Assembly (NCBI RefSeq): GCF_900172325.1
Contig: NZ_FWFR01000004.1
Location: 124,001-188,000 of the forward strand
DNA length: 64,000 nucleotides
Reading direction: 5' to 3'
Origin: Oceanibacterium hippocampi
Lineage (GTDB): Bacteria; Pseudomonadota; Alphaproteobacteria; Sneathiellales; Sneathiellaceae
Shown: piece by piece, positions 1-64,000 of the stretch
How the letters are laid out: each line of letters opens with the position of its first letter
Numbering within the stretch: position 1 is the stretch's first letter
The notes under the pieces: generated by a model
What the model was told of the DNA's origin: nothing
Database searches by the model: none
The model's input: only the letters and a program-made list of their open reading frames with translations
Translations under genes and position numbers: made by a program

Positions 1-939
1 GCCAACGTCCATGTCTTCGACACCCGCCGGCCGCAGAGCTTTCGCCATGGCGGGCTTGACGTTGCGCTGCACGGCCAGAGCTTCGCGACCCGCGACGTCA
101 CCGACAACCTGGCGCTCGACTATCCCGCCCCCGACGCCGGGCTGTTCAATATCGGCGTTCTCCATACCGGTCTTGGCGGGATGGGCGGCCATGCGAATTA
201 CGCGCCCTGCGCGATTCAGGACCTCGAGAACAGGGGCTACGACTACTGGGCGCTCGGCCATGTGCATCAGGCCGCGGTGCTGCGCGAGAAGCCGCATGTG
301 GTTTTTCCGGGCAACCTGCAGGGCCGCCATATCCGCGAGACCGGGCCCAAGGGCGCGATGCTGGTCAGCGTCGAGGATGGCGAGGTCAGCAGTCTCGAAA
401 CGGTGCCGTGCGACACGGTTCGCTGGGCCCTCGTGCCGGTCGCCGTCGACGGCGCGAGCAGCTTCGGCGCGGTTCTCGACCGGATCGGCCGGGCGCTCGA
501 CGAGGCGGTGCGCGCGGCGGCTGACGGCCGGCTCCTCGCCTGCCGCGTGGTGCTCGGCGGCCGGACGGAGGCGCATCCGGAACTGATCGTTGCCGGCGAG
601 AAGCTGCTGACCGAGGCACAGGCGCTGGCGCTCGGCCTCGGCAACGAGGTCGCCTGGGTCGAGAAAGTGATGATCGAAACGGCGACCGTGCAGGCGCCCG
701 TCGAGCGCGCCGACGCCATCGGCGAGCTCCGCTCGATGCTGGAGGCCGGTGTCGCGAGCGGCGAGTTGCCGACCCTTCTCGGCGACGATCTGCGCGATTT
801 CATGCGCGCCTTGCCGCACGACCTTCGGGCCGGGACCGAGGATCCCGTCCTTAGGGCGATCCTCGATGACGATCCCGGCGCCCTGATCCGCGAGATCGGT
901 CCCTACCTGGCGGCGCGCCTTGCCGAAGGCGAGGGCTGA
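1..939 (+). CDS. YhaO/SbcD-type metallophosphoesterase (DNA repair exonuclease), 5' end off window
   Basis: Only the C-terminal 312 residues lie in the window; the frame is open from base 1 and the start is upstream. The visible part carries the end of a calcineurin-like phosphoesterase fold: HTG near visible residue 55, the metal-binding GHVH at 86-89 (within GYDYWALGHVHQ) and PGNLQGRHI shortly after. These are hallmarks of the YhaO branch of SbcD/Mre11 nucleases. The remaining ~200 residues match the accessory C-terminal region of that family. The stop TGA (937-939) is directly followed by the ATG of the large ATPase gene, so both are probably co-translated and form an SbcCD-like DNA end-processing complex. 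Family assignment is firm; the in vivo substrate is inferred. Confidence 0.88.
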   Translation, partial: ANVHVFDTRRPQSFRHGGLDVALHGQSFATRDVTDNLALDYPAPDAGLFNIGVLHTGLGGMGGHANYAPCAIQDLENRGYDYWALGHVHQAAVLREKPHVVFPGNLQGRHIRETGPKGAMLVSVEDGEVSSLETVPCDTVRWALVPVAVDGASSFGAVLDRIGRALDEAVRAAADGRLLACRVVLGGRTEAHPELIVAGEKLLTEAQALALGLGNEVAWVEKVMIETATVQAPVERADAIGELRSMLEAGVASGELPTLLGDDLRDFMRALPHDLRAGTEDPVLRAILDDDPGALIREIGPYLAARLAEGEG

Positions 940-3900
940 ATGCGGATCGCCCGGCTCGATCTCCTCCGCTACGGCCATTTCACCGACCGCCTGCTGGAAT
1001 TTCCCCGTGGCGAAGTCGATCTGCATGTCGTCTTCGGGCCGAACGAGGCGGGCAAATCGACCTCGCTCGCGGCGATCGGGGATCTCCTGTTCGGCATCCC
1101 GAAGAACTCCCCGTTCAATTTCCTGCATGCCAATAAGGACATGCGGATCGCCGCCACGCTCGAGCAGAATGGCGACATCCTGTCGTTCGCCCGACGCAAG
1201 GGCAACAAGGACACGCTGCTGGGCGATGACGGCCTTGCCTGGCCGGCGGGCGAAACGGCGCTCGCGGCCTTCCTGCTCGGCACCGACCGGGCATTCTTCG
1301 AGCGCATGTTCAGCCTCGATCACGGCCGGCTGGAAGAGGGCGGCCGGGCGATTCTGGAGGCGAAGGACGACGAGGTCGGCCAGGTGATGTTCTCGGCGGG
1401 CTCAGGAATTTCCGGCCTGCGGCGGATCCAGCAAACCCTCGACCAGGAGGCGGACGGTCTGTGGGGCCCGCGGAAGGCGGAGAAGCGGGAGTTCTACCGG
1501 GTCAGGGAGCGGCTGGAGGAGGCGGAGCGGGCACTTCGCGAGCATACTCTGTCGGCGAAGAGGTGGGAGGATCTGCAGAAGGCCCGCGAGGCCGCGGAGG
1601 AGGCCTGCGAGACCATCGACGCAGAGCAGCGCGCGGCCATGGCCGAACGCAATCGCCTGAGCCGGATTCGGCGGGTTCACGGGCATGTCCGGCGCAAGGC
1701 GGCGATCGAGACGGCGATTGCAGCCGAAAGTGAAACGGTGCGCCTGCCCGCTGATGCTGCCGCGGACCTGGAGCGCGCGATCCGGGATATCGGCGAGGCC
1801 GCGACGCGGATCGAAACCCTTGCCGCGCAGCGCGACGAGGCGGCGGGTGCTTTGGAATCGCTCGCGTTCGACGAGAAACTGGTCAGGCGTGCCGATGATG
1901 TGCGGCGCCTGGACGAACGGCGTATCGAGATCGGGCAGGAGCGCCGGGACCTGCCCAAGCGGGAGGCCGAGCTGACCGCGACCGCGATCGATGTCGTGAA
2001 GCTGGCTGGCGAACTCGGCTGGAAAGAAGGCGATGCGGCCACGATCGCGGATCGCCTGCCGCCGCGTCCCCGGATCAGCACGGTACGTCACCTGATGAAC
2101 GGGCACGGGGCACTGGCGGCGGACGTCGCCGGCCGGACGCGGGCGCTGGAAGAGGCCGAGGCGAAACAGGCGCGCCTGCGTGAGCGGATGGTGTCCTGCG
2201 GCGAGGCAGCTGACGTCTCGCGACTGGCATCGGCGATCAGCGCGGTGCGGGACCAGGGCGATCTGGCCGGTCGGTTGAGGGAAGCCGGGCAGGCGCATGC
2301 GGCGGCCGATGCGGAAGTTGAGCGGCTGCGGGCGGGGCTGCGTCCTGAGGTCGCCGACGCGCGCGCGGCGGTCACGCTCACGGTGCCGAGCCGGGACGCG
2401 ATCCAGGAGCATCGCGACCGGACCACGGCGTGGGAAACCCGCCTGCGGGAGGAGCAGCAGCGTCTCGCGACGATCGAGGACGAAGTCGACCGGATCGAGC
2501 GCGATATCGAGCGATTGGCGCGTCGCGAAGATGTCGTGGCGGCTGGCGATGTCGCATCGGCGCGGGCGCATCGCGAGGCGGTTTGGGCGCTGGTGAGGGC
2601 GCTGCATGTCGAGAAACGGGAGCCGAGCGAGGCGGAGCGCGCCGCGGCCGGCGATCTTTCCGGCGATCCGCTCGCGGCGTTCGACGAGGCCCGGACGGCG
2701 GCGGACAGACTTGCCGACCGCCGCTTCGACAACGCGGAAGCCGCGGCGGCGCTTGCAGCCCTTGTCGGCAGCGCGGAACGGCAGCAAGAGGAAATGGCCT
2801 GGTCCCGACGGCGGCTCGAGGCCCTGGCGACGGAGGGCGATGAGCTGGCCCGGGCCTGGGCGGCTTGCTGGCGGGACAGCGGGCTGGAACCGCGCGGCCA
2901 TTCGGAAATGCTCGACTGGCTGGTGCGGCGGGAGCGTTTGGGCCAGGCGCTGGCCCGTCGCGACGAGACAATGGCGCAACGCGACGCCGCCGCACAGGCG
3001 GCGAGCGCGGCGAAGGATCTGCTGGTGGCAGAACTCGCCGGCCTGGCAGATGTTGCGGCAATCGGCGGCAGTGACGGGATCGGCATGGTCCTGCGCAGGG
3101 CCATGGACGCGCTGGAAGCCCATCGGGCGGTCGCCACCGACAAGGTTCGTCTCACCGAGGCCATGCGCGATGTCACGGCCGAGATCGAGCGCTTGCAACG
3201 GGACCTGGCGAGCGCACGCGACGATCTCGCCGAATGGCAACGACAGTGGGCGGTGGCGCTCGACCATCTCGGCCTGCCGGCCGATACCGCGCCGGCGGAA
3301 CTCGGCACACGGATCGAGATCATCGAACAAATCCGCGGCAAGGCCGAGGCGATGCGAAACCTGCGGCACGACCGGATCGACAAGATCAGGGCCGATATCG
3401 CCGATTTCGAACGCGACGTCGCGGAGCTTGTCGCCGGGATTGCCGGGGATCTTGTCGGGAAACCCGCCGACGCCGCCATGCTGGAGCTTACCGGTCGCCT
3501 TGACGCGGCGGAGAAGCAGCGCGAACGGCAGGCCTCCAAGCGGGACCAGCTCGCGGAACTGGACGAAAGGATCGCCGCGCTCGGCGAAGAAATGCGGGCG
3601 GCGGAGCAGCGGCTGGATCGCCTGAAGGCGCTGGCCGGCGTCGAAAGCCGCGACGAACTGGCCGACGCAATCGCGCGTTCCGACCGGCTGCGCGCGCAGG
3701 ACGACGCACTGGCCGAGATCGTCGCGACCCTCGAACGCGAGGGCGACGGCATGGATCCGGCGGCGCTCGCGGCGGAATGCGCCGATGTCGATATCGACGA
3801 CGTCATCGCCCGTGAAGCCTCTCTGGAACAGGAGAGCGACGACCTCAAGCGGCGGCTCCAACAGGCGACCGAGGCACGCTTCGCCGCGCGCACCGCGTTC

Positions 3901-4461
3901 GAGGCGATCGGTGGCGGCGATGCCGCCGCGCGCGCCGCGGCCGATCGGGAGGCGGCCATTGCCGATCTCCGCGACGTGGCCGAACGCTACGTGCGGGTGC
4001 GCTCATCGGCGGTGCTGCTGAAATGGGCGACCGACCGCTACATGCGGGAACAGACGTCGCCGCTGCTGAACAATGCCGGCCGCCTGTTCGGGATCGTGAC
4101 AGGCGGCAGCTTCGCGAGTCTCCGTGTCGATTACGACGACAGGGACAACGCGCAGCTTTCAGGCGTGCGGGAAGACGGCTCGGTGGTGCCGATCTCGGGC
4201 ATGAGCACCGGAACGGCGGACCAGCTTTACCTGGCGCTCCGTATCGCGGCGATCAGCGATTACCTGTCACGCACGCAGGCGCTGCCCTTTATCGCCGACG
4301 ACCTGTTCATCAATTTCGATGATGCCCGCGCGGTCGCCGGTTTCCGGATGCTGCACGAACTCGCCTCGGACACGCAAGTCCTGTTCTTCACCCATCACCG
4401 GCACCTGGTCGACATCGCGCGCGCGACGCTGGGCGCAAAGGTCAATGTCGTCACGCTCTGA
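940..4461 (+). CDS. YhaN-like SMC/Rad50-type AAA ATPase
   Basis: 1173 residues. An N-terminal ABC/Rad50-type ATPase half has a Walker A loop FGPNEAGKST at about 32-41. The long middle (roughly 170-1010) is rich in Glu, Arg, Ala and Leu with heptad-like patterns, as expected for coiled-coil arms. The C-terminal ATPase half has a signature-like segment SGMSTGTADQLYLALR, then the Walker B/D-loop region FIADDLFINFDD and FFTHHRHLVD. This is the SbcC/Rad50 architecture of YhaN proteins, which partner the YhaO nuclease encoded directly upstream with no spacer. The probable role is ATP-dependent clamping and processing of DNA ends. The ATG at 940 abuts the preceding stop and has no room for a later start before the conserved MRIARLDLLRYG beginning. 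Confidence 0.9.
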   Translation: MRIARLDLLRYGHFTDRLLEFPRGEVDLHVVFGPNEAGKSTSLAAIGDLLFGIPKNSPFNFLHANKDMRIAATLEQNGDILSFARRKGNKDTLLGDDGLAWPAGETALAAFLLGTDRAFFERMFSLDHGRLEEGGRAILEAKDDEVGQVMFSAGSGISGLRRIQQTLDQEADGLWGPRKAEKREFYRVRERLEEAERALREHTLSAKRWEDLQKAREAAEEACETIDAEQRAAMAERNRLSRIRRVHGHVRRKAAIETAIAAESETVRLPADAAADLERAIRDIGEAATRIETLAAQRDEAAGALESLAFDEKLVRRADDVRRLDERRIEIGQERRDLPKREAELTATAIDVVKLAGELGWKEGDAATIADRLPPRPRISTVRHLMNGHGALAADVAGRTRALEEAEAKQARLRERMVSCGEAADVSRLASAISAVRDQGDLAGRLREAGQAHAAADAEVERLRAGLRPEVADARAAVTLTVPSRDAIQEHRDRTTAWETRLREEQQRLATIEDEVDRIERDIERLARREDVVAAGDVASARAHREAVWALVRALHVEKREPSEAERAAAGDLSGDPLAAFDEARTAADRLADRRFDNAEAAAALAALVGSAERQQEEMAWSRRRLEALATEGDELARAWAACWRDSGLEPRGHSEMLDWLVRRERLGQALARRDETMAQRDAAAQAASAAKDLLVAELAGLADVAAIGGSDGIGMVLRRAMDALEAHRAVATDKVRLTEAMRDVTAEIERLQRDLASARDDLAEWQRQWAVALDHLGLPADTAPAELGTRIEIIEQIRGKAEAMRNLRHDRIDKIRADIADFERDVAELVAGIAGDLVGKPADAAMLELTGRLDAAEKQRERQASKRDQLAELDERIAALGEEMRAAEQRLDRLKALAGVESRDELADAIARSDRLRAQDDALAEIVATLEREGDGMDPAALAAECADVDIDDVIAREASLEQESDDLKRRLQQATEARFAARTAFEAIGGGDAAARAAADREAAIADLRDVAERYVRVRSSAVLLKWATDRYMREQTSPLLNNAGRLFGIVTGGSFASLRVDYDDRDNAQLSGVREDGSVVPISGMSTGTADQLYLALRIAAISDYLSRTQALPFIADDLFINFDDARAVAGFRMLHELASDTQVLFFTHHRHLVDIARATLGAKVNVVTL

Positions 4462-4509
4462 CCGAAGAGTGTCCGGCCCCGGTCCAGCCGTTAGGCGATC
4501 ACCGGCATT

Positions 4510-6846
4510 TCACGTCCCTGGTTCCCGGCCGCCGAGGGCCTCGCCGATCTTTCGCGCCAGTTCCTCTTTCCGATAGGGCTTGCGCAGGACGTTGCCGTTG
4601 TCGCCGTTCATGGCGTCGCCGGTCGGTGCCATCGCCGCGAATCCGGTCGTGAACAGCACCTTCAGTTCCGGCCGCAACCGGCGCGCGTTGCGTGCCAGAT
4701 CAAGGCCCGACATCCCGCCCGGCATCACCACGTCGGTGAACAGCAGGTCGACCGGCAGGCCCTGCTCGAGGAGAGCCATGGCGGCGGGGCCGTCCTCGGC
4801 CTCGACAACCTGATAGCCGAATGTCCGCAGCTGGCTGACCGCGACATCCCGGACCTCGGCATTGTCCTCGACGACCAGGACCGTGGCATCGTGGCGGGCT
4901 TTCTCCGGCTCGTCTCCGTTGGCGCCCGCCACGGTTTCCGGATCGCCGCCTGCCTTCGGCAGATAGAGCAGCACCTTTGTCCCCCGCCCGACCTCGCTGT
5001 CGATCCACACATGGCCGCCGGACTGCTTCACGAAGCCGTAGATCATGCTCAGTCCCAACCCGGTTCCCTTGCCCTCCTCCTTGGTCGTGAAGAAGGGCTC
5101 GAAAACCTTGTCGAGGATCGCCTGCGGCATGCCGGTGCCGGTGTCGGAAACGGCGAGGGTGACGTAGTTGCCGACCGTGACCTCGACATTCCTGTCGGCG
5201 AACTGCTGGTTGATCTCGGCATTCGCGGTCGCGATCGTGAGCGTGCCGCCGTCCGGCATCGCATCGCGGGCGTTGATCGCAAGATTGGTGAGTGCCGCCT
5301 CGAGTTGCGCCGGGTCGGCGAGGGCGGGCCAGAGATCCGCGGCCAGATCGAGCTCGATGCTGATCTGCTCCCCGATCGTCCGGCGCAGAAGTTCGGTCGT
5401 GGCGGCAACCAGTGCGTTGAGGTCGAACGCTTTCGTCTCGAGCGGCTGGCGCCGCGAGAAGGCCAGCAGCTTCCGCGTCAGGTCGGCGCCGCGGAGGCTC
5501 GCGTCCAACGCCAGCTGCGCCATCCTCTGGGCCGTCGGCCGTGTCTCGAATTCGTCCCGCAGCAGGTCGAGGTTGCCGATGACAACGGTCAGCAGGTTGT
5601 TGAAATCATGTGCCATACCGCCCGTGAGCTGTCCGACGGCCTCCATCTTCTGGGCCTGCTGAAGCTGGCTCTCCAGCGCCTTGCGCTGCGTGATATCTTC
5701 CTGGATGCTGATGAAATGGGTGATCTGGCCGCCCGGGTCCTTGATCGGGGAGATCGTCGCGAAAACCGAGATCAGGCTGCCGTCCTTGCACCGGTTCTGG
5801 AACTCGCCATGCCAGTCCCGGCCGGCCAGCACGGTTTCCCAGAGCGCGGCATAGTGGGATTCGGCTGCCGCCCCTGATTTCCAGAGCGACGGCTTCCGGC
5901 CGATGACCTCGTCCGCGGCAAAGCCCATCGTCCTGAGCAGGCTCGGGTTGGCATACTCGATGACACCGGCATGGTCGGTGATCACGATCAGGCTCGCGCT
6001 GTGGTGGACGGCGCGCGACAGCTTCCGCAAGGTTGCCTCGTCGCGCTTGCGCCCGCTGATGTCGCGGATCACCGCCATGAAGGTCGTGTTGCCGTTGTCG
6101 ACCAGGCGGGAAAGCGAGGCTTCGGCGGGAAATTCCTCGCCGTTCTTGCGTTGCCAGATCGTCTCGACGGGTCCCCCGGACAGACCCCTGGTGTCCGGTT
6201 GCCCGTCAAAGGCCACTGGGTCGGTCTGATCGGTCCCGGCGGAATGGCGGGGCCTGAGAATGGCGATCGGCTGTCCGGACACTTCCGCCGCGTCGTAGCC
6301 GAACAACGCCTCGGCGGCCCGGTTGAAGATCGTGATTCTCTGGTTTTCGTCGGCCGCCACGATCGCGTCCGGCGCCATCGCCAGGACCTCGCGGAACTTC
6401 AGTTCGACAGCCCGGCGCTCGCTCTCCGCTTGCATGCGCTGTCGACGCATCTCGGCTTCACGGAGTTCGCGCTCGATCGCCGGGAAAAGTCGCTTGAGGT
6501 TATCCTTGACGACATAGTCCTGCGCTCCCGCCCGCATGGCGGCAACGGCGGTTTCCTCGCCGATCGTGCCGGACACGAAGATGAACGGAATGTCCAGGCC
6601 GCGATCGCGCAGAAGCGACAGCGCCTCCGTACCGCTGAATCCCGGCATCGTGTAGTCGCAGAGGATGATGTCCCAGTCCTGGTTGTCGAGCGCTTCATTG
6701 AAGGTCTCGGACTGGGCGACCCGCCGGTAGCCGGGCTCGTAGCCGCCGCGGCGGAGTTCGCGCACGAGCAGTTCCGTGTCGACCTCCGAATCCTCGACGA
6801 TCAGAACGCGGAGCGGCACGCCCCGGGCGTTCTTTTCCTTCGTCAT
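4510..6846 (-). CDS. Hybrid sensor histidine kinase: REC-PAS-PAS-HisKA-HATPase-REC
   Basis: 778 residues with no membrane segment, so a cytoplasmic kinase. Domains in order: receiver at ~12-125 (phosphoacceptor D64 in ILCDYTMPG), PAS ~150-265, PAS/PAC ~275-390, HisKA with H413 in GGMAHDFNN, HATPase ~520-630 (DTGTGMP, then [11 protein letters not shown]), and a C-terminal receiver with D705 in [10 protein letters not shown]. Bracketing by receivers fits a phosphorelay node. The ATG overlaps the stop of the upstream Rcp1-type regulator by 4 nt (ATGA), and the transmembrane kinase lies just before that, so the three genes form one minus-strand operon and probably one relay. The input signal is unknown. 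The gene faces the YhaN gene tail to tail across 48 bases. Confidence 0.9.
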
Positions 6847-7289
6847 GTTCGTCGCCTCGGTGCTTTCTCGTTGAGCAGCAGCCAGTAAAGCCCGAGTTGT
6901 CGGGCGGCTTCGACGAATTCGTCGAAGTTGACCGGTTTGCCGACATAGCTGTTGGCGCCGAGCCGGTATCCGTCGATCAGGTCCTGTTCCTCCTTCGACG
7001 AGGTCAGAATGACGACCGGAAGCGACACGGTGCGATCGTCCGCGCGAATGCGCCGCAGGACCTCGAGGCCGTCGATCTTCGGCAGCTTGAGATCGAGCAG
7101 CACCACCTGCGGCTGGTCCATGACATCCCGGCCTTCATAGGCGCCCGTGCCGAACAGATAAGCCAGGGCTTCGGCCCCGTCGCGGGCCACGACGACTTCG
7201 TTGCTGATGTTGCTCTTTGACAGCGCGCGCAGGGTGAGAGCCTCGTCGTCGGGATTGTCCTCGACCAGAAGAATGACATTTTCGGACAT
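6843..7289 (-). CDS. Single-domain response regulator, Rcp1/CheY-like
   Basis: 148 residues, essentially one receiver domain: acidic pocket EDNPDD at 10-15, phosphoacceptor D66 in VVLLDLKLPK, TS at about 97-98 (LTSSKEE) and the lysine in VGKPVNF. The extended loop between strands resembles the cyanobacterial phytochrome-linked Rcp1 group, which shuttles phosphate rather than binding DNA. The ATG is preceded by a good AGGAG five bases upstream. The stop overlaps the start of the hybrid kinase by 4 nt, and the sensor kinase ends 10 bases before this gene starts, so it probably carries phosphate between the two kinases. No output domain is present. Confidence 0.9.
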   Translation of the reverse strand: MSENVILLVEDNPDDEALTLRALSKSNISNEVVVARDGAEALAYLFGTGAYEGRDVMDQPQVVLLDLKLPKIDGLEVLRRIRADDRTVSLPVVILTSSKEEQDLIDGYRLGANSYVGKPVNFDEFVEAARQLGLYWLLLNEKAPRRRT

Positions 7290-7298
7290 TGGTTCTCC

Positions 7299-9497
7299 TT
7301 ACGCCTGCAGCGTGAAATAAAAAGTGGCACCCTTGTCGACTTCCGCTTCCGCCCAGATACGCCCGCCATGCTTGTGGATGATGCGCTGGACGGTCGCCAG
7401 CCCGATCCCCGTACCGGCAAAGCTGCGGGCGTCATGCAGCCGCTGGAAAGCACGAAAGAGCTGGTCGGCGTAGGTCATGTCGAAGCCGACGCCGTTGTCG
7501 CGGATGAAATAGACCGGCTCACCGGCATGTTCGGCGCGGCCGAATTCGATCTTCCGGGGCGCCCGGCCGGCGGTGAACTTCCACGCATTGCCGAACAGAT
7601 TCTCAAGCGCGATCCTGAGCAGGCGCGGATCGCCGACCGCGGACAGCCCGTCGGCGATCCCGATTTCCGCCTCATCTACCGGATGCGCCGTGCGGAGGGT
7701 GTCCGCGACCGTTCGCGCCAGCGCACTGAGGTCGAGTTCTTCCTCGCTCAGGTCCGACCGCGTCACCCGGGAGAGCTTGAGCAGGTCGTCGATGAGCTGT
7801 CCCATGCGCTGGGCCGCCTGCCGGACCCGGTTCAGATGGCTTCGGCCGGTATCATCGAGTCCGTCCGCGCAATCCTCCAGGAGCGCCTGGCTGAAGCCGT
7901 CGATGGCGCGCAGCGGGGCCCGCAGATCATGGGAAACCGAGTAACTGAACGCTTCCAGTTCCTTGTTGACCGCCGCGATTTCGGCATTGTCCCGGAACAG
8001 CCTCTCGTTGAGTTCCTTGATCCTGAGTTCGGCCTGGCGCTGCTCGGTCACGTCCCGGATGTCGGCAACGATCAACGTGCCGTCCGCCGTCTGGACGGGA
8101 CTGAGGCTGATCGCGACCGGAAATTCGGTGCCGTCGGAGCGCAACCCGAAGAGCTCCAGAGCGGCGCCCATCGGCCGGGCGCGCGGCTCGGTCAGGTAGG
8201 TGCCGCGATGGCCGATATGGCGGTCACGGAAGCGATCGGGGACCAGCATTTCCACGGGCTCACCGATCAACCGGTCCCGCGGATGGCCGAAGAGCCGCTC
8301 CGTCTGGGCATTGACGAGTTCTATCCTCCCGTCCGGATCGATGATGACCACCGAGTCGGGGGCGGCCTCAAGCAAGGTCCGGAACCGCGCCTCGCTGTCG
8401 CGAATCCGCAGTTCGTCCTCGCGCCGGCGTGCCCCGTGCCGGGCGATAACGAACGACACCATGGCGAGCAGAAGCGCCAGCGCGACGGCGGCATAGACAA
8501 GGTTGCGGGCGAGGGCGCTACGCTGCCGCTCAAGCGCGGTGGTCGGCAGATGAGTGATCAGAATCCAGCCATCAGACGTGGATAGGTTCGGCCCGGATCC
8601 GCCGGTCGCGTCCGGTTCCTCCGCTTCTGAAATCGGCGCGACGCGTGCGTAGGTGAAAAGTTCTCCGTCAGCGATCAACTGTCCGGCCTCTGCCGCGTCG
8701 CCCATCTGCGCCCAGGCATCCGGATAATCGCCGGCGAACGACCGGTCGTGCCGGTCCTCGTACATGAAAGCCCATTCGTCCTCGGCGCTCGGGCCGAGCA
8801 TCCAGTATCCGTCCGCATTCAGGAGCCAGAGCTGGCCAGGTGCCCGGACCGCGTTCGCCTCGAGTCGGTCGAGCAGCCTCTGGCCGAGATAGTTCAGAAT
8901 GATGATGCCGCGCTTTTGCCCATCGGCGTCGAAGATCGCCGCGCCGAAACGAAGGGTCGGCTTGACCGGGGTCTCGACGACGCCATGCTCGACATTGAGG
9001 TCGAAGGGCGACATGTAGACCTGCCCCGGGCCGAGTTTCAGGGTCTCGTCGACGTAGTAGCGCCTGACCTTGTTCTGCAGTTGATCGTCCTGCGCGAAGG
9101 TCGGGTCGCCGGCATTCCAGTTGATGCGCACCATCTCGCGCCCGTCCAGATCGAGCACGCGGATCTGGTCATAGGCTTTTTTCTCGGCCGCGAAGGCCAG
9201 ATATTCCCTTACCAGTTCCTGTCGCGCGCCCGGATCGCGGGTGACGAGCCAGCGCTGGAGGGCTTGTTGTCGGGCGAGGTAACGGACGTCGGAAGACACC
9301 GAGGCCAACCCCCCTTCCAGCCGTTGCCGGCCGATCTCCACGGCCTTTTCCTGGTTGGAACGGGTAACGGATTCAATTGCCCCCGACTGGACGTAAAACA
9401 CCATGTAGAGGATGGCTGCGGTCGCGACGGCCAACGGCACGAAAACGAGGAGCATACGCTGCGCTACGGCGCCGCCTGTCGCAGACCGTTCTATCAT
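7299..9497 (-). CDS. Membrane sensor histidine kinase with periplasmic dCache-like domain and PAS domain
   Basis: 732 residues. The first membrane segment is at ~14-36, then a periplasmic sensor of about 300 residues with a dCache-like pattern, the second segment at ~345-365 (LVYAAVALALLLAMVSF), a PAS domain ~375-490 (RFRTLLEAAPDSVVIID), HisKA with H523 in SVSHDLRAPLR, and a C-terminal HATPase (NAWKF, DNGVGFDM, GTGIGLATVQ). The kinase core resembles phytochrome-type kinases that use Rcp1-like regulators, and such a regulator is encoded 10 bases downstream. The ATG has an AGGAA ribosome site five bases upstream. It is the first gene of the minus-strand operon and diverges from the FecR-like/cyclase pair across a 452-base gap. 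The ligand cannot be read from sequence. Confidence 0.88.
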   Translation of the reverse strand: MIERSATGGAVAQRMLLVFVPLAVATAAILYMVFYVQSGAIESVTRSNQEKAVEIGRQRLEGGLASVSSDVRYLARQQALQRWLVTRDPGARQELVREYLAFAAEKKAYDQIRVLDLDGREMVRINWNAGDPTFAQDDQLQNKVRRYYVDETLKLGPGQVYMSPFDLNVEHGVVETPVKPTLRFGAAIFDADGQKRGIIILNYLGQRLLDRLEANAVRAPGQLWLLNADGYWMLGPSAEDEWAFMYEDRHDRSFAGDYPDAWAQMGDAAEAGQLIADGELFTYARVAPISEAEEPDATGGSGPNLSTSDGWILITHLPTTALERQRSALARNLVYAAVALALLLAMVSFVIARHGARRREDELRIRDSEARFRTLLEAAPDSVVIIDPDGRIELVNAQTERLFGHPRDRLIGEPVEMLVPDRFRDRHIGHRGTYLTEPRARPMGAALELFGLRSDGTEFPVAISLSPVQTADGTLIVADIRDVTEQRQAELRIKELNERLFRDNAEIAAVNKELEAFSYSVSHDLRAPLRAIDGFSQALLEDCADGLDDTGRSHLNRVRQAAQRMGQLIDDLLKLSRVTRSDLSEEELDLSALARTVADTLRTAHPVDEAEIGIADGLSAVGDPRLLRIALENLFGNAWKFTAGRAPRKIEFGRAEHAGEPVYFIRDNGVGFDMTYADQLFRAFQRLHDARSFAGTGIGLATVQRIIHKHGGRIWAEAEVDKGATFYFTLQA

Positions 9498-9949
9498 GCT
9501 GGTTCCTGGCCACTCTCAGCGCGGACTACGCCCGTCACGTGCATTTCATATGTCTTGAACAGCCAATGTCAATGTCCACGGCGCCCGGGAAGGCGGCCTT
9601 GATTGCGATTTCGGTTGTAAAGATGCCAGACTAATGCAAATGAAGGTTCGCTCGATTAGGCATTGGATCTTTACAGTGAGACTACACCAATTACCTGCGC
9701 ACTGAAGACAATGCCGTTGACTGTAGAACAATTATAGTCACGGTTTGATTAATCACAACGTCATATGACGCGTTGGGTAACTCTTTGTGCTCCATCACGA
9801 CAGGGGCCTTGCGGGACAGCTTCTGCAGTTGTCGCCTTGGGGCCTGTCGACAAGCGCGTGGCTTGCTCTGATCCCGATGCATATCACCGCTGCATGATGA
9901 GACCCGTTTCCGCTTGCCGCGCCGGGCCAGCGGGAGATATCTTCAGTCT
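9498..9949. promoter_or_regulatory. 452-base divergent control region with CGTCATATGACG palindrome
   Basis: No gene is apparent here. It separates the sensor-kinase operon (minus) from the FecR-like/cyclase pair (plus) and is clearly richer in A and T than its surroundings, as expected for two divergent promoters. A perfect 12-base palindrome, CGTCATATGACG, lies at 9759-9770, about 180 bases before the plus-strand start; its flanks AACG and CGCGTT extend the symmetry imperfectly. Short ORFs here lack ribosome sites and family resemblance. I could not fix a convincing -35/-10 pair: TTGACT (9717-9722) and TATAGT (9733-9738) are only 10 bases apart. Confidence 0.5.
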
Positions 9950-10627
9950 ATGGTCATATATCCCATCTGCCACCACGCTACGCCCCGTTCGGTCGCCGCG
10001 CGATATTTCCTGACTGTTTCCCTGGCGTTCCTGTTTCTTGCCGGCATTGCCGGGCCGGGCCCAGCGTTGGCGGCGGAACCGGCCGCCCTGGTGGTCGATC
10101 TGCAGGGTTCGGTGTCGCCGGAAGTGGAACCCTTTTCCGAACTTGCCGAGGGCGATCGACTGACGCTCGCGGACGATGGCGAGATCATCATCATGCACTA
10201 CGCTGCCTGCGTGGAGAGCCATTATCGCGGCGGAGAGGTCACGATCGGCGCCCTTGGCATCGAGACGACCGGCGAGAGCGTGAGCGAGACGTCCGTCGAA
10301 TGCCCGCGCAAGGTGATGCTTGCCGAAGGGGCGAACAAGGTTGCGTCGGTTGTCCTGAGAGGCGGCGAATCCGTCACCGTCGTCAACGCGCGGCCGGTCT
10401 TCATCTTCCTCGCCGAGGGTATCGAGCGGATCGAGATCCGCCGCGAAGGCCTGGCGGTCGGGACGCTTGAGGTTGCCAACCGTTTCGCCCGATGGCCGGA
10501 GGGCACGGCGCCACTGTCCGTGGGGGCCGGCTATGAAATCGCCTTCATTGGCGGCAAGGCAACGCAGACCGCGGCGGCCAGCGTCGCGGGTGATGCCGGA
10601 GTGACGATCGTTCAGCCGCAAGACTGA
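9950..10627 (+). CDS. Secreted FecR-like protein, partner of the CHASE2 cyclase
   Basis: 225 residues from the ATG at 9950; an in-frame TTG at 9914 would add 12 residues but has weaker support. A signal peptide is visible: YFLTVSLAFLFLAGIAG followed by an ALAAEP cleavage region. The mature part contains LQGSV, a GDRLTLADDGEIIIMHY stretch and later LRGGESVTV, a beta-rich pattern resembling the FecR periplasmic domain; it probably acts as a ligand or structural sensor in the periplasm. The gene lies 9 bases before the CHASE2 adenylate cyclase. FecR-like and CHASE2-cyclase genes often pair in proteobacteria, which suggests this protein feeds a signal to the cyclase. FecR membership is moderate; an anti-sigma function is not implied because no sigma factor is nearby. 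Confidence 0.65.
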   Translation: MVIYPICHHATPRSVAARYFLTVSLAFLFLAGIAGPGPALAAEPAALVVDLQGSVSPEVEPFSELAEGDRLTLADDGEIIIMHYAACVESHYRGGEVTIGALGIETTGESVSETSVECPRKVMLAEGANKVASVVLRGGESVTVVNARPVFIFLAEGIERIEIRREGLAVGTLEVANRFARWPEGTAPLSVGAGYEIAFIGGKATQTAAASVAGDAGVTIVQPQD

Positions 10628-10636
10628 TCGACCCTG

Positions 10637-12670
10637 ATGCGCGCCGCGGTGGTCCTGCAGGTTCTTGTCGCGGCAACGGCCCTGTCGACCGCGATGGCCG
10701 TGCTTACCCCGTTCACATTGATCGACGGCGTGGCGAACGACGCCGCCACGGCGACGCGGGTCGCCATCGATCCCCGCGTCGACCTAGCGGAGGCCGGTGT
10801 CGTCGTCCTGTTACTCGACGAGAAGAGCGTTAACGCCGAGCCGCTCGATGCCATGCCGCGAACGCTGATGAGCCCGGTCTGGGCGGCACTGACCGAAAAG
10901 GCGCTGGCCAACGGCGCGACCGGCGTCGGCTTCGATTTCATCCTGGCGTTCGATGGCGGCGATCTCAGGATCGGCGACGCGCGGCCGTTGAAGAATTACG
11001 ACACGCCGTTCCTGCGGGTGCTGCTCCGCGAGACCCGGGCGGGCAATCTCTTTATCGGCCGGAGCCGGGATATCGTCCCGGCTCGTCGCTTCGCAGGCAT
11101 TGCGCGCGACCGGGGCATGGCGTTTGTCGATGTCACCGCGGATCCGGACGGCGTCGTCCGCCGCATTCATCCGTTCTTCTCGGTCGCCGAAGGGAATGTA
11201 TCGCCTTCGCTTTCGGGCGCCCTGTTGAAAGACGGCGAGACCGCGGACATCCAGATCACGCCGCCGGCGCCGCTGACCGACCTGCCGGCGGTCAGCGTGA
11301 TCGACGTGCTGGCCTGTGACGAGCCCTCGGCGCTGGCCGGGCTCTTCAACGGGCGGGCGGTGCTCGTCGGCAGCGGCCTGCCGGGCGAGGACCGCATCAC
11401 CGCGCCGGACCGGTTCATGCGCCGCAGCCCGGTCACGAGCGGGACCGGCCCCTGCGATTTCCCGCGGCCGGCGATCACGGCGCAGGGCGCCGACGTGCCC
11501 GGGGTCTTCGTGCATGCCGCGGCGATCGACGCCCGGCTCTCCGGCTGGGCGCTGCGGCCGGCGTCATTGCTGACAGTCGGGCTGGTCGCGGCACTCGCGG
11601 CGGCCCTCGCCGGACTTGCCGGCCTGACGATCGCCCCGGTGCTTGCGGCAACGACCGTCGTCGCCCTCGGGCTGATCGGCTTTGCCGGGGCGGCCTGGGC
11701 GCAGGATGCCGGGATCCTGTTCCCCGCCGCCCGCCCCGCGGGTGCCGCCCTGATCGGCTTCGTCGCGGGCTGGGCCGGACGGCTCCTGTTCCTCGACCGC
11801 CGCTCGCGCGCATTGCGCGCCAGTTTCGGCCGCTATGTCGCGCCGGAGCTCGTCGACCGGATACTCGCGCAGGAAAAGCTGCCCGAGCTGGAGGGCGAGC
11901 AACGCTATGTGACGATCATGTTCGCAGACCTGTCAGGCTTCACCGCCTTGTCGGAGCGGGTCGACGGCAAGACCCTGACGGCGACGGTCAATGCCTATCT
12001 CGGCATCATCGCCGGCGAGGTCGAACGGTCGGGCGGCTACGTCGACAAGTTCATCGGCGACGCGGTCATGGCGATGTGGAATGCGCCGGCGGACCACGAC
12101 GACCACGAACGGGTCGCCGTCGCCGCCGCTGTCGGCATCCGCGACGCCGTCGCCGCCGCCGCCGAACGGGACCGGGCGCGCGGCCTGCCGGCCTTCTCGA
12201 TCAAGGTCGGCGTGAATTCCGGCCATGCGATTGTCGGCAATGTCGGATCGGAGAAGCGGCTGAACTACACCGCGGTCGGCGACGCGGTGAATATCGCGGC
12301 GCGCATGGAGGGACTGCCGGCCGTCTTCGCCACGCCCGTGGTCGTCGGCGAGGCATGTGCCCGCGCCGCGGCTGCGGATTTCGCGATGCTCGAGATCGCT
12401 TCGATCCAGGTGAAGGGGCGGAAGGAACCGGTGGCAGTATATGCGCCGCTCGACGAAGCGGCTCGCCTGCATCTTCCGGCCTACGCGGCGGCTCTCCAGG
12501 CCTACCGCAACCGGGCGTTCGACAAGGCCGCGGACGGCTGGCGCGCGCTCTCGGCACGCGACTGGAGCGGCGCCGCGATCGCGGCGGTGATGGTGGATTT
12601 CGCCGATCTCGCCGCGGAGGAGACGCTGGACGAGTCCTGGGCCGGGTTCCTGGTGATGAAAACCAAGTAG
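10637..12670 (+). CDS. CHASE2-domain class III adenylate/guanylate cyclase
   Basis: 677 residues: an N-terminal membrane anchor, a periplasmic CHASE2 sensor to about residue 310, three close membrane segments (~312-385), then a cytoplasmic class III nucleotidyl cyclase domain. The metal-binding aspartates D431 (FADLSGFT) and D475 (GDAVMAMW) are present, as is the dimer/catalytic stretch GVNSGHAIVGNVGS followed by YTAVGDAVNIAARM. It should make cAMP (or cGMP; substrate choice is not certain from sequence) in response to a periplasmic signal, plausibly relayed by the FecR-like protein encoded 9 bases upstream. It faces the caspase-DUF4384 gene tail to tail across 28 bases. Confidence 0.9.
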   Translation: MRAAVVLQVLVAATALSTAMAVLTPFTLIDGVANDAATATRVAIDPRVDLAEAGVVVLLLDEKSVNAEPLDAMPRTLMSPVWAALTEKALANGATGVGFDFILAFDGGDLRIGDARPLKNYDTPFLRVLLRETRAGNLFIGRSRDIVPARRFAGIARDRGMAFVDVTADPDGVVRRIHPFFSVAEGNVSPSLSGALLKDGETADIQITPPAPLTDLPAVSVIDVLACDEPSALAGLFNGRAVLVGSGLPGEDRITAPDRFMRRSPVTSGTGPCDFPRPAITAQGADVPGVFVHAAAIDARLSGWALRPASLLTVGLVAALAAALAGLAGLTIAPVLAATTVVALGLIGFAGAAWAQDAGILFPAARPAGAALIGFVAGWAGRLLFLDRRSRALRASFGRYVAPELVDRILAQEKLPELEGEQRYVTIMFADLSGFTALSERVDGKTLTATVNAYLGIIAGEVERSGGYVDKFIGDAVMAMWNAPADHDDHERVAVAAAVGIRDAVAAAAERDRARGLPAFSIKVGVNSGHAIVGNVGSEKRLNYTAVGDAVNIAARMEGLPAVFATPVVVGEACARAAAADFAMLEIASIQVKGRKEPVAVYAPLDEAARLHLPAYAAALQAYRNRAFDKAADGWRALSARDWSGAAIAAVMVDFADLAAEETLDESWAGFLVMKTK

Positions 12671-12698
12671 GTGGTTCGCGGCCGGCGCGACCGCGCTC

Positions 12699-14333
12699 TC
12701 AGCGCGTCGTGAAGATCGGGTTGACGCCGATGCGGTAGCCGCCGTCATGGGCGAGGCTGCGGAGCCTGGCGACGAAACTCACGGCGTCCGGATTGCCGGT
12801 TTCCAGCCAGCGATGCAGCGCGGTCGCGCGCTGCGGCGAGAAGATCGCGACCACATGGTCCGCGCCGACCGGATCGGCGACCTTGAACTCGCCCATCGAT
12901 ACCTCGTCCTTGCCGGGCTTGATGAAATCCGTGCCGCTTTCGCTCACCGCCGGGGCGGGATAGATGAACTGGACTTCCCCGGTCGAGGCCAGGTTGACGA
13001 TCGTCAGATAGGCGGGCCCGTCCTCCGGCCGCTGGACCGACAGGCTGACGGTCTCGCCGAGGCGATGGCGGCTGTCGCCCGGAAGGATCCGGAAGGTCAT
13101 GTGACGGCGCAACGCCCAGTCGCGCAACTGCCGCGCCGCGCGCCATTTCGTCAGCACGCCGGCCAACTGCTCCTCGTCCCAGGCCTCGGCGACGAGATCG
13201 GCGCCGGCACGGTCGATGACTTCGCCCTTCTGCATGTCCCAGATCAGGTCGGCGTCGTCGGTATCCGGGGTCAGGCGACCGACATCGGCCGGCAGGGGGG
13301 CGGGAGAGGCGCCGATGGCATGGATCAGCGGCACGCGATCTTCGGACGGGGCGGCGAGCGCCTGTGGCGCCGAGGCCGGCAGGGCACCGGCGAGCGCGCT
13401 CGCCGGGATCACCGGGCTGTCGGTGGCGATCAGCGGTGCGATATTGACGGACGGCGACTGGCGGGCGGCCGAGAGCGCGCGCGCCTGGGCCGGAACCAGC
13501 GTGCGGAATTCGCTGAGCGCCATGTTCGGCCCGCCGAATTCGGTGTTCCCCTGCAACGCGCGGGCAACCGTCCAGCTGACCGCGCCATGCATGACCCCGT
13601 CGATCTCGACTTCCGGAATCTGCTCCGCATCGCGGGCCGCCGCGACGAACACGACGTTGGCGCCGCTCGCCAGGTCGAGGCCCCGGGCGGACGGCTGCAT
13701 CTGCGGCAGGGGGTCGGAGCTGATCCGGCCGATCCCGGCGAACCGGGTGACGGGCGGGCGCCCGCGCACGTCAATATCGCGGGTCATCGTGCCGCTGTGG
13801 CAGCTGTCGATCAGGATCAGCGCCTGTGCCTCGGGGTTCAGCCGGGCGATCAGCATGCCGAGTTCGTTGTCCCGCAGGCGTTCGCCGGCGCGCTTTCCAG
13901 AGCGGTCGAAACCGGCGAAGACGAGGGTTTCGTCCATGCCGTCCGCCTCGTCGCCGGGAATCGATTCCGGCTCCTGCATTCCGTGCCCGGCGTAGGTGAA
14001 CACGAACATGTCGCCGGGGCCGGCACGCCCGGCCTGACGCTCGAAGGCCTCGATCACGTGTTGCCGCGTCGCTTCGCGATTCAGGATGAGGCTGACATCG
14101 GCCCCGAGGTTGCCGAGCGAGGCGGCGAGATCGCGGGCATCGTTCGCCGCCCCGGTGAGCTTCGGCATGCGTTCATAGTCATCGATCCCGACGACGACCG
14201 CGTAGACAGCCGCCCGTGCCCCGAAGCCCGGCCAGGCCGGCGACATGGACAAGCCGACTCCAGCGAGCAGGCCGGCGAAGGCGACACTGCCGGTCAGGCG
14301 GCGCCACGATGAAGCTTGTCGTCGGATCGTCAC
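12699..14333 (-). CDS. Caspase-family (C14) peptidase with C-terminal DUF4384
   Basis: 544 residues. An Arg-rich N terminus and a hydrophobic stretch at ~12-45 suggest export or membrane anchoring. A caspase p20-like domain starts at AAVYAVVVGIDDY; the catalytic dyad is H117 (TYAGHGMQ) and C178 (LIDSCHSG). After a proline/alanine-rich linker, the C-terminal ~130 residues (GETVSLSVQRPEDG, STGEVQFIYPAP) match DUF4384, often fused to bacterial caspase homologues. The GTG start directly follows the TAG of the YceI-OmpA gene; no strong ribosome site precedes it, suggesting translational coupling. Substrate is unknown; bacterial members cleave after basic residues in several cases. The companion OmpA-like protein suggests action in the periplasm. 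Confidence 0.85.
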   Translation of the reverse strand: MTIRRQASSWRRLTGSVAFAGLLAGVGLSMSPAWPGFGARAAVYAVVVGIDDYERMPKLTGAANDARDLAASLGNLGADVSLILNREATRQHVIEAFERQAGRAGPGDMFVFTYAGHGMQEPESIPGDEADGMDETLVFAGFDRSGKRAGERLRDNELGMLIARLNPEAQALILIDSCHSGTMTRDIDVRGRPPVTRFAGIGRISSDPLPQMQPSARGLDLASGANVVFVAAARDAEQIPEVEIDGVMHGAVSWTVARALQGNTEFGGPNMALSEFRTLVPAQARALSAARQSPSVNIAPLIATDSPVIPASALAGALPASAPQALAAPSEDRVPLIHAIGASPAPLPADVGRLTPDTDDADLIWDMQKGEVIDRAGADLVAEAWDEEQLAGVLTKWRAARQLRDWALRRHMTFRILPGDSRHRLGETVSLSVQRPEDGPAYLTIVNLASTGEVQFIYPAPAVSESGTDFIKPGKDEVSMGEFKVADPVGADHVVAIFSPQRATALHRWLETGNPDAVSFVARLRSLAHDGGYRIGVNPIFTTR

Positions 14334-15398
14334 CTACTGCGCCGCGACGGAAAACTGGATCCGCCGGTTGCGGCTGCGATCGCGTGCCGTATCGTTGGGG
14401 GCGATTGGCCGCATCTCGCCATAGCCGACGCTCGCGAGGCGGGACGGCTCGATGCCGGAGGCGATCAGGTAGGCCATGACGCTTCTGGCCCGCTCCTCCG
14501 AGAGACGCTGGTTCACCTCGTCGCTGCCCCGCGAATCCGTGTGTCCCTCGACGACCAGATGCGCCGACGGGCACCGGTTCACGATGTCAACGACGGTGGA
14601 CAGCATCGGGCCGCTGTTGTCGTCGAGTTCGGCGCTGCCGGACTTGAAGTAGATCGCACCGGTGCGCGACAGGATCTCGAAGCGCCCTGCGCACTCCTCG
14701 GCCGAGAAGTTGCCGGCGGTTTCCAGGGCGGCCTTCTCGGCCTTCGGCGCCGGCGGCGGAGCGACCGCGGCAGTGGCGGCGGCGCGGCGGAAGAGAAAAT
14801 CGAAGGTGACGGAGCCCGAGGGAACGATCTTGACCTTGGCGGCCTCCTCCAGCTTGGTAATACCTTCTTCCAGGCCGAACATTTTCACGGGAATCGAGAT
14901 CGGTGATGCCGAGGCGACCGAAACGATGTCGTCCGAGATCAGCGTGACGACGGTTTCCGCCTGCAGCTTCTGCTCGACCCCGTGCAGGTTGAGGACGTAG
15001 TCGACCGGGAACTGCATGCGCCGGCGCTGGGCCAGTTCGGTGATCGCGGTCTGGTCGATCACCGCGGAGATGGTTGCCTCCGGGTACTTGAATGTCTCGA
15101 AGAACAGGAACCGCATGCGCACGTTGCGCAGGTCGATCTTGGTGTCGACCGAGTTCAGCTCGATCCTGATCGTGGCCAGACCCGTGGAATCGATCGTGCC
15201 GGAATAGGTCGCGAAGCCGCTCGTCTCGACGATCGAGTTGTTCTTGATCGACTGAAAGGCCAGGCGCGAGGCGGTCTGGTCGAGGACCCAGCCCGGCTCG
15301 AACGGCGACGTCTGGGCCTCCGCCGGATCGCTCCCCGTGAATTGAACGATGACCAGAAAAGCGAGCACGCAGCGCGTGATGAACAATAGTCGACGCAT
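14334..15398 (-). CDS. YceI-like domain fused to OmpA C-terminal peptidoglycan-binding domain
   Basis: 354 residues with a clear signal peptide (VLAFLVIVQF then AEAQT near residue 28). Residues ~35-200 resemble YceI, a lipocalin-like fold: DQTASRLAFQSIKNN, SGTIDSTGLATIRIELNSVDT and a PEATISAVID segment. Residues ~235-350 are an OmpA/MotB domain: IYFKSGSAELDD, VVEGHTDSRGSDEVNQRLSE, RARSVMAYL and SRNRRIQF, which binds peptidoglycan. The protein is therefore probably periplasmic and wall-tethered, with a possible lipid-binding module. The ATG has AAGGAC-rich sequence just upstream. It is co-transcribed with the caspase that starts on the next base. Confidence 0.87.
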   Translation of the reverse strand: MRRLLFITRCVLAFLVIVQFTGSDPAEAQTSPFEPGWVLDQTASRLAFQSIKNNSIVETSGFATYSGTIDSTGLATIRIELNSVDTKIDLRNVRMRFLFFETFKYPEATISAVIDQTAITELAQRRRMQFPVDYVLNLHGVEQKLQAETVVTLISDDIVSVASASPISIPVKMFGLEEGITKLEEAAKVKIVPSGSVTFDFLFRRAAATAAVAPPPAPKAEKAALETAGNFSAEECAGRFEILSRTGAIYFKSGSAELDDNSGPMLSTVVDIVNRCPSAHLVVEGHTDSRGSDEVNQRLSEERARSVMAYLIASGIEPSRLASVGYGEMRPIAPNDTARDRSRNRRIQFSVAAQ

Positions 15399-15443
15399 GT
15401 CCTTGTCCTTCCTCCCCCTACTTAGGCGCGTTGCCCCGGCGAT

Positions 15444-15494
15444 ACAGGAGCATCATCCCCAACAACACTAAAAACGCCAGGGTATTGCTCCTGT
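15444..15494. repeat. Inverted repeat ACAGGAGCA / TGCTCCTGT in divergent gap
   Basis: Perfect 9-base arms at 15444-15452 and 15486-15494, separated by 33 bases, in the 237-base gap between the YceI-OmpA gene (minus) and the second caspase gene (plus). It could be a spaced operator or an RNA hairpin in the minus-strand leader. No T-run follows, so a terminator is unlikely. Confidence 0.4.
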
Positions 15495-15635
15495 TAGCCT
15501 GTCACGAGCAACGCGTTACTGAAATTTCCCTCCCTGAGGGTCCTTTAAGCCGATTTTAATGCGGCGTTGTTAGATTCGTATTAATATGTCTCTACATGCT
15601 ACAGTCTGTCAGTGGAAAGAAATAGGGCGTTCTCA

Positions 15636-17288
15636 ATGCTGATCCTGGGCTCAAGGGCCGCGTACCGATTGGGCCTGCTATTCCTGTTCGGCATCGTGGC
15701 GATTTTCGTGCGCGTGGACGACGCCGCTGCCGAGAAGCGCCTGGCGCTCGTGATCGGCAATGGCGGCTATCAATCGATCGGCGCGCTCGCCAATCCATCG
15801 GCGGATGCGATGCTCGTGGCATCGCGGTTGAAGGCGTTGCAGTTCGAGACCACGCTGCTGCTCGATTCCAACCAGATGGACATGAAGCGCGCGATCGTCG
15901 ACTTCGGCCGGGAACTGCGTCGCGCCGGCCGGGATGCGATCGGCCTGTTCTACTACGCCGGGCATGGCATCCAGTCGCAGGGCCGGAATTATCTCATCCC
16001 GATCGAGGCGGCCCCGACCGATCAGGCCGACCTCGACCTGATGGGCGTAGAGGCGAACTGGGTGCTGCGGCAGATGGAGACCGCGGGCAACCAGACGAAT
16101 ATCGTCATCCTCGACGCCTGCCGGAACAATCCGCTGGAGGCGACCGATCGAAGCGTGCAGCGCGGGCTGGCGCGGATCGACGCACCGACCGGCAGTTTCA
16201 TCGCCTACGCGACCGCGCCGGGCCAGACGGCGGTCGATGGCGATGGCGCCAACAGCCCCTTCACGCTGGCGCTGGCGAATGCCATGCAGACCCCTGGCCT
16301 GCCGATCGAGCAGATGTTCAAGCAGGTTCGGATCGACGTGCTGCGCGCGACGAACGGCCGCCAGACGCCTTGGGACAGTTCCTCGCTCGTCGAGGATTTC
16401 TATTTCACCGCCATGCCCGCCGCGGTCGCCATTGCGCCGCCGCCAGCCGCCGTCGCGGAGCCGGCGGACGCCAACCCGGTCGAGCAGAGCCTGTGGCAAT
16501 CGGTTTCGCAGAGTGCGGATCCGGGGCGACTGGCGCTTTTCCTGCAGATCTTCCCGAACAGCCGGCATGCCGCGGAAGCGCAGGCGCTGATGTCCAAGGC
16601 ACTGGCGGACAACATGGCGGCCGTCATCACGTCCGGCGAAGCGAACGCCAAGACACCTGAGAAAGCCCAGGTCGTGGCCTCCGCCGGCAACGGCAACTTT
16701 GAAGATCGATCCGCCGACACGACGGTCCCTGAGAAGGTCGAGGCTGAGGCTCCGGCCAAGCCGGCCGAGCCGCTCTCCGAGCATGAAAGCATTGCCTTTG
16801 CCCAGAGGTCGGGCGCGCTGGAGGATTACCAGGCCTATCTGGCGGCCTACCCCAACGGCGTTTTCGCGGATCTTGCCCGGGCGGAGATCGCCTATCTCGC
16901 CAAGGGAACGGCCGTGGCGAGCGTCCCGGCAACCGAGCCCGAGACACCGAAGACGCCCTCCATCCTGACCTTCGATCAGCCGCTGCTCGCGGGGTCGGCG
17001 GCAATTGTCGGTCATTCGCTGCGCGAACTCGCGCATAGCTCGCCGGAATATCCGCCGGTCAAGGGGCTGAGCCCGAAGTACTGGAAAGAGCAGAGCTGCA
17101 GCAATTGCCACAACTGGTCGCCGGAGAACCTCTGCACGCAGGGCAAGTTCTACCAGGAAAAGGACCCGGAGACCCTGGGTCGCATTCCGCATCCGTTCGG
17201 GGGCGATTTCAAGAGAGCCCTGCTCGCCTGGGCGAACGACGGCTGTGTCGTTGACGGCGGGACCGAGAAGGCACAGGCCAAGGAGTAG
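15636..17288 (+). CDS. Secreted caspase-family (C14) peptidase with C-terminal CxxCH motif
   Basis: 550 residues from the ATG at 15636, preceded by AGGG at 15624-15627; an upstream in-frame GTG (15612) is less likely because the signal peptide (LGLLFLFGIVAIFV, then DDAAAEK) starts neatly after this ATG. The caspase domain begins EKRLALVIGNGGY; the catalytic dyad is H110 (YYAGHG) and C162 (ILDACRNNP). The middle holds two short repeat-like segments resembling tetratricopeptide-type spacing (LALFLQIFPNSRHAAEAQ and EDYQAYLAAYPNGVFADLA). The C-terminal ~65 residues contain CSNCH at 488-492 plus two further cysteines, and end WANDGC. CxxCH is the covalent heme-attachment motif of c-type cytochromes, and the protein is exported, so heme or metal binding is possible. 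Confidence 0.85.
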   Translation: MLILGSRAAYRLGLLFLFGIVAIFVRVDDAAAEKRLALVIGNGGYQSIGALANPSADAMLVASRLKALQFETTLLLDSNQMDMKRAIVDFGRELRRAGRDAIGLFYYAGHGIQSQGRNYLIPIEAAPTDQADLDLMGVEANWVLRQMETAGNQTNIVILDACRNNPLEATDRSVQRGLARIDAPTGSFIAYATAPGQTAVDGDGANSPFTLALANAMQTPGLPIEQMFKQVRIDVLRATNGRQTPWDSSSLVEDFYFTAMPAAVAIAPPPAAVAEPADANPVEQSLWQSVSQSADPGRLALFLQIFPNSRHAAEAQALMSKALADNMAAVITSGEANAKTPEKAQVVASAGNGNFEDRSADTTVPEKVEAEAPAKPAEPLSEHESIAFAQRSGALEDYQAYLAAYPNGVFADLARAEIAYLAKGTAVASVPATEPETPKTPSILTFDQPLLAGSAAIVGHSLRELAHSSPEYPPVKGLSPKYWKEQSCSNCHNWSPENLCTQGKFYQEKDPETLGRIPHPFGGDFKRALLAWANDGCVVDGGTEKAQAKE

Positions 17289-17314
17289 ACCCGGCCGGGA
17301 CCCGGCCGCAAGGC

Positions 17315-18826
17315 TCAGATCCGGCGGTTCTGCCCGTCCCAGAACTCCTGGCGCAGGCGGTTCTTGAAGATCTTGCCCGAATCCTCCCGAGGCAGCCTGT
17401 CGCGACGGAAGATCTTGCGCGGCACCTTGTAGCCTGCGACCCGTTCGCGGAGCCAAGCGCCGAGCGCCTCGTCGCTGATCTCGGCGCCGGGGGCGGCCTC
17501 GATGAAGGCGGCCAGGGTTTCGCCGAACTCGGGATCGGGCAGGCCGATGACGGCGCAATCCGATACCGCCGGGTGGGTGATCAGGACGGCCTCGATCTCG
17601 GCCGGGAAGATGTTCACCCCGCCGGAAATCACCATGTCCTTGACCCGGTCGACGATGAAGACATAGCCGTCCGCGTCGATGTAGCCGACGTCGCCGACCG
17701 TCACCAGACCGTCGCGTTCCAGCGCCGCCCGGGCCTCTGGCTTGCCGTGATATTCGAAATCCGGCCAGAGCAGCTGGCGCATGTAGAACTCGCCGACTTC
17801 GCCGGCTGGCAATCGATTGCCGGCGCCGTCCAGGATATCGAGCCGCGCGCCCTCGACCAGGCGGCCGATGCTGCCCGGCTTGCGGCGAGCATCCGCCGGG
17901 GTCGAGAAGGTGATCGGGCCGACCTCGGAGGCGCCATAATATTCGTGGATAACCGGGCCCCACCAGTCGAGCATCGCGGCCTTGACCTCGGGCGGGCAGG
18001 GCGCTGCCGCGTGAACGGCAAAGCGGAGCGATGACAGGTCGTAGCGGTTCCGCACGTCTTCAGGCAGCTTCAGCAGGCGCCAGAACATCGTCGGCACCAT
18101 CTGCAGGTGGGTGATCCTGTGGCGCTCGACCAGGGCCAGCAGTTCCTCGGGGTCGAAGCGATCCTGCAACACGATCATGGCGTCGGCACGCGCCGAGGTG
18201 AGCGCCCAGTTGTAAGGCGCCGAGTGATACATCGGCCCGGTCACCACCGTGCGCACCGGGCCCGGCTGGTCTAGGCCGAAAAGCTGGTGCACGATCCGCG
18301 TAATCGCCGGCATGTTCTCCGCCTTGGGCGCCATCCGGCGGACGCCTTTCGGCAGCCCCGTGGTACCCGAGGTATAGACCATCGTTCCGACCGGCGGCGG
18401 CGGCGCGCCATCCCACGGCGCGAAGCCTTCGAACCAGTCGCGCCAGCGCGGCGTGTCCGGGGTCACGGCTGCGTCCGCCGGAGCGGAGCGCGAGGGCTCG
18501 CCGAGGACCAGGAGACCGTCGGGCACGCTGTCCCGCACGGCAGCCAGCAGGTCGTCGTGGGCGATCAGGGCCCGGGCGCCGGAATCGGCGAGCACATGGG
18601 CGACTTCGGGACCCCTGTTGTGCCAGTTGATTGGCACCACGTAGGCGCCGAGTAGGCCGGCGGCGAAGGCGACCTCGAAACAGGCGAAATCGTTTCGCAA
18701 CAAGGTCGCGATGCGGTCGCCAGGGCCGATGCCCGCCTCCGCGAGACCGCGCGCAGCGCGGGCGCCATTGGCTCGCAATGCCGCCAGCTCGCGCCGGCTT
18801 TCGCCGGTAATGACGCATCCCGTCAT
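17315..18826 (-). CDS. AMP-dependent acyl-CoA synthetase/ligase
   Basis: 503 residues of the ANL superfamily. The AMP-binding loop is YTSGTTGLPKG, the adenylation region has YGASEVGPITFSTP, the hinge region has DGYVFIVDRVKDMVISGG, and the C-terminal catalytic lysine is in REDSGKIFK. It activates a carboxylic acid to its CoA thioester using ATP. I chose the ATG at 18826, with GGAG seven bases upstream; an ATG at 18880 would add 18 unconserved residues. The gene diverges from the crotonase gene, and the TTAGAAATCTAA palindrome at 18900-18911 lies between them, so it probably shares the MarR control of the cluster. Substrate unknown; an aromatic or aryl-alkanoic acid is likely from context. Confidence 0.9.
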   Translation of the reverse strand: MTGCVITGESRRELAALRANGARAARGLAEAGIGPGDRIATLLRNDFACFEVAFAAGLLGAYVVPINWHNRGPEVAHVLADSGARALIAHDDLLAAVRDSVPDGLLVLGEPSRSAPADAAVTPDTPRWRDWFEGFAPWDGAPPPPVGTMVYTSGTTGLPKGVRRMAPKAENMPAITRIVHQLFGLDQPGPVRTVVTGPMYHSAPYNWALTSARADAMIVLQDRFDPEELLALVERHRITHLQMVPTMFWRLLKLPEDVRNRYDLSSLRFAVHAAAPCPPEVKAAMLDWWGPVIHEYYGASEVGPITFSTPADARRKPGSIGRLVEGARLDILDGAGNRLPAGEVGEFYMRQLLWPDFEYHGKPEARAALERDGLVTVGDVGYIDADGYVFIVDRVKDMVISGGVNIFPAEIEAVLITHPAVSDCAVIGLPDPEFGETLAAFIEAAPGAEISDEALGAWLRERVAGYKVPRKIFRRDRLPREDSGKIFKNRLRQEFWDGQNRRI

Positions 18827-18888
18827 GACTTTACTCCATGCTCGCACGGTCGTGGCCGAATGCCGGAAGGATGCCGCCATCGCCCTCG

Positions 18889-18917
18889 CTTGACAATACT
18901 TAGAAATCTAATAACTT
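18889..18917 (+). promoter_or_regulatory. Promoter plus palindromic operator, site A (probable MarR box)
   Basis: A 29-base block identical to the one at 22317-22345. It contains TTGACA (18890-18895) and the palindrome TTAGAAATCTAA (18900-18911) between the putative -35 and a weak -10 (TAACTT, 18912-18917). A repressor bound here would block RNA polymerase. It lies between the CoA ligase and crotonase genes. Confidence 0.75.
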
Positions 18918-19009
18918 GCAATGAACCTCGGCAACGGAGCGATGCCGAACCGTCAGGGAATGACCGGATCGGGCGCTCCGAAGCCGGACAAAAAGACAGG
19001 GAGGCACCG

Positions 19010-19783
19010 ATGACCAGCGAGCCCGTGCTTGTGGAAAAAGAGGATGGGGTCGCTCTCGTCCAGTTGAATCGCCCCGACGCCGGCAATGCCTGCAATGCCG
19101 AACTCGCAACCGCGCTGATCGACCTGTGGAAGGTGCTTGCCAAGGATGACGACGTCCATGTCGTTGTGCTGATCGGCGCCGGTACCCGGCATTTCTGCAC
19201 CGGCGCCGACGTGAAACGGGCCTCGCAATCGGACAATGCCGGGTTCGATCACTGGCCCGATATCCCCGAGGATTTCTTCAAGCCCGTGATCTGTGCCGTG
19301 AACGGCGTCGTCGCCGGCGGCGGATGGCATTTCATGTGGCAGGCCGATTTCGCCATCGCATCGGAAAACGCGAGCTTCCTCGAACCGCACGTGAGCATCG
19401 GATGGGTGCCGTTGCGCGAGATGCTCGGCATGGCGGTTCGCGTCCCGCAGGGGCCGATCCGGCGGATGGCTTACATGGGCACGGCCGAGCGGATGGATGC
19501 GGATCGGGCGCTGACGCTCGGCATCGTCACCGAGGTGGTGCCGGCCGCCGAGCTTCGCGATCACGCGATGAAGATCGCGAAGACCATCGCGAAGCAGGCG
19601 CCGCTGGCGGTACGGCTGCAGAAGGAGGCATTCCAGCGCGCCTTCGACCTCCGTTACGCGTGGCGCGAGCTTTACGATCACATGCACGAAAAGCGCATTC
19701 GCGTCGACTGGGAGAGCGAGGACGGACGGGAGGGGCCGCGGGCGTTCGCCGAGAAGCGGGCGCCGGTATGGAAGGGCCGCTGA
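19010..19783 (+). CDS. Enoyl-CoA hydratase/isomerase-family (crotonase-fold) protein, catalytic Glu pair missing
   Basis: 257 residues, ATG at 19010 with AGGGAGG at 18998-19004. The crotonase fold is evident: GAGTRHFCTGADVKRAS forms the first oxyanion-hole strand and KPVICAVNGVVAGGG the second. However, the two catalytic glutamates of classical hydratases (E144 and E164 of rat crotonase) align with H107 (GGGWHF) and H127 (LEPHVSIG). Classical water addition is therefore doubtful; the protein may be an isomerase, hydrolase, decarboxylase or ring-modifying member. First gene of a plus-strand run followed by the CoA-transferase (ends 15 bases before its ATG) and the acyl-CoA dehydrogenase, and controlled by operator A. 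Confidence 0.87.
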   Translation: MTSEPVLVEKEDGVALVQLNRPDAGNACNAELATALIDLWKVLAKDDDVHVVVLIGAGTRHFCTGADVKRASQSDNAGFDHWPDIPEDFFKPVICAVNGVVAGGGWHFMWQADFAIASENASFLEPHVSIGWVPLREMLGMAVRVPQGPIRRMAYMGTAERMDADRALTLGIVTEVVPAAELRDHAMKIAKTIAKQAPLAVRLQKEAFQRAFDLRYAWRELYDHMHEKRIRVDWESEDGREGPRAFAEKRAPVWKGR

Positions 19784-19797
19784 GCGGATCGCCGGCG

Positions 19798-21024
19798 ATG
19801 TCCGATCCGACCAAAGGCAACCTGCTCACCGGAATCCGGGTCCTCGACATCTCCAACTTCATCGCCGGCCCGGCCGCAGCGACGATCATGGCGGACTACG
19901 GGGCCGACGTGATCAAGGTCGAATCGCCGAAGATGGGCGATGCCTATCGCTATTTCCAGTCGTCGCCCGGCAATCCGCCATGCGAACTGGACTACGGCTG
20001 GCAGGTCGATAACCGGAACAAGCGTGCGCTTGCACTGGACCTGACGAGCGCGGCGGGCCAGGCGACGCTCCATCGCATGATCGCGCACACCGATGTGGCG
20101 ATTGTCAACGCGCCGCTGAAGGCCCGGCCCCGCCTCGGCCTCACCTTCGAGGCACTGGAGCCGCTCAATCCGCGACTGATCTACGCCTCGTTCACCGCCT
20201 ACGGCGAAAGCGGGCCGGAGGCGCACAAGGCCGGCTTCGACCATACCGCGCTGTGGGCGCGTTCCGGCCTGATGGACACGGTCCGGCCGGCGCCGGACTC
20301 GCCACCGGCGCGCGCCGCCACCGGAATGGGCGACCATGCGTCGGGCATGACCCTGTTCGCCGCGATCATGGCCGCGCTGTTCCGCCGGGAACGGACGGGG
20401 AAGGGCGCCATGGTGGCGACAAACCTGATGGCCAACGGCCTCTGGGCCAACGCGGTGCAGGCGCAGGCGATGCTGTTCGGTGCCGAATATGCCTACCGGC
20501 CGGGCCGCGAGAATGCCGGCAACCCGTTGCACAATCTCTACCAGTCGGGCGACGGGCGCTGGTTCCACCTGATCGCGATACCGGAAGAGAAGCGCTGGGC
20601 GGATCTCACCGTCGCCCTCGAACGTCCCGACCTCGCCGTCGATCCCCGCTTCGCGACCACCGCCGACCGGCACCGCAACGCGCGCGACCTGATTGCCGCG
20701 CTCGACGGGATCTTCTCGCGCCACGACCTCGACCACTGGATCGCCGCCTTCGACGCCGCCGGGATCACCTGCGGCCCCGTCATGCGGCTCCGCGATATTC
20801 CGGACGATGTGCAGATGCGCGAAAGCGATGCCCTGACACCACTCGGCGGAGTCGGGGACGGCGACCTGATGACGGTGAACAGCCCGCTCTGGATCGACGG
20901 CGTGAACAAGCGGCCGGCTTCGCGGGCTCCTGCCCATGGCGAGCACAGCCGCGAGATCCTGTGCGAGTTCGGCTTTGCCGACAGCGAGATCGCCGACCTG
21001 ACCGCCGCCGGCATCGTCAAGTAG
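19798..21024 (+). CDS. CaiB/BaiF (class III) CoA-transferase
   Basis: 408 residues: GIRVLDISNFIAGPAAATIM, then MADYGADVIKVESP, DNRNKRALALDL and the GDHASGM segment holding the likely catalytic D179. The family moves CoA from a donor thioester to a carboxylic acid. The ATG at 19798 gives the family-typical N terminus; an in-frame ATG at 19768 overlaps the crotonase gene by 16 bases and cannot be excluded. Sits between the crotonase and acyl-CoA dehydrogenase genes in one apparent operon. With the CoA ligase it gives the cluster two routes for CoA activation, which suggests at least two different acids are handled. Confidence 0.9.
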   Translation: MSDPTKGNLLTGIRVLDISNFIAGPAAATIMADYGADVIKVESPKMGDAYRYFQSSPGNPPCELDYGWQVDNRNKRALALDLTSAAGQATLHRMIAHTDVAIVNAPLKARPRLGLTFEALEPLNPRLIYASFTAYGESGPEAHKAGFDHTALWARSGLMDTVRPAPDSPPARAATGMGDHASGMTLFAAIMAALFRRERTGKGAMVATNLMANGLWANAVQAQAMLFGAEYAYRPGRENAGNPLHNLYQSGDGRWFHLIAIPEEKRWADLTVALERPDLAVDPRFATTADRHRNARDLIAALDGIFSRHDLDHWIAAFDAAGITCGPVMRLRDIPDDVQMRESDALTPLGGVGDGDLMTVNSPLWIDGVNKRPASRAPAHGEHSREILCEFGFADSEIADLTAAGIVK

Positions 21025-21100
21025 CGGGGGCCGTACCGACCCCGGTCCGTGCACCGTCGCCCGCTGTCCACAATGCCCCGCCCCTGGAAGGAACCGAACC

Positions 21101-22270
21101 ATGATCGATCTGGGATTGACCGAAGACCAGCTCGCCATTCGCGACGCGATCGAGAAGAAATGCCGGAAGTATGACGAAAGCTACTGGCTCGCGCGCGACA
21201 ACGACGGACGTTTCCCCGATGAGTTCGTCCGCGATTTCGCCGCCGACGGCTGGCTCGGGATCGCCATGCCCGAGGAATATGGCGGTTCCGGCCTCGGCCT
21301 GACCGAGGCGTGCGTGATGATGCAGGCGATCACCGAATCCGGCGCCGGATTCTCCGGCGGCGGCGGTATCCACATCAATATCTTCGGACTCAGCCCGGTT
21401 GTCGCCTTCGGCACGCCGGAACAGAAGGCGCGCATGCTGCCGCCGCTGATCCGCGGCGAGGACAGGGCGTGTTTCGGCGTGACCGAACCCAATGCCGGCC
21501 TCGATACCTCGTCGATCGAGACAAGGGCGGTCCGGGACGGCGACCGCTATATCGTCGACGGCCGGAAGATCTGGACCTCGACGGCCCAGGTCGCCAACAA
21601 GATCCTGCTGCTGGCGCGAACCACCCCCCGGGACAAGGCGGCGAAGCCGACGGGCGGCATGTCGCTCTTCTATACCGACCTTGACCGGAAATACGTGGAC
21701 GTCAAACGGATCGACAAGATGGGCCGCAAGGCGGTGGATTCGAATGCCGTCTTCATCGACGGTCTGCCGATCCCGAAGGAGGACCTGATCGGCGAGGAGG
21801 GGCAGGGGTTCAAGTATATCCTGCATGGCATGAACGCGGAGCGGATCCTGATCGGGGCCGAGACCGTGGGGTTCGGTCGCGCCGCCCTGCGCCGCGCCGT
21901 TCAGTATGCCAAGGAACGGGTCGTCTTCGGCCGGCCGATCGGCATGAACCAGGGCATTCAGCATCCGCTCGCCGATTCCTGGGCGCAGCTCGAGGCAGCG
22001 AACCTGATGTGCTACCAGGCAGCGCGGCTGTTCGACAGCGGCAAGCCCTGCGGGGCCGAGGCCAACGCGGCGAAATACCTGGCGGCCGAGGCGGGGTTCA
22101 CGGCCTGCGAGCGGGCGGTGCTGACCCATGGCGGCATGGGCTATGCCAAGGAGTATCACGTCGAACGCTATTTCCGGGAGATTTTCCTCGCCAGAATCGC
22201 GCCGGTAAGTCGCGAAATGATCCTGAATTTCATCGGAGAGAAGGTTCTGGGGCTGCCGAAATCCTACTGA
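21101..22270 (+). CDS. Acyl-CoA dehydrogenase
   Basis: 389 residues, ATG at 21101 after GGAAGGAA. FAD-dependent dehydrogenase motifs: ACFGVTEPNAGLD (nucleotide-binding strand), GRKIWTSTAQVANKIL, GEEGQGFKYILHGMNAERI and KERVVFGRPIGMNQ. At the position of the usual C-terminal catalytic glutamate (YEGT-type motif) the sequence reads RIAPVSREMI, so that base is absent. E247 in MNAERILIG corresponds to the alternative base of isovaleryl-CoA dehydrogenase, so activity is expected with that geometry. It desaturates an acyl-CoA, passing electrons to ETF. Last gene of the ligase/transferase run, followed by the TRAP transporter promoter. Confidence 0.9.
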   Translation: MIDLGLTEDQLAIRDAIEKKCRKYDESYWLARDNDGRFPDEFVRDFAADGWLGIAMPEEYGGSGLGLTEACVMMQAITESGAGFSGGGGIHINIFGLSPVVAFGTPEQKARMLPPLIRGEDRACFGVTEPNAGLDTSSIETRAVRDGDRYIVDGRKIWTSTAQVANKILLLARTTPRDKAAKPTGGMSLFYTDLDRKYVDVKRIDKMGRKAVDSNAVFIDGLPIPKEDLIGEEGQGFKYILHGMNAERILIGAETVGFGRAALRRAVQYAKERVVFGRPIGMNQGIQHPLADSWAQLEAANLMCYQAARLFDSGKPCGAEANAAKYLAAEAGFTACERAVLTHGGMGYAKEYHVERYFREIFLARIAPVSREMILNFIGEKVLGLPKSY

Positions 22271-22316
22271 AACGGGTGGGGTTTCGAGTTCCTGCCAGGC
22301 GGCCCGGCAGGAGTGG

Positions 22317-22345
22317 CTTGACAATACTTAGAAATCTAATAACTT
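22317..22345 (+). promoter_or_regulatory. Promoter plus palindromic operator, site B (probable MarR box)
   Basis: Identical over 29 bases to 18889-18917: TTGACA at 22318-22323 and palindrome TTAGAAATCTAA at 22328-22339, with the same 10-base offset. It lies 150-175 bases before the TRAP binding-protein ATG and directly after the acyl-CoA dehydrogenase stop, so it probably starts the transporter/hydrolase/SDR transcript. The leader between site and gene (22346-22492) holds no ORF with a ribosome site. Confidence 0.75.
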
Positions 22346-22492
22346 TTTGAGGCGCTTGGATACGAACATGACGGAAGTGGTGTCGAGGCGGAAGACGGTT
22401 ACACGGCAAAACGTCAAATCTCGCGGCCAACGCGAAGAAGCAGGACCGATCTGGAGTCGGCCGCAATAACCAGGCGATCTGGGAGGAACGAA

Positions 22493-23575
22493 ATGCAGAA
22501 GTTCGGACAGAAATTCGGAAAGCGACTCGTCGCGGGTGCGATAGGCGCGCTCGCCGCGACGGTGGTCTTGTCGGGCGCGGCCAATGCCGCGACGACGCTG
22601 CGCTGGTCGGACGGCCAGCCAAACCGCGGCGTGAGTTCGGAAACCTTGCAGTGGATGGCCGACGAGGTCGAGAAGCGTACGGCTGGCGATCTCAAGTTCG
22701 AGTTTCATTGGGGCGCTGCGCTGTTCCCGTCGAAGTCGGCCGTGAAGGGCGTCGGCGGACGCTCGGCCGATGTCGCGACGATCATCGCGGCCTATACGCC
22801 GAAGGAACTGGTCGCCTACAGCATCGGTGACGTGCCGCTGGCGAATTCCGACGTCTGGGTCGGCATGCGCGCCATGTACGAGCTCGCCAACACCCATCCG
22901 GTGTTGCAGAAGATGTTCGCCGATCTCAACCTGGTCTATCTCTCCAATCTCACGACCAGCGCCATCGAGATCCTCTGCAAGGACAAGTTCATCACCTCGC
23001 TCGACGACTTCAAGGGCACGAAGATCCGGGCGGTCGGACCCTATGGCCGTGTGTTCGAGGAACTGGGCGCCGACGTCGTCCGGCTGAGCCAGGCCAAGGT
23101 CTACAGCGCCCTCGATTCCGGCATCGTCGAGTGCAACCAGAACTACATGTACTCGATCGAGGTCTTCAAGCAGTACGAGATCGCCAAGAAGCTGACGAAA
23201 CTCGACTGGGGCCAGCATCTCGCCTTCGGCATCGTGATGAATCGCGAGGCGCACGAGGAACTGTCGGCGGAGAACCGCAAGGTCCTGCATGAAGTCGCCT
23301 CCGATTTCGTCGATCAGTTCTCGCGGCGGATCCAGGAAGCCAACGAGAAGGCACTCGAGCGCATGACGACCGGCGACTCGCCGATCGAGGTCCGGACGAT
23401 GGATCCGGGCGAGATGGAGAAGCTCAAGGCTAAGGGCATGGAAGCCGTTCACGCCTGGGTCGATCGTGCCAATGAAGCCGGACTGCCGGGGCAGGATATC
23501 TTCGACGCCTACATGGCGCTTGTCGCCAAGTACGAGAAGATCCGCGATACCCAAGGCTATCCGTGGACCCGTTAG
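22493..23575 (+). CDS. TRAP transporter substrate-binding protein, DctP family
   Basis: 360 residues with a signal peptide (LVAGAIGALAATVVLSGAANA then ATTLRW). DctP-type features include GGRSADVATIIAAYTPKEL, DDFKGTKIRAVGPYGRVFEELGA with the conserved Arg of the carboxylate-binding site, and SALDSGIVECNQNYMYS. Binds an organic acid in the periplasm and hands it to the two membrane subunits encoded next. ATG at 22493 with GGGAGG at 22481-22486. Preceded by operator B. Context suggests an aromatic or other carboxylate as ligand; sequence alone does not tell which. Confidence 0.92.
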   Translation: MQKFGQKFGKRLVAGAIGALAATVVLSGAANAATTLRWSDGQPNRGVSSETLQWMADEVEKRTAGDLKFEFHWGAALFPSKSAVKGVGGRSADVATIIAAYTPKELVAYSIGDVPLANSDVWVGMRAMYELANTHPVLQKMFADLNLVYLSNLTTSAIEILCKDKFITSLDDFKGTKIRAVGPYGRVFEELGADVVRLSQAKVYSALDSGIVECNQNYMYSIEVFKQYEIAKKLTKLDWGQHLAFGIVMNREAHEELSAENRKVLHEVASDFVDQFSRRIQEANEKALERMTTGDSPIEVRTMDPGEMEKLKAKGMEAVHAWVDRANEAGLPGQDIFDAYMALVAKYEKIRDTQGYPWTR

Positions 23576-24132
23576 GGAACGGGGACGCGGACGAGGCCGG
23601 GCCCGACGAACGGGTCCGGCCGGGTCCGGCGCCGCTCGCCTGGATCGAGAAGACCGGTGTCGATGTGTCGGCACTCGCGATCATCGTGCTGGGCGTGATC
23701 ATCACCGTATCGGTTCTGGGACGCACCTTCTTCGGCAAGATGATCCCGGACGACATCGTCATATCCGGTGAATTGATGGTGACGCTTGTTGCCCTTCCCT
23801 GGGCCTATGTGACGGCCGACAGGGGCCATGTCGCCGTCGAGGTCTTCACCGACTGGATGTCGCGCGGCGCGCAGGTCTGGCTTGAACTGCTGGCGGTGAT
23901 CGTCGGCCTCGTCATGGTCGCACCGCTGACCTGGGCGACCGGTGTCGCGCTTTGGCAGGCCTGGGATTTCGGCAGCTATTTCGATGGCGTGCTGTATCTG
24001 CCCGAATGGCCCGGGCGGCTGACCTTCTTCATCGGTTTCGCCCTGATGCTGGTGCGATTGCTGTTCATTCTCGTCGGCGATGTCGGGCGCTTGCGCCGTG
24101 GCCCCGACGGTCATGACGAGGTCTATTTCTGA
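23563..24132 (+). CDS. TRAP transporter small permease, DctQ family
   Basis: 189 residues with four membrane segments (about 32-52, 66-86, 102-125, 150-172). The RGHVAVEVFTDWM stretch after segment 2 is typical of DctQ. The most plausible start is GTG at 23563, inside the last codons of dctP (13-base overlap); the next in-frame ATG would remove the first membrane segment. It joins DctM in the inner membrane to form the sodium-driven secondary transporter. Confidence 0.88.
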   Translation: MDPLGNGDADEAGPDERVRPGPAPLAWIEKTGVDVSALAIIVLGVIITVSVLGRTFFGKMIPDDIVISGELMVTLVALPWAYVTADRGHVAVEVFTDWMSRGAQVWLELLAVIVGLVMVAPLTWATGVALWQAWDFGSYFDGVLYLPEWPGRLTFFIGFALMLVRLLFILVGDVGRLRRGPDGHDEVYF

Positions 24133-25475
24133 TGGATCCGTTCCTGCTCGGGACCTGCGGATTTTCCGTGGTCATTCTGCTGCTGATGCTCCGCGTCCCG
24201 ATCGCTTTCTGTCTGGGATCGGTTGCCGTCGTCTGCACCTTCCTGTTCTACGCCTGGCCGGTGGACGGGGCCTTCGACATGGCCGGCGGCTGGCGCTCGG
24301 CGACGACGATCCTGACCTCGAACAGCTTCGACTTCGTGCATTCCTTTGAACTCACGATGGTGCCGCTGTTCATCCTGCTCAGCCAGGTCGCGTTCCATGC
24401 GCGGATCACGACCGACATCTATCATTCGGCGCGGATCTGGCTGTCCCGCGTGCCGGGCGGCCTGGCAATCGCCTCCATTCTCGGCTGCGGCGGCTTCTCG
24501 GCAATCACAGGCTCGAGCGTTGCCTGCGCCGCGGCGATGGGCAAGATCTGCACGCCCGAGATGCTGCGCTACGGTTACGGGCCTAGGCTCGCGACCTCCT
24601 CGGTCGCCGTCGGCGGCACGCTCGGCTCGCTCATCCCGCCGAGTGTCCCGTTCATCCTGTACGGCATCTTCACCGAAACCTCGATCAGCAAGCTTTTCCT
24701 CGCCGGCATCCTGCCCGGCCTGATCTCGATCGTCGGCTACATCATCGTGATCATGGTCTGGGTCAAGGTGAACCCGAAGGAAGCGCCGCTCTCGAACGAG
24801 GTGCTCAAGCGCGGCGACCGCAGGCGGGCGGCAATGCGCGCCTGGCCGGCGGTCCTGCTGTTCCTCATCATCATCGTCGGGATCTACGGCGGGGTGTTCA
24901 CGACCACGGAGGCGGCGGCGGTCAGTGCCGCGACCGCGCTGGTCATGGGCATCGCGATGCGCCGCCTGAGCATGGCAGCCATCCTGCTCTCGCTTCGCGA
25001 GACCGCCTACCAGACGGCAATGATCTTCCTGATCGCCTTCGGCGCGAAGATCTTCGTCTCGTTCATTTCGCTGACCGGTGTGTCGCCGTGGCTGATCGCG
25101 CTGGTCCAGGCCTCCAGCCTGTCAGACTGGACGGTCATCGCGATCCTCTGCCTGGTGTTTCTCGTGCTCGGCATGTTTCTCGACCCGATCGGCATCCTGC
25201 TGCTGACCCTGCCGGTCACCGTGCCGCTGGTCGAGCATATGGGCCTCGACCTGATCTGGTTCGGCGTGATCGTCGTCAAGCTGCTGGAAATCGGCCTGAT
25301 CACGCCACCTGTCGGGCTCAACGCCTTCGTCATCAAGGCGGTAACCAGCCGCGACATCAAGGTGCACACGATCTTCGCGGGAATCTCACGATTCCTCGTC
25401 GCCGAGTTCGTCATTCTGGTGCTGCTGCTGGTCTTCCCGGCAATATCGCTGATACTGCCGAATAGCATGAACTGA
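24132..25475 (+). CDS. TRAP transporter large permease, DctM family
   Basis: 447 residues, about 12 membrane segments, with DctM landmarks: CGGFSAITGSSVACAAAMG, GGTLGSLIPPSVPFILYGI, and near the end LIWFGVIVVKLLEIGLITPP followed by VGLNAFVIK. This is the translocating subunit of the TRAP system. ATG overlaps the dctQ stop by one base (TGATG), so translation is coupled. Followed after 38 bases by the alpha/beta hydrolase in the same direction. Confidence 0.93.
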   Translation: MDPFLLGTCGFSVVILLLMLRVPIAFCLGSVAVVCTFLFYAWPVDGAFDMAGGWRSATTILTSNSFDFVHSFELTMVPLFILLSQVAFHARITTDIYHSARIWLSRVPGGLAIASILGCGGFSAITGSSVACAAAMGKICTPEMLRYGYGPRLATSSVAVGGTLGSLIPPSVPFILYGIFTETSISKLFLAGILPGLISIVGYIIVIMVWVKVNPKEAPLSNEVLKRGDRRRAAMRAWPAVLLFLIIIVGIYGGVFTTTEAAAVSAATALVMGIAMRRLSMAAILLSLRETAYQTAMIFLIAFGAKIFVSFISLTGVSPWLIALVQASSLSDWTVIAILCLVFLVLGMFLDPIGILLLTLPVTVPLVEHMGLDLIWFGVIVVKLLEIGLITPPVGLNAFVIKAVTSRDIKVHTIFAGISRFLVAEFVILVLLLVFPAISLILPNSMN

Positions 25476-25513
25476 TCGCCAGCGGCGAGGCACGACTGGA
25501 ACGGGGAACGACA

Positions 25514-26806
25514 GTGTCGGACAAGGGAATGTTTTCGAAATCCTACTGGCGCGGCACCAAGATCTGCCTGCGCGAGAGCGTCGACGGCTACGCCGTCGGC
25601 CGGCCGGTCGCGCTCAACGCCCCGGATACGGCGCGGCTCCGGGGTATCTACTGGACCCCGAAATCGAACCCGTCGCCGAAGGTCGCGGTGATCGCCTCGC
25701 ACCCGCGGGTCGACTTCTCGGAGCACCACGCCTTTCCCGGCTACCTGAAGGCCGGCTATGCCTGCCTGGGCGCCAATCCCCGCTACGTGAACAACGACTT
25801 GGACTGCATCCACGAGAAGATCCTCGTGGACATCGCGACCTACATGGTCTGGCTGAAGCAGCAGGGGGTCGAGAAGATCATCCTGCTCGGGAATTCCGGC
25901 GGCGGCTCGTTGTTCTCCTTCTACCAGCAGCAGGCCGTGCTGCCGCCGTCGCGCCGCATCACGCTGACGCCGGGGGGGAAGCGCACCTATCTCGAAAAGA
26001 CCGAGATGCCGCCGGGCGACGCGCTGATCTACATGGCGGCCCATATCGGCCAGGGGCTGATCATCAACGAGGTGATCGATCCGTCGGTGGTCGACGAACA
26101 GGATCCGCTGAAGACCGATCCCGAACTCGACATGTACGATCCCCGGAACGGCTTCGCGCCGCCGCCGGAATGGAGCCGCTACTCGCCCGAGTTCGTGACC
26201 CGGTTCCGGGCTGCGCAGCTCGCTCGCGTCCGCCGGCTCGACGCGATCGCGCATGACATGCTGAACGATGGCGAGGCCGCCGGCGCGGTCTGCACCGGGC
26301 CGGACTTCGCGAACCTGTCCGCCGACATGCAGCGTCATTTCGTGCGCCGCGAACTCCATCAGCCGATCATGGTGATTCACCGTACGTTGGCCAACCTGCA
26401 CTATACCGACAACTCCCTCGATCCGTCGCCGCGCGGCTACGGGTCGCTGATCAGTCCGCGTCCGGATCTCGCGAATTTCCAGCGCTTCGGCTTCGCCCGC
26501 GTCATGTCGCCGGACGGCTGGCTGTCCACGTGGTCCGGCCTGTCGTCGAACGCGAGCGTGCCGAAGACAGCGGGCTCGGTAACCGTGCCGGCGCTGGTGA
26601 TCCATGCCGCACGCGATCTGGATATCTATCCGATTACCCATTCCCGCACGATCTACGAGGCGCTCGGCGCGTCCGACAAGGCGCTCTGGGATATTCCCGA
26701 CGCGCTCCACTATTTCGATCCGGCCACGCCGGACGAGGGCAACCGGACGCTGGACGGCGTGATGGCCCGGCTGACCGAATGGACGGCTGAACGGTTCCCG
26801 GTATGA
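25514..26806 (+). CDS. Alpha/beta-fold hydrolase
   Basis: 430 residues. The nucleophile elbow is GNSGGG in EKIILLGNSGGGSLF (about residue 134), following VAVIASHPRVDFSEHHAFPG and an NPRYVNND loop. The C-terminal region HAARDLDIYPITHS and IPDALHYF supplies likely acid and histidine members of the triad. No signal peptide, so cytoplasmic. Longer than minimal esterases (~280 residues) because of an inserted lid. It could hydrolyse an ester, thioester or a C-C ring-cleavage product; substrate unassigned. GTG at 25514 follows GGGGA at suitable distance; an ATG at 25529 lacks a spaced ribosome site. Ends in a 4-base overlap with the SDR gene. Confidence 0.8.
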   Translation: MSDKGMFSKSYWRGTKICLRESVDGYAVGRPVALNAPDTARLRGIYWTPKSNPSPKVAVIASHPRVDFSEHHAFPGYLKAGYACLGANPRYVNNDLDCIHEKILVDIATYMVWLKQQGVEKIILLGNSGGGSLFSFYQQQAVLPPSRRITLTPGGKRTYLEKTEMPPGDALIYMAAHIGQGLIINEVIDPSVVDEQDPLKTDPELDMYDPRNGFAPPPEWSRYSPEFVTRFRAAQLARVRRLDAIAHDMLNDGEAAGAVCTGPDFANLSADMQRHFVRRELHQPIMVIHRTLANLHYTDNSLDPSPRGYGSLISPRPDLANFQRFGFARVMSPDGWLSTWSGLSSNASVPKTAGSVTVPALVIHAARDLDIYPITHSRTIYEALGASDKALWDIPDALHYFDPATPDEGNRTLDGVMARLTEWTAERFPV

Positions 26807-27591
26807 GCGGCAGGCTTGCGGACCGGACGGCCCTGATCACCGGCGCGGGTAGCGGCATCGGGGCCGCCTCCGCCCGCCTGTTCGCGGCCGAGGGCGCGAA
26901 TGTCATCGCCTGCGATATCGACGGGAACGCCTGCCGGGAGACCGCTGCGGCGATCGCATCGGCCGGCGGATCGGCGATCGCGCACCCGTTCGACGTTTGC
27001 GACGAGGATGCCTGGCGGGATGCCTTTGCCGCCGGGGCGGCGCGCTTCGGACGCGTCGATGTGCTGATGAACTGTGCTGGACTGTTCGACGGCGAGGCGC
27101 TCGAGGATGCAACCGTCGCGGCCTTCGAGCGGGTCGTCGCGGTCAATCTGAAGGGCGTCTTCCTCGGTTGCCGGGAGGCGATCCGGCACATGAAGTCGCG
27201 GCCGGCGAACCTGCCGTGGGCGTCCCTGATCAACGTCTCGTCGACGGCCGGATTCGTCGGTACCGCCCGGTCCGGAATCTACACCATGACCAAGGGCGGG
27301 GTCCGGCTGTTCTCGAAGGCGGTCGCGGTCGAGGCGGCGGAGTTCGGCTATCCGGTGCGCTGCAATTCGCTGCATCCGGGCGGCACCGAAACCGGCATGT
27401 TCGATGATATCCTGGCTGCCCGTGGCCTCACCCGTGAACAGCATCGCGAGGCGGCAAGAACCCGCAATCCGCTCGGCCGGATGGCGCAACCGGACGAGAT
27501 CGCCAACGGGGCGCTGTTTCTTGCGAGCGATGAATCGGCCTTCATGACCGGCAGCGAACTGGCTCTCGACGGCGGCTACGCCGCCCGATGA
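26803..27591 (+). CDS. Short-chain dehydrogenase/reductase
   Basis: 262 residues of classical SDR type: cofactor loop TGAGSGIG near 12-19, an acidic residue (ACDID) that favours NAD over NADP, NCAG, INVSSTAG and the catalytic YTMTK. The C-terminal GSELALDGGY is typical. It oxidizes or reduces an alcohol/ketone in the pathway. The ATG overlaps the hydrolase stop (ATGA), so the two are translated together. Family resemblance includes cyclohexanol-type dehydrogenases, but substrate cannot be assigned. Confidence 0.9.
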   Translation: MSGRLADRTALITGAGSGIGAASARLFAAEGANVIACDIDGNACRETAAAIASAGGSAIAHPFDVCDEDAWRDAFAAGAARFGRVDVLMNCAGLFDGEALEDATVAAFERVVAVNLKGVFLGCREAIRHMKSRPANLPWASLINVSSTAGFVGTARSGIYTMTKGGVRLFSKAVAVEAAEFGYPVRCNSLHPGGTETGMFDDILAARGLTREQHREAARTRNPLGRMAQPDEIANGALFLASDESAFMTGSELALDGGYAAR

Positions 27592-27716
27592 TCGCCTTCC
27601 TGCTGGCATCCGCCGCAGGCTGGTTGTATGGCTAGGACGTGAATCCTGGAGCCGGTTGATCGACTGGTTCGGCATCGCGCCCGGGTGGCGCGGCATCTGA
27701 GAATAGAGAGCGCAAG

Positions 27717-28286
27717 ATGGCGGAACGGCCCGCGCCGCCGGGCAAGTCGGCGGCTGCCTACAACACGACACTGGCGATCCTCGAGCATTGGGAGCGGGAC
27801 AGACCCGGCGACCGGCTCGCGCATCTGGTTCGCGATCTGTCGCGATGCTTCACGCGCGCGCTGCAATTGCGGCTTGCGGACTTCGACGTTTCCTTCGGGC
27901 ACTGGATGTTCCTGCGCGCGCTCTGGAAGAAGGACGGCGTGACGCAACGCGAATTGTCCATCACGGTCGGCCTGATGGAGCCGACGACCCATACCGCGCT
28001 GATCCGGATGGAGGAACTCGGCTATGTCGTCCGCCGGCGCAAGGACGGCAACCGGCGGAAGCATTTCATCTACCTGACCGACGAGGGCAAGGCGCTCGAG
28101 GAGAAGCTTGTCCCGCTTGCCGAGGAGGTGAACAGGATTGCCGCCGACGGCGTCGACGCGGACGCGATGGCGGTCATCCGGACCGGTCTGCTGCGCATGG
28201 TGAAGAATCTGGCCGAGGACGAGGCGGCAGCGCTCGCCGCCGGTCGGAGCCTGCCGTCGACGCGAAGCCTCGGCCAGCGCGTCTGA
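27717..28286 (+). CDS. MarR-family transcriptional regulator
   Basis: 189 residues. Winged helix-turn-helix at about 60-130: FGHWMFLRALWKKDGVTQRELS, EPTTHTALIRMEELGYVVRR and the wing RKDGNRRKHFIYLTDEG. MarR proteins bind palindromes as dimers and usually release DNA when an aromatic acid binds. It lies in the middle of the catabolic cluster, and three TTAGA(A/T)ATCTAA palindromes precede the surrounding transcription units, so it is the best candidate for their repressor. The ATG at 27717 lacks a strong ribosome site. No copy of the palindrome is visible in its own 125-base upstream gap, so autoregulation is not evident. Confidence 0.9.
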   Translation: MAERPAPPGKSAAAYNTTLAILEHWERDRPGDRLAHLVRDLSRCFTRALQLRLADFDVSFGHWMFLRALWKKDGVTQRELSITVGLMEPTTHTALIRMEELGYVVRRRKDGNRRKHFIYLTDEGKALEEKLVPLAEEVNRIAADGVDADAMAVIRTGLLRMVKNLAEDEAAALAAGRSLPSTRSLGQRV

Positions 28287-28292
28287 GGCGCC

Positions 28293-29597
28293 TCAGGAGG
28301 CCCGCTGCGCCGTCGCCGAAAGTATCGCCCGTTCCGCCTCGGTGGTGCCGAATTCGAGCCAGTCGCGGCCCTTCTCGACGATTCCTTCGAACGAGGAGAT
28401 CTCCCGGTGGGGAATGCCGGGTTCGGTCGTGCCGATCGCCGGCGCGTTGCCCTCGGCGAACCGGCGGACGGCATCGACCATCAGGCGCCGGAACTCGACG
28501 ACGGCAATATCGCTGCCGCCGAGCCGGTCGGTGCTGCGGTCGGTGATCGGGCCCATGCTCACCCACATCGACATGTCCTGGTTGGGGATGCCGTCGATTC
28601 CGGTGAAGTTGCCGGCCCGCATCGCCTCGCGATCCTGCATGAAGTCGTTCTCGAGAGTCCGTCGCGGCGTGAAGTCGTCGTTCAGGTCGACGCCCGGAAC
28701 GGCGTGGTTGAAGGCCCGCCAGGTGTCCTGATCGACGCAGTCCTCGCCGCCCCACGCGAGGAAATAGAACCAGGTGCTGGTATTGTCGGCCGGCACGTTG
28801 ATGCTTGCCACGTTGTAGGACGAGTTCGGCGGGATCAGCGAAATGAAGGGCGCGACATAGACCGTCACCCTTGCATAGTCGTGCGTGCGGGCATTCTGGA
28901 TCGGCCGGCGCAACGCGACATAGCGGAAGCCGTAGGGCGTCTCGCGGCTCAGCATACGCGGTGACTTGTCGGTCGACGGGCGGGTCCAGTTGGTTTCCGT
29001 TGCGCCGGCGCCGGCGACCCGGGCCGGCACCATGTCGGAGGAATGCAGGTTCGAGGAATGGGCGGAATCGATCTGCCCCTCCTGGATCTGCGCCCAGTTG
29101 CAGGGGATCCGGATCTTCAGGATCGACACCGGGGTGCCCTCGACCGGCGAGAATGGCGGGCGCTGGAACGCGGGCCGGCTTTCCGGCGGTCCCATGTAGG
29201 CCCAGACGAAGCCGCCGCATTCCTCGACCGGATAGGCCTTGATCCGGGTCTTCTCCTTCAGCGGGCTGCCCTCGGGCTCGGACGGCATCTCGACGATCCG
29301 GCCCGCGACGTCGAACTTCCAGCCGTGATAAAGGCAGCGCAACCCGCAATTCTCGTTCCGCGCATAGGCCAGCGATGGACCCCGGTGCGGGCAGAACTCG
29401 TCGATCAGGCCGACCTTCCCGTCGCTGTCGCGGAAGGCGACCAGATCCTCACCGAGAAGGCGGACCCGCCTGGGCTTGCCGTCGACTTCCAGCTCCTCCG
29501 ACAGCAACGCCGGAATCCAGTGTCGACGCATCAGGGCGCCCATCGGCGCGTCGCCTTCGACTTCGCATAGCAGAGCGTTTTCCTGCGGCGTCAGCAT
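28293..29597 (-). CDS. Rieske non-heme iron oxygenase, phthalate-dioxygenase type (alpha subunit)
   Basis: 434 residues. N-terminal Rieske [2Fe-2S] domain: CPH in EFCPHRGPSLAYA and CLYHGW about 18 residues later. The mononuclear iron site is in IDSAHSSNLHSSD, the Asp-His-His spacing typical of phthalate 4,5-dioxygenase relatives that form alpha3 trimers without a beta subunit. It should hydroxylate an aromatic acid or O-demethylate one, taking electrons from the PDR-type reductase encoded divergently. The operator palindrome at 29615-29630 lies 18 bases before its ATG. It faces the marR gene tail to tail. Family assignment is firm; regiochemistry is inferred. Confidence 0.92.
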   Translation of the reverse strand: MLTPQENALLCEVEGDAPMGALMRRHWIPALLSEELEVDGKPRRVRLLGEDLVAFRDSDGKVGLIDEFCPHRGPSLAYARNENCGLRCLYHGWKFDVAGRIVEMPSEPEGSPLKEKTRIKAYPVEECGGFVWAYMGPPESRPAFQRPPFSPVEGTPVSILKIRIPCNWAQIQEGQIDSAHSSNLHSSDMVPARVAGAGATETNWTRPSTDKSPRMLSRETPYGFRYVALRRPIQNARTHDYARVTVYVAPFISLIPPNSSYNVASINVPADNTSTWFYFLAWGGEDCVDQDTWRAFNHAVPGVDLNDDFTPRRTLENDFMQDREAMRAGNFTGIDGIPNQDMSMWVSMGPITDRSTDRLGGSDIAVVEFRRLMVDAVRRFAEGNAPAIGTTEPGIPHREISSFEGIVEKGRDWLEFGTTEAERAILSATAQRAS

Positions 29598-29614
29598 GTC
29601 GGCCCTCTAACATG

Positions 29615-29630
29615 AATTAGATATCTAATT
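29615..29630. promoter_or_regulatory. Perfect palindromic operator, site C (probable MarR box)
   Basis: AATTAGATATCTAATT is a perfect 16-base palindrome between the divergent oxygenase and reductase genes. Its core TTAGATATCTAA differs by one base from the boxes at 18900-18911 and 22328-22339. A repressor here could control both directions. Confidence 0.75.
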
Positions 29631-29697
29631 ATTTCTAGACATAAGCGGCGCTGTTGTCCAGTGTTGCGGGAGATTGAACGGTCGGCAGATACCACGG

Positions 29698-30678
29698 ATG
29701 AACGAGACGGACGGCATGGCGGCGCCGGCAGGCGGGGAACTCACCCCGGTTCTGGTGACGGAGAAGCGGATCGCGGCGAACGATGTCTGCGTCATGCGGC
29801 TCGCATTGCCGAATGGTCCGCCGATGCTCCCCTTCACGCCGGGCGCTCATATCCCGGTACGCACACCGTCCGGGGCGATGCGGACCTACTCGCTCGCCAA
29901 CGATCCGGCCGAACGGGACCATTACGAGATCGGTGTGAAGATCGAGCGCGAGGGGCGAGGCGGATCGCTGTCGATGGCCGAGAAGCTCGACGCCGGCGAC
30001 ATGCTGGAGATCGGCGCCCCGCGCAACGATTTCGAACTGGTTCCGGCGGGGCGCTATCTGTTCATCGCCGGCGGTATCGGGATCACGCCGATCATGTCGA
30101 TGTGCCGGTCGCTGCGGCGCCGCGGGGATGTCGAGTTCCGGCTGATCTACTGCACCCGCAGCCCGGCCGAGACGGCCTTTCTCGACGTTGTCGGGGAGAA
30201 CTGGCTGGCGGAGCGCACCCTGCTGCATCATGATCGCGGCGATCCGGCCGCGATATACGACTTCTGGCCCGAGCTGGAGACCGCCGACGATCGCCATGTC
30301 TACTGCTGCGGCCCGAAGCCGATGCTGGAGGACATACGCGACATGAGCGGACACTGGCCGGTGCACCAGGTCCATTTCGAGGATTTCCTGCCCGTGGTCG
30401 CGGTTCGCGAGGGCGATCGGGAATTCACTGTCGAGCTGTCCCGGTCGGGCCGTGTCATCACCATCCCGGCGGACCGGAGCGTACTCGAAACGCTGCGTGA
30501 CGCCGGGCTCGATCTCCGTTCGTCGTGCGAGAGCGGGACCTGCGGGACCTGTCGGACGCGCGTGGTATCCGGCGAACCGGAACATCGCGATCTTGTCCTG
30601 ACCGATCAGGAACGCAAGAATTCGATGATGATCTGCGTTTCACGGGCGCGCGGGGGCAAGCTTGTCCTCGACCTCTGA
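29698..30678 (+). CDS. PDR/VanB-family oxidoreductase (phthalate-dioxygenase reductase type)
   Basis: 326 residues: flavin-binding PVRTPSGAMRTYSLANDP region (~60-80), NADH-binding GRYLFIAGGIGITPIMSM, YCCGPKPMLE, and a C-terminal plant-type [2Fe-2S] ferredoxin domain with CESGTCGTC and the fourth cysteine in MICVSRA. This order (FMN, NADH, 2Fe-2S) is that of phthalate dioxygenase reductase, which feeds electrons to the Rieske oxygenase encoded divergently. Start chosen at ATG 29698; TTG 29674 and ATG 29716 are possible alternatives and none has a strong ribosome site. Its 3' end overlaps the next gene by 17 bases. Confidence 0.9.
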   Translation: MNETDGMAAPAGGELTPVLVTEKRIAANDVCVMRLALPNGPPMLPFTPGAHIPVRTPSGAMRTYSLANDPAERDHYEIGVKIEREGRGGSLSMAEKLDAGDMLEIGAPRNDFELVPAGRYLFIAGGIGITPIMSMCRSLRRRGDVEFRLIYCTRSPAETAFLDVVGENWLAERTLLHHDRGDPAAIYDFWPELETADDRHVYCCGPKPMLEDIRDMSGHWPVHQVHFEDFLPVVAVREGDREFTVELSRSGRVITIPADRSVLETLRDAGLDLRSSCESGTCGTCRTRVVSGEPEHRDLVLTDQERKNSMMICVSRARGGKLVLDL

Positions 30679-31909
30679 CGGCCCGCGCGGGTCCGGCGCT
30701 GGCCCGGTCGGCATCGGCGTCGCCGGGCTCGGCCGCGCCTTCATGCTGACCCTGCCGTCGCTGCTGAAGGACGCGCGGTTCCGCCTAGCCGGGGGGTTCG
30801 ACCCCCGCGAAGAGGCCATGCGGGCTTTCACGGATGCGTTCGGCGGCGGCGGTCATGACAGCCTGGACGCGATGCTCGCCGATCCCGCCGTCGAGGTCGT
30901 CTACGTCGCCAGTCCGCACGAATTGCACGCGGACCAGGCCTGCGCCGCGCTCGAGGCCGGCAAGCAGGTCCTGCTCGAGAAACCGATCGCCGAGAGCCTC
31001 GAGGCAAGCCGCCGGATCGTCGCGACCGCGTGCCGCACGGGCGGGCGGGTGATCGTCGGCCCGGCGCACAGTTTCGATGCACCGGTGCTTGCCTGCCTCG
31101 ATCTCATCCGCAGCGGTCGCTTCGGCAAGGTGCGACTGGTCCAGATGACGACCTATACCGATTTCATGCACCGCCCGCGACGACCGGAGGAACTCGACAG
31201 CGCCCGGGGTGGCGGCGTCGTCTTCAGCCAGGGGGCGCATCAGGTCGATATCGTGCGGCTGCTGGCGGGCGGACTGACGCAGGCAGTCTCGGCCAACGCC
31301 GGAAACTGGGATCCCGAGCGGCCGGGCGAGACCGCCTACAGCGCGCTCCTCCGTTTCCGTGGCGGCGCCAGCGCCAGCCTGACCTATTCCGGACACGGTC
31401 ATTACAACAGCAACGAGCTGCATGACTGGATCGACGAGCTTGGCTGGCCGCGGGCGCCGGAGCAGGCATTCGGCGCCCGCCACCGACTGCGCCAGGGGCT
31501 GGCATCGACCGACGAGCTTGCGCTCAAGAATGCCCGCACCTTCGGCTTCGCGCCGATCCCCGACGCGGCCCCGGAAAACGAGCATTTCGGCCAGGTGATC
31601 GTCAGCCTGGACGGCGCCGATATAGCTGTTACGCCGCGCGGACTGACGATTTATGACGATGAGAGACTGACGACGATGCCGCTGCCGCTGCCCGAAGGCG
31701 CGGGCCCGCGCTGGCCCGTTCTCGACGCGGTGTGGAACATGGCGCGCGGCGGACCGCCCGCGATCCAGGACGCGGCCTGGGGGCACGCGACGCTGGCAGT
31801 TTGCGTCGGCATTCCTGAGGCCGCCGCCACCGACCGCTGGCTGCCGCTCGCCGACCAGGTCGCGGTTCCCGATCATCCCAACCTCGACCAACCCGAGACG
31901 GAGACATGA
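30662..31909 (+). CDS. Gfo/Idh/MocA-family oxidoreductase (Pht4-like dihydrodiol dehydrogenase candidate)
   Basis: 415 residues. N-terminal Rossmann fold VGIGVAGLGRAFML, the SPHELHADQA strand and the family hallmark EKP in LLEKPIAES; the C-terminal substrate domain includes GGGVVFSQGAHQVDIVRLL with a likely catalytic His. In the 4,5-dioxygenation route for phthalate the cis-dihydrodiol dehydrogenase (Pht4) belongs to this family, and the neighbours here match that pathway. No ATG is available near the conserved start; TTG at 30662 with a GGGGG ribosome-like run fits and overlaps the reductase gene by 17 bases. Substrate role is inferred from neighbours. Confidence 0.85.
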   Translation: MSSTSDGPRGSGAGPVGIGVAGLGRAFMLTLPSLLKDARFRLAGGFDPREEAMRAFTDAFGGGGHDSLDAMLADPAVEVVYVASPHELHADQACAALEAGKQVLLEKPIAESLEASRRIVATACRTGGRVIVGPAHSFDAPVLACLDLIRSGRFGKVRLVQMTTYTDFMHRPRRPEELDSARGGGVVFSQGAHQVDIVRLLAGGLTQAVSANAGNWDPERPGETAYSALLRFRGGASASLTYSGHGHYNSNELHDWIDELGWPRAPEQAFGARHRLRQGLASTDELALKNARTFGFAPIPDAAPENEHFGQVIVSLDGADIAVTPRGLTIYDDERLTTMPLPLPEGAGPRWPVLDAVWNMARGGPPAIQDAAWGHATLAVCVGIPEAAATDRWLPLADQVAVPDHPNLDQPETET

Positions 31910-31910
31910 T

Positions 31911-32903
31911 GTGAGCAAGCTCAGGCTTTCGATCGCGATCGGCGACTATGACCGCAATCGCGCCCTGCTGGACGGCCGGGTGCAGATCGACGGCGTCGAT
32001 CCGATCTTCATGGCGTTGTCGCCGGAGGAAATGTTCTTCCGCGCTTTCCGTCACCAGGATTTCGACATCAGCGAGGTCTCTTTCGCGAGCCAGCTCGTCA
32101 GCATGGCGCAGGACCGTTCGCAGTATCAGGCTCTGCCGATCTTCCTGTCGCGGGCCTTCCGGCACAGCTCGATCTATATCCGCACCGACAAGGGGATCGA
32201 GAGCCCGGCCGATCTGCGTGGCCGTTCGATCGGCATCGCCGAGTACCAGCTCAGCGCGAATGTCTGGGCCCGTGCGCTGCTCGAGGACGAGTACGGCGTT
32301 CGCCCCGCCGAGATCCGCTGGGTGCGCGGGGGAATGAACACCGCCGGCCGTCCCGAGAAGCTCAAGGTCGAACTGCCGCCAGAGATCCGGATCGACAACG
32401 CCCCGGACGACCGCTCGCTCGACGATCTCCTGTCGGCCGGCGAGATCGACGGCTTCATCGGGCCGCGTTCGCTCAGGTGCTTCGACGACGGCCACCCGAA
32501 GGTAGCCCGCCTGTTCGGCAACGGCGTCGAGGTGGCGAGCGCCTACTGGCGAAAGACCGGGATCTTTCCGATCATGCATCTGCTCGGCGTCAGGCGGGAG
32601 CTGTTCGAGGCCCATCCCTTCCTCGGCGGGGCGCTGATGAAGGCTTTCACCCGGTCGAAGCAGTTTGCCGAGGAGATGCTGTCCGATACCTCGGCGACCA
32701 AGGTGACGATGCCGTTCGTCGAGGACCATCTGGCCGAGGCCAGGCGGCTCATGGGGCGGGACTTCTGGTCATACGGCGTCGCCGGCAACGAGAAGACCAT
32801 CAAGGCGTTCCTCGATCACCATCACCGGCAGGGCCTGTCGTCGCGCCGGATCGCGCTCGACGAACTGTTCCCCGCACGGGTCAGGGAAAGCTACAGCCTC
32901 TAG
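31911..32903 (+). CDS. 4,5-dihydroxyphthalate decarboxylase-like protein (Pht5-type, SBP fold)
   Basis: 330 residues, no signal peptide, with a periplasmic-binding-protein-like fold: LSIAIGDYDRNRALLDGRV, EMFFRAFRHQDFDISEVSF, LRGRSIGIAEYQLSANVW. This is the pattern of 4,5-dihydroxyphthalate decarboxylase (Pht5), a soluble enzyme that removes CO2 from a catecholic diacid. GTG at 31911 follows GGAG (31900-31903); the Gfo/Idh/MocA stop is one base before it. Last gene of the reductase-dehydrogenase-decarboxylase operon. It shares the four-base CTAG with the convergent nnrS gene, so each strand's stop codon overlaps the other. The cluster order strongly supports the assignment, but a related catechol acid could be the true substrate. 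Confidence 0.85.
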   Translation: MSKLRLSIAIGDYDRNRALLDGRVQIDGVDPIFMALSPEEMFFRAFRHQDFDISEVSFASQLVSMAQDRSQYQALPIFLSRAFRHSSIYIRTDKGIESPADLRGRSIGIAEYQLSANVWARALLEDEYGVRPAEIRWVRGGMNTAGRPEKLKVELPPEIRIDNAPDDRSLDDLLSAGEIDGFIGPRSLRCFDDGHPKVARLFGNGVEVASAYWRKTGIFPIMHLLGVRRELFEAHPFLGGALMKAFTRSKQFAEEMLSDTSATKVTMPFVEDHLAEARRLMGRDFWSYGVAGNEKTIKAFLDHHHRQGLSSRRIALDELFPARVRESYSL

Positions 32904-34096
32904 GCCTTGCGGCGGGTCACGAAGAGCGGTCCGTAGAGCACGACGAAGCCGAGAAAGGCAACGATCCAGGCGCAGCCCGCGACCGCCAGAAGGAGGTCGT
33001 AGGCGTCGGGCAGCAATGCCGCGCCGACGCGGGTAACGGCGGCGAGCAGGATTGCCACATAGACGACGATCGTGCCGCGCCCGGCGGTCAGTGGCCGCCC
33101 GCTGTGGCCGAGCGTCGCACGGGTCATCACCGCGAGCGTCATGGTGCCGACGGCGCCGACGGCCAGCGCGTGCAGGCCGGCGCTCTGCGGGACGGCGGAC
33201 AGGATCGCGGCGAGACCGAGCAGCAACAGGCCGACGGGGATCCAGAGATAGCCCACATGGAGCACCCAGAGCAGCGCTTCCGGCCCGGTCGCCTTACCCT
33301 GCCAGCGGGCGACGCGGGCCACCTGCGCGAGCGCCGCGACGATGGCCAGCCAGCCGAAGACGGGGCTGCCGGGGATCGCGACGAACAGGGCCATGGCGAG
33401 GATCGTCGTCGCCAACGCCGCCTTGTCGACGATCCCGAACGGCGCGGGAAGCGCCGAACCAGCCCGCTTGGCGAGCCAGTTGCGGGTGAAACTCGGCACG
33501 ATCCGGCCGCCGACAAGGGCGATCAGCAGGGTGAAGACCGCGAGGCCGAGGCGCCAGCCGGCGCCCTCCAGATCCATGACGCCGGCCGCCTCCAGATGCA
33601 TGGCGAGGTTGCCGATCAGCAGGACCAGCAGGGCCACGACCATCGGCAGGTTCCGCCAGTTCCGCCCGGCCAGGATCTCGCGCCCGACGACAAGTACGAG
33701 GGCGACCGGGAAGGCGAGGTCGACAAGCGCCGTCGGACCGGCGCCGAGCCAGTCGGAGATCTGGAAGACGACGCGACCGGCGAGCCAGAGGAACACAAGG
33801 CCGAACAGCGGCAGCCCGCTGAGCGGCAGGCGGCCGGTCCAGTTCGGGATCGCGGTCAGCAGGAATCCGGCAAGCACGGCGGTCGCATAACCGTAGAGCA
33901 TCTCGTGCGCATGCCAGGAAAGCGGCGGGAAGGCCGAAGCGGCCGGGTCGGCACCATCGAGCATGGCAAGCCAGAGCCCGATCGCGAGGATCGCCCAGAG
34001 CCCGGCGCCGAGGAAGAAGGGGCGGAAGCCCTGGGTCAGGATCGCCGGCGCGGCGACGTGGCTCCGGCGCAGTCCGGCCGTTGATTCCGCGCTCAT
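32900..34096 (-). CDS. nnrS: NnrS family integral membrane protein
   Basis: 398 residues from ATG 34096 (GGAAAG about 8 bases upstream); the frame extends upstream but without conserved sequence. About twelve membrane segments, opening with TQGFRPFFLGAGLWAILAI and the conserved LSWHAHEMLYGYATAVLAGF, then AIPNWTG and later PSFTRNWL. NnrS is a heme- and copper-containing membrane protein linked to nitric-oxide stress and denitrification regulons, with no settled biochemical activity. No denitrification gene lies nearby. It overlaps the decarboxylase gene by four bases at the 3' ends. Confidence 0.9.
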   Translation of the reverse strand: MSAESTAGLRRSHVAAPAILTQGFRPFFLGAGLWAILAIGLWLAMLDGADPAASAFPPLSWHAHEMLYGYATAVLAGFLLTAIPNWTGRLPLSGLPLFGLVFLWLAGRVVFQISDWLGAGPTALVDLAFPVALVLVVGREILAGRNWRNLPMVVALLVLLIGNLAMHLEAAGVMDLEGAGWRLGLAVFTLLIALVGGRIVPSFTRNWLAKRAGSALPAPFGIVDKAALATTILAMALFVAIPGSPVFGWLAIVAALAQVARVARWQGKATGPEALLWVLHVGYLWIPVGLLLLGLAAILSAVPQSAGLHALAVGAVGTMTLAVMTRATLGHSGRPLTAGRGTIVVYVAILLAAVTRVGAALLPDAYDLLLAVAGCAWIVAFLGFVVLYGPLFVTRRKA

Positions 34097-34289
34097 GGCC
34101 GTCTTTCCGTGGTGTACATCGACTTTCTCCAAGACTTCATCCTGAAGCCGCAACGGGCGCCGGTCAGGCGGCGAACGCCCGAGCGCGCCATCCAGCGGCA
34201 ATTCAACCGGTAATATTGTCGTGTCGCGGCAAAAGGATAGTCCGACCGCGCGAACTGCGAATTGCGTCAGCGCAAATCCGGCGGGCTTG

Positions 34290-34324
34290 CGAAAGAAAAA
34301 AGGGCGCCCCGAGGGACGCCCTTT
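34290..34324 (-). terminator. Rho-independent terminator after the aldehyde dehydrogenase gene
   Basis: Read on the minus strand, a stem AAAGGGCG.. / ..CGCCCTTT (arms 34317-34324 and 34299-34306, extended by further G-C pairs) is followed by TTTTTCTTTC. It lies 24 bases past the stop of the minus-strand dehydrogenase gene and before nnrS, so it separates these two units. Confidence 0.85.
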
Positions 34325-34347
34325 CGCAAGCCGCATGCTGCAGCCAG

Positions 34348-35784
34348 TCAGCCGGTCTGGGTGACGAAGCGGGTGTCGAGATAGGCCTCCAGTGCGTCGG
34401 CGCCGCCTTCGGTGCCGTAGCCGGAATCCTTCACGCCGCCGAACGGGACCTCGGCCAGCGCCAGGCCGACGTGATTGATGGTCAGCATGCCGGCCTCGAC
34501 ACTGGCGCCGAGCGCCTCCTGGGTCTTGGCCGAGCCGGTAAAGGCATAGGCCGCAAGACCGAAGGGCAGCCGGTTGGCCTCGGCGATCGCCTCGTCGAAA
34601 TCGGTGAAGCGGTTGACGATGGCGAGCGGGCCGAACGGCTCCTCGTTCATCACGCGCGCGTCGACGGGCACATTGGCGAGCACGGTGGGCTGGAAGAAAT
34701 AGCCCTTGTTGCCGATCCGCTCACCGCCGCAGGCGAGTTCGCCGCCCTGCTGCACCGCATCGGCGATGAAGCCCTGCAGGGCCGGGATGCGGCGCTCGTT
34801 GGCGAGCGGACCCATCTGGGTTTCCTTGTCGAGGCCGTTGCCGACGCGGGTCTTGCTGGCGGCGGCGACGAAGCCCTCGGTGAAGCGGTCGGCGACCGCG
34901 TCCTGGACCAGGAAACGGGTCGGCGAGACGCAGACCTGGCCGGCATTGCGGAACTTGGTCGCGGCCATCACCTTGATCGCCTTGTCGACATCGGCGTCGT
35001 CGAAGATCATCACCGGCGCGTGGCCGCCGAGTTCCATCGTCGCCCGCTTCATGTGCTGGCCGGCGAGCGCGGCAAGCTGCTTGCCGACCGGGGTCGAGCC
35101 GGTGAAGGAGATCTTCCGGATCACCGGATGCGGGATCAGATACTCGGAAATCTCCGCCGGAACGCCGTAGACGAGGTTGATGACGCCGTCGGGCACGCCC
35201 GCATCGACAAAGGCGCGGATCAGTTCCGCCGGCGAGGCCGGGGTCTCTTCCGGGGCCTTGACGATGATCGAGCAGCCCGTCGCGATCGCCGCGGAAAGCT
35301 TGCGCACGACCTGGTTGATCGGGAAGTTCCACGGCGTGAAGGCGGCGACCGGGCCGACCGGGACCTTGACCGTCATCTGGGTGACGCCGCGGCCACGCGC
35401 CGGGATGATCCGGCCATAGGTGCGGCGGGCCTCCTCGGCGAACCACTCGATGACCTCGACACCGCCGAGCACCTCGCCGATCGCCTGGTTGAGCGGCTTG
35501 CCCTGCTCGCGGGTCATCATCCAGCCGATCGCCTCCTTCCGCTCGCGCAGCAGGCCGGCGGCCTTGCGCATGATCTTGGCGCGGTCATGGGCCGAGGTCT
35601 CACGCCAGATGCGGAAGCCCTTGTCGGCGGCGGCCAGTGCGGCATCGAGATCGTCCCGCGTGGCATGCGCGACCTGGCCGATAACTTCTTCGGTTGCCGG
35701 ATCGAGGACGGGGATCGTCTTGCCCTCAACACCGTCGCGCCACTGGCCGTCGATGTGCAGCTGTACGTTGGGATAGGTTTGCAT
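34348..35784 (-). CDS. gabD: NAD(P)-dependent succinate-semialdehyde dehydrogenase-type aldehyde dehydrogenase
   Basis: 478 residues of the GabD branch: [35 protein letters not shown], catalytic glutamate in MELGGHAP and catalytic cysteine in [11 protein letters not shown]. Oxidizes an aldehyde, typically succinate semialdehyde, to the acid. I used ATG 35784; a GTG at 35793 is three codons earlier and neither has a strong ribosome site. Stands alone between a terminator (34290-34324) and the divergent corA gap. It might complete a pathway ending in succinate semialdehyde, but a general housekeeping role is equally likely. Confidence 0.9.
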
Positions 35785-36109
35785 CGGGTTCACTCGCTTC
35801 TCTGTCGCCGGGGCGACGCTGATTGAATTCGGATTCCGGCCCTGCCGGGGTGCCTTCTTCTAGCGAAATGTAGGGTGCCGGGTCGAGTCCCGGAAACGGA
35901 AACCACTTTCGCGGGAACGCGGGGCTTGTCATGGAACGAACCGGCGAACGAGTTGTCGCCCCGTGGCCGGCGGGATAGGTTGCAGGGGAGTCGCGACCGC
36001 CCCGGGGCAATCCGATGGCGGGATTGCGCTCATATCTGGCGATTGCGCGGAGCGGTAGCAGCGTGCGGCAACAAGGCGGGAATTTCAGGCTTCCGACGCG
36101 GAGACGGCC
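35785..36109. other. 325-base gap between divergent gabD-type and corA genes
   Basis: No convincing gene. An ORF running through 35875-36357 lacks a ribosome site and family resemblance and overlaps corA in another frame. Promoters for both neighbours must lie here, but I could not recognise boxes. A T-arm-like hairpin CCGGGTCGAGTCCCGG (near 35878-35893) is present without the rest of a tRNA. Confidence 0.4.
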
Positions 36110-37249
36110 GTGAGCAGCCGGCGGAATGGGCTCAGGAGTCGACGCCGCGCCCCGCCCGGAAGTTCGCCGGGCGTCCTGATCGCCGACCCGCAGGCGGTCC
36201 GCTCGCAGGTCAGCCTGTTCGGATATGGCGACGATCGCCTGATCGAGCGGGACAATGTCAGCCTCGCCGACATCGAGGCGCTCAAGGGCACGGTGCCGAA
36301 TCTCTGGGTCAATGTCGACGGGCTCGCCGATATCGCGCTCATCAAGGCGCTCGGTGAGCTTTTCGGTCTGCACGACCTGGCGCTCGAGGATGTCGTCAAC
36401 CTGCACCAGCGGCCCAAGGCGGATCAGTACGAGGATCACATCTTCGTTGCGACGCGCATGGTTGCCGCCGAGCCGCGGCCAAGAACCGAGCAGGTGTCGA
36501 TCTTCATCGGCGCCGATTTCGTGCTCACCTTCCAGGAGCGGCCGGGCGACTGCCTCGACCCGGTACGGGCGCGGATTCGCCAGCACAGGGGCCGCATACG
36601 CCAGTCCGGCAGCGACTATCTCGCCTATGCCCTGATCGATGCGGTGATCGACGCCTTCTTTCCGGTGCTCGAGGATTTCGGCGAACGGCTCGAGATGATG
36701 GAGGATGAGGTGGTTACCCGGCCCGAACCGGGCATGATCGAACGCCTTCACGACATGAAACGCGACCTCCTGAACCTCCGCCGGGCGATCTGGCCGCATC
36801 GGGAAATGCTCAACACCCTGATCCGCGACGAGACGCCGCTGATCACCGACCAGACCCGGATCTATCTCCGCGACTGCTATGACCACACGGTCCAGTTGAT
36901 GGATATCGTCGAGACCTATCGGGAGATCGCCTCGGGCCTTGTCGACGTCTATCTCTCGAGCATGAGCACCCGGCTCAACGACATCATGAAGGTGCTGACG
37001 ATCATCGCCACCATCTTCATCCCGCTCGGCTTCATTGCCAGCCTGTACGGCATGAACTTCGATCGCACTGTCTCGCTCTGGAACATGCCGGAGCTTGGCT
37101 GGCGCTACGGCTATCCGGCGTCCCTGTTGCTGATGCTCGCGACGGCGGGCGGGCTGCTCTACTACTTCCGCCGGCGCGGCTGGCTCGGCTCCCGCCGCAA
37201 GCGCACCCGCGAGCCGAAAACAGGGCACGACACGAAAAGCCAGGGCTGA
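36110..37249 (+). CDS. corA: CorA-family divalent cation transporter
   Basis: 379 residues. A large N-terminal cytoplasmic funnel (VPNLWVNVDGLADIALIKAL, DLALEDVVNLHQRPKADQYED) leads to a long helix and two C-terminal membrane segments. The signature GMN is at 314-316 in FIASLYGMNFD, the Mg2+/Co2+ selectivity loop. The tail RRRGWLGSRRKR is basic, as usual. GTG at 36110 follows GGAGA. The gene is alone; the next gene is convergent, 16 bases beyond its stop. It probably provides magnesium uptake. Confidence 0.93.
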   Translation: MSSRRNGLRSRRRAPPGSSPGVLIADPQAVRSQVSLFGYGDDRLIERDNVSLADIEALKGTVPNLWVNVDGLADIALIKALGELFGLHDLALEDVVNLHQRPKADQYEDHIFVATRMVAAEPRPRTEQVSIFIGADFVLTFQERPGDCLDPVRARIRQHRGRIRQSGSDYLAYALIDAVIDAFFPVLEDFGERLEMMEDEVVTRPEPGMIERLHDMKRDLLNLRRAIWPHREMLNTLIRDETPLITDQTRIYLRDCYDHTVQLMDIVETYREIASGLVDVYLSSMSTRLNDIMKVLTIIATIFIPLGFIASLYGMNFDRTVSLWNMPELGWRYGYPASLLLMLATAGGLLYYFRRRGWLGSRRKRTREPKTGHDTKSQG

Positions 37250-37265
37250 GGCATTCGCCCGACCG

Positions 37266-38075
37266 TCAGAAACCGAATTCGAAGCACGATATGTGCTTGC
37301 CGCCGATCGGCTCGCCATAGCTGCGGCGGCCGATATCGTCGCCCGCGGCTCCGGCCACGACCATGAGCGGCAGCAGATGCTCCTCGCGCGGATGGCAGAC
37401 GCGGGCAGAGGGCGCCCGCTCCCACTCGGTAAGCCCCGCGTTCCGGGCCTGCGGCGCGGCGGTTGCCGTGGCCGTCAGCCAGTCGTCGAAGGCGCGGGAC
37501 TGGCGGCCATCGCCGTCATGGAACAGGCGCAGATTGTGGTAGCTGTTGCCGCTTCCGACGATGGCAACGCCCTGGTCGCGAAGCGGCGCAAGCGCCCTGC
37601 CGATGGCGATATGGGCGGCCGGGTCGAGATCCTGCCGCAGCGAGAGCGTGACGACCGGAATGGCGGCGTCGGGGTCGATGATCAGGAACGGTACGAAGAC
37701 GCCGTGATCGAAACCGCGCTCGCCGTCGGCGGCGCTGCGAATGCCGGCCTCGTCGAGCAGCCGCCGCGCCTCGGCCGCGATCGCCGGCGCGCCGGGCGCC
37801 GGGTAATCGAGTTCGTAGGTGATCTTCGGGAAGCCGTAATAGTCGAACAGCATACCCGGCGCCGGGGCTGTGCCGACGGTCGGCATCGCGCCCTCCCAAT
37901 GGGCGGATATCACGAGGAATGCCTCGGGCCGGGCGGGCAGCCGTTCGACGATACCGGCCAGGTATGCCTCAAGGCCGTCGAAGGCGCCGGGCCCGAAAGG
38001 CGGCGGGAAGTCGATCCAGAAGCAGGGACCGCCGCCGTGCGAGATATACAGGGCAGGCTGGCGTGTGACGGTCAT
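37266..38075 (-). CDS. LigB/DODA-type extradiol ring-cleavage dioxygenase
   Basis: 269 residues. Metal-ligand histidines typical of the class III extradiol family: SHGGGPCFW near the N terminus, SAHWEG at ~58-63 and FDHGVFVPF at ~120; a further conserved His is in GSGNSYHNLRLF and HPREEHLLPL contributes late. These enzymes open catecholic rings next to the diol (4,5-DOPA dioxygenase and relatives). ATG at 38075 has AGGAG six bases upstream. Being about 4 kb from the phthalate-like genes, it is a candidate ring-cleaving step for their catecholic product; that link is inference, since a terminator and two unrelated genes lie between. Confidence 0.88.
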   Translation of the reverse strand: MTVTRQPALYISHGGGPCFWIDFPPPFGPGAFDGLEAYLAGIVERLPARPEAFLVISAHWEGAMPTVGTAPAPGMLFDYYGFPKITYELDYPAPGAPAIAAEARRLLDEAGIRSAADGERGFDHGVFVPFLIIDPDAAIPVVTLSLRQDLDPAAHIAIGRALAPLRDQGVAIVGSGNSYHNLRLFHDGDGRQSRAFDDWLTATATAAPQARNAGLTEWERAPSARVCHPREEHLLPLMVVAGAAGDDIGRRSYGEPIGGKHISCFEFGF

Positions 38076-38169
38076 GGTTTTCTCCTGCGGCAGGGGCGCC
38101 ACGATTAACCGGGAGAGATAAATCGCGGCGCCGGTCCGGAAAACCACCGATCGGGAAACAGACTGTCCG

Positions 38170-38934
38170 TCAGACCGGCAAGCCGATCCGCCGTCGCGAT
38201 TCCGGCTCGCGAAGCACCAGGTCCTCGCCCGCGATATCACTGGCGTCCTTGGTGCAGAGCCAGGCGATCGCCTTCGCCACCCATTCCGCGGGAATATGCA
38301 CGGACGGGTCGAGCTGGCTCACCGGATTGATGCCGGAGGCCTTGATCAGGACTTGCATTTCGGTCGCGACGGTGCCCGGGCTCAGGCCGCAGACGCGGAT
38401 CCCCTTCTCGCGATATTCCTTGTCGGCGCAGCGCGTCAGGGAGAGCACCGCCGCCTTGGTCGAGCAATAGTGGCTCCAGCCTTCGAGCGCGCCGGTCGCC
38501 GCGCCCGAGGAGAGGTTGACGATGACGCCGGAACCCTGCGCCTCCATCACCGGGATCGCCGCCCGGAGGCCGTGATAGACGCCCTTGTAGTTGATGTCGA
38601 CGACCCGGTCCCATTCCGCCGGGTCGGACGCGCCCAACCGGGCGATCGGTTCGATGACGCCGGCATTGTTGACAAGAATATCGAGCCGGCCGAACGTGTC
38701 CCGGCAGCGATCCACGAGACCCGCAACAGGGGTGTAATCGGCGACGTCGCATGCCACGGCCTCGGCCTTGCCGCCCTTGCCGCGAATCTCGGCGGCGATC
38801 GCCTCGATCTCGCCGGTCGAGCGCGCGGCCAGCAGTACCGCGACCCCGGCTTCGCCGAACAGACGCGCCGTCGCCGCGCCGATGCCCCGGCTGGCGCCGG
38901 TGATGATGGCCGCCTGGCCACGCAATTCCTGCAT
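38170..38934 (-). CDS. Short-chain dehydrogenase/reductase
   Basis: 254 residues of classical SDR type: TGASRGIG near 13-20, VNNAGVIEPIARL, IVNLSSGAATGALEGWSHY with catalytic YCSTK, and PGTVATEMQ after it. The ARST end of strand 2 suggests NADP preference. ATG at 38934 with GGAG about seven bases upstream. It lies 94 bases before the extradiol dioxygenase on the same strand, so they may be co-transcribed. Substrate unknown. Confidence 0.88.
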   Translation of the reverse strand: MQELRGQAAIITGASRGIGAATARLFGEAGVAVLLAARSTGEIEAIAAEIRGKGGKAEAVACDVADYTPVAGLVDRCRDTFGRLDILVNNAGVIEPIARLGASDPAEWDRVVDINYKGVYHGLRAAIPVMEAQGSGVIVNLSSGAATGALEGWSHYCSTKAAVLSLTRCADKEYREKGIRVCGLSPGTVATEMQVLIKASGINPVSQLDPSVHIPAEWVAKAIAWLCTKDASDIAGEDLVLREPESRRRIGLPV

Positions 38935-39071
38935 TCCTCGCTCCTGCTTCCCTGTTTGCGGCGTGCCCGCCCGTTCCCCGGCCGAAGGCTCGGGACGGAT
39001 CGCACGCGATCATCGTCTACGCATAACGGGCGCGGGCCGGCGATGGTAGCCCCCGGATCGGGATTTCGTGC

Positions 39072-40187
39072 TCAGAAGTCGTGCACGAGCGCGAAGCTGA
39101 CAAGGCTCGTGGTCGCAGTGCCGGCGGGCGGCGGGTTGCTCAGATAGCGGAATTCGTAGGACAGCCTGGCCGAAAGGTCCTCGACCACCTGCAGGTCGAG
39201 GGCGGTCAGATTCCGCGCCTGGGCCTGCTCCTCGATGCTGGCGGTGCCGCTGCTGACGACGGTGACTTCGCTGCGCCCGACGAACAGGCTGGTTTCGTTG
39301 GACAGCTGCGCGTTGTCGGATATCGCCCAGTCGATGGCGATGCCGAGACGGCCCAGCAACTCGTTGGCGAGATCGCCGTCGTCGCTCTTCTTGCTCTGCC
39401 GCAACGCCGGTCCGGCCTCGAAGTCGAAGGTGAAATCCGGCCCGTCGAACAGGCGGTAGCCGATCCCGCCGCCTTCCGTGACCTGATAGTCATATCCGCT
39501 GAAACGGTCGTCATGATAGGTCGCGATTCCGAAGCCGTAGAAGCGGTCGGAGAAATCGTATTGCGAGCGGGCGCGCACCGCATGTCGCCGCGTATTCGTT
39601 GTACCGTCCGCGCGGCCATAGTCGAAGTTGCCGCGCAGCGAATGCGTCCAGTCCACGCTTCGCGAGACGACCCGTCCGGCAAGCGAACCGTTGACCGCGC
39701 TGGAGACACCGGACAGATAGCTGCCGCCGACTGACATCTCGCCGTAGAGCGTGGACGGCGTCTCTGTGGGGCCGCTGTCGGAGGCGACCGTATCGGTTTC
39801 ATCCGCAGCCGTCGGGGCGCCGTCGTCCGCCGCCATGTCCAACTGGATGTCCGGAAAGATCGCCGCGGCCCGGGCGACCACGTCCGGCGCTTCCGCGGGC
39901 GCCAGTCGATGGAGGTCGGCGATGATGTCGGATGCGTTGTCCATGTCGCGGGCGATGGCCGCGATGACAATGGCGTTCAGCGCCACGTCGTTGTTTTCCC
40001 GGGCGGCGCGAACCAGGGCCGTTTCCTCGCGGGGATCGAGGCCGCTCGCGTCCGAGGCGGCAAGGGCGACCATCGGCGCGGCAACCCAGAATGGAACCGA
40101 CAGGACCGCCAGCGCGTTGATCAACGCGACGGGGGAGCGCGGGAAGATCCTGGCCCCCCGGTTGTCAGATTTCCCTGCTGTCCCCAT
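39072..40187 (-). CDS. Outer-membrane beta-barrel protein with DUF481-like C-terminal domain
   Basis: 371 residues from ATG 40187 (GGGA six bases upstream); the frame continues to 40265 without a better start. The N terminus has an export signal (VALINALAVLSVPFWVAAP then ALAASD). The middle (~45-120) is helical; residues ~140-371 alternate polar and hydrophobic residues in about ten strands and end LVSFALVHDF, with a terminal Phe typical of barrel proteins. The pattern resembles YdiY/DUF481 salt-induced outer-membrane proteins. Diverges from cioA across 239 bases. Function unassigned. Confidence 0.75.
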   Translation of the reverse strand: MGTAGKSDNRGARIFPRSPVALINALAVLSVPFWVAAPMVALAASDASGLDPREETALVRAARENNDVALNAIVIAAIARDMDNASDIIADLHRLAPAEAPDVVARAAAIFPDIQLDMAADDGAPTAADETDTVASDSGPTETPSTLYGEMSVGGSYLSGVSSAVNGSLAGRVVSRSVDWTHSLRGNFDYGRADGTTNTRRHAVRARSQYDFSDRFYGFGIATYHDDRFSGYDYQVTEGGGIGYRLFDGPDFTFDFEAGPALRQSKKSDDGDLANELLGRLGIAIDWAISDNAQLSNETSLFVGRSEVTVVSSGTASIEEQAQARNLTALDLQVVEDLSARLSYEFRYLSNPPPAGTATTSLVSFALVHDF

Positions 40188-40426
40188 GAAAAATCCCGAC
40201 ACGCGACCACTACACTTCACAAGACGACGGTACTTCGCGGCGGCATTTCGCCTGCCTGTCGGCACCCGGACGACGACATGACGTCGTTTACCATGCCATA
40301 TTGCCGAAAGGGCGCCACCCGATGCAAGCTTCGCCGGAACCGGTTAAGTCTTCGTGTGCTGGCGGCGATTATCGTCGGTCCGGCTGATCCGGCCGGCGTC
40401 GCCGGGCTGCGTTCGGGGGACGGCTG

Positions 40427-41761
40427 ATGGAACTCGACCCGGTCCTGCTCTCCCGGCTGCAGTTCGCCTGGCTGATCGGCTGGCATATCCTGATGCCGGC
40501 GCTGACCGTCGGACTCGCCTCCTATATCGCGCTGCTGGAAGGCGCCTACCTGGTGACCGGCCGGGCGCGCTACCTGCGGATCTCGACATACTGGATCAAG
40601 GTGTTTGCCGTCGCCTTCGGAATCGGCGTGGTGTCCGGGGTCATCCTGCCGTTCCAGTTCGGTACCAACTGGAGCCGCTTCGCGGATGCGACCGCGGACG
40701 TGCTGGGCCCGCTCTTCGCCTACGAGGCGCTGAGCGCATTCTTCCTCGAGGCGTCGTTCCTCGGAATCCTGCTGTTCGGCCGCAAGCTGGTGCCGCAATG
40801 GGTGCATTTCGCCTCGGCGGTGATCATCGCCGCCGGCACGCTGTTCTCGTCCTTCTGGATCATCGCCGCCAACAGCTGGATGCAGACCCCGGCCGGTTTC
40901 GAGATCGTCGACGGCCGCTTCCTGCCGACAGACTGGTTCGAGATCGTCTTCAATCCGTCCTTTCCCTATCGGTTCGCCCATACCGTCGTGGCGTTCTACG
41001 TGACGACAGGGTTCGTCGTCACCGGCGTCGCTGCCTGGCTGATCCGGAAGGGTCGGGCGCGCGACGATGCCAAGGTGATGCTTTCGATGACGCTCTGGCT
41101 GCTGAGCCTTCTGGTGCCGCTGCAGATCCTGCTCGGCGACCTGCACGGTCTCAATACGCTTGCACATCAGCCGGCCAAGGTCGCGGCGATCGAGGGGCGC
41201 TGGGAGACCGAGGCGGCGTTCCCGCTCACCCTCTTCGCGATTCCGGACGAGGAGAGTGAGAACAACCGATATGCCGTCGATGTTCCCCGGCTCGGCAGCC
41301 TGATCCTGACCCATCGTGGCGACGGCACGATCAAGGGGCTGAGGGAATGGCCGAAAGAGGACCGCCCGCCGGTCGCGGTTCCCTTCTTCGCCTTCAGGAT
41401 AATGGTCGGAATCGGCGTCCTGATGCTGGTCCTGATCGGCGCGAGCTGGTGGCTCCGCGCACGCGGCCGGCTATACGAAAGCCCGTGGTTCCTGCGCGCC
41501 GCGATCGGCTTCATCCCGCTCGGCTTCGTCGCCGTGCTGGCCGGCTGGACGACCACAGAAGTCGGGCGCCAGCCATGGACGGTCTACGGCCTGATGCGGA
41601 CCGTCGATTCAGTGCCGCCGGCACTGACCGGCGGCGAGGCGCTGACCTCGCTTCTCGCCTATATGGCGGTCTATCTGGTCGTCTTTCCAACCGGTTTCCT
41701 TGTCATGGCGCGATTCCTCCGGGACGGTCCGGCGGCCTTGCCGGAAAAGGGTGACGAATGA
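40427..41761 (+). CDS. cioA: Cytochrome bd-type quinol oxidase subunit I (CioA)
   Basis: 444 residues, nine membrane segments. Heme ligand region LSRLQFAWLIGWHILMPAL includes the His for heme b595/d. A short Q-loop (roughly 250-320) rather than the long E. coli version marks the cyanide-insensitive CIO branch. The signature GRQPW is present in TTEVGRQPWTVYGL. Terminal oxidase reducing O2 with quinol electrons at high affinity and without proton pumping. ATG at 40427 has GGGGGA seven bases upstream. Overlaps cioB by four bases. Useful under low oxygen or when heme-copper oxidases are inhibited. Confidence 0.95.
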   Translation: MELDPVLLSRLQFAWLIGWHILMPALTVGLASYIALLEGAYLVTGRARYLRISTYWIKVFAVAFGIGVVSGVILPFQFGTNWSRFADATADVLGPLFAYEALSAFFLEASFLGILLFGRKLVPQWVHFASAVIIAAGTLFSSFWIIAANSWMQTPAGFEIVDGRFLPTDWFEIVFNPSFPYRFAHTVVAFYVTTGFVVTGVAAWLIRKGRARDDAKVMLSMTLWLLSLLVPLQILLGDLHGLNTLAHQPAKVAAIEGRWETEAAFPLTLFAIPDEESENNRYAVDVPRLGSLILTHRGDGTIKGLREWPKEDRPPVAVPFFAFRIMVGIGVLMLVLIGASWWLRARGRLYESPWFLRAAIGFIPLGFVAVLAGWTTTEVGRQPWTVYGLMRTVDSVPPALTGGEALTSLLAYMAVYLVVFPTGFLVMARFLRDGPAALPEKGDE

Positions 41762-42768
41762 GCATCGGCTTCGATTTCGTCATCATCTGGACCGTCATTC
41801 TGGCCGGCGGGATCTTCCTGTACGTGCTGCTGGACGGCTTCGATCTCGGCGTCGGCATGCTCTATGGACTGGCACCTGACCGCGACAGCCGCGAGGTCCT
41901 GATGAGTTCCATCGCGCCGATCTGGGACGGCAACGAAACCTGGCTGGTGTTCGGCGGGCTCAGCCTGCTCGCCGCATTCCCGCTGGCCTTCGCGATCATC
42001 GTTCCGGCGCTCTATTTGCCCATGCTGCTGATGCTGCTCGCACTCGTCTTCCGGGGTGTTGCCTTTGAATTCCGCGTCGAGGACGAGGCGCACCGGGGCT
42101 TCTGGGACTACGGATTCTGCGTCGGCTCGATCCTCGCGAGCTTTGCCCAGGGCGTGATGCTGGGCACCTTCATCGAGGGCTTCGAGGTCGAGGGTCGGCA
42201 TTTCGTCGGCGGCAGCCTGGATTTTCTCACGCCCTTCTCGGTGCTGTCGGGGTTCGGGCTGATGGCCGGCTACGGCCTGCTGGGCGCCGGCTGGTTGATC
42301 ATGAAGACGACCGGAGCCATTCAGGCGCGCGCCCGCCGGCAGGGACGTTATTGCCTGATCGGCGTGCTGCTGGCGATCGCGATGGTGAGCCTCTGGACGC
42401 CCCATGTCAGCGCCGAGGTCGCGGCGCGCTGGTTCTCGTGGCCGAATATCCTGTATCTCTCGCCAGTGCCCGTGGCGACCGCGCTGCTGGCGCTCGGTGT
42501 GTGGCGGGCGCTCGGCGGGACATCAGAGCATTGGCCCTTCGTCGGCGCGGTCGGCCTGTTCGTGCTCGCGTATGCGGGGATCGCCATCAGCCTCTGGCCG
42601 ATGATCGTCCCGCACCACTACACCCTGACCGAGGCGGCTTCGTCGGAAAGCACGCAGGGCTTCCTGCTTGCGGGCACGCTGGCGCTGCTGCCGGTGATCC
42701 TCACCTACACCGCTTGGTCGTACTGGATTTTTCGGGGCAAGGTTCGACGCGACAACGGTTATCATTGA
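41758..42768 (+). CDS. cioB: Cytochrome bd-type quinol oxidase subunit II (CioB)
   Basis: 336 residues, eight membrane segments. Subunit II hallmarks: YVLLDGFDLGVGMLYGLAPD, SSIAPIWDGNETWLVFGG and FRGVAFEFR. Structural partner of CioA. ATG overlaps the cioA stop (ATGA). Followed after 81 bases by the superoxide dismutase gene on the same strand, which fits a shared role in oxygen stress. Confidence 0.95.
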   Translation: MSIGFDFVIIWTVILAGGIFLYVLLDGFDLGVGMLYGLAPDRDSREVLMSSIAPIWDGNETWLVFGGLSLLAAFPLAFAIIVPALYLPMLLMLLALVFRGVAFEFRVEDEAHRGFWDYGFCVGSILASFAQGVMLGTFIEGFEVEGRHFVGGSLDFLTPFSVLSGFGLMAGYGLLGAGWLIMKTTGAIQARARRQGRYCLIGVLLAIAMVSLWTPHVSAEVAARWFSWPNILYLSPVPVATALLALGVWRALGGTSEHWPFVGAVGLFVLAYAGIAISLWPMIVPHHYTLTEAASSESTQGFLLAGTLALLPVILTYTAWSYWIFRGKVRRDNGYH

Positions 42769-42849
42769 GCGCGGAACCCTCGCTGTCGCCCGGCCGTTGG
42801 CCAGGTACTGCACGGCAGGAATACCATCGCATCAGAAACGGAGGACGAC

Positions 42850-43389
42850 ATGCCCGATCATTCGAACCCAGCATGGAACAGGCTCGCGGCCCGCGCGCTC
42901 GCGATCGCCGGGGCCTGCGCGGTCGCGGTGCCCGTCGCCTTCGCCGCGCCGGGCGACAAGGCGAGCGTGGCGATGAAGAGCGCCGAGGGCGCCGATCTCG
43001 GCCAGGTCATGCTGGAGGAGACGCCGCACGGCGTCCTGCTGCATGCCGATCTGCACGGGTTGCCGGAAGGAACGCACGCCTTCCATGTCCATGCAGTCGG
43101 TGCGTGCGAGCCGCCCTTCAAGTCGGCCGGGGGCCATTTCAATCCGTCCGGCGCGGCCCATGGCCTGATGTCGGCGGCGGGTCCCCATGCCGGCGACATG
43201 CCGAATATCCATGTCGGATCGGCCGGCACGCTCAATGTCGAGATCTTCAACAGCTGGCTCGCGATCGATGACAAGCTGTTCGACGATGACGGCGCGGCGA
43301 TCGTCATCCATGAAGGCGGTGACGACTACAAGTCCTATCCCGCCGGTGCGGCAGGGCCGCGAATCGCTTGCGGTGTCATCACGAAGTAA
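42850..43389 (+). CDS. sodC: Periplasmic Cu/Zn superoxide dismutase
   Basis: 179 residues with a signal peptide (AGACAVAVPVAFA then APGDKA). Copper and zinc ligands are intact: HVHAVGAC, GGHFNPSGAAHG, GPHAGDMPN and the last copper His in AIVIHEGGDD. The disulfide cysteines are in GACEPP and RIACGVI. Removes periplasmic superoxide, forming peroxide. ATG 42850 has GGAGGAC directly upstream. Placement behind cioAB suggests joint expression. No terminator hairpin with a T-run follows. Confidence 0.93.
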   Translation: MPDHSNPAWNRLAARALAIAGACAVAVPVAFAAPGDKASVAMKSAEGADLGQVMLEETPHGVLLHADLHGLPEGTHAFHVHAVGACEPPFKSAGGHFNPSGAAHGLMSAAGPHAGDMPNIHVGSAGTLNVEIFNSWLAIDDKLFDDDGAAIVIHEGGDDYKSYPAGAAGPRIACGVITK

Positions 43390-43653
43390 AGCTGCAAATC
43401 GGCTGAACATTGTCCGGGAAATCATTCCGGGCGGTCGTGGATCGCTCGCCTGCCCGAGCCGGTTTCGTCCTCCGGATCGGGTCGGGCGAGGCCACGGATC
43501 ATCGGCATTATTTGCAAAATTCGGCGGAATGACCATTTCATGGGGGGCGGCGAATATGTTTTCGCTGCATCTCATGAAAGCGTTGTCCATGCTCCACAAG
43601 AATCATTTCACGGCAATCTCGGCGTCTTTCGCGCGCGCCCTGGCGATGCGGAC

Positions 43654-43836
43654 GTGAGCCGGGCCGAGAGGGGCGAGAAGCATACCTGCGCGGGCTGCGG
43701 GATGAAGTTCTTCGATATGGGCAAGGCCGATGCCACCTGTCCGGGTTGTGGCGACAAGCCGCCGCCGCCGCGCCTCAAGAAGTCGTCGGGGCCGCCACGC
43801 AAGACCGCCCGACCGGTGTTCAGCCGTCAGAGCTGA
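43654..43836 (+). CDS. Small FYDLN-like zinc-ribbon protein
   Basis: 60 residues from GTG 43654. Two CxxC knuckles, CAGCGMKFFDMG and CPGCG, match the N-terminal ribbon of the alphaproteobacterial FYDLN-acid family (CxxCGxKFYDL). That family usually continues into a long acidic tail; here the tail is short and basic (RLKKSSGPPRKTARP). The start is uncertain: the frame extends upstream to 43540 but no good ribosome site is visible for any start. It may bind nucleic acid or protein; function unknown. The 264 bases before it (43390-43653) hold no other gene. Confidence 0.6.
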   Translation: MSRAERGEKHTCAGCGMKFFDMGKADATCPGCGDKPPPPRLKKSSGPPRKTARPVFSRQS

Positions 43837-43870
43837 TCCCTGGCGGGCCATGCGGTTGGCCGGTTGCCGG

Positions 43871-44953
43871 CTACCCGCCCGACCGGGTGCCGCCCGCCTG
43901 GCGGATCATGTCATGCACGAGGCGGAGCTTGTCGATCACTGTTGGCGACAGCACGAACGGATAGAGGTCGGGCTGCCCCATGCTCTCGTTCAGGCTGTTG
44001 ACGGCGTAAGTGAGCGGTAGCCAGGCCGCGAGCAGGACGTCGAAACTGCGTTCCTGGCAGGCGTCGAAGTCGATGCGGGTCGTGAGGGTCGGGTCCTTGC
44101 CCGCCCTCGGCGCAATGCCCAGCCCGAACCCGTTTGCCGTTTCGAGGGTGTCGACGATGTGCATGTAATGCGCCCAGGTCTCGGCGAAATCCTCCCACGG
44201 GTGGGCGCTTGCGTAGCTGCTGACGTGATTCTCCTGCCAGTTCGCGATCGGCTGGGCGTAATGCGTCGCCAGTGCCTCGGCATAGTCACGTCGCTCGTCG
44301 CCGAAGGTGGCGCGACAACTGTCCAGCCAGCCGCCATGCCGGGCGAGCCGTTCCCAGTAATGATGGCCGATCTCGTGCCGGAAATGGCCGAGCAGGGTCC
44401 GATAGGGTTCGGCCATCTCCTGGCGCATCCGCTCGCGCTCGGCGTCGTCGGCCTCGGCGAGATTGATCGTGATCGTGCCTTCCTCGTGGCCGGTCATGAT
44501 CTGCGGGCCTTCCGCGAAGGTCGGCGCGGTGTCGGCGAGGAAGTCGAAGGCGACCCCCCGTTCCGGGTCCTCGAGCTTGCTGACGACCGGCAGGCCGAGC
44601 CGCAGCAGGCCATAGACGAGGCGGTGCTTGGCCGCCTCTATGCGCTGCCAGAGCGCCAGATTGCTGGCGATGCTGAGGTCGGGGATCGTGCGGTTGAGCC
44701 GACAGGCCCGGCAGAAGACCTCGTCCCCGGTTGCCGGTACCAGCCAGTTGCAGGCATCGTATCCGGCATTCCGGCAGAAGCGATAGGTGCCGCCGGGGTG
44801 GCCGATCGGGTGCCAGACTCCGTCCGGGCCGGGGTTAAGAGTCTCCAGTCTGGCCGTTTCGGGCTGGAAGCCGAGGACATGGCCGCAGCTTTCGCAGCGG
44901 GTATTCCCGAAATAGAGTAACTGGCCGCATTGCCGGCATTCGAACGGTTTCAT
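43871..44953 (-). CDS. Zinc-ribbon putative zinc-binding metallopeptidase
   Basis: 360 residues from ATG 44953 with GGAG six bases upstream; the frame extends further but only here does conserved sequence begin. The N terminus has paired CxxC knuckles (CRQCGQLLYFGNTRCESCG) and a second cysteine set (CRNAGYDAC, FCRACR). The peptidase centre is HEIGHHYWERL at ~185-195 with a downstream acidic ligand in HPWEDFAETWAHY. No signal peptide, so cytoplasmic. The family is widespread in proteobacteria and unstudied in substrate. Diverges from a TetR regulator across 179 bases. Confidence 0.85.
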   Translation of the reverse strand: MKPFECRQCGQLLYFGNTRCESCGHVLGFQPETARLETLNPGPDGVWHPIGHPGGTYRFCRNAGYDACNWLVPATGDEVFCRACRLNRTIPDLSIASNLALWQRIEAAKHRLVYGLLRLGLPVVSKLEDPERGVAFDFLADTAPTFAEGPQIMTGHEEGTITINLAEADDAERERMRQEMAEPYRTLLGHFRHEIGHHYWERLARHGGWLDSCRATFGDERRDYAEALATHYAQPIANWQENHVSSYASAHPWEDFAETWAHYMHIVDTLETANGFGLGIAPRAGKDPTLTTRIDFDACQERSFDVLLAAWLPLTYAVNSLNESMGQPDLYPFVLSPTVIDKLRLVHDMIRQAGGTRSGG

Positions 44954-45132
44954 GACCGGCTCCGCCGGCCGGAAGCGACTGCCGTCTTCATGGATGCCAC
45001 CTGTTTGTGCTCCGCGCCGGCAATGGCACGGCCCGGGAAACCAACGTCGCATGAAAAAGGACGGTTCCCAACGGTCCATTGGGCGAACAATCGGGCTGCA
45101 GGGTCGCGGCACTTGATGTAAGAGCTATTCAC

Positions 45133-45783
45133 ATGAGTTGGACACGAGATGGCAAGTCGGGCCGGCGCGGCTATCATCATGGCAATCTGCGCGAGGCGCT
45201 GATCCAGGCGGCCCTTGACCTTATCGCGGCGAAGGGGCCGGCGGGCTTCACCTTTGCCGAGGCGGCGCGCACGGCGGGCGTCAGCGCGGCCGCGCCTTAC
45301 CGCCATTTCCGGGACCGCGATGCCCTGCTTGCGGACGTCGCCCGCCAGGGCTTCGAACGCTTCGAAGGCATCCTGTCGATCGCCTGGAACGATGGCCGCC
45401 CGGACAGCTTCACGGCTTTCGGCAATCTCGGCAAAGCCTATCTCGCCTTCGCGCGGACCGAGCCGGCCTATTATTCGGCGATGTTCGAGGTGGGCGTGCC
45501 GCTGGAGGACCACCCGGAACTGCGCAAGGCCGGCGACCGGGCTTTCGCCATCGTGCGGGCCGCTGCCGAGACACTGGCCGAGACGATGCCCCGGGCGAAG
45601 CGGCCGCCGGCGCTGATGATGGCGCTCCATATCTGGTCGATGTCGCACGGCATCGCCTCGCTGTTCGCCCGTGGCGACGAGGCCCGGCGCAAGCTGCCGA
45701 TGACGCCGGAGGAACTGCTGGAGGCGGAGTTCCTGATCTATCTGCAGGGGCTCGGATTCGACGGGATGGCGGCGGCCGGCTGA
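45133..45783 (+). CDS. TetR/AcrR-family transcriptional regulator
   Basis: 216 residues. The N-terminal helix-turn-helix reads YHHGNLREALIQAALDLIA, FTFAEAARTAGVSAAAPYRHF and RDRDALLADVA, typical of TetR; the C-terminal ~150 residues are the helical ligand domain of the WHG-type subgroup. ATG at 45133. The perfect palindrome at 45872-45890, just downstream of its stop and in front of the DUF2852 gene, is a candidate binding site. The ligand is unknown. Confidence 0.9.
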   Translation: MSWTRDGKSGRRGYHHGNLREALIQAALDLIAAKGPAGFTFAEAARTAGVSAAAPYRHFRDRDALLADVARQGFERFEGILSIAWNDGRPDSFTAFGNLGKAYLAFARTEPAYYSAMFEVGVPLEDHPELRKAGDRAFAIVRAAAETLAETMPRAKRPPALMMALHIWSMSHGIASLFARGDEARRKLPMTPEELLEAEFLIYLQGLGFDGMAAAG

Positions 45784-45843
45784 CCTCCCGCGCCGATTCC
45801 GGGGAAGCCGGATCGGGAAGTGCGTTTTTCTGTTCGGGCGATC

Positions 45844-45890
45844 TTGACAGGCGAAATGGCGCTGCTTACCTATGTTAATGTCATTAACAT
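45844..45890 (+). promoter_or_regulatory. Putative promoter with 19-base perfect palindrome before DUF2852 gene
   Basis: TTGACA (45844-45849) could be a -35 box. The palindrome ATGTTAATGTCATTAACAT (45872-45890, nine-base arms around one T) overlaps where the -10/start region would fall, 23 bases before the ATG. Size and symmetry fit a TetR-type operator; the TetR gene is immediately upstream. Confidence 0.65.
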
Positions 45891-45913
45891 TCACATGACA
45901 TGAGGCAAATCGA

Positions 45914-46321
45914 ATGGACGTCACTGCAAAACTCGACGACATGGGGAAGCCCGCCTGGATCGCTGTGATGGTCCTGGGCTTCATCGTCTTCTGGCCGGTC
46001 GGACTGGCCATCCTCGGTTATCTGATATGGAGCGGACGCATGGGTTGCTGGAAACGGAACGGAATGAACGGAATGGGCCGGGCACGCGGCCGCTGGCATG
46101 GCCCGCAGAACGGCCGTCACGCCGAATCGACCGGCAACAGCGCGTTCGACGAATACCGCAACGAAACGCTGCAGCGGCTGGAGGAGGAGCAGAAGGAGTT
46201 CTTCGCGTTCCTCGAGCGCCTGCGCCAGGCCAAGGACAAGGCGGAGTTCGACCAGTTCATGGCCGACCGTCGCCAGGGCGGCGGCAGCCAGTCGGGGCCG
46301 GAGCCGCAGCCGCAGGCCTGA
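45914..46321 (+). CDS. DUF2852 domain membrane protein
   Basis: 135 residues. One membrane segment, AWIAVMVLGFIVFWPVGLAILGY in two parts (~15-40), followed by a Gly/Asn/Arg-rich stretch and a charged helix (TLQRLEEEQKEFFAFLERL, then AKDKAEFDQFMADRR) that is the conserved DUF2852 core. The family is nearly confined to alphaproteobacteria and has no known function. ATG at 45914, 23 bases past the palindrome; a strong terminator follows the stop, so it is a single-gene unit. Confidence 0.88.
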   Translation: MDVTAKLDDMGKPAWIAVMVLGFIVFWPVGLAILGYLIWSGRMGCWKRNGMNGMGRARGRWHGPQNGRHAESTGNSAFDEYRNETLQRLEEEQKEFFAFLERLRQAKDKAEFDQFMADRRQGGGSQSGPEPQPQA

Positions 46322-46359
46322 CCCGGTAACACACCGAACGATCGCAATACCGAACGACG

Positions 46360-46393
46360 CGCCGGGCCCCGCAGGGCCCGGCGTTCTGCTTTG
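46360..46393 (+). terminator. Rho-independent-type terminator after DUF2852 gene
   Basis: A perfect 10-base stem, CGCCGGGCCC (46360-46369) with GGGCCCGGCG (46374-46383), closes a CGCA loop and is followed by TTCTGCTTT. The short T-rich tail is modest but the stem is very strong. Confidence 0.8.
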
Positions 46394-46416
46394 GGTGAGC
46401 CTCGCAGGCCTACACG

Positions 46417-47178
46417 TCAGCGGCCGTCGACATGCAGCAGGCGGGTGTTCTTCTTGATCGTCCGCAATGTGAGGAAAAGCATGAGCGCCGCCGCCAGCGA
46501 CCAGCTCCAGATCCCGTCTTCTTGGAACCAGGTGCGGAGCGATTCGCCTTCGATCGCGAGATCGGTGATCGCCTCGAGGCCGTAATAGGCAAGGCCGACC
46601 GACAGCACGCCGTTGTATTCCCGACGCAGGACGGTGCGCAGCGAAAAGCGTTCGGCCGGCCGCTTCCAGAGCCGGAAGGCAGGCAGGAAGGCCGGGGTCA
46701 CGCCCAGCCAGTCGAGATAGCCGGCGCCGAATTTCGCGGCGAGGAAGCGTTCCTCGGCGGCGATGATGCGCTCGATGTAGAGCCAGTAGGCAAGCGCCAC
46801 GATCAGGACGAACCACCAGCTCTTGGTGGCGAGCGCGATACCGAGAATGACAACGAAATTGCCGAGATAGAGCGGGTTCCGCACGACCGAATAGAGTCCG
46901 GTCGTGTTGAGAAAGCTGGCGCGCTGCTCATGGGTGTTCCGCCCGGAAGTGCCGGCCGGCACGAAACCGACGGTCAGCCAGCGGATGGCAAGGCCGCCGA
47001 TCGAGAGCAGGATGCAGGCCAGCATCCAGATGTCTTCGGCCCGCTCGCCCCAAAGTGCCTCGAACTGCGCCGCCTGGTAGAGCGCCGGCAGGCCGACCGG
47101 AACGATGACCAGCGGCAGGTAGCTCCGCCAGCGAAACAGGAAGCCGCCATCCTGCTCCAGACGTCGGACGATACGCAT
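46417..47178 (-). CDS. Isoprenylcysteine carboxyl methyltransferase-family membrane protein (LmtA-like)
   Basis: 253 residues from ATG 47178 (AGGGA nine bases upstream). About five membrane segments; the methyltransferase hallmark is VRNPLYLGNFVVILG (~115-130), followed by IIAAEERFLAAKFGAGYLDW, the conserved Glu-Glu and Phe-Gly-x-x-Tyr motif. Fits membrane methyltransferases of the ICMT superfamily, including Leptospira LmtA, which methylates a lipid A phosphate; that relationship is suggestive only. Ends 96 bases from the DUF2852 stop, facing it. Confidence 0.8.
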   Translation of the reverse strand: MRIVRRLEQDGGFLFRWRSYLPLVIVPVGLPALYQAAQFEALWGERAEDIWMLACILLSIGGLAIRWLTVGFVPAGTSGRNTHEQRASFLNTTGLYSVVRNPLYLGNFVVILGIALATKSWWFVLIVALAYWLYIERIIAAEERFLAAKFGAGYLDWLGVTPAFLPAFRLWKRPAERFSLRTVLRREYNGVLSVGLAYYGLEAITDLAIEGESLRTWFQEDGIWSWSLAAALMLFLTLRTIKKNTRLLHVDGR

Positions 47179-47347
47179 CGGGCCGGTTCCCTCTAGCAGT
47201 TTCGCAGGTGCCGTCGGCGTGCCGCGGCCAGCGGGCCGCGTCTCACGCTCCCGGACCGTCGCAGATCGGGCGTCCCGCGACAATTGCCCCGATCGTCGCA
47301 GGTCCTTGTCCCGCTTTCCGGCCGACCGCGACCAGCCGGGCCGCCTG

Positions 47348-47914
47348 TTACGCGGCCCTCGTGTCGGCCGTCCCGATCGTGCCGAGGGAATTGTCCTGGT
47401 CGCCCGGGTAGAACGCTGCGGCCTCGATTTCCGCCTCCTCGAGCAATGTCAGGGGACTCGGCCAGGGCGAACGAATCCGGCCCGCCATCTCCTGATCCCG
47501 GAACGCGAGAGAAGCGCCGCATTTCTGAGCCATGCGCTGCATGCCCAGGTTCTCCGGCAGACAGGCCATATGGAGATCGCGAATGAAGCGGTTCCGCGCG
47601 AGCGCGATCGACTTCCGCAGCAGGTCGGTGCCTATGCCACGGTTCTGGAAGGGCTTCTCGACGCTTGCCGCGAACTCGGCGGTCGCGGGTTCCGTGCCGC
47701 CGGCCATGCTGAGTTGGGCGAGCCCGCGCAGAACGTTCCCGGATCGATAGCCGATCATCACCGTGCGGCCCCAGTCGATCCGATTGCAGAACGACCGGAT
47801 GAAACCGTCGCCCACGGCGCCGAAGAAGCGCAGCCGGCGATCCGCAAGGTCGAGCCGGAGCAGATGATCGCGGATCTCGTCGCGATTCCGTGGCTCGAGT
47901 TTACTGATAGACAT
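47348..47914 (-). CDS. GNAT-family N-acetyltransferase
   Basis: 188 residues from ATG 47914 with AGGA seven bases upstream. The acetyl-CoA loop is QNRGIGTDLLRKSIA, preceded by beta strands AQLSMAGG and AEFAASVEKPF, and followed by CLPENLGMQRMAQKCGA, which closes the GNAT fold. The N terminus (DLADRRLRFFGAVGDGFI) resembles acetyltransferases fused to acyl-CoA synthetases, but no such fusion exists here. Substrate unknown. Lies 79 bases after the DHp-like small protein on the same strand. Confidence 0.87.
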   Translation of the reverse strand: MSISKLEPRNRDEIRDHLLRLDLADRRLRFFGAVGDGFIRSFCNRIDWGRTVMIGYRSGNVLRGLAQLSMAGGTEPATAEFAASVEKPFQNRGIGTDLLRKSIALARNRFIRDLHMACLPENLGMQRMAQKCGASLAFRDQEMAGRIRSPWPSPLTLLEEAEIEAAAFYPGDQDNSLGTIGTADTRAA

Positions 47915-47993
47915 TATCGGTTCCTGACATTCGATACTGTCCGACGCCGGAGGGATCCGGCGGTCGGTCGGGATATCTTGTCGGTGAAGGCTC

Positions 47994-48428
47994 TCAGGCG
48001 GCCCGTTCGGAGGGACGCGCATTGCCGTTCCCGGGATTGCCGAGCAATTCAGCGACCAGGGTTTCGATACGGGCTTCCTCGGCGAGCACGATGTCGACGA
48101 AGCGGCCGCGCTCGCTGGCAGCGATATCCGGATGGTCGCGCAGAATCTCGGCGGACGAGCGGATCGAGGTCAGCGGCCCGGCGAGCCGATCGGCGATATC
48201 GGAGAGAACGGGGGCCTCGGCGCCCAGAACGGGCTTGCGCCCGAAGCGGTTCCGGAGCGCCATCCCGACCCGGGTCATGAAATCGCGCATGGCTTGGGAG
48301 CGCATGGTTTGCCCAAGCCTGATGTAATGCGCGAGATTTTCCGCGCTCAGGTCCGGCCGCTCGAAGATTTCATAGTTACCGACGGTGTCGGCGTGGGGAT
48401 TCTCGTGAGTCTCGGGCTTTGCCCACAT
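47994..48428 (-). CDS. Small protein with DUF1127-like N-terminal helix and degenerate DHp (HisKA-like) helix
   Basis: 144 residues from ATG 48428, with a perfect AGGAGG six bases upstream; the longer frame to 48563 is excluded by that ribosome site. Residues ~34-64 (YIRLGQTMRSQAMRDFMTR) are basic and helical, somewhat like DUF1127. Residues 75-128 resemble a histidine-kinase dimerization helix: LAGPLTSIRSSAEILRDHP, then RGRFVDIVLAEEARIETLV. Aligned with the HisKA of the symporter kinase (HELRTPMTSVRSFAEIL) the phosphoacceptor His is replaced by D80 and the catalytic domain is missing. It could act as a dimerization partner or inhibitor of a kinase. Two TATTGCATTGCA motifs precede it. Confidence 0.75.
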   Translation of the reverse strand: MWAKPETHENPHADTVGNYEIFERPDLSAENLAHYIRLGQTMRSQAMRDFMTRVGMALRNRFGRKPVLGAEAPVLSDIADRLAGPLTSIRSSAEILRDHPDIAASERGRFVDIVLAEEARIETLVAELLGNPGNGNARPSERAA

Positions 48429-48494
48429 GGAAGACCTCCTTCGATCAAAGAGACTGTCTTCCTCCCTGGTACGACACCTGATTTGCCGGTCGCT

Positions 48495-48560
48495 TATTGC
48501 ATTGCACCCACGAAATATGAGTGGGTTAGGGGGACTATTCAAGTAGTATATTGCATTGCA
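48495..48560. promoter_or_regulatory. Two direct copies of TATTGCATTGCA upstream of the DHp-like small protein
   Basis: Exact copies at 48495-48506 and 48549-48560, 54 bases apart, in the 241-base gap before the gene starting at 48428. Each contains two overlapping ATTGCA units. A related element (54018-54034) lies before the XRE regulator. TTGCA-type elements are known targets of short-chain-fatty-acid XRE regulators such as RamB and PccR, so the local XRE protein is the candidate binder. Confidence 0.6.
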
Positions 48561-48669
48561 CAATAAGTGTGCCGAATGCCGGAATCGTGGGCAGGGGCAG
48601 CTTAGAAGAACGGCAGACCACGACCGTCACTGGGGCCGAAACGACGACCGCGGCCCGCCCGGCGACCGA

Positions 48670-49101
48670 TCAGCAGGCCAGGCGCTCGAGGCTGCGGTTG
48701 TCCGGCATGCCGTCGAAAAAGCCGTCCAGCAGCGACTGGAAGAGCGCGATGTCGGCCGGATCACAGGCCGCCTCGCGAAACAATGTCGCGGACGAGCGGA
48801 GTTTCAGGTCGTCCGGCGTGCCGAGTATGTCGCCGGCCGTCCGGCCCGCATGACGGAGCATCAGCCGGGCGCAGGAACGCAGCCGGGCGCCGAGCAGCGG
48901 GTCGGCGAGATAGCGCCGGGCCTGGTCGAGGTCCGAGATCGCGAAATGGCGCGCGGTCGGGCGATGGCCGAGCCCGCCGATCTGGGGGAAGACGAACCAC
49001 ATCCAGTGACTTTGCTTCCGCCCTGCCGTGAGTTCGGCGATGACCGTGTCGAAGACCGCTGCCTGGGCCTCGACGAAGCGGCTGAGGTCGGGATCGGTCA
49101 C
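48670..49101 (-). CDS. DUF1810 family protein
   Basis: 143 residues matching DUF1810 throughout: LSRFVEAQAAVFDTVIAEL, SHWMWFVFPQIGGLG, RHFAISDLDQARRYLADPL and DDLKLRSSATLF. The family (calpastatin-like in some annotations) has no established role. GTG start overlaps the stop of the symporter-kinase gene by four bases (GTGA), making it the last gene of that operon. Confidence 0.9.
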   Translation of the reverse strand: MTDPDLSRFVEAQAAVFDTVIAELTAGRKQSHWMWFVFPQIGGLGHRPTARHFAISDLDQARRYLADPLLGARLRSCARLMLRHAGRTAGDILGTPDDLKLRSSATLFREAACDPADIALFQSLLDGFFDGMPDNRSLERLAC

Positions 49102-51791
49102 GGGCTTTCCGGGGGCGGGATGCCGGCCGACGCGAGCGGCGTGCGGATGATGAATCGCGCCCCGCTGGACCGGCCGGGCTCGAGGCCGATCGAACCGCCG
49201 AACGTCTGCATGATGCGCAGCGAGATCGGCAGCCCGAGGCCCGCGCCTCCCGCCGCGGAATGGCGGAAGAAACGTTCGAAGACGCGCTCGCGCAGGCCTT
49301 CCGGGATGCCCGGTCCGTTGTCCTCGATCGCGACCTCGTAGGCGCCGTCGACGACCCGGCTGTCGATCCGGATGGCGGGATCGGGGCCGTTGTTGTGCTT
49401 GATCGCGTTGGAGATCAGGTTGATGAAGACCTGCGACAGCCGGTCGGCATGCGCCCTGACCAGCACCGGGCCGGCACGTTGCCCCCAGTTGAAAGCCACC
49501 CTGCGTCCGCCGGACGCAGCGAGCGCGACCTCGACCGCGACGTCAAGCACCTTCTCGCCATCGATGTCGTCCAGCGGGACGCTGTCGGCGTCCTCGTGCA
49601 GGAAACTCATGTCGCGGATCTCGTCGAGCAGGCTGGTCAGCCGGATGCTTTCCTTCTGGATGATCGCCGCGAAGCGCCGTCGGGTGTCGGCATCGAGGTC
49701 GGGGCTCTGTTCGAGGATTTCGGCGAAGGAACGAACCGAGGTCATGGGCGTCCGGAGTTCGTGGCTGACCTGCGAGAGGAATTCGTCCTTCTGCATGTCG
49801 AGCGACCTGAGCCGCTCGTTGGCGGCGCGAAGCTGGGCGGCGGTATGCTCCGCTTCCCGGCTCTTCGCCGCCAGCGCCTGGCTGGTTCGCATCAGTTTTG
49901 CCGCCTCGTCGGCGATATCCATGAGGTCGGTCAGCGATATGGTCTCGCCGCCGGCGGACCGGTTGACCATGGCATGCGCCGAAGCGGCGCCGACCGAGCC
50001 GGCGAGTTCGCGTTCGAACCGCGAAATGAAAGCGGGCGAGGGGTCGGGCAGACCGCTGGTCTTGCCCTGGGCGCGCGCGGCCGAGGCGAACAGCGCGGCG
50101 GCGGCATCGCGGCCGAGGATCCGCTGCGCCAGGATGAACAGGTCCTCGGTCGCCGCCGAGCGGCGCACGACGCCGAGCGTCTGGCCCGGTTCGGACCGGA
50201 AGACGTCGACGAACAGCGTCCCCTGCAGCCGCTCGAGCGGGCTCAGCCGGGTGAACAGCGAGACCAGGATGAGGACGGCCGCGTTCGCGCCGACGCTCCA
50301 GAAGGTCGCGTGGACGAGCGGATCGGCGCCGGTGAACCCGGCAAGGGCATGGGGCCGAAGCATCCCGATGCCGAACAGCCCGTCACGGATGGTCTCGGCC
50401 GACAGGATGAAGGTGCCGTCGAAGCTCGGCAGGAATAGCGTGTAGGTCCAGAGCACGAAGCCGGTCAGCAGGCCCGACATCGCGCCGGCCTTGGTTGCGC
50501 CGCGCCAGAATATCCCGGCGATCAGGCTGGGCAGGAACTGGGCGACGCCGCAGAAGGCGATCAGGCCGATCGAGGCAAGCGCACCCGAGCCGCCGGTCAG
50601 GATGAAATAGAGATAGCCGAGCCCGAGCACCGCGACGATGGCGAAGCGCCGGGTCATCAGCAGCACGCGCATCACGTCGCCGCTCTGTTCCTCGCGCCGC
50701 AGCGACAGCAGCCACATCGAGATCGGCGCGATGATGTGGTTCGAGACCATGGTCGAGAGCGCGATGGTCGAGACGATGACCATCGAGGTCGCCGAGGAGA
50801 AGCCGCCGATGAAGGCGAGGATGGCGAGTTCCTGCTTTCCCGCCGACAGCGGCAGCGTGAGCACGAAGAGATCCGGATTGGCGTCGCTGGGCATCGTCGC
50901 CAGGCCCGCGCCGGCGATCGGCAGGACGAAGGCCGAGGTCAGCAGGAGATAGAACGGAAACATCCAGGAGGCAGTCACGAGCTGGCGTTCGCTGGTATTC
51001 TCGACGACCGTCACCTGGAACTGTCGGGGCAGGCAGATGATGGCCGCTGCCGACAGGAAGAGCAGCGTCACCCAGCGCGACCCGAACACCGATTCATCGA
51101 AATTGGCCGCGGTCAGCGTGGTCGAGAGCGACTCCGGCAGGCCGCCCGAGATTCCGAAGATCGCGAACATGCCGACGGCGATCAGCGCGGTCAGCTTGAC
51201 GATCGCCTCGGCCGCGATCGCGGCGACCACGCCGTAGTGTCGCTCGTTCTCGTCGAGGGTCCGCGTGCCGAAGAGGATCGTGAAGACGGCCATGCCGACC
51301 GCCGTCCAGAAGGCGATCCGCGCGTCATGCTCGGCGCCGCCGCCGATGATGACCTCGAAGCTCAGCGTCACCGATTGCAGTTGCAGGGCGATATAGGGGG
51401 TTGCGGCCATGACCGCGACAAGCGTGGCGATCGCCGCGAGCGCGCCCGACTTGCCGTAACGCGACGAGATCATGTCGGCTATCGAGGTGATCCGGTGGGT
51501 TCGGCCAATGCGGACGATCTTGCGGATCAGCCACCACCAGCCGACGAAGACCAGGGTCGGGCCGAGATAGATGGTCGCGAATTCGAGGCCGCTGCGGGCC
51601 GCCGATCCGACCGCGCCGTAAAAGGTCCAGGCGGTGCAATAGACCGATAGCGAGAGCGTGTAGACGACCGGCGAATGCAGCCAGCGTTCGCGCCCTCGCG
51701 CTGCCCGCCGGTCGACGAACCAGGCGAGACAGAACAGCAGCGCAACATAGATCAGCGAGACGGCGAGTATGAGGTTGGCGCTGTGCGTCAA
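49098..51791 (-). CDS. SSS-family symporter-sensor histidine kinase (CrbS/CbrA type)
   Basis: 897 residues. Roughly residues 1-500 form a sodium:solute symporter of about 12-13 membrane segments (YTLSLSVYCTAWTFYGAVG, ADMISSRYGKSGALAAIATL, GGFSSATSMVIVSTIALSTM). A linker leads to HisKA with H677 in SQVSHELRTPMTSVRS and HATPase motifs SNAIKHNN, EDNGPGIPEG and GAGLGLPISL. No receiver is attached, unlike many CbrA relatives. It probably senses or carries a small acid and phosphorylates the single-domain regulator encoded two genes upstream. Start TTG 51791, preceded by GAGGAAGG; it overlaps the small membrane protein gene by four bases (TTGA). Confidence 0.92.
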   Translation of the reverse strand: MTHSANLILAVSLIYVALLFCLAWFVDRRAARGRERWLHSPVVYTLSLSVYCTAWTFYGAVGSAARSGLEFATIYLGPTLVFVGWWWLIRKIVRIGRTHRITSIADMISSRYGKSGALAAIATLVAVMAATPYIALQLQSVTLSFEVIIGGGAEHDARIAFWTAVGMAVFTILFGTRTLDENERHYGVVAAIAAEAIVKLTALIAVGMFAIFGISGGLPESLSTTLTAANFDESVFGSRWVTLLFLSAAAIICLPRQFQVTVVENTSERQLVTASWMFPFYLLLTSAFVLPIAGAGLATMPSDANPDLFVLTLPLSAGKQELAILAFIGGFSSATSMVIVSTIALSTMVSNHIIAPISMWLLSLRREEQSGDVMRVLLMTRRFAIVAVLGLGYLYFILTGGSGALASIGLIAFCGVAQFLPSLIAGIFWRGATKAGAMSGLLTGFVLWTYTLFLPSFDGTFILSAETIRDGLFGIGMLRPHALAGFTGADPLVHATFWSVGANAAVLILVSLFTRLSPLERLQGTLFVDVFRSEPGQTLGVVRRSAATEDLFILAQRILGRDAAAALFASAARAQGKTSGLPDPSPAFISRFERELAGSVGAASAHAMVNRSAGGETISLTDLMDIADEAAKLMRTSQALAAKSREAEHTAAQLRAANERLRSLDMQKDEFLSQVSHELRTPMTSVRSFAEILEQSPDLDADTRRRFAAIIQKESIRLTSLLDEIRDMSFLHEDADSVPLDDIDGEKVLDVAVEVALAASGGRRVAFNWGQRAGPVLVRAHADRLSQVFINLISNAIKHNNGPDPAIRIDSRVVDGAYEVAIEDNGPGIPEGLRERVFERFFRHSAAGGAGLGLPISLRIMQTFGGSIGLEPGRSSGARFIIRTPLASAGIPPPESP

Positions 51792-52045
51792 CGGTCGCCT
51801 TCCTCTCTCAGCCGCCGGGCGAGCCGGAAAGCCGAGAGCACCAGTGCCGCCCAGACGCCGAAGATATAGAGGATGATGATCGGGATGCCGAAGACCGTCC
51901 GTGAATCGGCGAAGATATGGATGATTGGCGGGGTGATCAGTGCCAGCCCGACAAAGGGCAGGACGAAGGCGATCTCGCGAAGCCTGCGCGCGGCAAGCGC
52001 CTGCTCGCCCGGGTCGGGCGCCGGCGGCGTGCCTTTCCTTCTCAC
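51788..52045 (-). CDS. Small two-segment membrane protein in the symporter-kinase operon
   Basis: 85 residues, two hydrophobic segments (~24-46, IAFVLPFVGLALITPPIIHIF, and ~52-72, GIPIIILYIFGVWAALVLSAF), with charged ends. Starts GTG overlapping the response regulator stop by four bases and ends overlapping the symporter-kinase start by four. Small membrane proteins often accompany solute:sodium symporters and may stabilise them; no domain name is certain. Confidence 0.8.
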   Translation of the reverse strand: MRRKGTPPAPDPGEQALAARRLREIAFVLPFVGLALITPPIIHIFADSRTVFGIPIIILYIFGVWAALVLSAFRLARRLREEGDR

Positions 52046-52407
52046 CCGGCCAATCGCTTGACGGCGGCGACCACGTCGGCGTTCGAGAAGGGCTTGATCA
52101 TGAACAGGTTGGCCCCGCAGGCTTCCGCCACCTCGCGATCGCGCTTCTGTCCCTTCGCGGTCAGCATGAGCACCGGCAGGGAAGCGAGTGCCGGATTGCC
52201 GCGCAGTCGTCGCAACAGGTCGAAGCCGTTCAGTCCCGGCAGCATGACGTCGAGGACCAGGACATCGGGTGGGTCGACCAGCAGCGCGTCGAAGGCCGTC
52301 ACGCCGTTGCCGTGCGACGTGACGTCGAAGCCTTCCCGGGACAGCAGGAAGGTCAGCGATTCAACTATGTTGGGCTCGTCTTCGACGATAAGCACTCGCC
52401 CGGGCAT
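52042..52407 (-). CDS. Single-domain response regulator (CrbR-like position)
   Basis: 121 residues, a lone receiver: VEDE at 8-11, phosphoacceptor D53 in VLVLDVMLPGLNG, T in LMLTAKGQ and K in MIKPFSN. No DNA-binding domain, so output must be by protein contact or by phosphotransfer. ATG 52407 has GGGAGGGG five bases upstream; the TTG one codon earlier is ignored. It is the first gene of a four-gene run, each overlapping the next by four bases (regulator, small membrane protein, kinase, DUF1810). Confidence 0.9.
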   Translation of the reverse strand: MPGRVLIVEDEPNIVESLTFLLSREGFDVTSHGNGVTAFDALLVDPPDVLVLDVMLPGLNGFDLLRRLRGNPALASLPVLMLTAKGQKRDREVAEACGANLFMIKPFSNADVVAAVKRLAG

Positions 52408-52429
52408 CAATGCCCCTCCCTCAATCGCA

Positions 52430-52471
52430 TTCGGAATCGCGGACTCTCTGGCCCGCTTGTCTCATTCCGAA
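52430..52471. promoter_or_regulatory. Inverted repeat TTCGGAAT / ATTCCGAA before the kinase operon
   Basis: Perfect eight-base arms at 52430-52437 and 52464-52471, separated by 26 bases, inside the 106-base gap upstream of the response regulator. Possible operator or RNA hairpin of the operon leader; no T-run, so not an intrinsic terminator for the XRE gene. Confidence 0.35.
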
Positions 52472-52513
52472 ACGCATTAGAACCCAGAATCGAAGGAATG
52501 GAAAAGTCTTCAT

Positions 52514-53956
52514 TCAATGGGTGATGACGGAAGCCTCCCGACGGGAGTCGCAGTCCTGGTGAATGCAGATACGGCAAGTCGAGCCGACCGGCGCCGGCGT
52601 TTCCTGCCAGTGGACGGCGTAAACCGTATCGGCCGAACTCGCCTGATCGAGGATCAGCATGTCGGCGGCCATGCCGCGCCGCCGGCTGCCGGCGATCGCC
52701 AGTCGTCGCTCGCTGCCCGAGAGCATCACGATGGTGATCAGCAGCCGGCTGCCGAACGGCCCGACATGGTGAACAGGCCAGTTCGGGCAGTCGATGTCCC
52801 GGGCCCGGGGCATCAGGTCGAGGGCGCCGCGGCGACGCAGTACCCGGCCCGACGCGTCGACCACCAGATGCGTGGCACGTGGCGCCCCGCGTGCGAACAG
52901 GGCCGCGGTGCGCCGGAAGACCAGCGCGCTGTCGTCGTCGGCGGCGCGGATGAGATCCTCGAAGTTCCAGTGGACCCGGCGACCGAGCTCGAGGAACCCG
53001 GCTGCCGGCAAACGGATCGCGTCGGCGACGCGCCCGACCAGTTCGTTGCGGACGATGGCGTACATCGGGCTGTCGGTGGCGGCATCGGTGGAATCGAGGA
53101 TAGCGCCGATTTCCGGCGGCATGCGCTCGGCGACCAGGGCGTTGGTCAGCATGGCGACGCGTTCGTTGCGGGCCGCCTGGACATCGATGTTCGGCCGGAG
53201 CGCGCGGGGCAGGGCAGCGCGGAGCGCTGCCTCGAGATCGCCGCCGTCCTCGATCAGGGTCGCCCGGAGCCGCTCGGCGGCCGCGTCGAGTGAAAGCGAG
53301 ATGTCGCCCCGTCGGTCGAGCAGGTCTTCCGCGTCGCCCTGCGGATTGCGGCGTCGGCGGTCCCCGGCGATGCGATCGAAATACCGGGCCAGCGAAGAGC
53401 CGGTAACCGACAGTCGCGTCGACTGGTCCATCATGTTGTATTCGAACCGGTGCCGTTGCGCGGGATCGATATCGGCCGTCGTGGCAAGGATCTCGGCGGT
53501 CGAGCGGAGCGCGGTGATCTCGGTCAGCATTTCGTGGATCGCCTCGGCGAGCGCCGGGTCGTGGGCGAGGCGGTCGCTGAGCGATTCGGCGTCGGCCGCC
53601 GCTTCCGCATAGCGCTGGTGGGCGCGTGTCGCGCCGCGCGCCCAGCCCGGGAAACGGGCAATGAATTCGTCGACCGCCGCCGGGTCCATCTCGGGGTCGC
53701 CGAGTTCCGGGTCGTTGGCCAGTTCGAGCAGCGAGGCCCGGAGGCGTCGTTCCGCCGACCCGTCGAGCTGGTCGACGGTCAGCGACAGTTCGCGGCCGAT
53801 GGCGCCGAGCAGGGCACCGCCGATGCCCCGCTTGTTCCGTTCTATGAGGTTCAGATAGGACGCGGAAATGCCGACCCGGCGGGCCAGTTCAACCTGTTTG
53901 ATGCCGAGTTCCCGTCGCCGTTCCCGGATCATCATCCCGGTGATCGTCCGCGCCAT
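52514..53956 (-). CDS. XRE-family regulator, short-chain-fatty-acid type, with DHp-like segment
   Basis: 480 residues. Helix-turn-helix at ~8-62 (RRRELGIKQVELARRVGIS, YLNLIERNKRGIG). The C-terminal region (~290-480) resembles the DUF2083-type domain of RamB/PccR-like regulators of propionate and acetate genes, with a late cysteine cluster CRICIHQDCD. In between, residues 127-191 resemble a histidine-kinase dimerization region: H141 in HEMLTEITALRSTAEIL lines up with HELRTPMTSVRSFAEIL of the adjacent symporter kinase. ATG 53956 has AAGGGG seven bases upstream. Probably acts with that kinase in controlling acid metabolism; the contact is inferred. Confidence 0.85.
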   Translation of the reverse strand: MARTITGMMIRERRRELGIKQVELARRVGISASYLNLIERNKRGIGGALLGAIGRELSLTVDQLDGSAERRLRASLLELANDPELGDPEMDPAAVDEFIARFPGWARGATRAHQRYAEAAADAESLSDRLAHDPALAEAIHEMLTEITALRSTAEILATTADIDPAQRHRFEYNMMDQSTRLSVTGSSLARYFDRIAGDRRRRNPQGDAEDLLDRRGDISLSLDAAAERLRATLIEDGGDLEAALRAALPRALRPNIDVQAARNERVAMLTNALVAERMPPEIGAILDSTDAATDSPMYAIVRNELVGRVADAIRLPAAGFLELGRRVHWNFEDLIRAADDDSALVFRRTAALFARGAPRATHLVVDASGRVLRRRGALDLMPRARDIDCPNWPVHHVGPFGSRLLITIVMLSGSERRLAIAGSRRRGMAADMLILDQASSADTVYAVHWQETPAPVGSTCRICIHQDCDSRREASVITH

Positions 53957-53995
53957 CGCGTAACCCCTTGAGACAGAGCGAGAATTCGCCCCGAT

Positions 53996-54034
53996 GTGTA
54001 AAAATTTTACACTTTGCTGCAATGCGATGCAATA
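53996..54034. promoter_or_regulatory. Palindrome GTGTAAAAATTTTACAC and TGCAAT direct repeats upstream of XRE gene
   Basis: GTGTAAAAATTTTACAC (53996-54012) is perfect, eight-base arms around one A. Just beyond it, TGCAATGCGATGCAATA (54018-54034) holds two TGCAAT units exactly 10 bases apart, resembling the reverse complement of the TATTGCATTGCA motifs at 48495 and 48549. Both elements lie 40-78 bases before the XRE ATG, suggesting autoregulation. TTGACA at 54037-54042 may serve the plus-strand transporter. Confidence 0.6.
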
Positions 54035-54189
54035 AATTGACAAAATTATTGAATTAAATCAATAAGCTATTGTGTGCTTGACCCGCCCTGCGCGAATGTG
54101 TCGACAGTGCATATGGAGCGAACCCATTGCCGGTCGGATATTCCGATCCGACAGCAAACGCATAAACCGGGGAATTAGGGAGGGAATCG

Positions 54190-55533
54190 ATGAATCGATT
54201 TACCGTCAATCGCCGCACACTGCTGAAGAGCAGCGTCGCCATGAGTGCGGGCCTTGCCGCGCCCGCTTTCTTCATTCGCGGCGCCAATGCCTATACCAAC
54301 GAGCCGAAGGGCGGGACCGTCACGCTCGGCTTCAACGTGCCGCAGAGCGGCGCCTATGCCGACGAGGGCGCGGACGAGCTTCGTGCCTATCAGCTCGCGG
54401 TCGAGCACCTGAACGGTGAGGGCGACGGCGGCCTGCTGAACACCTTCTCCTCGAAGGCGCTCAAGGGCAACGGCGTGCTCGGCAAGAAGGTCGCCTACGT
54501 GACCGGCGACACGCAGACCAAGTCGGACGCGGCGCGTGCCTCGGCCAAGCGGATGATCGAGAAGGACGGCGCGGTCATGGTGACCGGCGGTTCGTCGTCG
54601 GGTGTCGCGGTCGCCGTGCAGAGCCTCTGCCAGGACATGGGCGTCATCTTCATGGCCGGCCTGACCCATTCCAACGACACCACAGGCAAGGACAAGCGGG
54701 CGAACGGCTTCCGCCACTTCTTCAACGCCTACATGTCGGGTGCGGCGCTCGCGCCGGTGCTCAAGGCCAATTACGGCACCGACCGCAAGGCCTATCACCT
54801 GACGGCCGACTACACCTGGGGCTGGACGCAGGAAGAATCGATCGCCGCCTCGACCGAGGCGATCGGCTGGACCACCGTCAAGAAGGTCCGCACGCCGCTC
54901 GGCGCCGGCGACTTTTCCCAGTACATCACGCCGGTCCTGAATTCCGGCGCCGACGTGCTCATCCTCAACCACTACGGCCGCGACATGGTCAACTCGCTGA
55001 CCCAGGCGGTGCAGTTCGGCCTGCGCGACAAGATGGTCAACGGCAAGAAGTTCGAGGTCGTCGTGCCGCTCTATAGCCGACTGATGGCCCAGGGCGCCGG
55101 CGAGGCCGTGAAGGGCATCTTCGGTTCGACCAACTGGCACTGGACGCTCCAGGACGAGGCGTCGAAGGCTTTCGTGAAGTCGTTCGGCCAGAAGTACGGC
55201 TTCCCGCCGAGCCAGGCCGCGCAGACCTGCTACGCCCAGGCCCTGCTTTATGCGGATGCCGCCGAGCGCGCCGGGACCTTCGATCCCTGCGGCATCGTCA
55301 AGGCCCTCGAGGGCTTCGAATTCGACGGTCTCGGCAACGGCCCGACGCTCTACCGCGCCGAGGATCACCAGTGCTTCAAGAAAGTCCTGGTCGTGAAGGG
55401 TAAGGAAAACCCGGAATCGAAGTTCGATCTTCTCGAAGTGGTCGACGAAGTGCCGGCGGAGCAGGTCATGTATGCCCCGGACCATCCGATGTTCGCCGGC
55501 GGCGAACTTGGCACCTGCAATTCGGGCGCCTGA
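54190..55533 (+). CDS. Branched-chain amino acid-type ABC transporter substrate-binding protein
   Basis: 447 residues. The N terminus FTVNRRTLLKSSVAMSAG has a twin-arginine-like export signal ending in ANAYTNE. Two-lobed periplasmic binding fold of the Leu/Ile/Val or urea receptor type: GFNVPQSGAYADEG, GDTQTKSDAARASAKRMIE, GGSSSGVAVAVQSL, YTWGWTQEE. Four cysteines are scattered through the mature part. Ligand uncertain; the family also binds amides, urea and aromatic acids. ATG follows AGGGAGGGA (54177-54185). First gene of a Liv-type operon; a strong hairpin separates it from the permease genes. Confidence 0.88.
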   Translation: MNRFTVNRRTLLKSSVAMSAGLAAPAFFIRGANAYTNEPKGGTVTLGFNVPQSGAYADEGADELRAYQLAVEHLNGEGDGGLLNTFSSKALKGNGVLGKKVAYVTGDTQTKSDAARASAKRMIEKDGAVMVTGGSSSGVAVAVQSLCQDMGVIFMAGLTHSNDTTGKDKRANGFRHFFNAYMSGAALAPVLKANYGTDRKAYHLTADYTWGWTQEESIAASTEAIGWTTVKKVRTPLGAGDFSQYITPVLNSGADVLILNHYGRDMVNSLTQAVQFGLRDKMVNGKKFEVVVPLYSRLMAQGAGEAVKGIFGSTNWHWTLQDEASKAFVKSFGQKYGFPPSQAAQTCYAQALLYADAAERAGTFDPCGIVKALEGFEFDGLGNGPTLYRAEDHQCFKKVLVVKGKENPESKFDLLEVVDEVPAEQVMYAPDHPMFAGGELGTCNSGA

Positions 55534-55553
55534 TACCGTCATCGGTACGCGAT

Positions 55554-55583
55554 TGCCGGCCGCCCCTCCGGGGACGGCCGGCA
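55554..55583 (+). other. Intercistronic stem-loop between binding protein and permease genes
   Basis: Arms TGCCGGCCG (55554-55562) and CGGCCGGCA (55575-55583), continued by CCCC/GGGG pairing around a TCC loop with one bulged A. No T-run follows. Such a hairpin could protect the upstream message and reduce read-through, making the binding protein more abundant than the membrane subunits. Confidence 0.65.
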
Positions 55584-55633
55584 TCGTCGTCCGGACGGCC
55601 ATGTCCCGTATCGCGTGACGAGAAGCGGATCTG

Positions 55634-56662
55634 ATGGACGCAATTCTACTGCAAATCCTGAACGGGCTCGACAAGAGCAGCGCCTACGCGATGATCGCGC
55701 TCGGTCTGACCCTGATTTTCGGCACGCTCGGTGTCGTCAATTTCGCCCACGGCGCGCTGTTCATGCTGGGCGCCTTCTGCGCGGTGACCGTTCACCGGCT
55801 GCTGTCGCTCGACATCGTGACGCTGTCGGCGACTGAAAAGACCGCCTGGGGCACGCCGATGGAGATCCGCACGCCCTATGCGGAGGCCTGGTTCGGCGAC
55901 TTCGGGACCTGGCTGATCGACTGGTCCGTGCCGGTCTCGATCCTGGTCGCGATCCCCTTCATGCTGCTGTTCGGCGTGTTGATGGAACGCGGCCTAATTC
56001 GCCATTTCTACAAGCGCCCGCATGCCGAGCAGATTCTCGTCACCTTCGGCCTTGCGATCGTCCTCCAGGAGATCATCAAGTCCTGGTTCGGCGCCAACCC
56101 GATCCCGCAGCCGGCGCCCGAAGCGCTGCGCGGCATGATCGATTTCGGCGCGGCCATCGGGCTGGAGGCCGGCAATGTCGTCTATCCCGCCTGGCGCTTC
56201 ATCTATTTCCTGTTCGCCATGGGGGTGATCGGCATCGTCTTCGCCTTTCTCCGCTACACCACCTTCGGCATGGTCGTGCGGGCCGGGATGGCCGACCGCG
56301 AGACGGTCGGGCTGCTCGGCATCAACATCGATCGCCGCTTCACCATAACCTTCGGCGCCGCGGCGGCGATCGCCGGGCTTGCCGGGGTCATGTATACGCC
56401 GATCCTTTCGCCCGATTATCACCTCGGCATGGACTTCCTCGTCCTCTCCTTCGTTGTCGTTGTCGTGGGCGGCATGGGCAGCCTTCCCGGTGCCGTTGCG
56501 GCCGGCTTCCTGCTCGGCATCCTGCAAAGCTTCGCCTCGATGAACGAGGTGAAATCCCTGCTTCCCGGCATCGACCAGATCATCATCTATCTGGTGGCGG
56601 TGGTGATCCTGTTGACCCGTCCTCGTGGCCTGATGGGTCGCAAGGGCGTGATGGAGACTTGA
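55634..56662 (+). CDS. ABC transporter permease, LivH type
   Basis: 342 residues, about eight to nine membrane segments. LivH features: LGLTLIFGTLGVVNFAHGAL near the N terminus and AIAGLAGVMYTPILSP and VVVVGGMGSLPGAVAAGF later, with an EAA-like loop. Inner-membrane subunit forming the channel with LivM. ATG at 55634 and three bases separate its stop from the next ATG. Confidence 0.93.
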   Translation: MDAILLQILNGLDKSSAYAMIALGLTLIFGTLGVVNFAHGALFMLGAFCAVTVHRLLSLDIVTLSATEKTAWGTPMEIRTPYAEAWFGDFGTWLIDWSVPVSILVAIPFMLLFGVLMERGLIRHFYKRPHAEQILVTFGLAIVLQEIIKSWFGANPIPQPAPEALRGMIDFGAAIGLEAGNVVYPAWRFIYFLFAMGVIGIVFAFLRYTTFGMVVRAGMADRETVGLLGINIDRRFTITFGAAAAIAGLAGVMYTPILSPDYHLGMDFLVLSFVVVVVGGMGSLPGAVAAGFLLGILQSFASMNEVKSLLPGIDQIIIYLVAVVILLTRPRGLMGRKGVMET

Positions 56663-56665
56663 CCG

Positions 56666-57850
56666 ATGACAGTCAGTAGCAGCTCACCGCGCGGCGACAT
56701 GCTGATGATGCTGGGCATGATCGTCGCCATCGTGTTCGGGCCGATCATCCTCGCGCCATTCGGCGCCGGCTACCCGGATCTCATGCAGAAATTCGCGATC
56801 TACGGGATCTTCGCAATCGGTTTCAACATCCTCTTCGGTCTGACCGGATATCTGTCCTTCGGTCACGCGGCGTTCCTCGGCGTGGGCTCCTATTCCGCGG
56901 TCTGGATGTTCAAGCTGCTCTCGATGAACGTGATTCCGGCGCTGATCCTCGCGATCCTGATCTCCGGCCTGTTCGCGCTGGTGATCGGCTTCATCACGCT
57001 CCGGCGGTCGGGGATCTACTTCGCGATCCTCACGCTCGCCTTCGCCCAGATGAGCTACAACCTCGCCTATTCGGTGCTGACACCGATCACCAACGGCGAA
57101 ACCGGTTTGCAACTCCTGCTCGATGATCCGCGCATTCTCGACGCGCCGCTGGCCAGCGGCGACCTGCCGCTCGCCAACCTGTTCGGGCTGCAGATGAACT
57201 CGACCTACGAAACCTCGTTCCTGGGCATGACGCTCTATTTCAATGCCGGCTACTATCTCTGCGGCGTGATCCTGCTGGTGGCCTTCTACTTCGCCATGCG
57301 GATCTTCCGCTCGCCGCTTGGCATGATGTTGAAGGCGATCAAGTCCAACCAGAACCGCCTGAACTACACCGGCGTCAACACCCGACCCTACACGCTTACC
57401 GCCTTCGTGATTTCCGGCATCTATGCCGGGCTCGCCGGCGGCCTGCTCGCCTGCACCGACCCGCTGGCCGGGGCGGAACGGATGCAGTGGACGGCCTCGG
57501 GCGAAGTCGTGCTGATGACCATCCTGGGGGGCGCCGGAACACTGCTCGGACCGATCATCGGCGCCGGCGCGATCAAGTATTTCGAGAATATCTTCTCGGC
57601 CTTCAACGAAAGCGAACTGAACGCGGTCTTCTCGTTCCTGCCGGACGGACTGCGGGAAGCGGTGGTGTCTGTCGCCTCCACCTTCGTCGGCGAAGGCTGG
57701 CAGCTCACCCTCGGCGTGCTGTTCATGCTGATCGTGATCTTCCTGCCGGGCGGTCTGCTCGAGGGCGTGCGCCGAATCCTGTCCCTGTTCAACCGTCCAC
57801 CGGGCGGCGGAATGGAAGAACGCTCCGCCCGCGTCAAGTCGGCGGCCTGA
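56666..57850 (+). CDS. ABC transporter permease, LivM type
   Basis: 394 residues, about ten membrane segments: [20 protein letters not shown], then [37 protein letters not shown] and [20 protein letters not shown] are the usual LivM stretches. Pairs with the LivH-type subunit. Ten bases before the first ATPase gene. Confidence 0.93.
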
Positions 57851-57859
57851 GGGGACATC

Positions 57860-58611
57860 ATGGGCATACTCAACGTCAGCAGCATCAACATGCATTTCGG
57901 CGGCCTGCAGGCCCTGAACAACGTCAATCTGGACGTGCGCCAGGGGACTGTGCACGCGATCATCGGGCCGAACGGGGCCGGCAAGTCGACCCTGCTGAAC
58001 TGCTTCGTCGGGCGCCTGACGCCCGATACCGGCGTCGTCGATTTCGACGGGATTTCCCTGATCGGCCTGAAGCCACACGAGATCAACCAGGCCGGCGTCA
58101 GCCGGGTCTTCCAGACCCCGGAAATCTTCGGCGACCTGTCGCTGCTGGAGAATGTCATGATCCCGGCCTTCGCCAAGCGCGACGGGTCTTACCGGCAGAA
58201 TCTCTGGGCCCCGCTTCGCGGCGAAAGCAAGATCCGCGAACGCGCGATGGCCGCGCTCGCCGACGTCAAGATGGCGGACAAGGCGGGGATGATCGCCAAC
58301 ACGCTCAGCCGCGGCGACAAACGCCGTCTCGAACTGGCGATGGGTCTCGTGCAGGAGCCGAAGCTGCTGCTGCTCGACGAGCCGACGGCAGGCATGGCGC
58401 GCGCCGACACCAACGCGACGATCGCGTTGCTGAAGGAAATCTCGGCGACCGGCCTGACGATGGTCATCATCGAGCATGACATGCATGTGGTCTTCTCCCT
58501 GGCCGAGCGGATCACCGTGCTCGCCCAGGGAACGGTCATCGCCGAGGACGAGCCGGCGAAGATCAAGGGCCACCCGAAGGTCCAGGAAGCCTATCTCGGG
58601 GGGACGCATTC

Positions 58612-58615
<4 letters not shown>
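57860..58615 (+). CDS. ABC transporter ATP-binding protein, LivG type
   Basis: 251 residues: Walker A GPNGAGKST, Q-loop region SRVFQTPEIFGDLSLLENV, signature LSRGDKRRLELAMGL and Walker B LLLLDEPTAGM, with the switch His in VIIEHDMHVVF. The signature reads LSRGD rather than LSGGQ, a mild variant that still fits. Drives the LivH/LivM pair. GGGGA at 57851-57855 precedes the ATG. Overlaps the next ATPase by four bases. Confidence 0.93.
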
Positions 58616-59382
<767 letters not shown>

Positions 59383-59405
59383 CGGGTCGGTCCCCGGATC
59401 GAGAG

Positions 59406-60626
59406 TCAGGAGACCCGGAGCACGGCGGGCGCGGACGGCGTCGGCTGGGCGATCAGCCGGAAGCTTGGCGTCAGGCCGTCGTGAAGCGGCAGCGCGGCTG
59501 CGCCAAGCGCCGGGGTTTCGAGCCCGACCTCTGCCTTCGACAGCCGGATCGCGCTGTCGTCGCGCGGACCGCGCACCGATGGTGCCAGCGGCCGCATGCG
59601 GGCGAGCAGCGCGTCGAGGATCGGTTCCGGCAGGATGCCGCCGATCACGACCCGCTCCGGATCGAAAAGATTCTCCACCATCGTCACGGCGCGGCGGAGA
59701 TGGCCCGCCGCGTCACTGATCCAGGCGTCAAGTGTCGGATCGCCGGCGGCGAATGCTTCGGCCAGCCGTTCCGGAACGACCGCTTCCGACCCCTCCGGCG
59801 CGCCGGTCAGCCGGGCCTGCGCTGCCGACAGCGAGACATAGCGTTCGAGGCAGCCACGATTGCCGCACTGGCAGGGCAGGCCATCCGGGACCACTGGCAA
59901 ATGGCCGAACTCGCCGGCATGGCCCGAAGCGCCGCGATAGGGCTCGCCGCCGACGATCAGGCCGGCACCGATGCCGACGCCGATATAGATATAGAAGAAG
60001 TCCCGGAGGCGTTGACCAACGCCGTGGAGATGCTCGCCGACGGCAGCCGCGGTCGCGTCGTTCTCCATGTAGACCGGCAGGCCAATCCGCCGGCCGAGTG
60101 TTTCGGCGAGCGGAAAGCCGTCCCATTCGGGCAATGAACTCGGTCCGAAGGAAACCGGACGGGCCTGTTCGATCAATGCCGGGATGACGACCCCTGCACC
60201 CCAGATGCGCTGAACGGGGTAGCCCCGGACCAGCCGGCCGACCGATCCCCCGATCAGGCCGAGAACGCTTTCCGGATCGGGCCGGGCGAGGGAATGCTCC
60301 TCGAGGCCGAGCTGGCTGCCGGCCAGATCGACCAATACCGTGACCAGCCGGCGATGATCGAACGAGATGCCGACGGTGTAGGCGCCGGCCGGGTCGATCA
60401 GGATCTCGGCGGCCGGTTGCCCTCTGCCGCCCGCTTCCGCCCTGCGGCGCCGCACCAGACCGGCCTCGACCAGATCGCCGACGATATTGTGGATCGCCTG
60501 CACGGAAAGTCCGGTGCGGCGCGCGATCTCGGTCCGCCCGAGCGGCCCCTGCAGGCGAACGATCTCGAGGACGAGACGGCGGTTGTAGCCCCGTGCATGC
60601 TCCAGATTGGTACCGCTCCGCGTCAT
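59406..60626 (-). CDS. ROK-family transcriptional regulator
   Basis: 406 residues. N-terminal winged helix (~15-75: GPLGRTEIARRTGLSVQAIH, VGDLVEAGLVRRRR), then a ROK sugar-kinase-like fold with YMENDATAAAVGEHL, GVGIGAGLIVGG, GEFGHLPV and the zinc motif CQCGNRGCLE. NagC/XylR-type repressors have this form and usually release DNA on binding a sugar or sugar phosphate. Divergent from the SIS/kinase operon, which it presumably represses; a palindromic element lies between (60666-60683). Confidence 0.93.
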   Translation of the reverse strand: MTRSGTNLEHARGYNRRLVLEIVRLQGPLGRTEIARRTGLSVQAIHNIVGDLVEAGLVRRRRAEAGGRGQPAAEILIDPAGAYTVGISFDHRRLVTVLVDLAGSQLGLEEHSLARPDPESVLGLIGGSVGRLVRGYPVQRIWGAGVVIPALIEQARPVSFGPSSLPEWDGFPLAETLGRRIGLPVYMENDATAAAVGEHLHGVGQRLRDFFYIYIGVGIGAGLIVGGEPYRGASGHAGEFGHLPVVPDGLPCQCGNRGCLERYVSLSAAQARLTGAPEGSEAVVPERLAEAFAAGDPTLDAWISDAAGHLRRAVTMVENLFDPERVVIGGILPEPILDALLARMRPLAPSVRGPRDDSAIRLSKAEVGLETPALGAAALPLHDGLTPSFRLIAQPTPSAPAVLRVS

Positions 60627-60665
60627 GACCCGCCGGGAACTCCCCTGTTGCGCTCGCGAACGATA

Positions 60666-60683
60666 TGATTAAATCAAATTGAT
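60666..60683. promoter_or_regulatory. Candidate ROK-regulator operator (overlapping TGATT/AATCA palindromes)
   Basis: TGATTAAATCA (60666-60676) and ATCAAATTGAT (60673-60683) overlap in an A/T-rich island between the divergent ROK regulator and the SIS-domain gene. Each is a perfect 5+1+5 palindrome. Confidence 0.5.
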
Positions 60684-60761
60684 TGAAGTATCCAGCGGGA
60701 TGGTCAGAGTTGCACCGGATGAACCGGCGATTCCGTCCGGATCGTGATCAGAGGAGACGCC

Positions 60762-61763
60762 ATGCAGATTGCCCGACATATCGCCGAGCAGCCGACGACC
60801 ATCGTCGAGAGCTACAGATCTGCCGCACGGACACTGGAAACCTACGCGCCGGGGCCGATCGGCCGTGTTCTCCTGATCGGATCGGGTTCCTCGTTCAATG
60901 CAGGCACCGTCGCCCTGCCGTCGATGCGCGCCGCCTTCGCGGGCGAGGTGTCGGTCGTCGGCCCGCAGGATTTCCTTCGCCGTCCCGACACGGTGCCGGT
61001 GCGCGGGACGCTGGCTGTCGTGGTGAGCCAGAGCGGTGCGAGCGCCACCAGCCTCGAAGTGGCGCGCAGGGCCGCCGCGATGGGCTGTGCCACCCTGGTG
61101 CTCACGGCCAATGCCGAAAGCGCGGCGGCGGCGCTTGGCCTGCCGCTCGTGCTGATGCCGGCCGGCGACGAGACGATCGGCCCCAAGACCAAGGGCTATG
61201 TCGCTTCCGTCGCCGCCTTGCAGGCGATCGCCGCCCGTTTCGGGGCGGACATCGCCGACCCGGCGGAACTAGCCCCGAACCTCGAGGCGGCGCTTGCCGC
61301 TGCCGAGACGCGCGCGAAGGCGCTTGCCCCCGCACTCGACAAGGTGGACACGATCCTCGTAGCGGGCGATGGGGCGGATTTCGGAACCGCGCTGGAAGGA
61401 TCGCTGAAGATCGCCGAGATCGCCGGTATCCCGACCGCCGCCTATACGATCGAAGAGGCATTGCACGGGCGGTTGCATGGATTGTCGGAGCGGAGCCTGG
61501 TTCTGGCGATCGCGGCCGACGAGGTCGGCCGGACCGAGGCGTCGACGGTGCGCGAGGCACTGGCGCCGCACGGCATCGCCGTCGAGACGGTCGCTGCCGG
61601 TCCGACGGACGCGCTGCCGACGCCTTGGTGCACGCTCGCCTCGACCTTCCTTTTCCAGTATATGGCGGTCGAACTCGCACTTCGGCGTGGGCGTGAGCCG
61701 GACCTCATGCGCTATCCCGGGCTGACCCGCAGGCTCGCGATCAAGGTGGATGACAGCCAATGA
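60762..61763 (+). CDS. SIS-domain sugar isomerase/deaminase-like protein
   Basis: 333 residues with two sugar-isomerase domains. First: LLIGSGSSFNAGTVALPSM, VVVSQSGASATSLEVARRA; second: LVAGDGADFGTALEGSLKI and ELALRRGREPDLMRYPG near the end. The layout is that of the isomerase half of glucosamine-6-phosphate synthase and of fructoselysine-6-phosphate deglycases, so amino-sugar or fructosamine phosphate is likely. ATG 60762 follows GAGGAGA; GTG at 60744 is rejected because that ribosome site lies between. Overlaps the kinase gene by four bases. Confidence 0.88.
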   Translation: MQIARHIAEQPTTIVESYRSAARTLETYAPGPIGRVLLIGSGSSFNAGTVALPSMRAAFAGEVSVVGPQDFLRRPDTVPVRGTLAVVVSQSGASATSLEVARRAAAMGCATLVLTANAESAAAALGLPLVLMPAGDETIGPKTKGYVASVAALQAIAARFGADIADPAELAPNLEAALAAAETRAKALAPALDKVDTILVAGDGADFGTALEGSLKIAEIAGIPTAAYTIEEALHGRLHGLSERSLVLAIAADEVGRTEASTVREALAPHGIAVETVAAGPTDALPTPWCTLASTFLFQYMAVELALRRGREPDLMRYPGLTRRLAIKVDDSQ

Positions 61764-62752
61764 AGGCTCCGGTGCTCGGGATCGACATAGGGGGCAGTGC
61801 CGTCAAGCTCGGCCTTGTCGCCATCGACGGTTCCGTGCGGGCGCGGCGGGAACTCCGTTTCGAGCCGGGTCTGGATTTCGACACCTTCGTGGATCGCCTG
61901 GCCGCGGTCGCAACGGACTGCCGCCGGGAAGCCGGAGAGCCCGTCTGCGCGATCGGCGTCGCGCTGCCCGGTTACGTCGATCCGGACACCGGAATCTCCC
62001 TCGACGGGACCGACAACGTCCCGATACTCCGGGGCCGCTCGCTCCCGGCCGCCCTCGAACAGCGGTTCGGCCTCCCCGCCTTCGCCCAGAATGACGGCGT
62101 CGCCGCGACACTTGGCGAGCGTCTCTTCGGCGCCGGCCGCGCGTTCGAGAATTTCCTGATGCTCACCATCGGCACCGGGATCGGTGGCGGCCTCGTGCTC
62201 GACGGGCGGCTGGTCATCGGCGCGCGTGGCGAGCCGCCGGAATTCGGTGCCATGGTTCTCGATGCCGAGGGACCGATGAATTACAGCGGCATTGCCGGCA
62301 CGCTGGAAGCGTTCGCCGCGGTTCCCGGGCTCAACCGGGCTTATGGTGGGCAATCGGATCTGCCGGCGAAAGAAATCTTCGGCCGCGCCGCAGCCGGCGA
62401 GGCCGCGGCGGCGGCGGCGATCGATGCGGTCTGCCGGCGGATCGCGCAGGCTTGCGGAATCCTGATCAACACCCTCAACCTCGAGGCCTGCGTTCTCGGT
62501 GGCGGCGTGTCGAACGCGGGCGAGCCGCTGCTCGACGCGGTGCGCCGGCATCTGCCGGACTTCACCTGGCCGAGGTCGCTGGCCAGGTGCGAGATCTGCC
62601 TGGCGGAGAAGCGGAACGAGGCCGGCATCGTCGGGGCAGCGGTTCATGCCGCAGCGATGCTCGGGCGGGCGGCGCGAGCGCGCGATGGCATCGTGCATGA
62701 CAGCGCGTCGGGTCACCGGCGAGATGCCGCCGGCGAGGCGATCATCCCGTGA
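61760..62752 (+). CDS. ROK-family sugar kinase lacking the usual zinc motif
   Basis: 330 residues. ATP loop GIDIGGSAVKLGLV, catalytic Asp in FAQNDGVAATLGE and GTGIGGGLVLDG. However, the ROK zinc motif CxCGxxGCxE is absent, and the ExGH motif reads PEFGAM, without its His ligand. It still keeps the phosphotransfer residues and is probably an active kinase of an outlying ROK branch. ATGA overlap with the SIS gene. Together they suggest phosphorylation of a sugar followed by isomerization or deamination. Confidence 0.85.
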   Translation: MKAPVLGIDIGGSAVKLGLVAIDGSVRARRELRFEPGLDFDTFVDRLAAVATDCRREAGEPVCAIGVALPGYVDPDTGISLDGTDNVPILRGRSLPAALEQRFGLPAFAQNDGVAATLGERLFGAGRAFENFLMLTIGTGIGGGLVLDGRLVIGARGEPPEFGAMVLDAEGPMNYSGIAGTLEAFAAVPGLNRAYGGQSDLPAKEIFGRAAAGEAAAAAAIDAVCRRIAQACGILINTLNLEACVLGGGVSNAGEPLLDAVRRHLPDFTWPRSLARCEICLAEKRNEAGIVGAAVHAAAMLGRAARARDGIVHDSASGHRRDAAGEAIIP

Positions 62753-62759
62753 CCCGGCA

Positions 62760-63686
62760 GTGACGCCCATCGCGAAACCGGCCGATCCGGCGCAGGACCC
62801 CGGGGCCCGGTTGCTCGCCTACATGCTGCTCGGATTGACGGCGCTGTTCTGGGCCGGCAATGCGATCTCCGGCCGCCTGGCGGTCGGCGAGGTCTCGCCG
62901 ATGACGCTGACCTGCGTGCGCTGGGGCGTGATCATCCTCTGCTTCGCGATCTGGCTGCGGCGGCCGCTGCGCGCGGCATGGCCGGTCATCCGTCGCGACT
63001 GGCTGCGCATCAGCCTGATGGGGACCAGCGGCTTCACGCTCTTCACGGCGCTCTTCTATTATGCCGCGCATTATACGAGCGCGATGAACATCCTGATCCT
63101 GCAGGGTGCGATTCCGGTGCTGGTCCTGCTCGGCGCGCGGTTCCTCCAGGGTACGGCGATCTCCTTCCTGCAGGCGGTCGGCATGGCGATCACCACCGTC
63201 GGCGTCGTGCTGATCGCGACCCGGGGGGATCTCGGCGCACTGCTCTCGCTCCGTTTCAACACCGGCGACCTGCTGATGCTCGCCGCCTGCGTCGTCCATG
63301 CCGGCTACACGCTTTCGCTCCGGCGCAAGTCCGGGCTCGATCCCATGGTGCTGTTCTTCGTCATGGCGGCGGCCGGCTTCGTTTCCTCCGCGCCGCTGCT
63401 CGCGCTCGAGATCCAGTCCGGCCTCGCTCGCTGGCCGAGCCCGACCGGCTGGGCCCTGCTCGCCTTCGTCACCATCTTCCCCTCGGCCATCGGCCAGGTC
63501 TTCTTCATCCGCGGCATCGGGCTGATCGGCCCCGGTCGCGCCGGTCTCTTCATCAACCTCGTTCCGGTTTTCGGCGCACTGCTCGCGGTCGTCATCCTCG
63601 GCGAGACGATGGCCGGCTTCCACGTTGCAGCGCTGGCCCTTGTGCTCGGCGGCATATTTCTCGCCGAGATTCGGTCAAGATATTGA
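62760..63686 (+). CDS. DMT-superfamily (EamA) transporter
   Basis: 308 residues from GTG 62760; about ten membrane segments in two EamA repeats (LLGLTALFWAGNAISGRLA opening the first and TGDLLMLAACVVHAGYTLSL the second), ending ALVLGGIFLAEIRSRY. Drug/metabolite transporter, possibly export or import of a sugar derivative or amino acid. The start is weakly supported: no ribosome site is visible, and ATG 62823 would trim the first residues before the membrane segment. Eight bases after the kinase gene. Confidence 0.85.
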   Translation: MTPIAKPADPAQDPGARLLAYMLLGLTALFWAGNAISGRLAVGEVSPMTLTCVRWGVIILCFAIWLRRPLRAAWPVIRRDWLRISLMGTSGFTLFTALFYYAAHYTSAMNILILQGAIPVLVLLGARFLQGTAISFLQAVGMAITTVGVVLIATRGDLGALLSLRFNTGDLLMLAACVVHAGYTLSLRRKSGLDPMVLFFVMAAAGFVSSAPLLALEIQSGLARWPSPTGWALLAFVTIFPSAIGQVFFIRGIGLIGPGRAGLFINLVPVFGALLAVVILGETMAGFHVAALALVLGGIFLAEIRSRY

Positions 63687-63764
63687 ATTAACAGGGAAAA
63701 CGAGAGGATTGGAAATTTTTTCGATGTTGAATACAATCGATTACATTCTGCACGGGAGGAACAC

Positions 63765-64000
63765 ATGAAAAAATTGTCATTAATGGCGCTGACCGCCGCC
63801 GCGACACTCGTCGGCTCGGCCCTTGTCGCCAATGCCGCCGATTACAAGATCGGCCTGTCCAACGGCTGGGTCGGTAGCGAGTGGCGTACCCAGATGATTG
63901 CCGAGGCCGAAGCCGCCGCCGCCAAGTGGAAGGATCGCGGCGTCAACGTCGAGGTCGTGGTCCAGAGCGCCAATGTCGACGTTCCCGGCCAGATCGCCCA
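63765..64000 (+). CDS. Sugar-type ABC transporter substrate-binding protein, 3' end off window
   Basis: First 78 residues only, running off the window. GGGAGGA lies just before ATG 63765. A classic signal peptide (MKKLSLMALTAAATLVGSAL then VANAADYK) precedes YKIGLSNGWVGSEWRTQM and NVEVVVQSANVDVPGQIA, the first strands of a ribose/galactose-type binding protein. Likely the first gene of a sugar importer that supplies the SIS/ROK pathway. The 78-base gap before it is A/T-rich with a palindromic AATCGATT. Confidence 0.8.
   Translation, partial: MKKLSLMALTAAATLVGSALVANAADYKIGLSNGWVGSEWRTQMIAEAEAAAAKWKDRGVNVEVVVQSANVDVPGQIA

Follow-up and report, generated by a model that had tools for sequence, protein, structure and literature searches.

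In the Spo0F-Spo0B and CckA-ChpT phosphorelays, phosphate moves from a receiver to a DHp-type protein that lacks kinase activity; Spo0B and ChpT hand it on to a response regulator. Receiver-only regulators without known output are common in alphaproteobacteria, and their route to DNA is often unknown. Fusions of a symporter with a HisKA kinase are represented by the SLC5/STAC two-component systems CrbS/CrbR and RpuS/RpuR, which control short-chain carbon uptake (PMC5715377, PMC9100948). Here, a locus from Oceanibacterium hippocampi is described that combines such a fusion with a receiver-only protein and an XRE/ScfR-type transcription factor containing a DHp domain. It is located in a window of 64,000 nt, the whole stretch of DNA that was analysed (NZ_FWFR01000004.1, positions 124,001 to 188,000). 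The best explanation, to which we assign a probability of about 0.6, is a two-component pathway whose output factor bears its own HisKA-type DHp.

Genes of the locus

The XRE/ScfR-type factor (480 aa, ATG start; HTH_3 and ScfRs above the Pfam cut-offs) is encoded at 52514..53956 on the minus strand. The same strand carries a receiver-only response regulator (52042..52410; 122 aa; Response_reg as sole domain, 88.6 bits), a small membrane-protein ORF (51788..52045; 85 aa) that overlaps each neighbour by 4 bp, and the symporter (SSS/SLC5)-histidine kinase (49098..51791). In the kinase, HATPase_c (82.7 bits; residues 782-887) and HisKA (53.8 bits) exceed their Pfam cut-offs, and the symporter domain stays just below its own (SSF, 22.4 bits). 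Its DHp comprises residues 667-729 (49605-49793), with the H677 codon at 49761-49763. A DUF1810 protein (48670..49101, minus strand; 169.7 bits) follows, the start of its gene overlapping the kinase stop by 4 bp. Still on the minus strand, a 144-aa DHp-only protein is encoded at 47994..48428, and the end of its gene is overlapped by that of a GNAT acetyltransferase (47348..48022; Acetyltransf_1, 33.8 bits). Five ORFs divergent from the XRE gene form an ABC transporter operon (54190..59382, plus strand; SBP, two permeases, two ATPases), whose proteins match Urt/Liv-like models below cut-off.

The original prediction had grouped the kinase, the XRE factor and the 144-aa protein as one module; the receiver gene and the 85-aa ORF, located between XRE and kinase genes, were not listed in it. 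Among 85 XRE-gene neighbourhoods, a histidine kinase is present in 74, a receiver in 72 and an SBP homologue in 66. Nine genomes were searched because the kinase or the receiver seemed to be missing next to the XRE gene; seven of them contain the kinase. Several relatives, L033, L101 and L206 among them, have an ORF about as long as the 85-aa ORF between the receiver gene and the kinase gene. All 98 receiver homologues have the phospho-Asp, and their tails of at most 27 aa comprise no output domain. An XRE factor with a DHp, encoded in one operon with the symporter kinase, is found in many alphaproteobacteria, and the XRE family is large and conserved. It occurs in cultured marine genera (Sulfitobacter, Ruegeria, Leisingera and Shimia), which were matched with an alignment as query, whereas the single XRE protein yielded no confirmed match to these relatives. 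Symporter kinase, receiver and XRE factor are supported as one functional module. Kinase and XRE genes co-occur in most of the loci; the 144-aa protein is present in very few genomes and is no general member.

A DHp domain in a DNA-binding protein

The XRE factor was modelled with AlphaFold at a mean pLDDT of 90. Its HTH domain spans residues 10-62 (53771..53929, minus strand; HTH_3, 36.5 bits), and residues 1-67 of the model match XRE DNA-binding domains in a structure search. The C-terminal ScfRs/MtPrpR-like domain comprises residues 364-476 (52529..52867, minus strand; Pfam ScfRs, 35.7 bits) and contains the motif C461-X2-C464-X4-C469, whose cysteines are invariant in 63 relatives. Residues 203-480 match MtPrpR 152-466 with a Z of 27. 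Judged by motif and fold, the factor may bind CoA derivatives and a 4Fe4S cluster. Between both parts, a DHp helical hairpin is located at residues 134-200 (53357..53557, minus strand), defined by AlphaFold secondary structure and by HMM and profile matches; its helices comprise 134-159 and 165-200, and the H141 codon is at 53534-53536. The family as a whole has the architecture HTH, DHp, in some members a degenerate M78, and the ScfR/MtPrpR C-terminus with C-X2-C-X4-C; M78 was not matched by Pfam in the window's protein. An acyl-CoA dehydrogenase match in the middle region (19.9 bits, below cut-off) was dismissed as helical-bundle noise.

That the XRE segment is a genuine DHp, and that its His is conserved, is confirmed. 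The window's protein alone is below the Pfam HisKA threshold and has weak matches to kinase models at 136-183 (CreC, E 0.0047; PhoR, E 0.063). A search of its whole model against known structures returned matches to the HTH and PrpR parts, which took up the list and left no kinase DHps in it. What the single-protein Pfam search missed is settled by family-level evidence. HisKA is matched by 24 of 57 XRE-family segments at E<=0.01, and the relative L032 passes the Pfam cut-off with 33.8 bits. A model built only from the DHps of the neighbouring symporter kinases matches 105 of 112 XRE relatives (E<1e-3), and profile-profile comparison of both DHps with hhalign gives a probability of 99.4%. Against the PDB, the XRE-DHp profile finds HK853 at the top, followed by DivL.

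Two other explanations were ruled out. With the symporter-kinase model, none of 2,240 shuffled XRE proteins scored, and the single canonical ScfR included did not score either. When 397 genomes were searched with the XRE-DHp profile at E<=1e-12, only 41 regulator-length proteins and 58 proteins of 839-1029 aa were found; of the latter, 20 were fetched as a sample and all 20 are symporter kinases. Chance similarity of helices is excluded by these three results. A generic resemblance to HisKA is excluded as well: when compared with the HisKA domains of the same genome, the XRE segment reaches a score of 90 with the adjacent kinase, as against at most 56 (mean 34) with the other 37. In a tree, the XRE DHps form one clade (100/98) nested inside the symporter-kinase DHps. 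By these sequence relationships, the XRE DHp descends from the DHp of the symporter kinases, one of which is encoded in the same operon.

The claim that three neighbouring proteins share a DHp segment and only one is a kinase was therefore correct: among the three, Pfam finds HATPase_c in the symporter kinase alone and not in the XRE or the 144-aa protein. The gene coordinates and the positions H677, H141 and D80 agree with the translations, and a hairpin is predicted in both non-kinase proteins. The anticipated HisKA match holds directly for the small protein and, for the XRE segment, via its family.

Residues at the phospho-acceptor site

The His of the XRE DHp is kept in 103 of 112 members. 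Further receiver-facing positions are retained, namely T/S at +4 (106/112), T/A at +7, R at +10, S at +11 and I at +15. Missing are the kinase-specific acidic residue at +1, where only 46 of 112 have E, and Pro at +5. All 79 symporter kinases have both E at +1 and T at +4. The roles of DHp positions have been analysed (PMC3510030, PMC2991266); the acid at +1 is tied to kinase activity and T/N at +4 to phosphatase activity (PMC3510030). The loss of Pro at +5 counts against the best explanation. So does Lautropia (L078), where the His is kept, yet no symporter kinase was found in the genome. In its favour is Rhodocyclus (L111), where Q occupies the His site and the genome has no symporter kinase.

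A DHp-only protein without histidine

The 144-aa protein is a real DHp domain that has lost its His. It matches Pfam HisKA at residues 74-128 with 30.1 bits (cut-off 26.9; E 5e-7) and was recovered in the whole-genome HisKA search, too (30.9 bits). Its hairpin (72-130; helices 72-98 and 104-130) is modelled with a pLDDT of about 96, and the HK853 DHp is the best structural match (Z 9.4), with D80 at the position of H260. Relatives have D, G, K and, in one case, H at this site. Within the genome, its score with the neighbouring kinase is 109, that with other HisKA domains at most 67. Descent from this kinase is unsupported: in a short and weakly resolved tree, the small proteins group together (96/70) and do not fall within the branch of symporter kinases.

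The protein might be a modulator that competes for receiver or kinase, a role we propose tentatively. That it is a decaying fragment without function appears rather unlikely: the lacking His and the very few genomes would fit, but one full-length homologue in another family and outside the cluster (L208) shares 47% identity including the N-terminal region, and other lineages repeatedly have DHp-only proteins, most of them lacking the His, encoded at the end of the ABC operon or next to TRAP transporters.

How the signal may reach DNA

On the basis of the homology, fold, gene order and conservation described above, we infer the direction and chemistry of signalling and the regulated genes as follows. 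The symporter kinase would autophosphorylate on H677, and the receiver-only protein would take over the phosphoryl group. The docking face of the receiver should also fit the DHp of the XRE/ScfR factor, which retains the surface of the ancestral kinase DHp. The receiver would bind this DHp, most likely with phosphoryl transfer to H141, and alter the state of the factor. In this way, the divergent ABC operon, and perhaps the factor's own operon, would be regulated at the level of transcription. The MtPrpR-like C-terminus would contribute a second input through acyl-CoA and an Fe-S cluster. The ABC operon is a likely target. The XRE/ABC intergenic region contains the perfect palindrome GTGTAAAAATTTTACAC (53996..54012) as candidate operator, and the related octamer TTTACAAA occurs in 40 of 66 upstream regions versus 1.1 expected. 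A shared TTGCATTGCA element was rejected as proof of a common regulon, since it has no clear enrichment in relatives.

The factor carries the His-bearing docking domain of the operon's kinase and, therefore, probably receives that kinase's signal via the small receiver encoded between them. This receiver, which is encoded between XRE and kinase genes in most loci, has an invariant Asp and lacks an output domain, is the obvious carrier. That it is the signalling partner of the XRE DHp can be regarded as likely. The original prediction had instead assumed a direct route without a receiver, in which the kinase would form dimers with the XRE factor and the small protein or phosphorylate them. DHps do dimerize, and both segments are closest to the neighbouring kinase within the genome; however, the intervening conserved receiver gene speaks against this assumption, and a DNA-bound factor would need to reach a membrane kinase. 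The direct route is improbable.

For transfer to H141 rather than docking alone, the odds are about even. In eight XRE proteins of genus g2, which belongs to the window's own family, F replaces the His while kinase and receiver are kept. This means that phosphotransfer is not universal, and docking without transfer would explain it: the XRE DHp would recognise the receiver in its phosphorylated form, the way DivL recognises DivK~P, and H141 would never be phosphorylated. DivL has a Tyr at the site, its Y550F variant still binds DivK~P (PMC4211667), and among kinase families, DivL comes second in the matches of the XRE-DHp profile. As a general explanation, docking only is unlikely, since retention of the His in most of these diverged proteins would be hard to explain; DivL orthologues show no such retention. 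It is very improbable that the DHp is a mere dimerization helix pair left by the fusion, with the factor answering to acyl-CoA alone. The C-terminus indeed resembles MtPrpR, a CoA binder (PMC6765138), but few positions of the segment are as well conserved as the His and the receiver-facing residues, and strict similarity is confined to symporter kinases. The complete proposal falls a little short of an even chance: a widespread phosphorelay from the symporter-kinase His via the receiver Asp to a HisKA-type His in an acyl-CoA-sensing DNA-binding factor, which would have gained its DHp in one fusion from the symporter-kinase family and would integrate extracellular substrate with intracellular acyl-CoA state.

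Relation to described systems

In the literature searched, mostly outside subscription papers, no XRE/ScfR factor with a DHp is reported and no system of this form was found, as originally presumed. The locus offers an explicit candidate route to DNA, in which the output factor has its own copy of the domain where the receiver docks on the kinase. Fusion to the DHp of the partner kinase is, by this example, a way to draw a one-component regulator into a two-component pathway. If the phosphorelay is true, one factor joins extracellular substrate sensing with the intracellular acyl-CoA state. Its occurrence in cultured marine genera makes the system directly testable.

As here, CrbS and RpuS join a symporter domain with a HisKA kinase. 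They are of the hybrid type and include a REC domain (PMC9100948), which the window's kinase lacks, and CrbR and RpuR have their own LuxR-type output, whereas here a receiver without output is combined with a separate ScfR-type factor containing a DHp. With MtPrpR, RamB and ScfR, the factor shares the HTH, the ScfRs C-terminus, C-X2-C-X4-C and the MtPrpR-like fold over 203-480 (PMC6765138). What sets it apart is the additional DHp after the HTH and before the C-terminal part; precisely these model positions are skipped by the canonical ScfR in L147. Common to DivL-DivK of Caulobacter and the proposed circuit is a DHp as target of a receiver-only protein with reversed flow (PMC4211667). DivL, however, contains PAS and CA domains, is a pseudokinase and has Tyr at the site; here, the DHp resides in a DNA-binding protein without CA and usually keeps its His. 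Unlike in Spo0B and ChpT, the DHp belongs to the transcription factor itself.

Organization of the gene cluster

The XRE factor is a 480 aa regulator composed of HTH, DHp (HisKA-type helical hairpin) and ScfRs parts. Its gene (52514-53956) heads a minus-strand run comprising genes for a receiver-only protein (52042-52410), an 85 aa membrane protein (ORF 51788-52045), the symporter-histidine kinase (49098-51791), a DUF1810 protein (48670-49101), a 144 aa small DHp protein (47994-48428) and a GNAT acetyltransferase (47348-48022) that overlaps the small DHp gene. Several of these genes share 4-bp overlaps. A divergent five-gene ABC transporter operon starts at 54190; its products resemble Urt/Liv transporters with scores under the curated cut-offs. 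The GNAT protein weakly matches a mycobacterial Pat model (E 1.7e-5, far under cut-off), and a connection with acyl-CoA enzyme acetylation is conceivable.

The XRE factor carries a copy of the kinase DHp

The symporter kinase (phospho-acceptor H677) matches HisKA and HATPase_c, and its symporter-domain match falls slightly under cut-off. In the XRE protein, Pfam detected HTH_3 and ScfRs. The original prediction of a HisKA match in both non-kinase neighbours was borne out for the small protein (30.1 bits, cut-off 26.9), whereas the window's XRE protein alone yielded no Pfam HisKA match and its relatives did: 24 of 57 XRE segments matched individually, and one XRE protein (L032) exceeded the cut-off. 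Kinase models matched XRE residues 136-183 weakly. We collected 112 distinct XRE relatives, some of them betaproteobacterial, by drawing on an alphaproteobacterial sample and on named genomes. A model built from the neighbouring symporter-kinase DHps alone matched 105 of them (E<1e-3), while none of 2,240 shuffled sequences and not the canonical ScfR of locus L147 scored. Profile-profile comparison of the XRE and symporter-kinase DHps gave 99.4% probability, and a PDB search with the XRE-DHp profile found HK853 and DivL. The anticipated helical hairpins are present in both predicted structures: helices 134-159 and 165-200 in the XRE AlphaFold model (mean pLDDT 90) and, confidently, 72-98 and 104-130 in the small protein.

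Against the neighbouring kinase the XRE segment reaches a score of 90; none of the 37 other HisKA domains in the window's genome gives it more than 56. Searching 397 genomes of the phylum with the XRE-DHp profile (E<=1e-12) returned 41 regulator-length proteins and 58 of 839-1029 aa; all 20 examined among the latter were symporter kinases, and 33 of the 41 regulator-bearing genomes also contained a kinase at this threshold. In a 70-column tree, the sampled XRE DHps formed one clade (100/98) inside those of symporter kinases, which, the tree being short, supports rather than proves their nesting.

A probable route through the receiver

Among 85 loci, the XRE gene is accompanied by the kinase in 74, the receiver in 72 and an ABC binding protein in 66. 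Of the proposed three-gene co-occurrence, the XRE-kinase pair thus holds and the small DHp-type proteins are rare. All 98 receiver homologues keep the phospho-Asp and extend at most 27 residues past the receiver domain. Together with the neighbourhood, this indicates a pathway of kinase, output-less receiver and adjacent factor with a DHp copy. The domain through which the kinase docks its receiver has a copy in the XRE factor, and in the simplest reading the signal would pass from kinase to receiver to XRE factor; we assign the receiver as the factor's partner a probability of roughly 0.75.

Whether phosphate is transferred to H141 or the receiver merely docks is about an even choice. Transfer is favoured because the His is conserved (103/112 relatives). 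Docking as in DivL-DivK (PMC4211667) is favoured by a genus of the window's own family (g2) with F at this site, found in eight XRE proteins (L033:2017-3630, L034:2431-4044 and relatives); one Rhodocyclus protein has Q. Genus g2 loci also carry, between ABC operon and receiver, a ~650-aa gene resembling acetyl-CoA synthetase. Nine genomes in which the XRE gene seemed to have no kinase or no receiver nearby were searched: seven encode the symporter kinase, usually adjoining a close receiver homologue, and it was absent from the Rhodocyclus genome with Q and a Lautropia MAG.

In the HisKA family, kinase activity is served by the acidic residue at +1 and phosphatase activity by T/N at +4 (PMC3510030). 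E at +1, T at +4 and Pro at +5 are all present in 79/79 kinase DHps; XRE DHps have T/S at +4 in 106/112, E at +1 in 46/112 and rarely Pro at +5. At the six EnvZ receiver-specificity positions (+7, +8, +11, +12, +14, +15; PMC2991266), the XRE factor is identical to the kinase at four (other kinases of the genome, at most three) and the small protein at five (at most four).

Small DHp-only proteins

For the small protein, the neighbouring kinase gives a score of 109 and the genome's other HisKA domains reach no more than 67. Structurally it is closest to HK853 DHps, whose H260 aligns with its D80. Our best, still tentative guess is a modulator occupying receiver or kinase. One full-length homologue (L208, 47% identity, G at the His site) lies outside the cluster. 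DHp-only proteins close the ABC operon at L031 (13880-14497), L074 (3747-4451) and L080 (3835-4464), with an extra C-terminal part, and at L206 (DHp alone); at L209 (2139-2807) and L207 (7050-7283; 77 aa, His kept in HELLTP) they adjoin TRAP transporter genes. Those of L031, L074, L080 and L209 are ~200 aa long: the DHp lies at the N-terminus, usually has D in place of the His, and is followed by a seemingly STAS-like C-terminal part. Sub-threshold matches (E 4e-4 each) to RSP_7527, a 48 aa family, were obtained with the N-terminal halves of both the small protein (window 48222-48338, roughly residues 31-68) and its L208 homologue; a fusion of two small proteins is possible.

Output and candidate operators

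The C-terminal part of the XRE AlphaFold model (residues 203-480) has a structural match in MtPrpR (Z 27), whose C-X2-C-X4-C motif binds a 4Fe4S cluster (PMC6765138). The motif is invariant in 63 XRE relatives, so the factor may retain acyl-CoA/Fe-S sensing. The octamer TTTACAAA lies upstream of the XRE gene in 40 of 66 loci (1.1 expected) and, with the window's palindrome GTGTAAAAATTTTACAC (53996-54012), is a candidate operator.

Two perfect copies of TATTGCATTGCAC (48495-48507 and 48549-48561) precede the small DHp gene, and exact TATTGCATTGCA occurs in 4.83 Mb only in these. Two overlapping near-copies lie in the XRE/ABC intergenic region (54018-54032); two were reached in 0.27% of shuffles. 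Allowing one mismatch, 15 matches were found genome-wide versus 0 for the reversed control. Since one adjoins a phasin-like gene (L240), the elements may be PhaR-type boxes.

Comparison with known systems

All component families are known. Their combination was not found in the literature searched, in agreement with the initial statement that no described system of this form was known. The regulators of CrbS/R and RpuS/R, unlike the receiver here, have a LuxR output (PMC5715377, PMC9100948). DivL is a precedent for receiver readout by way of a DHp; unlike the XRE factor, however, DivL is not a DNA-binding protein.
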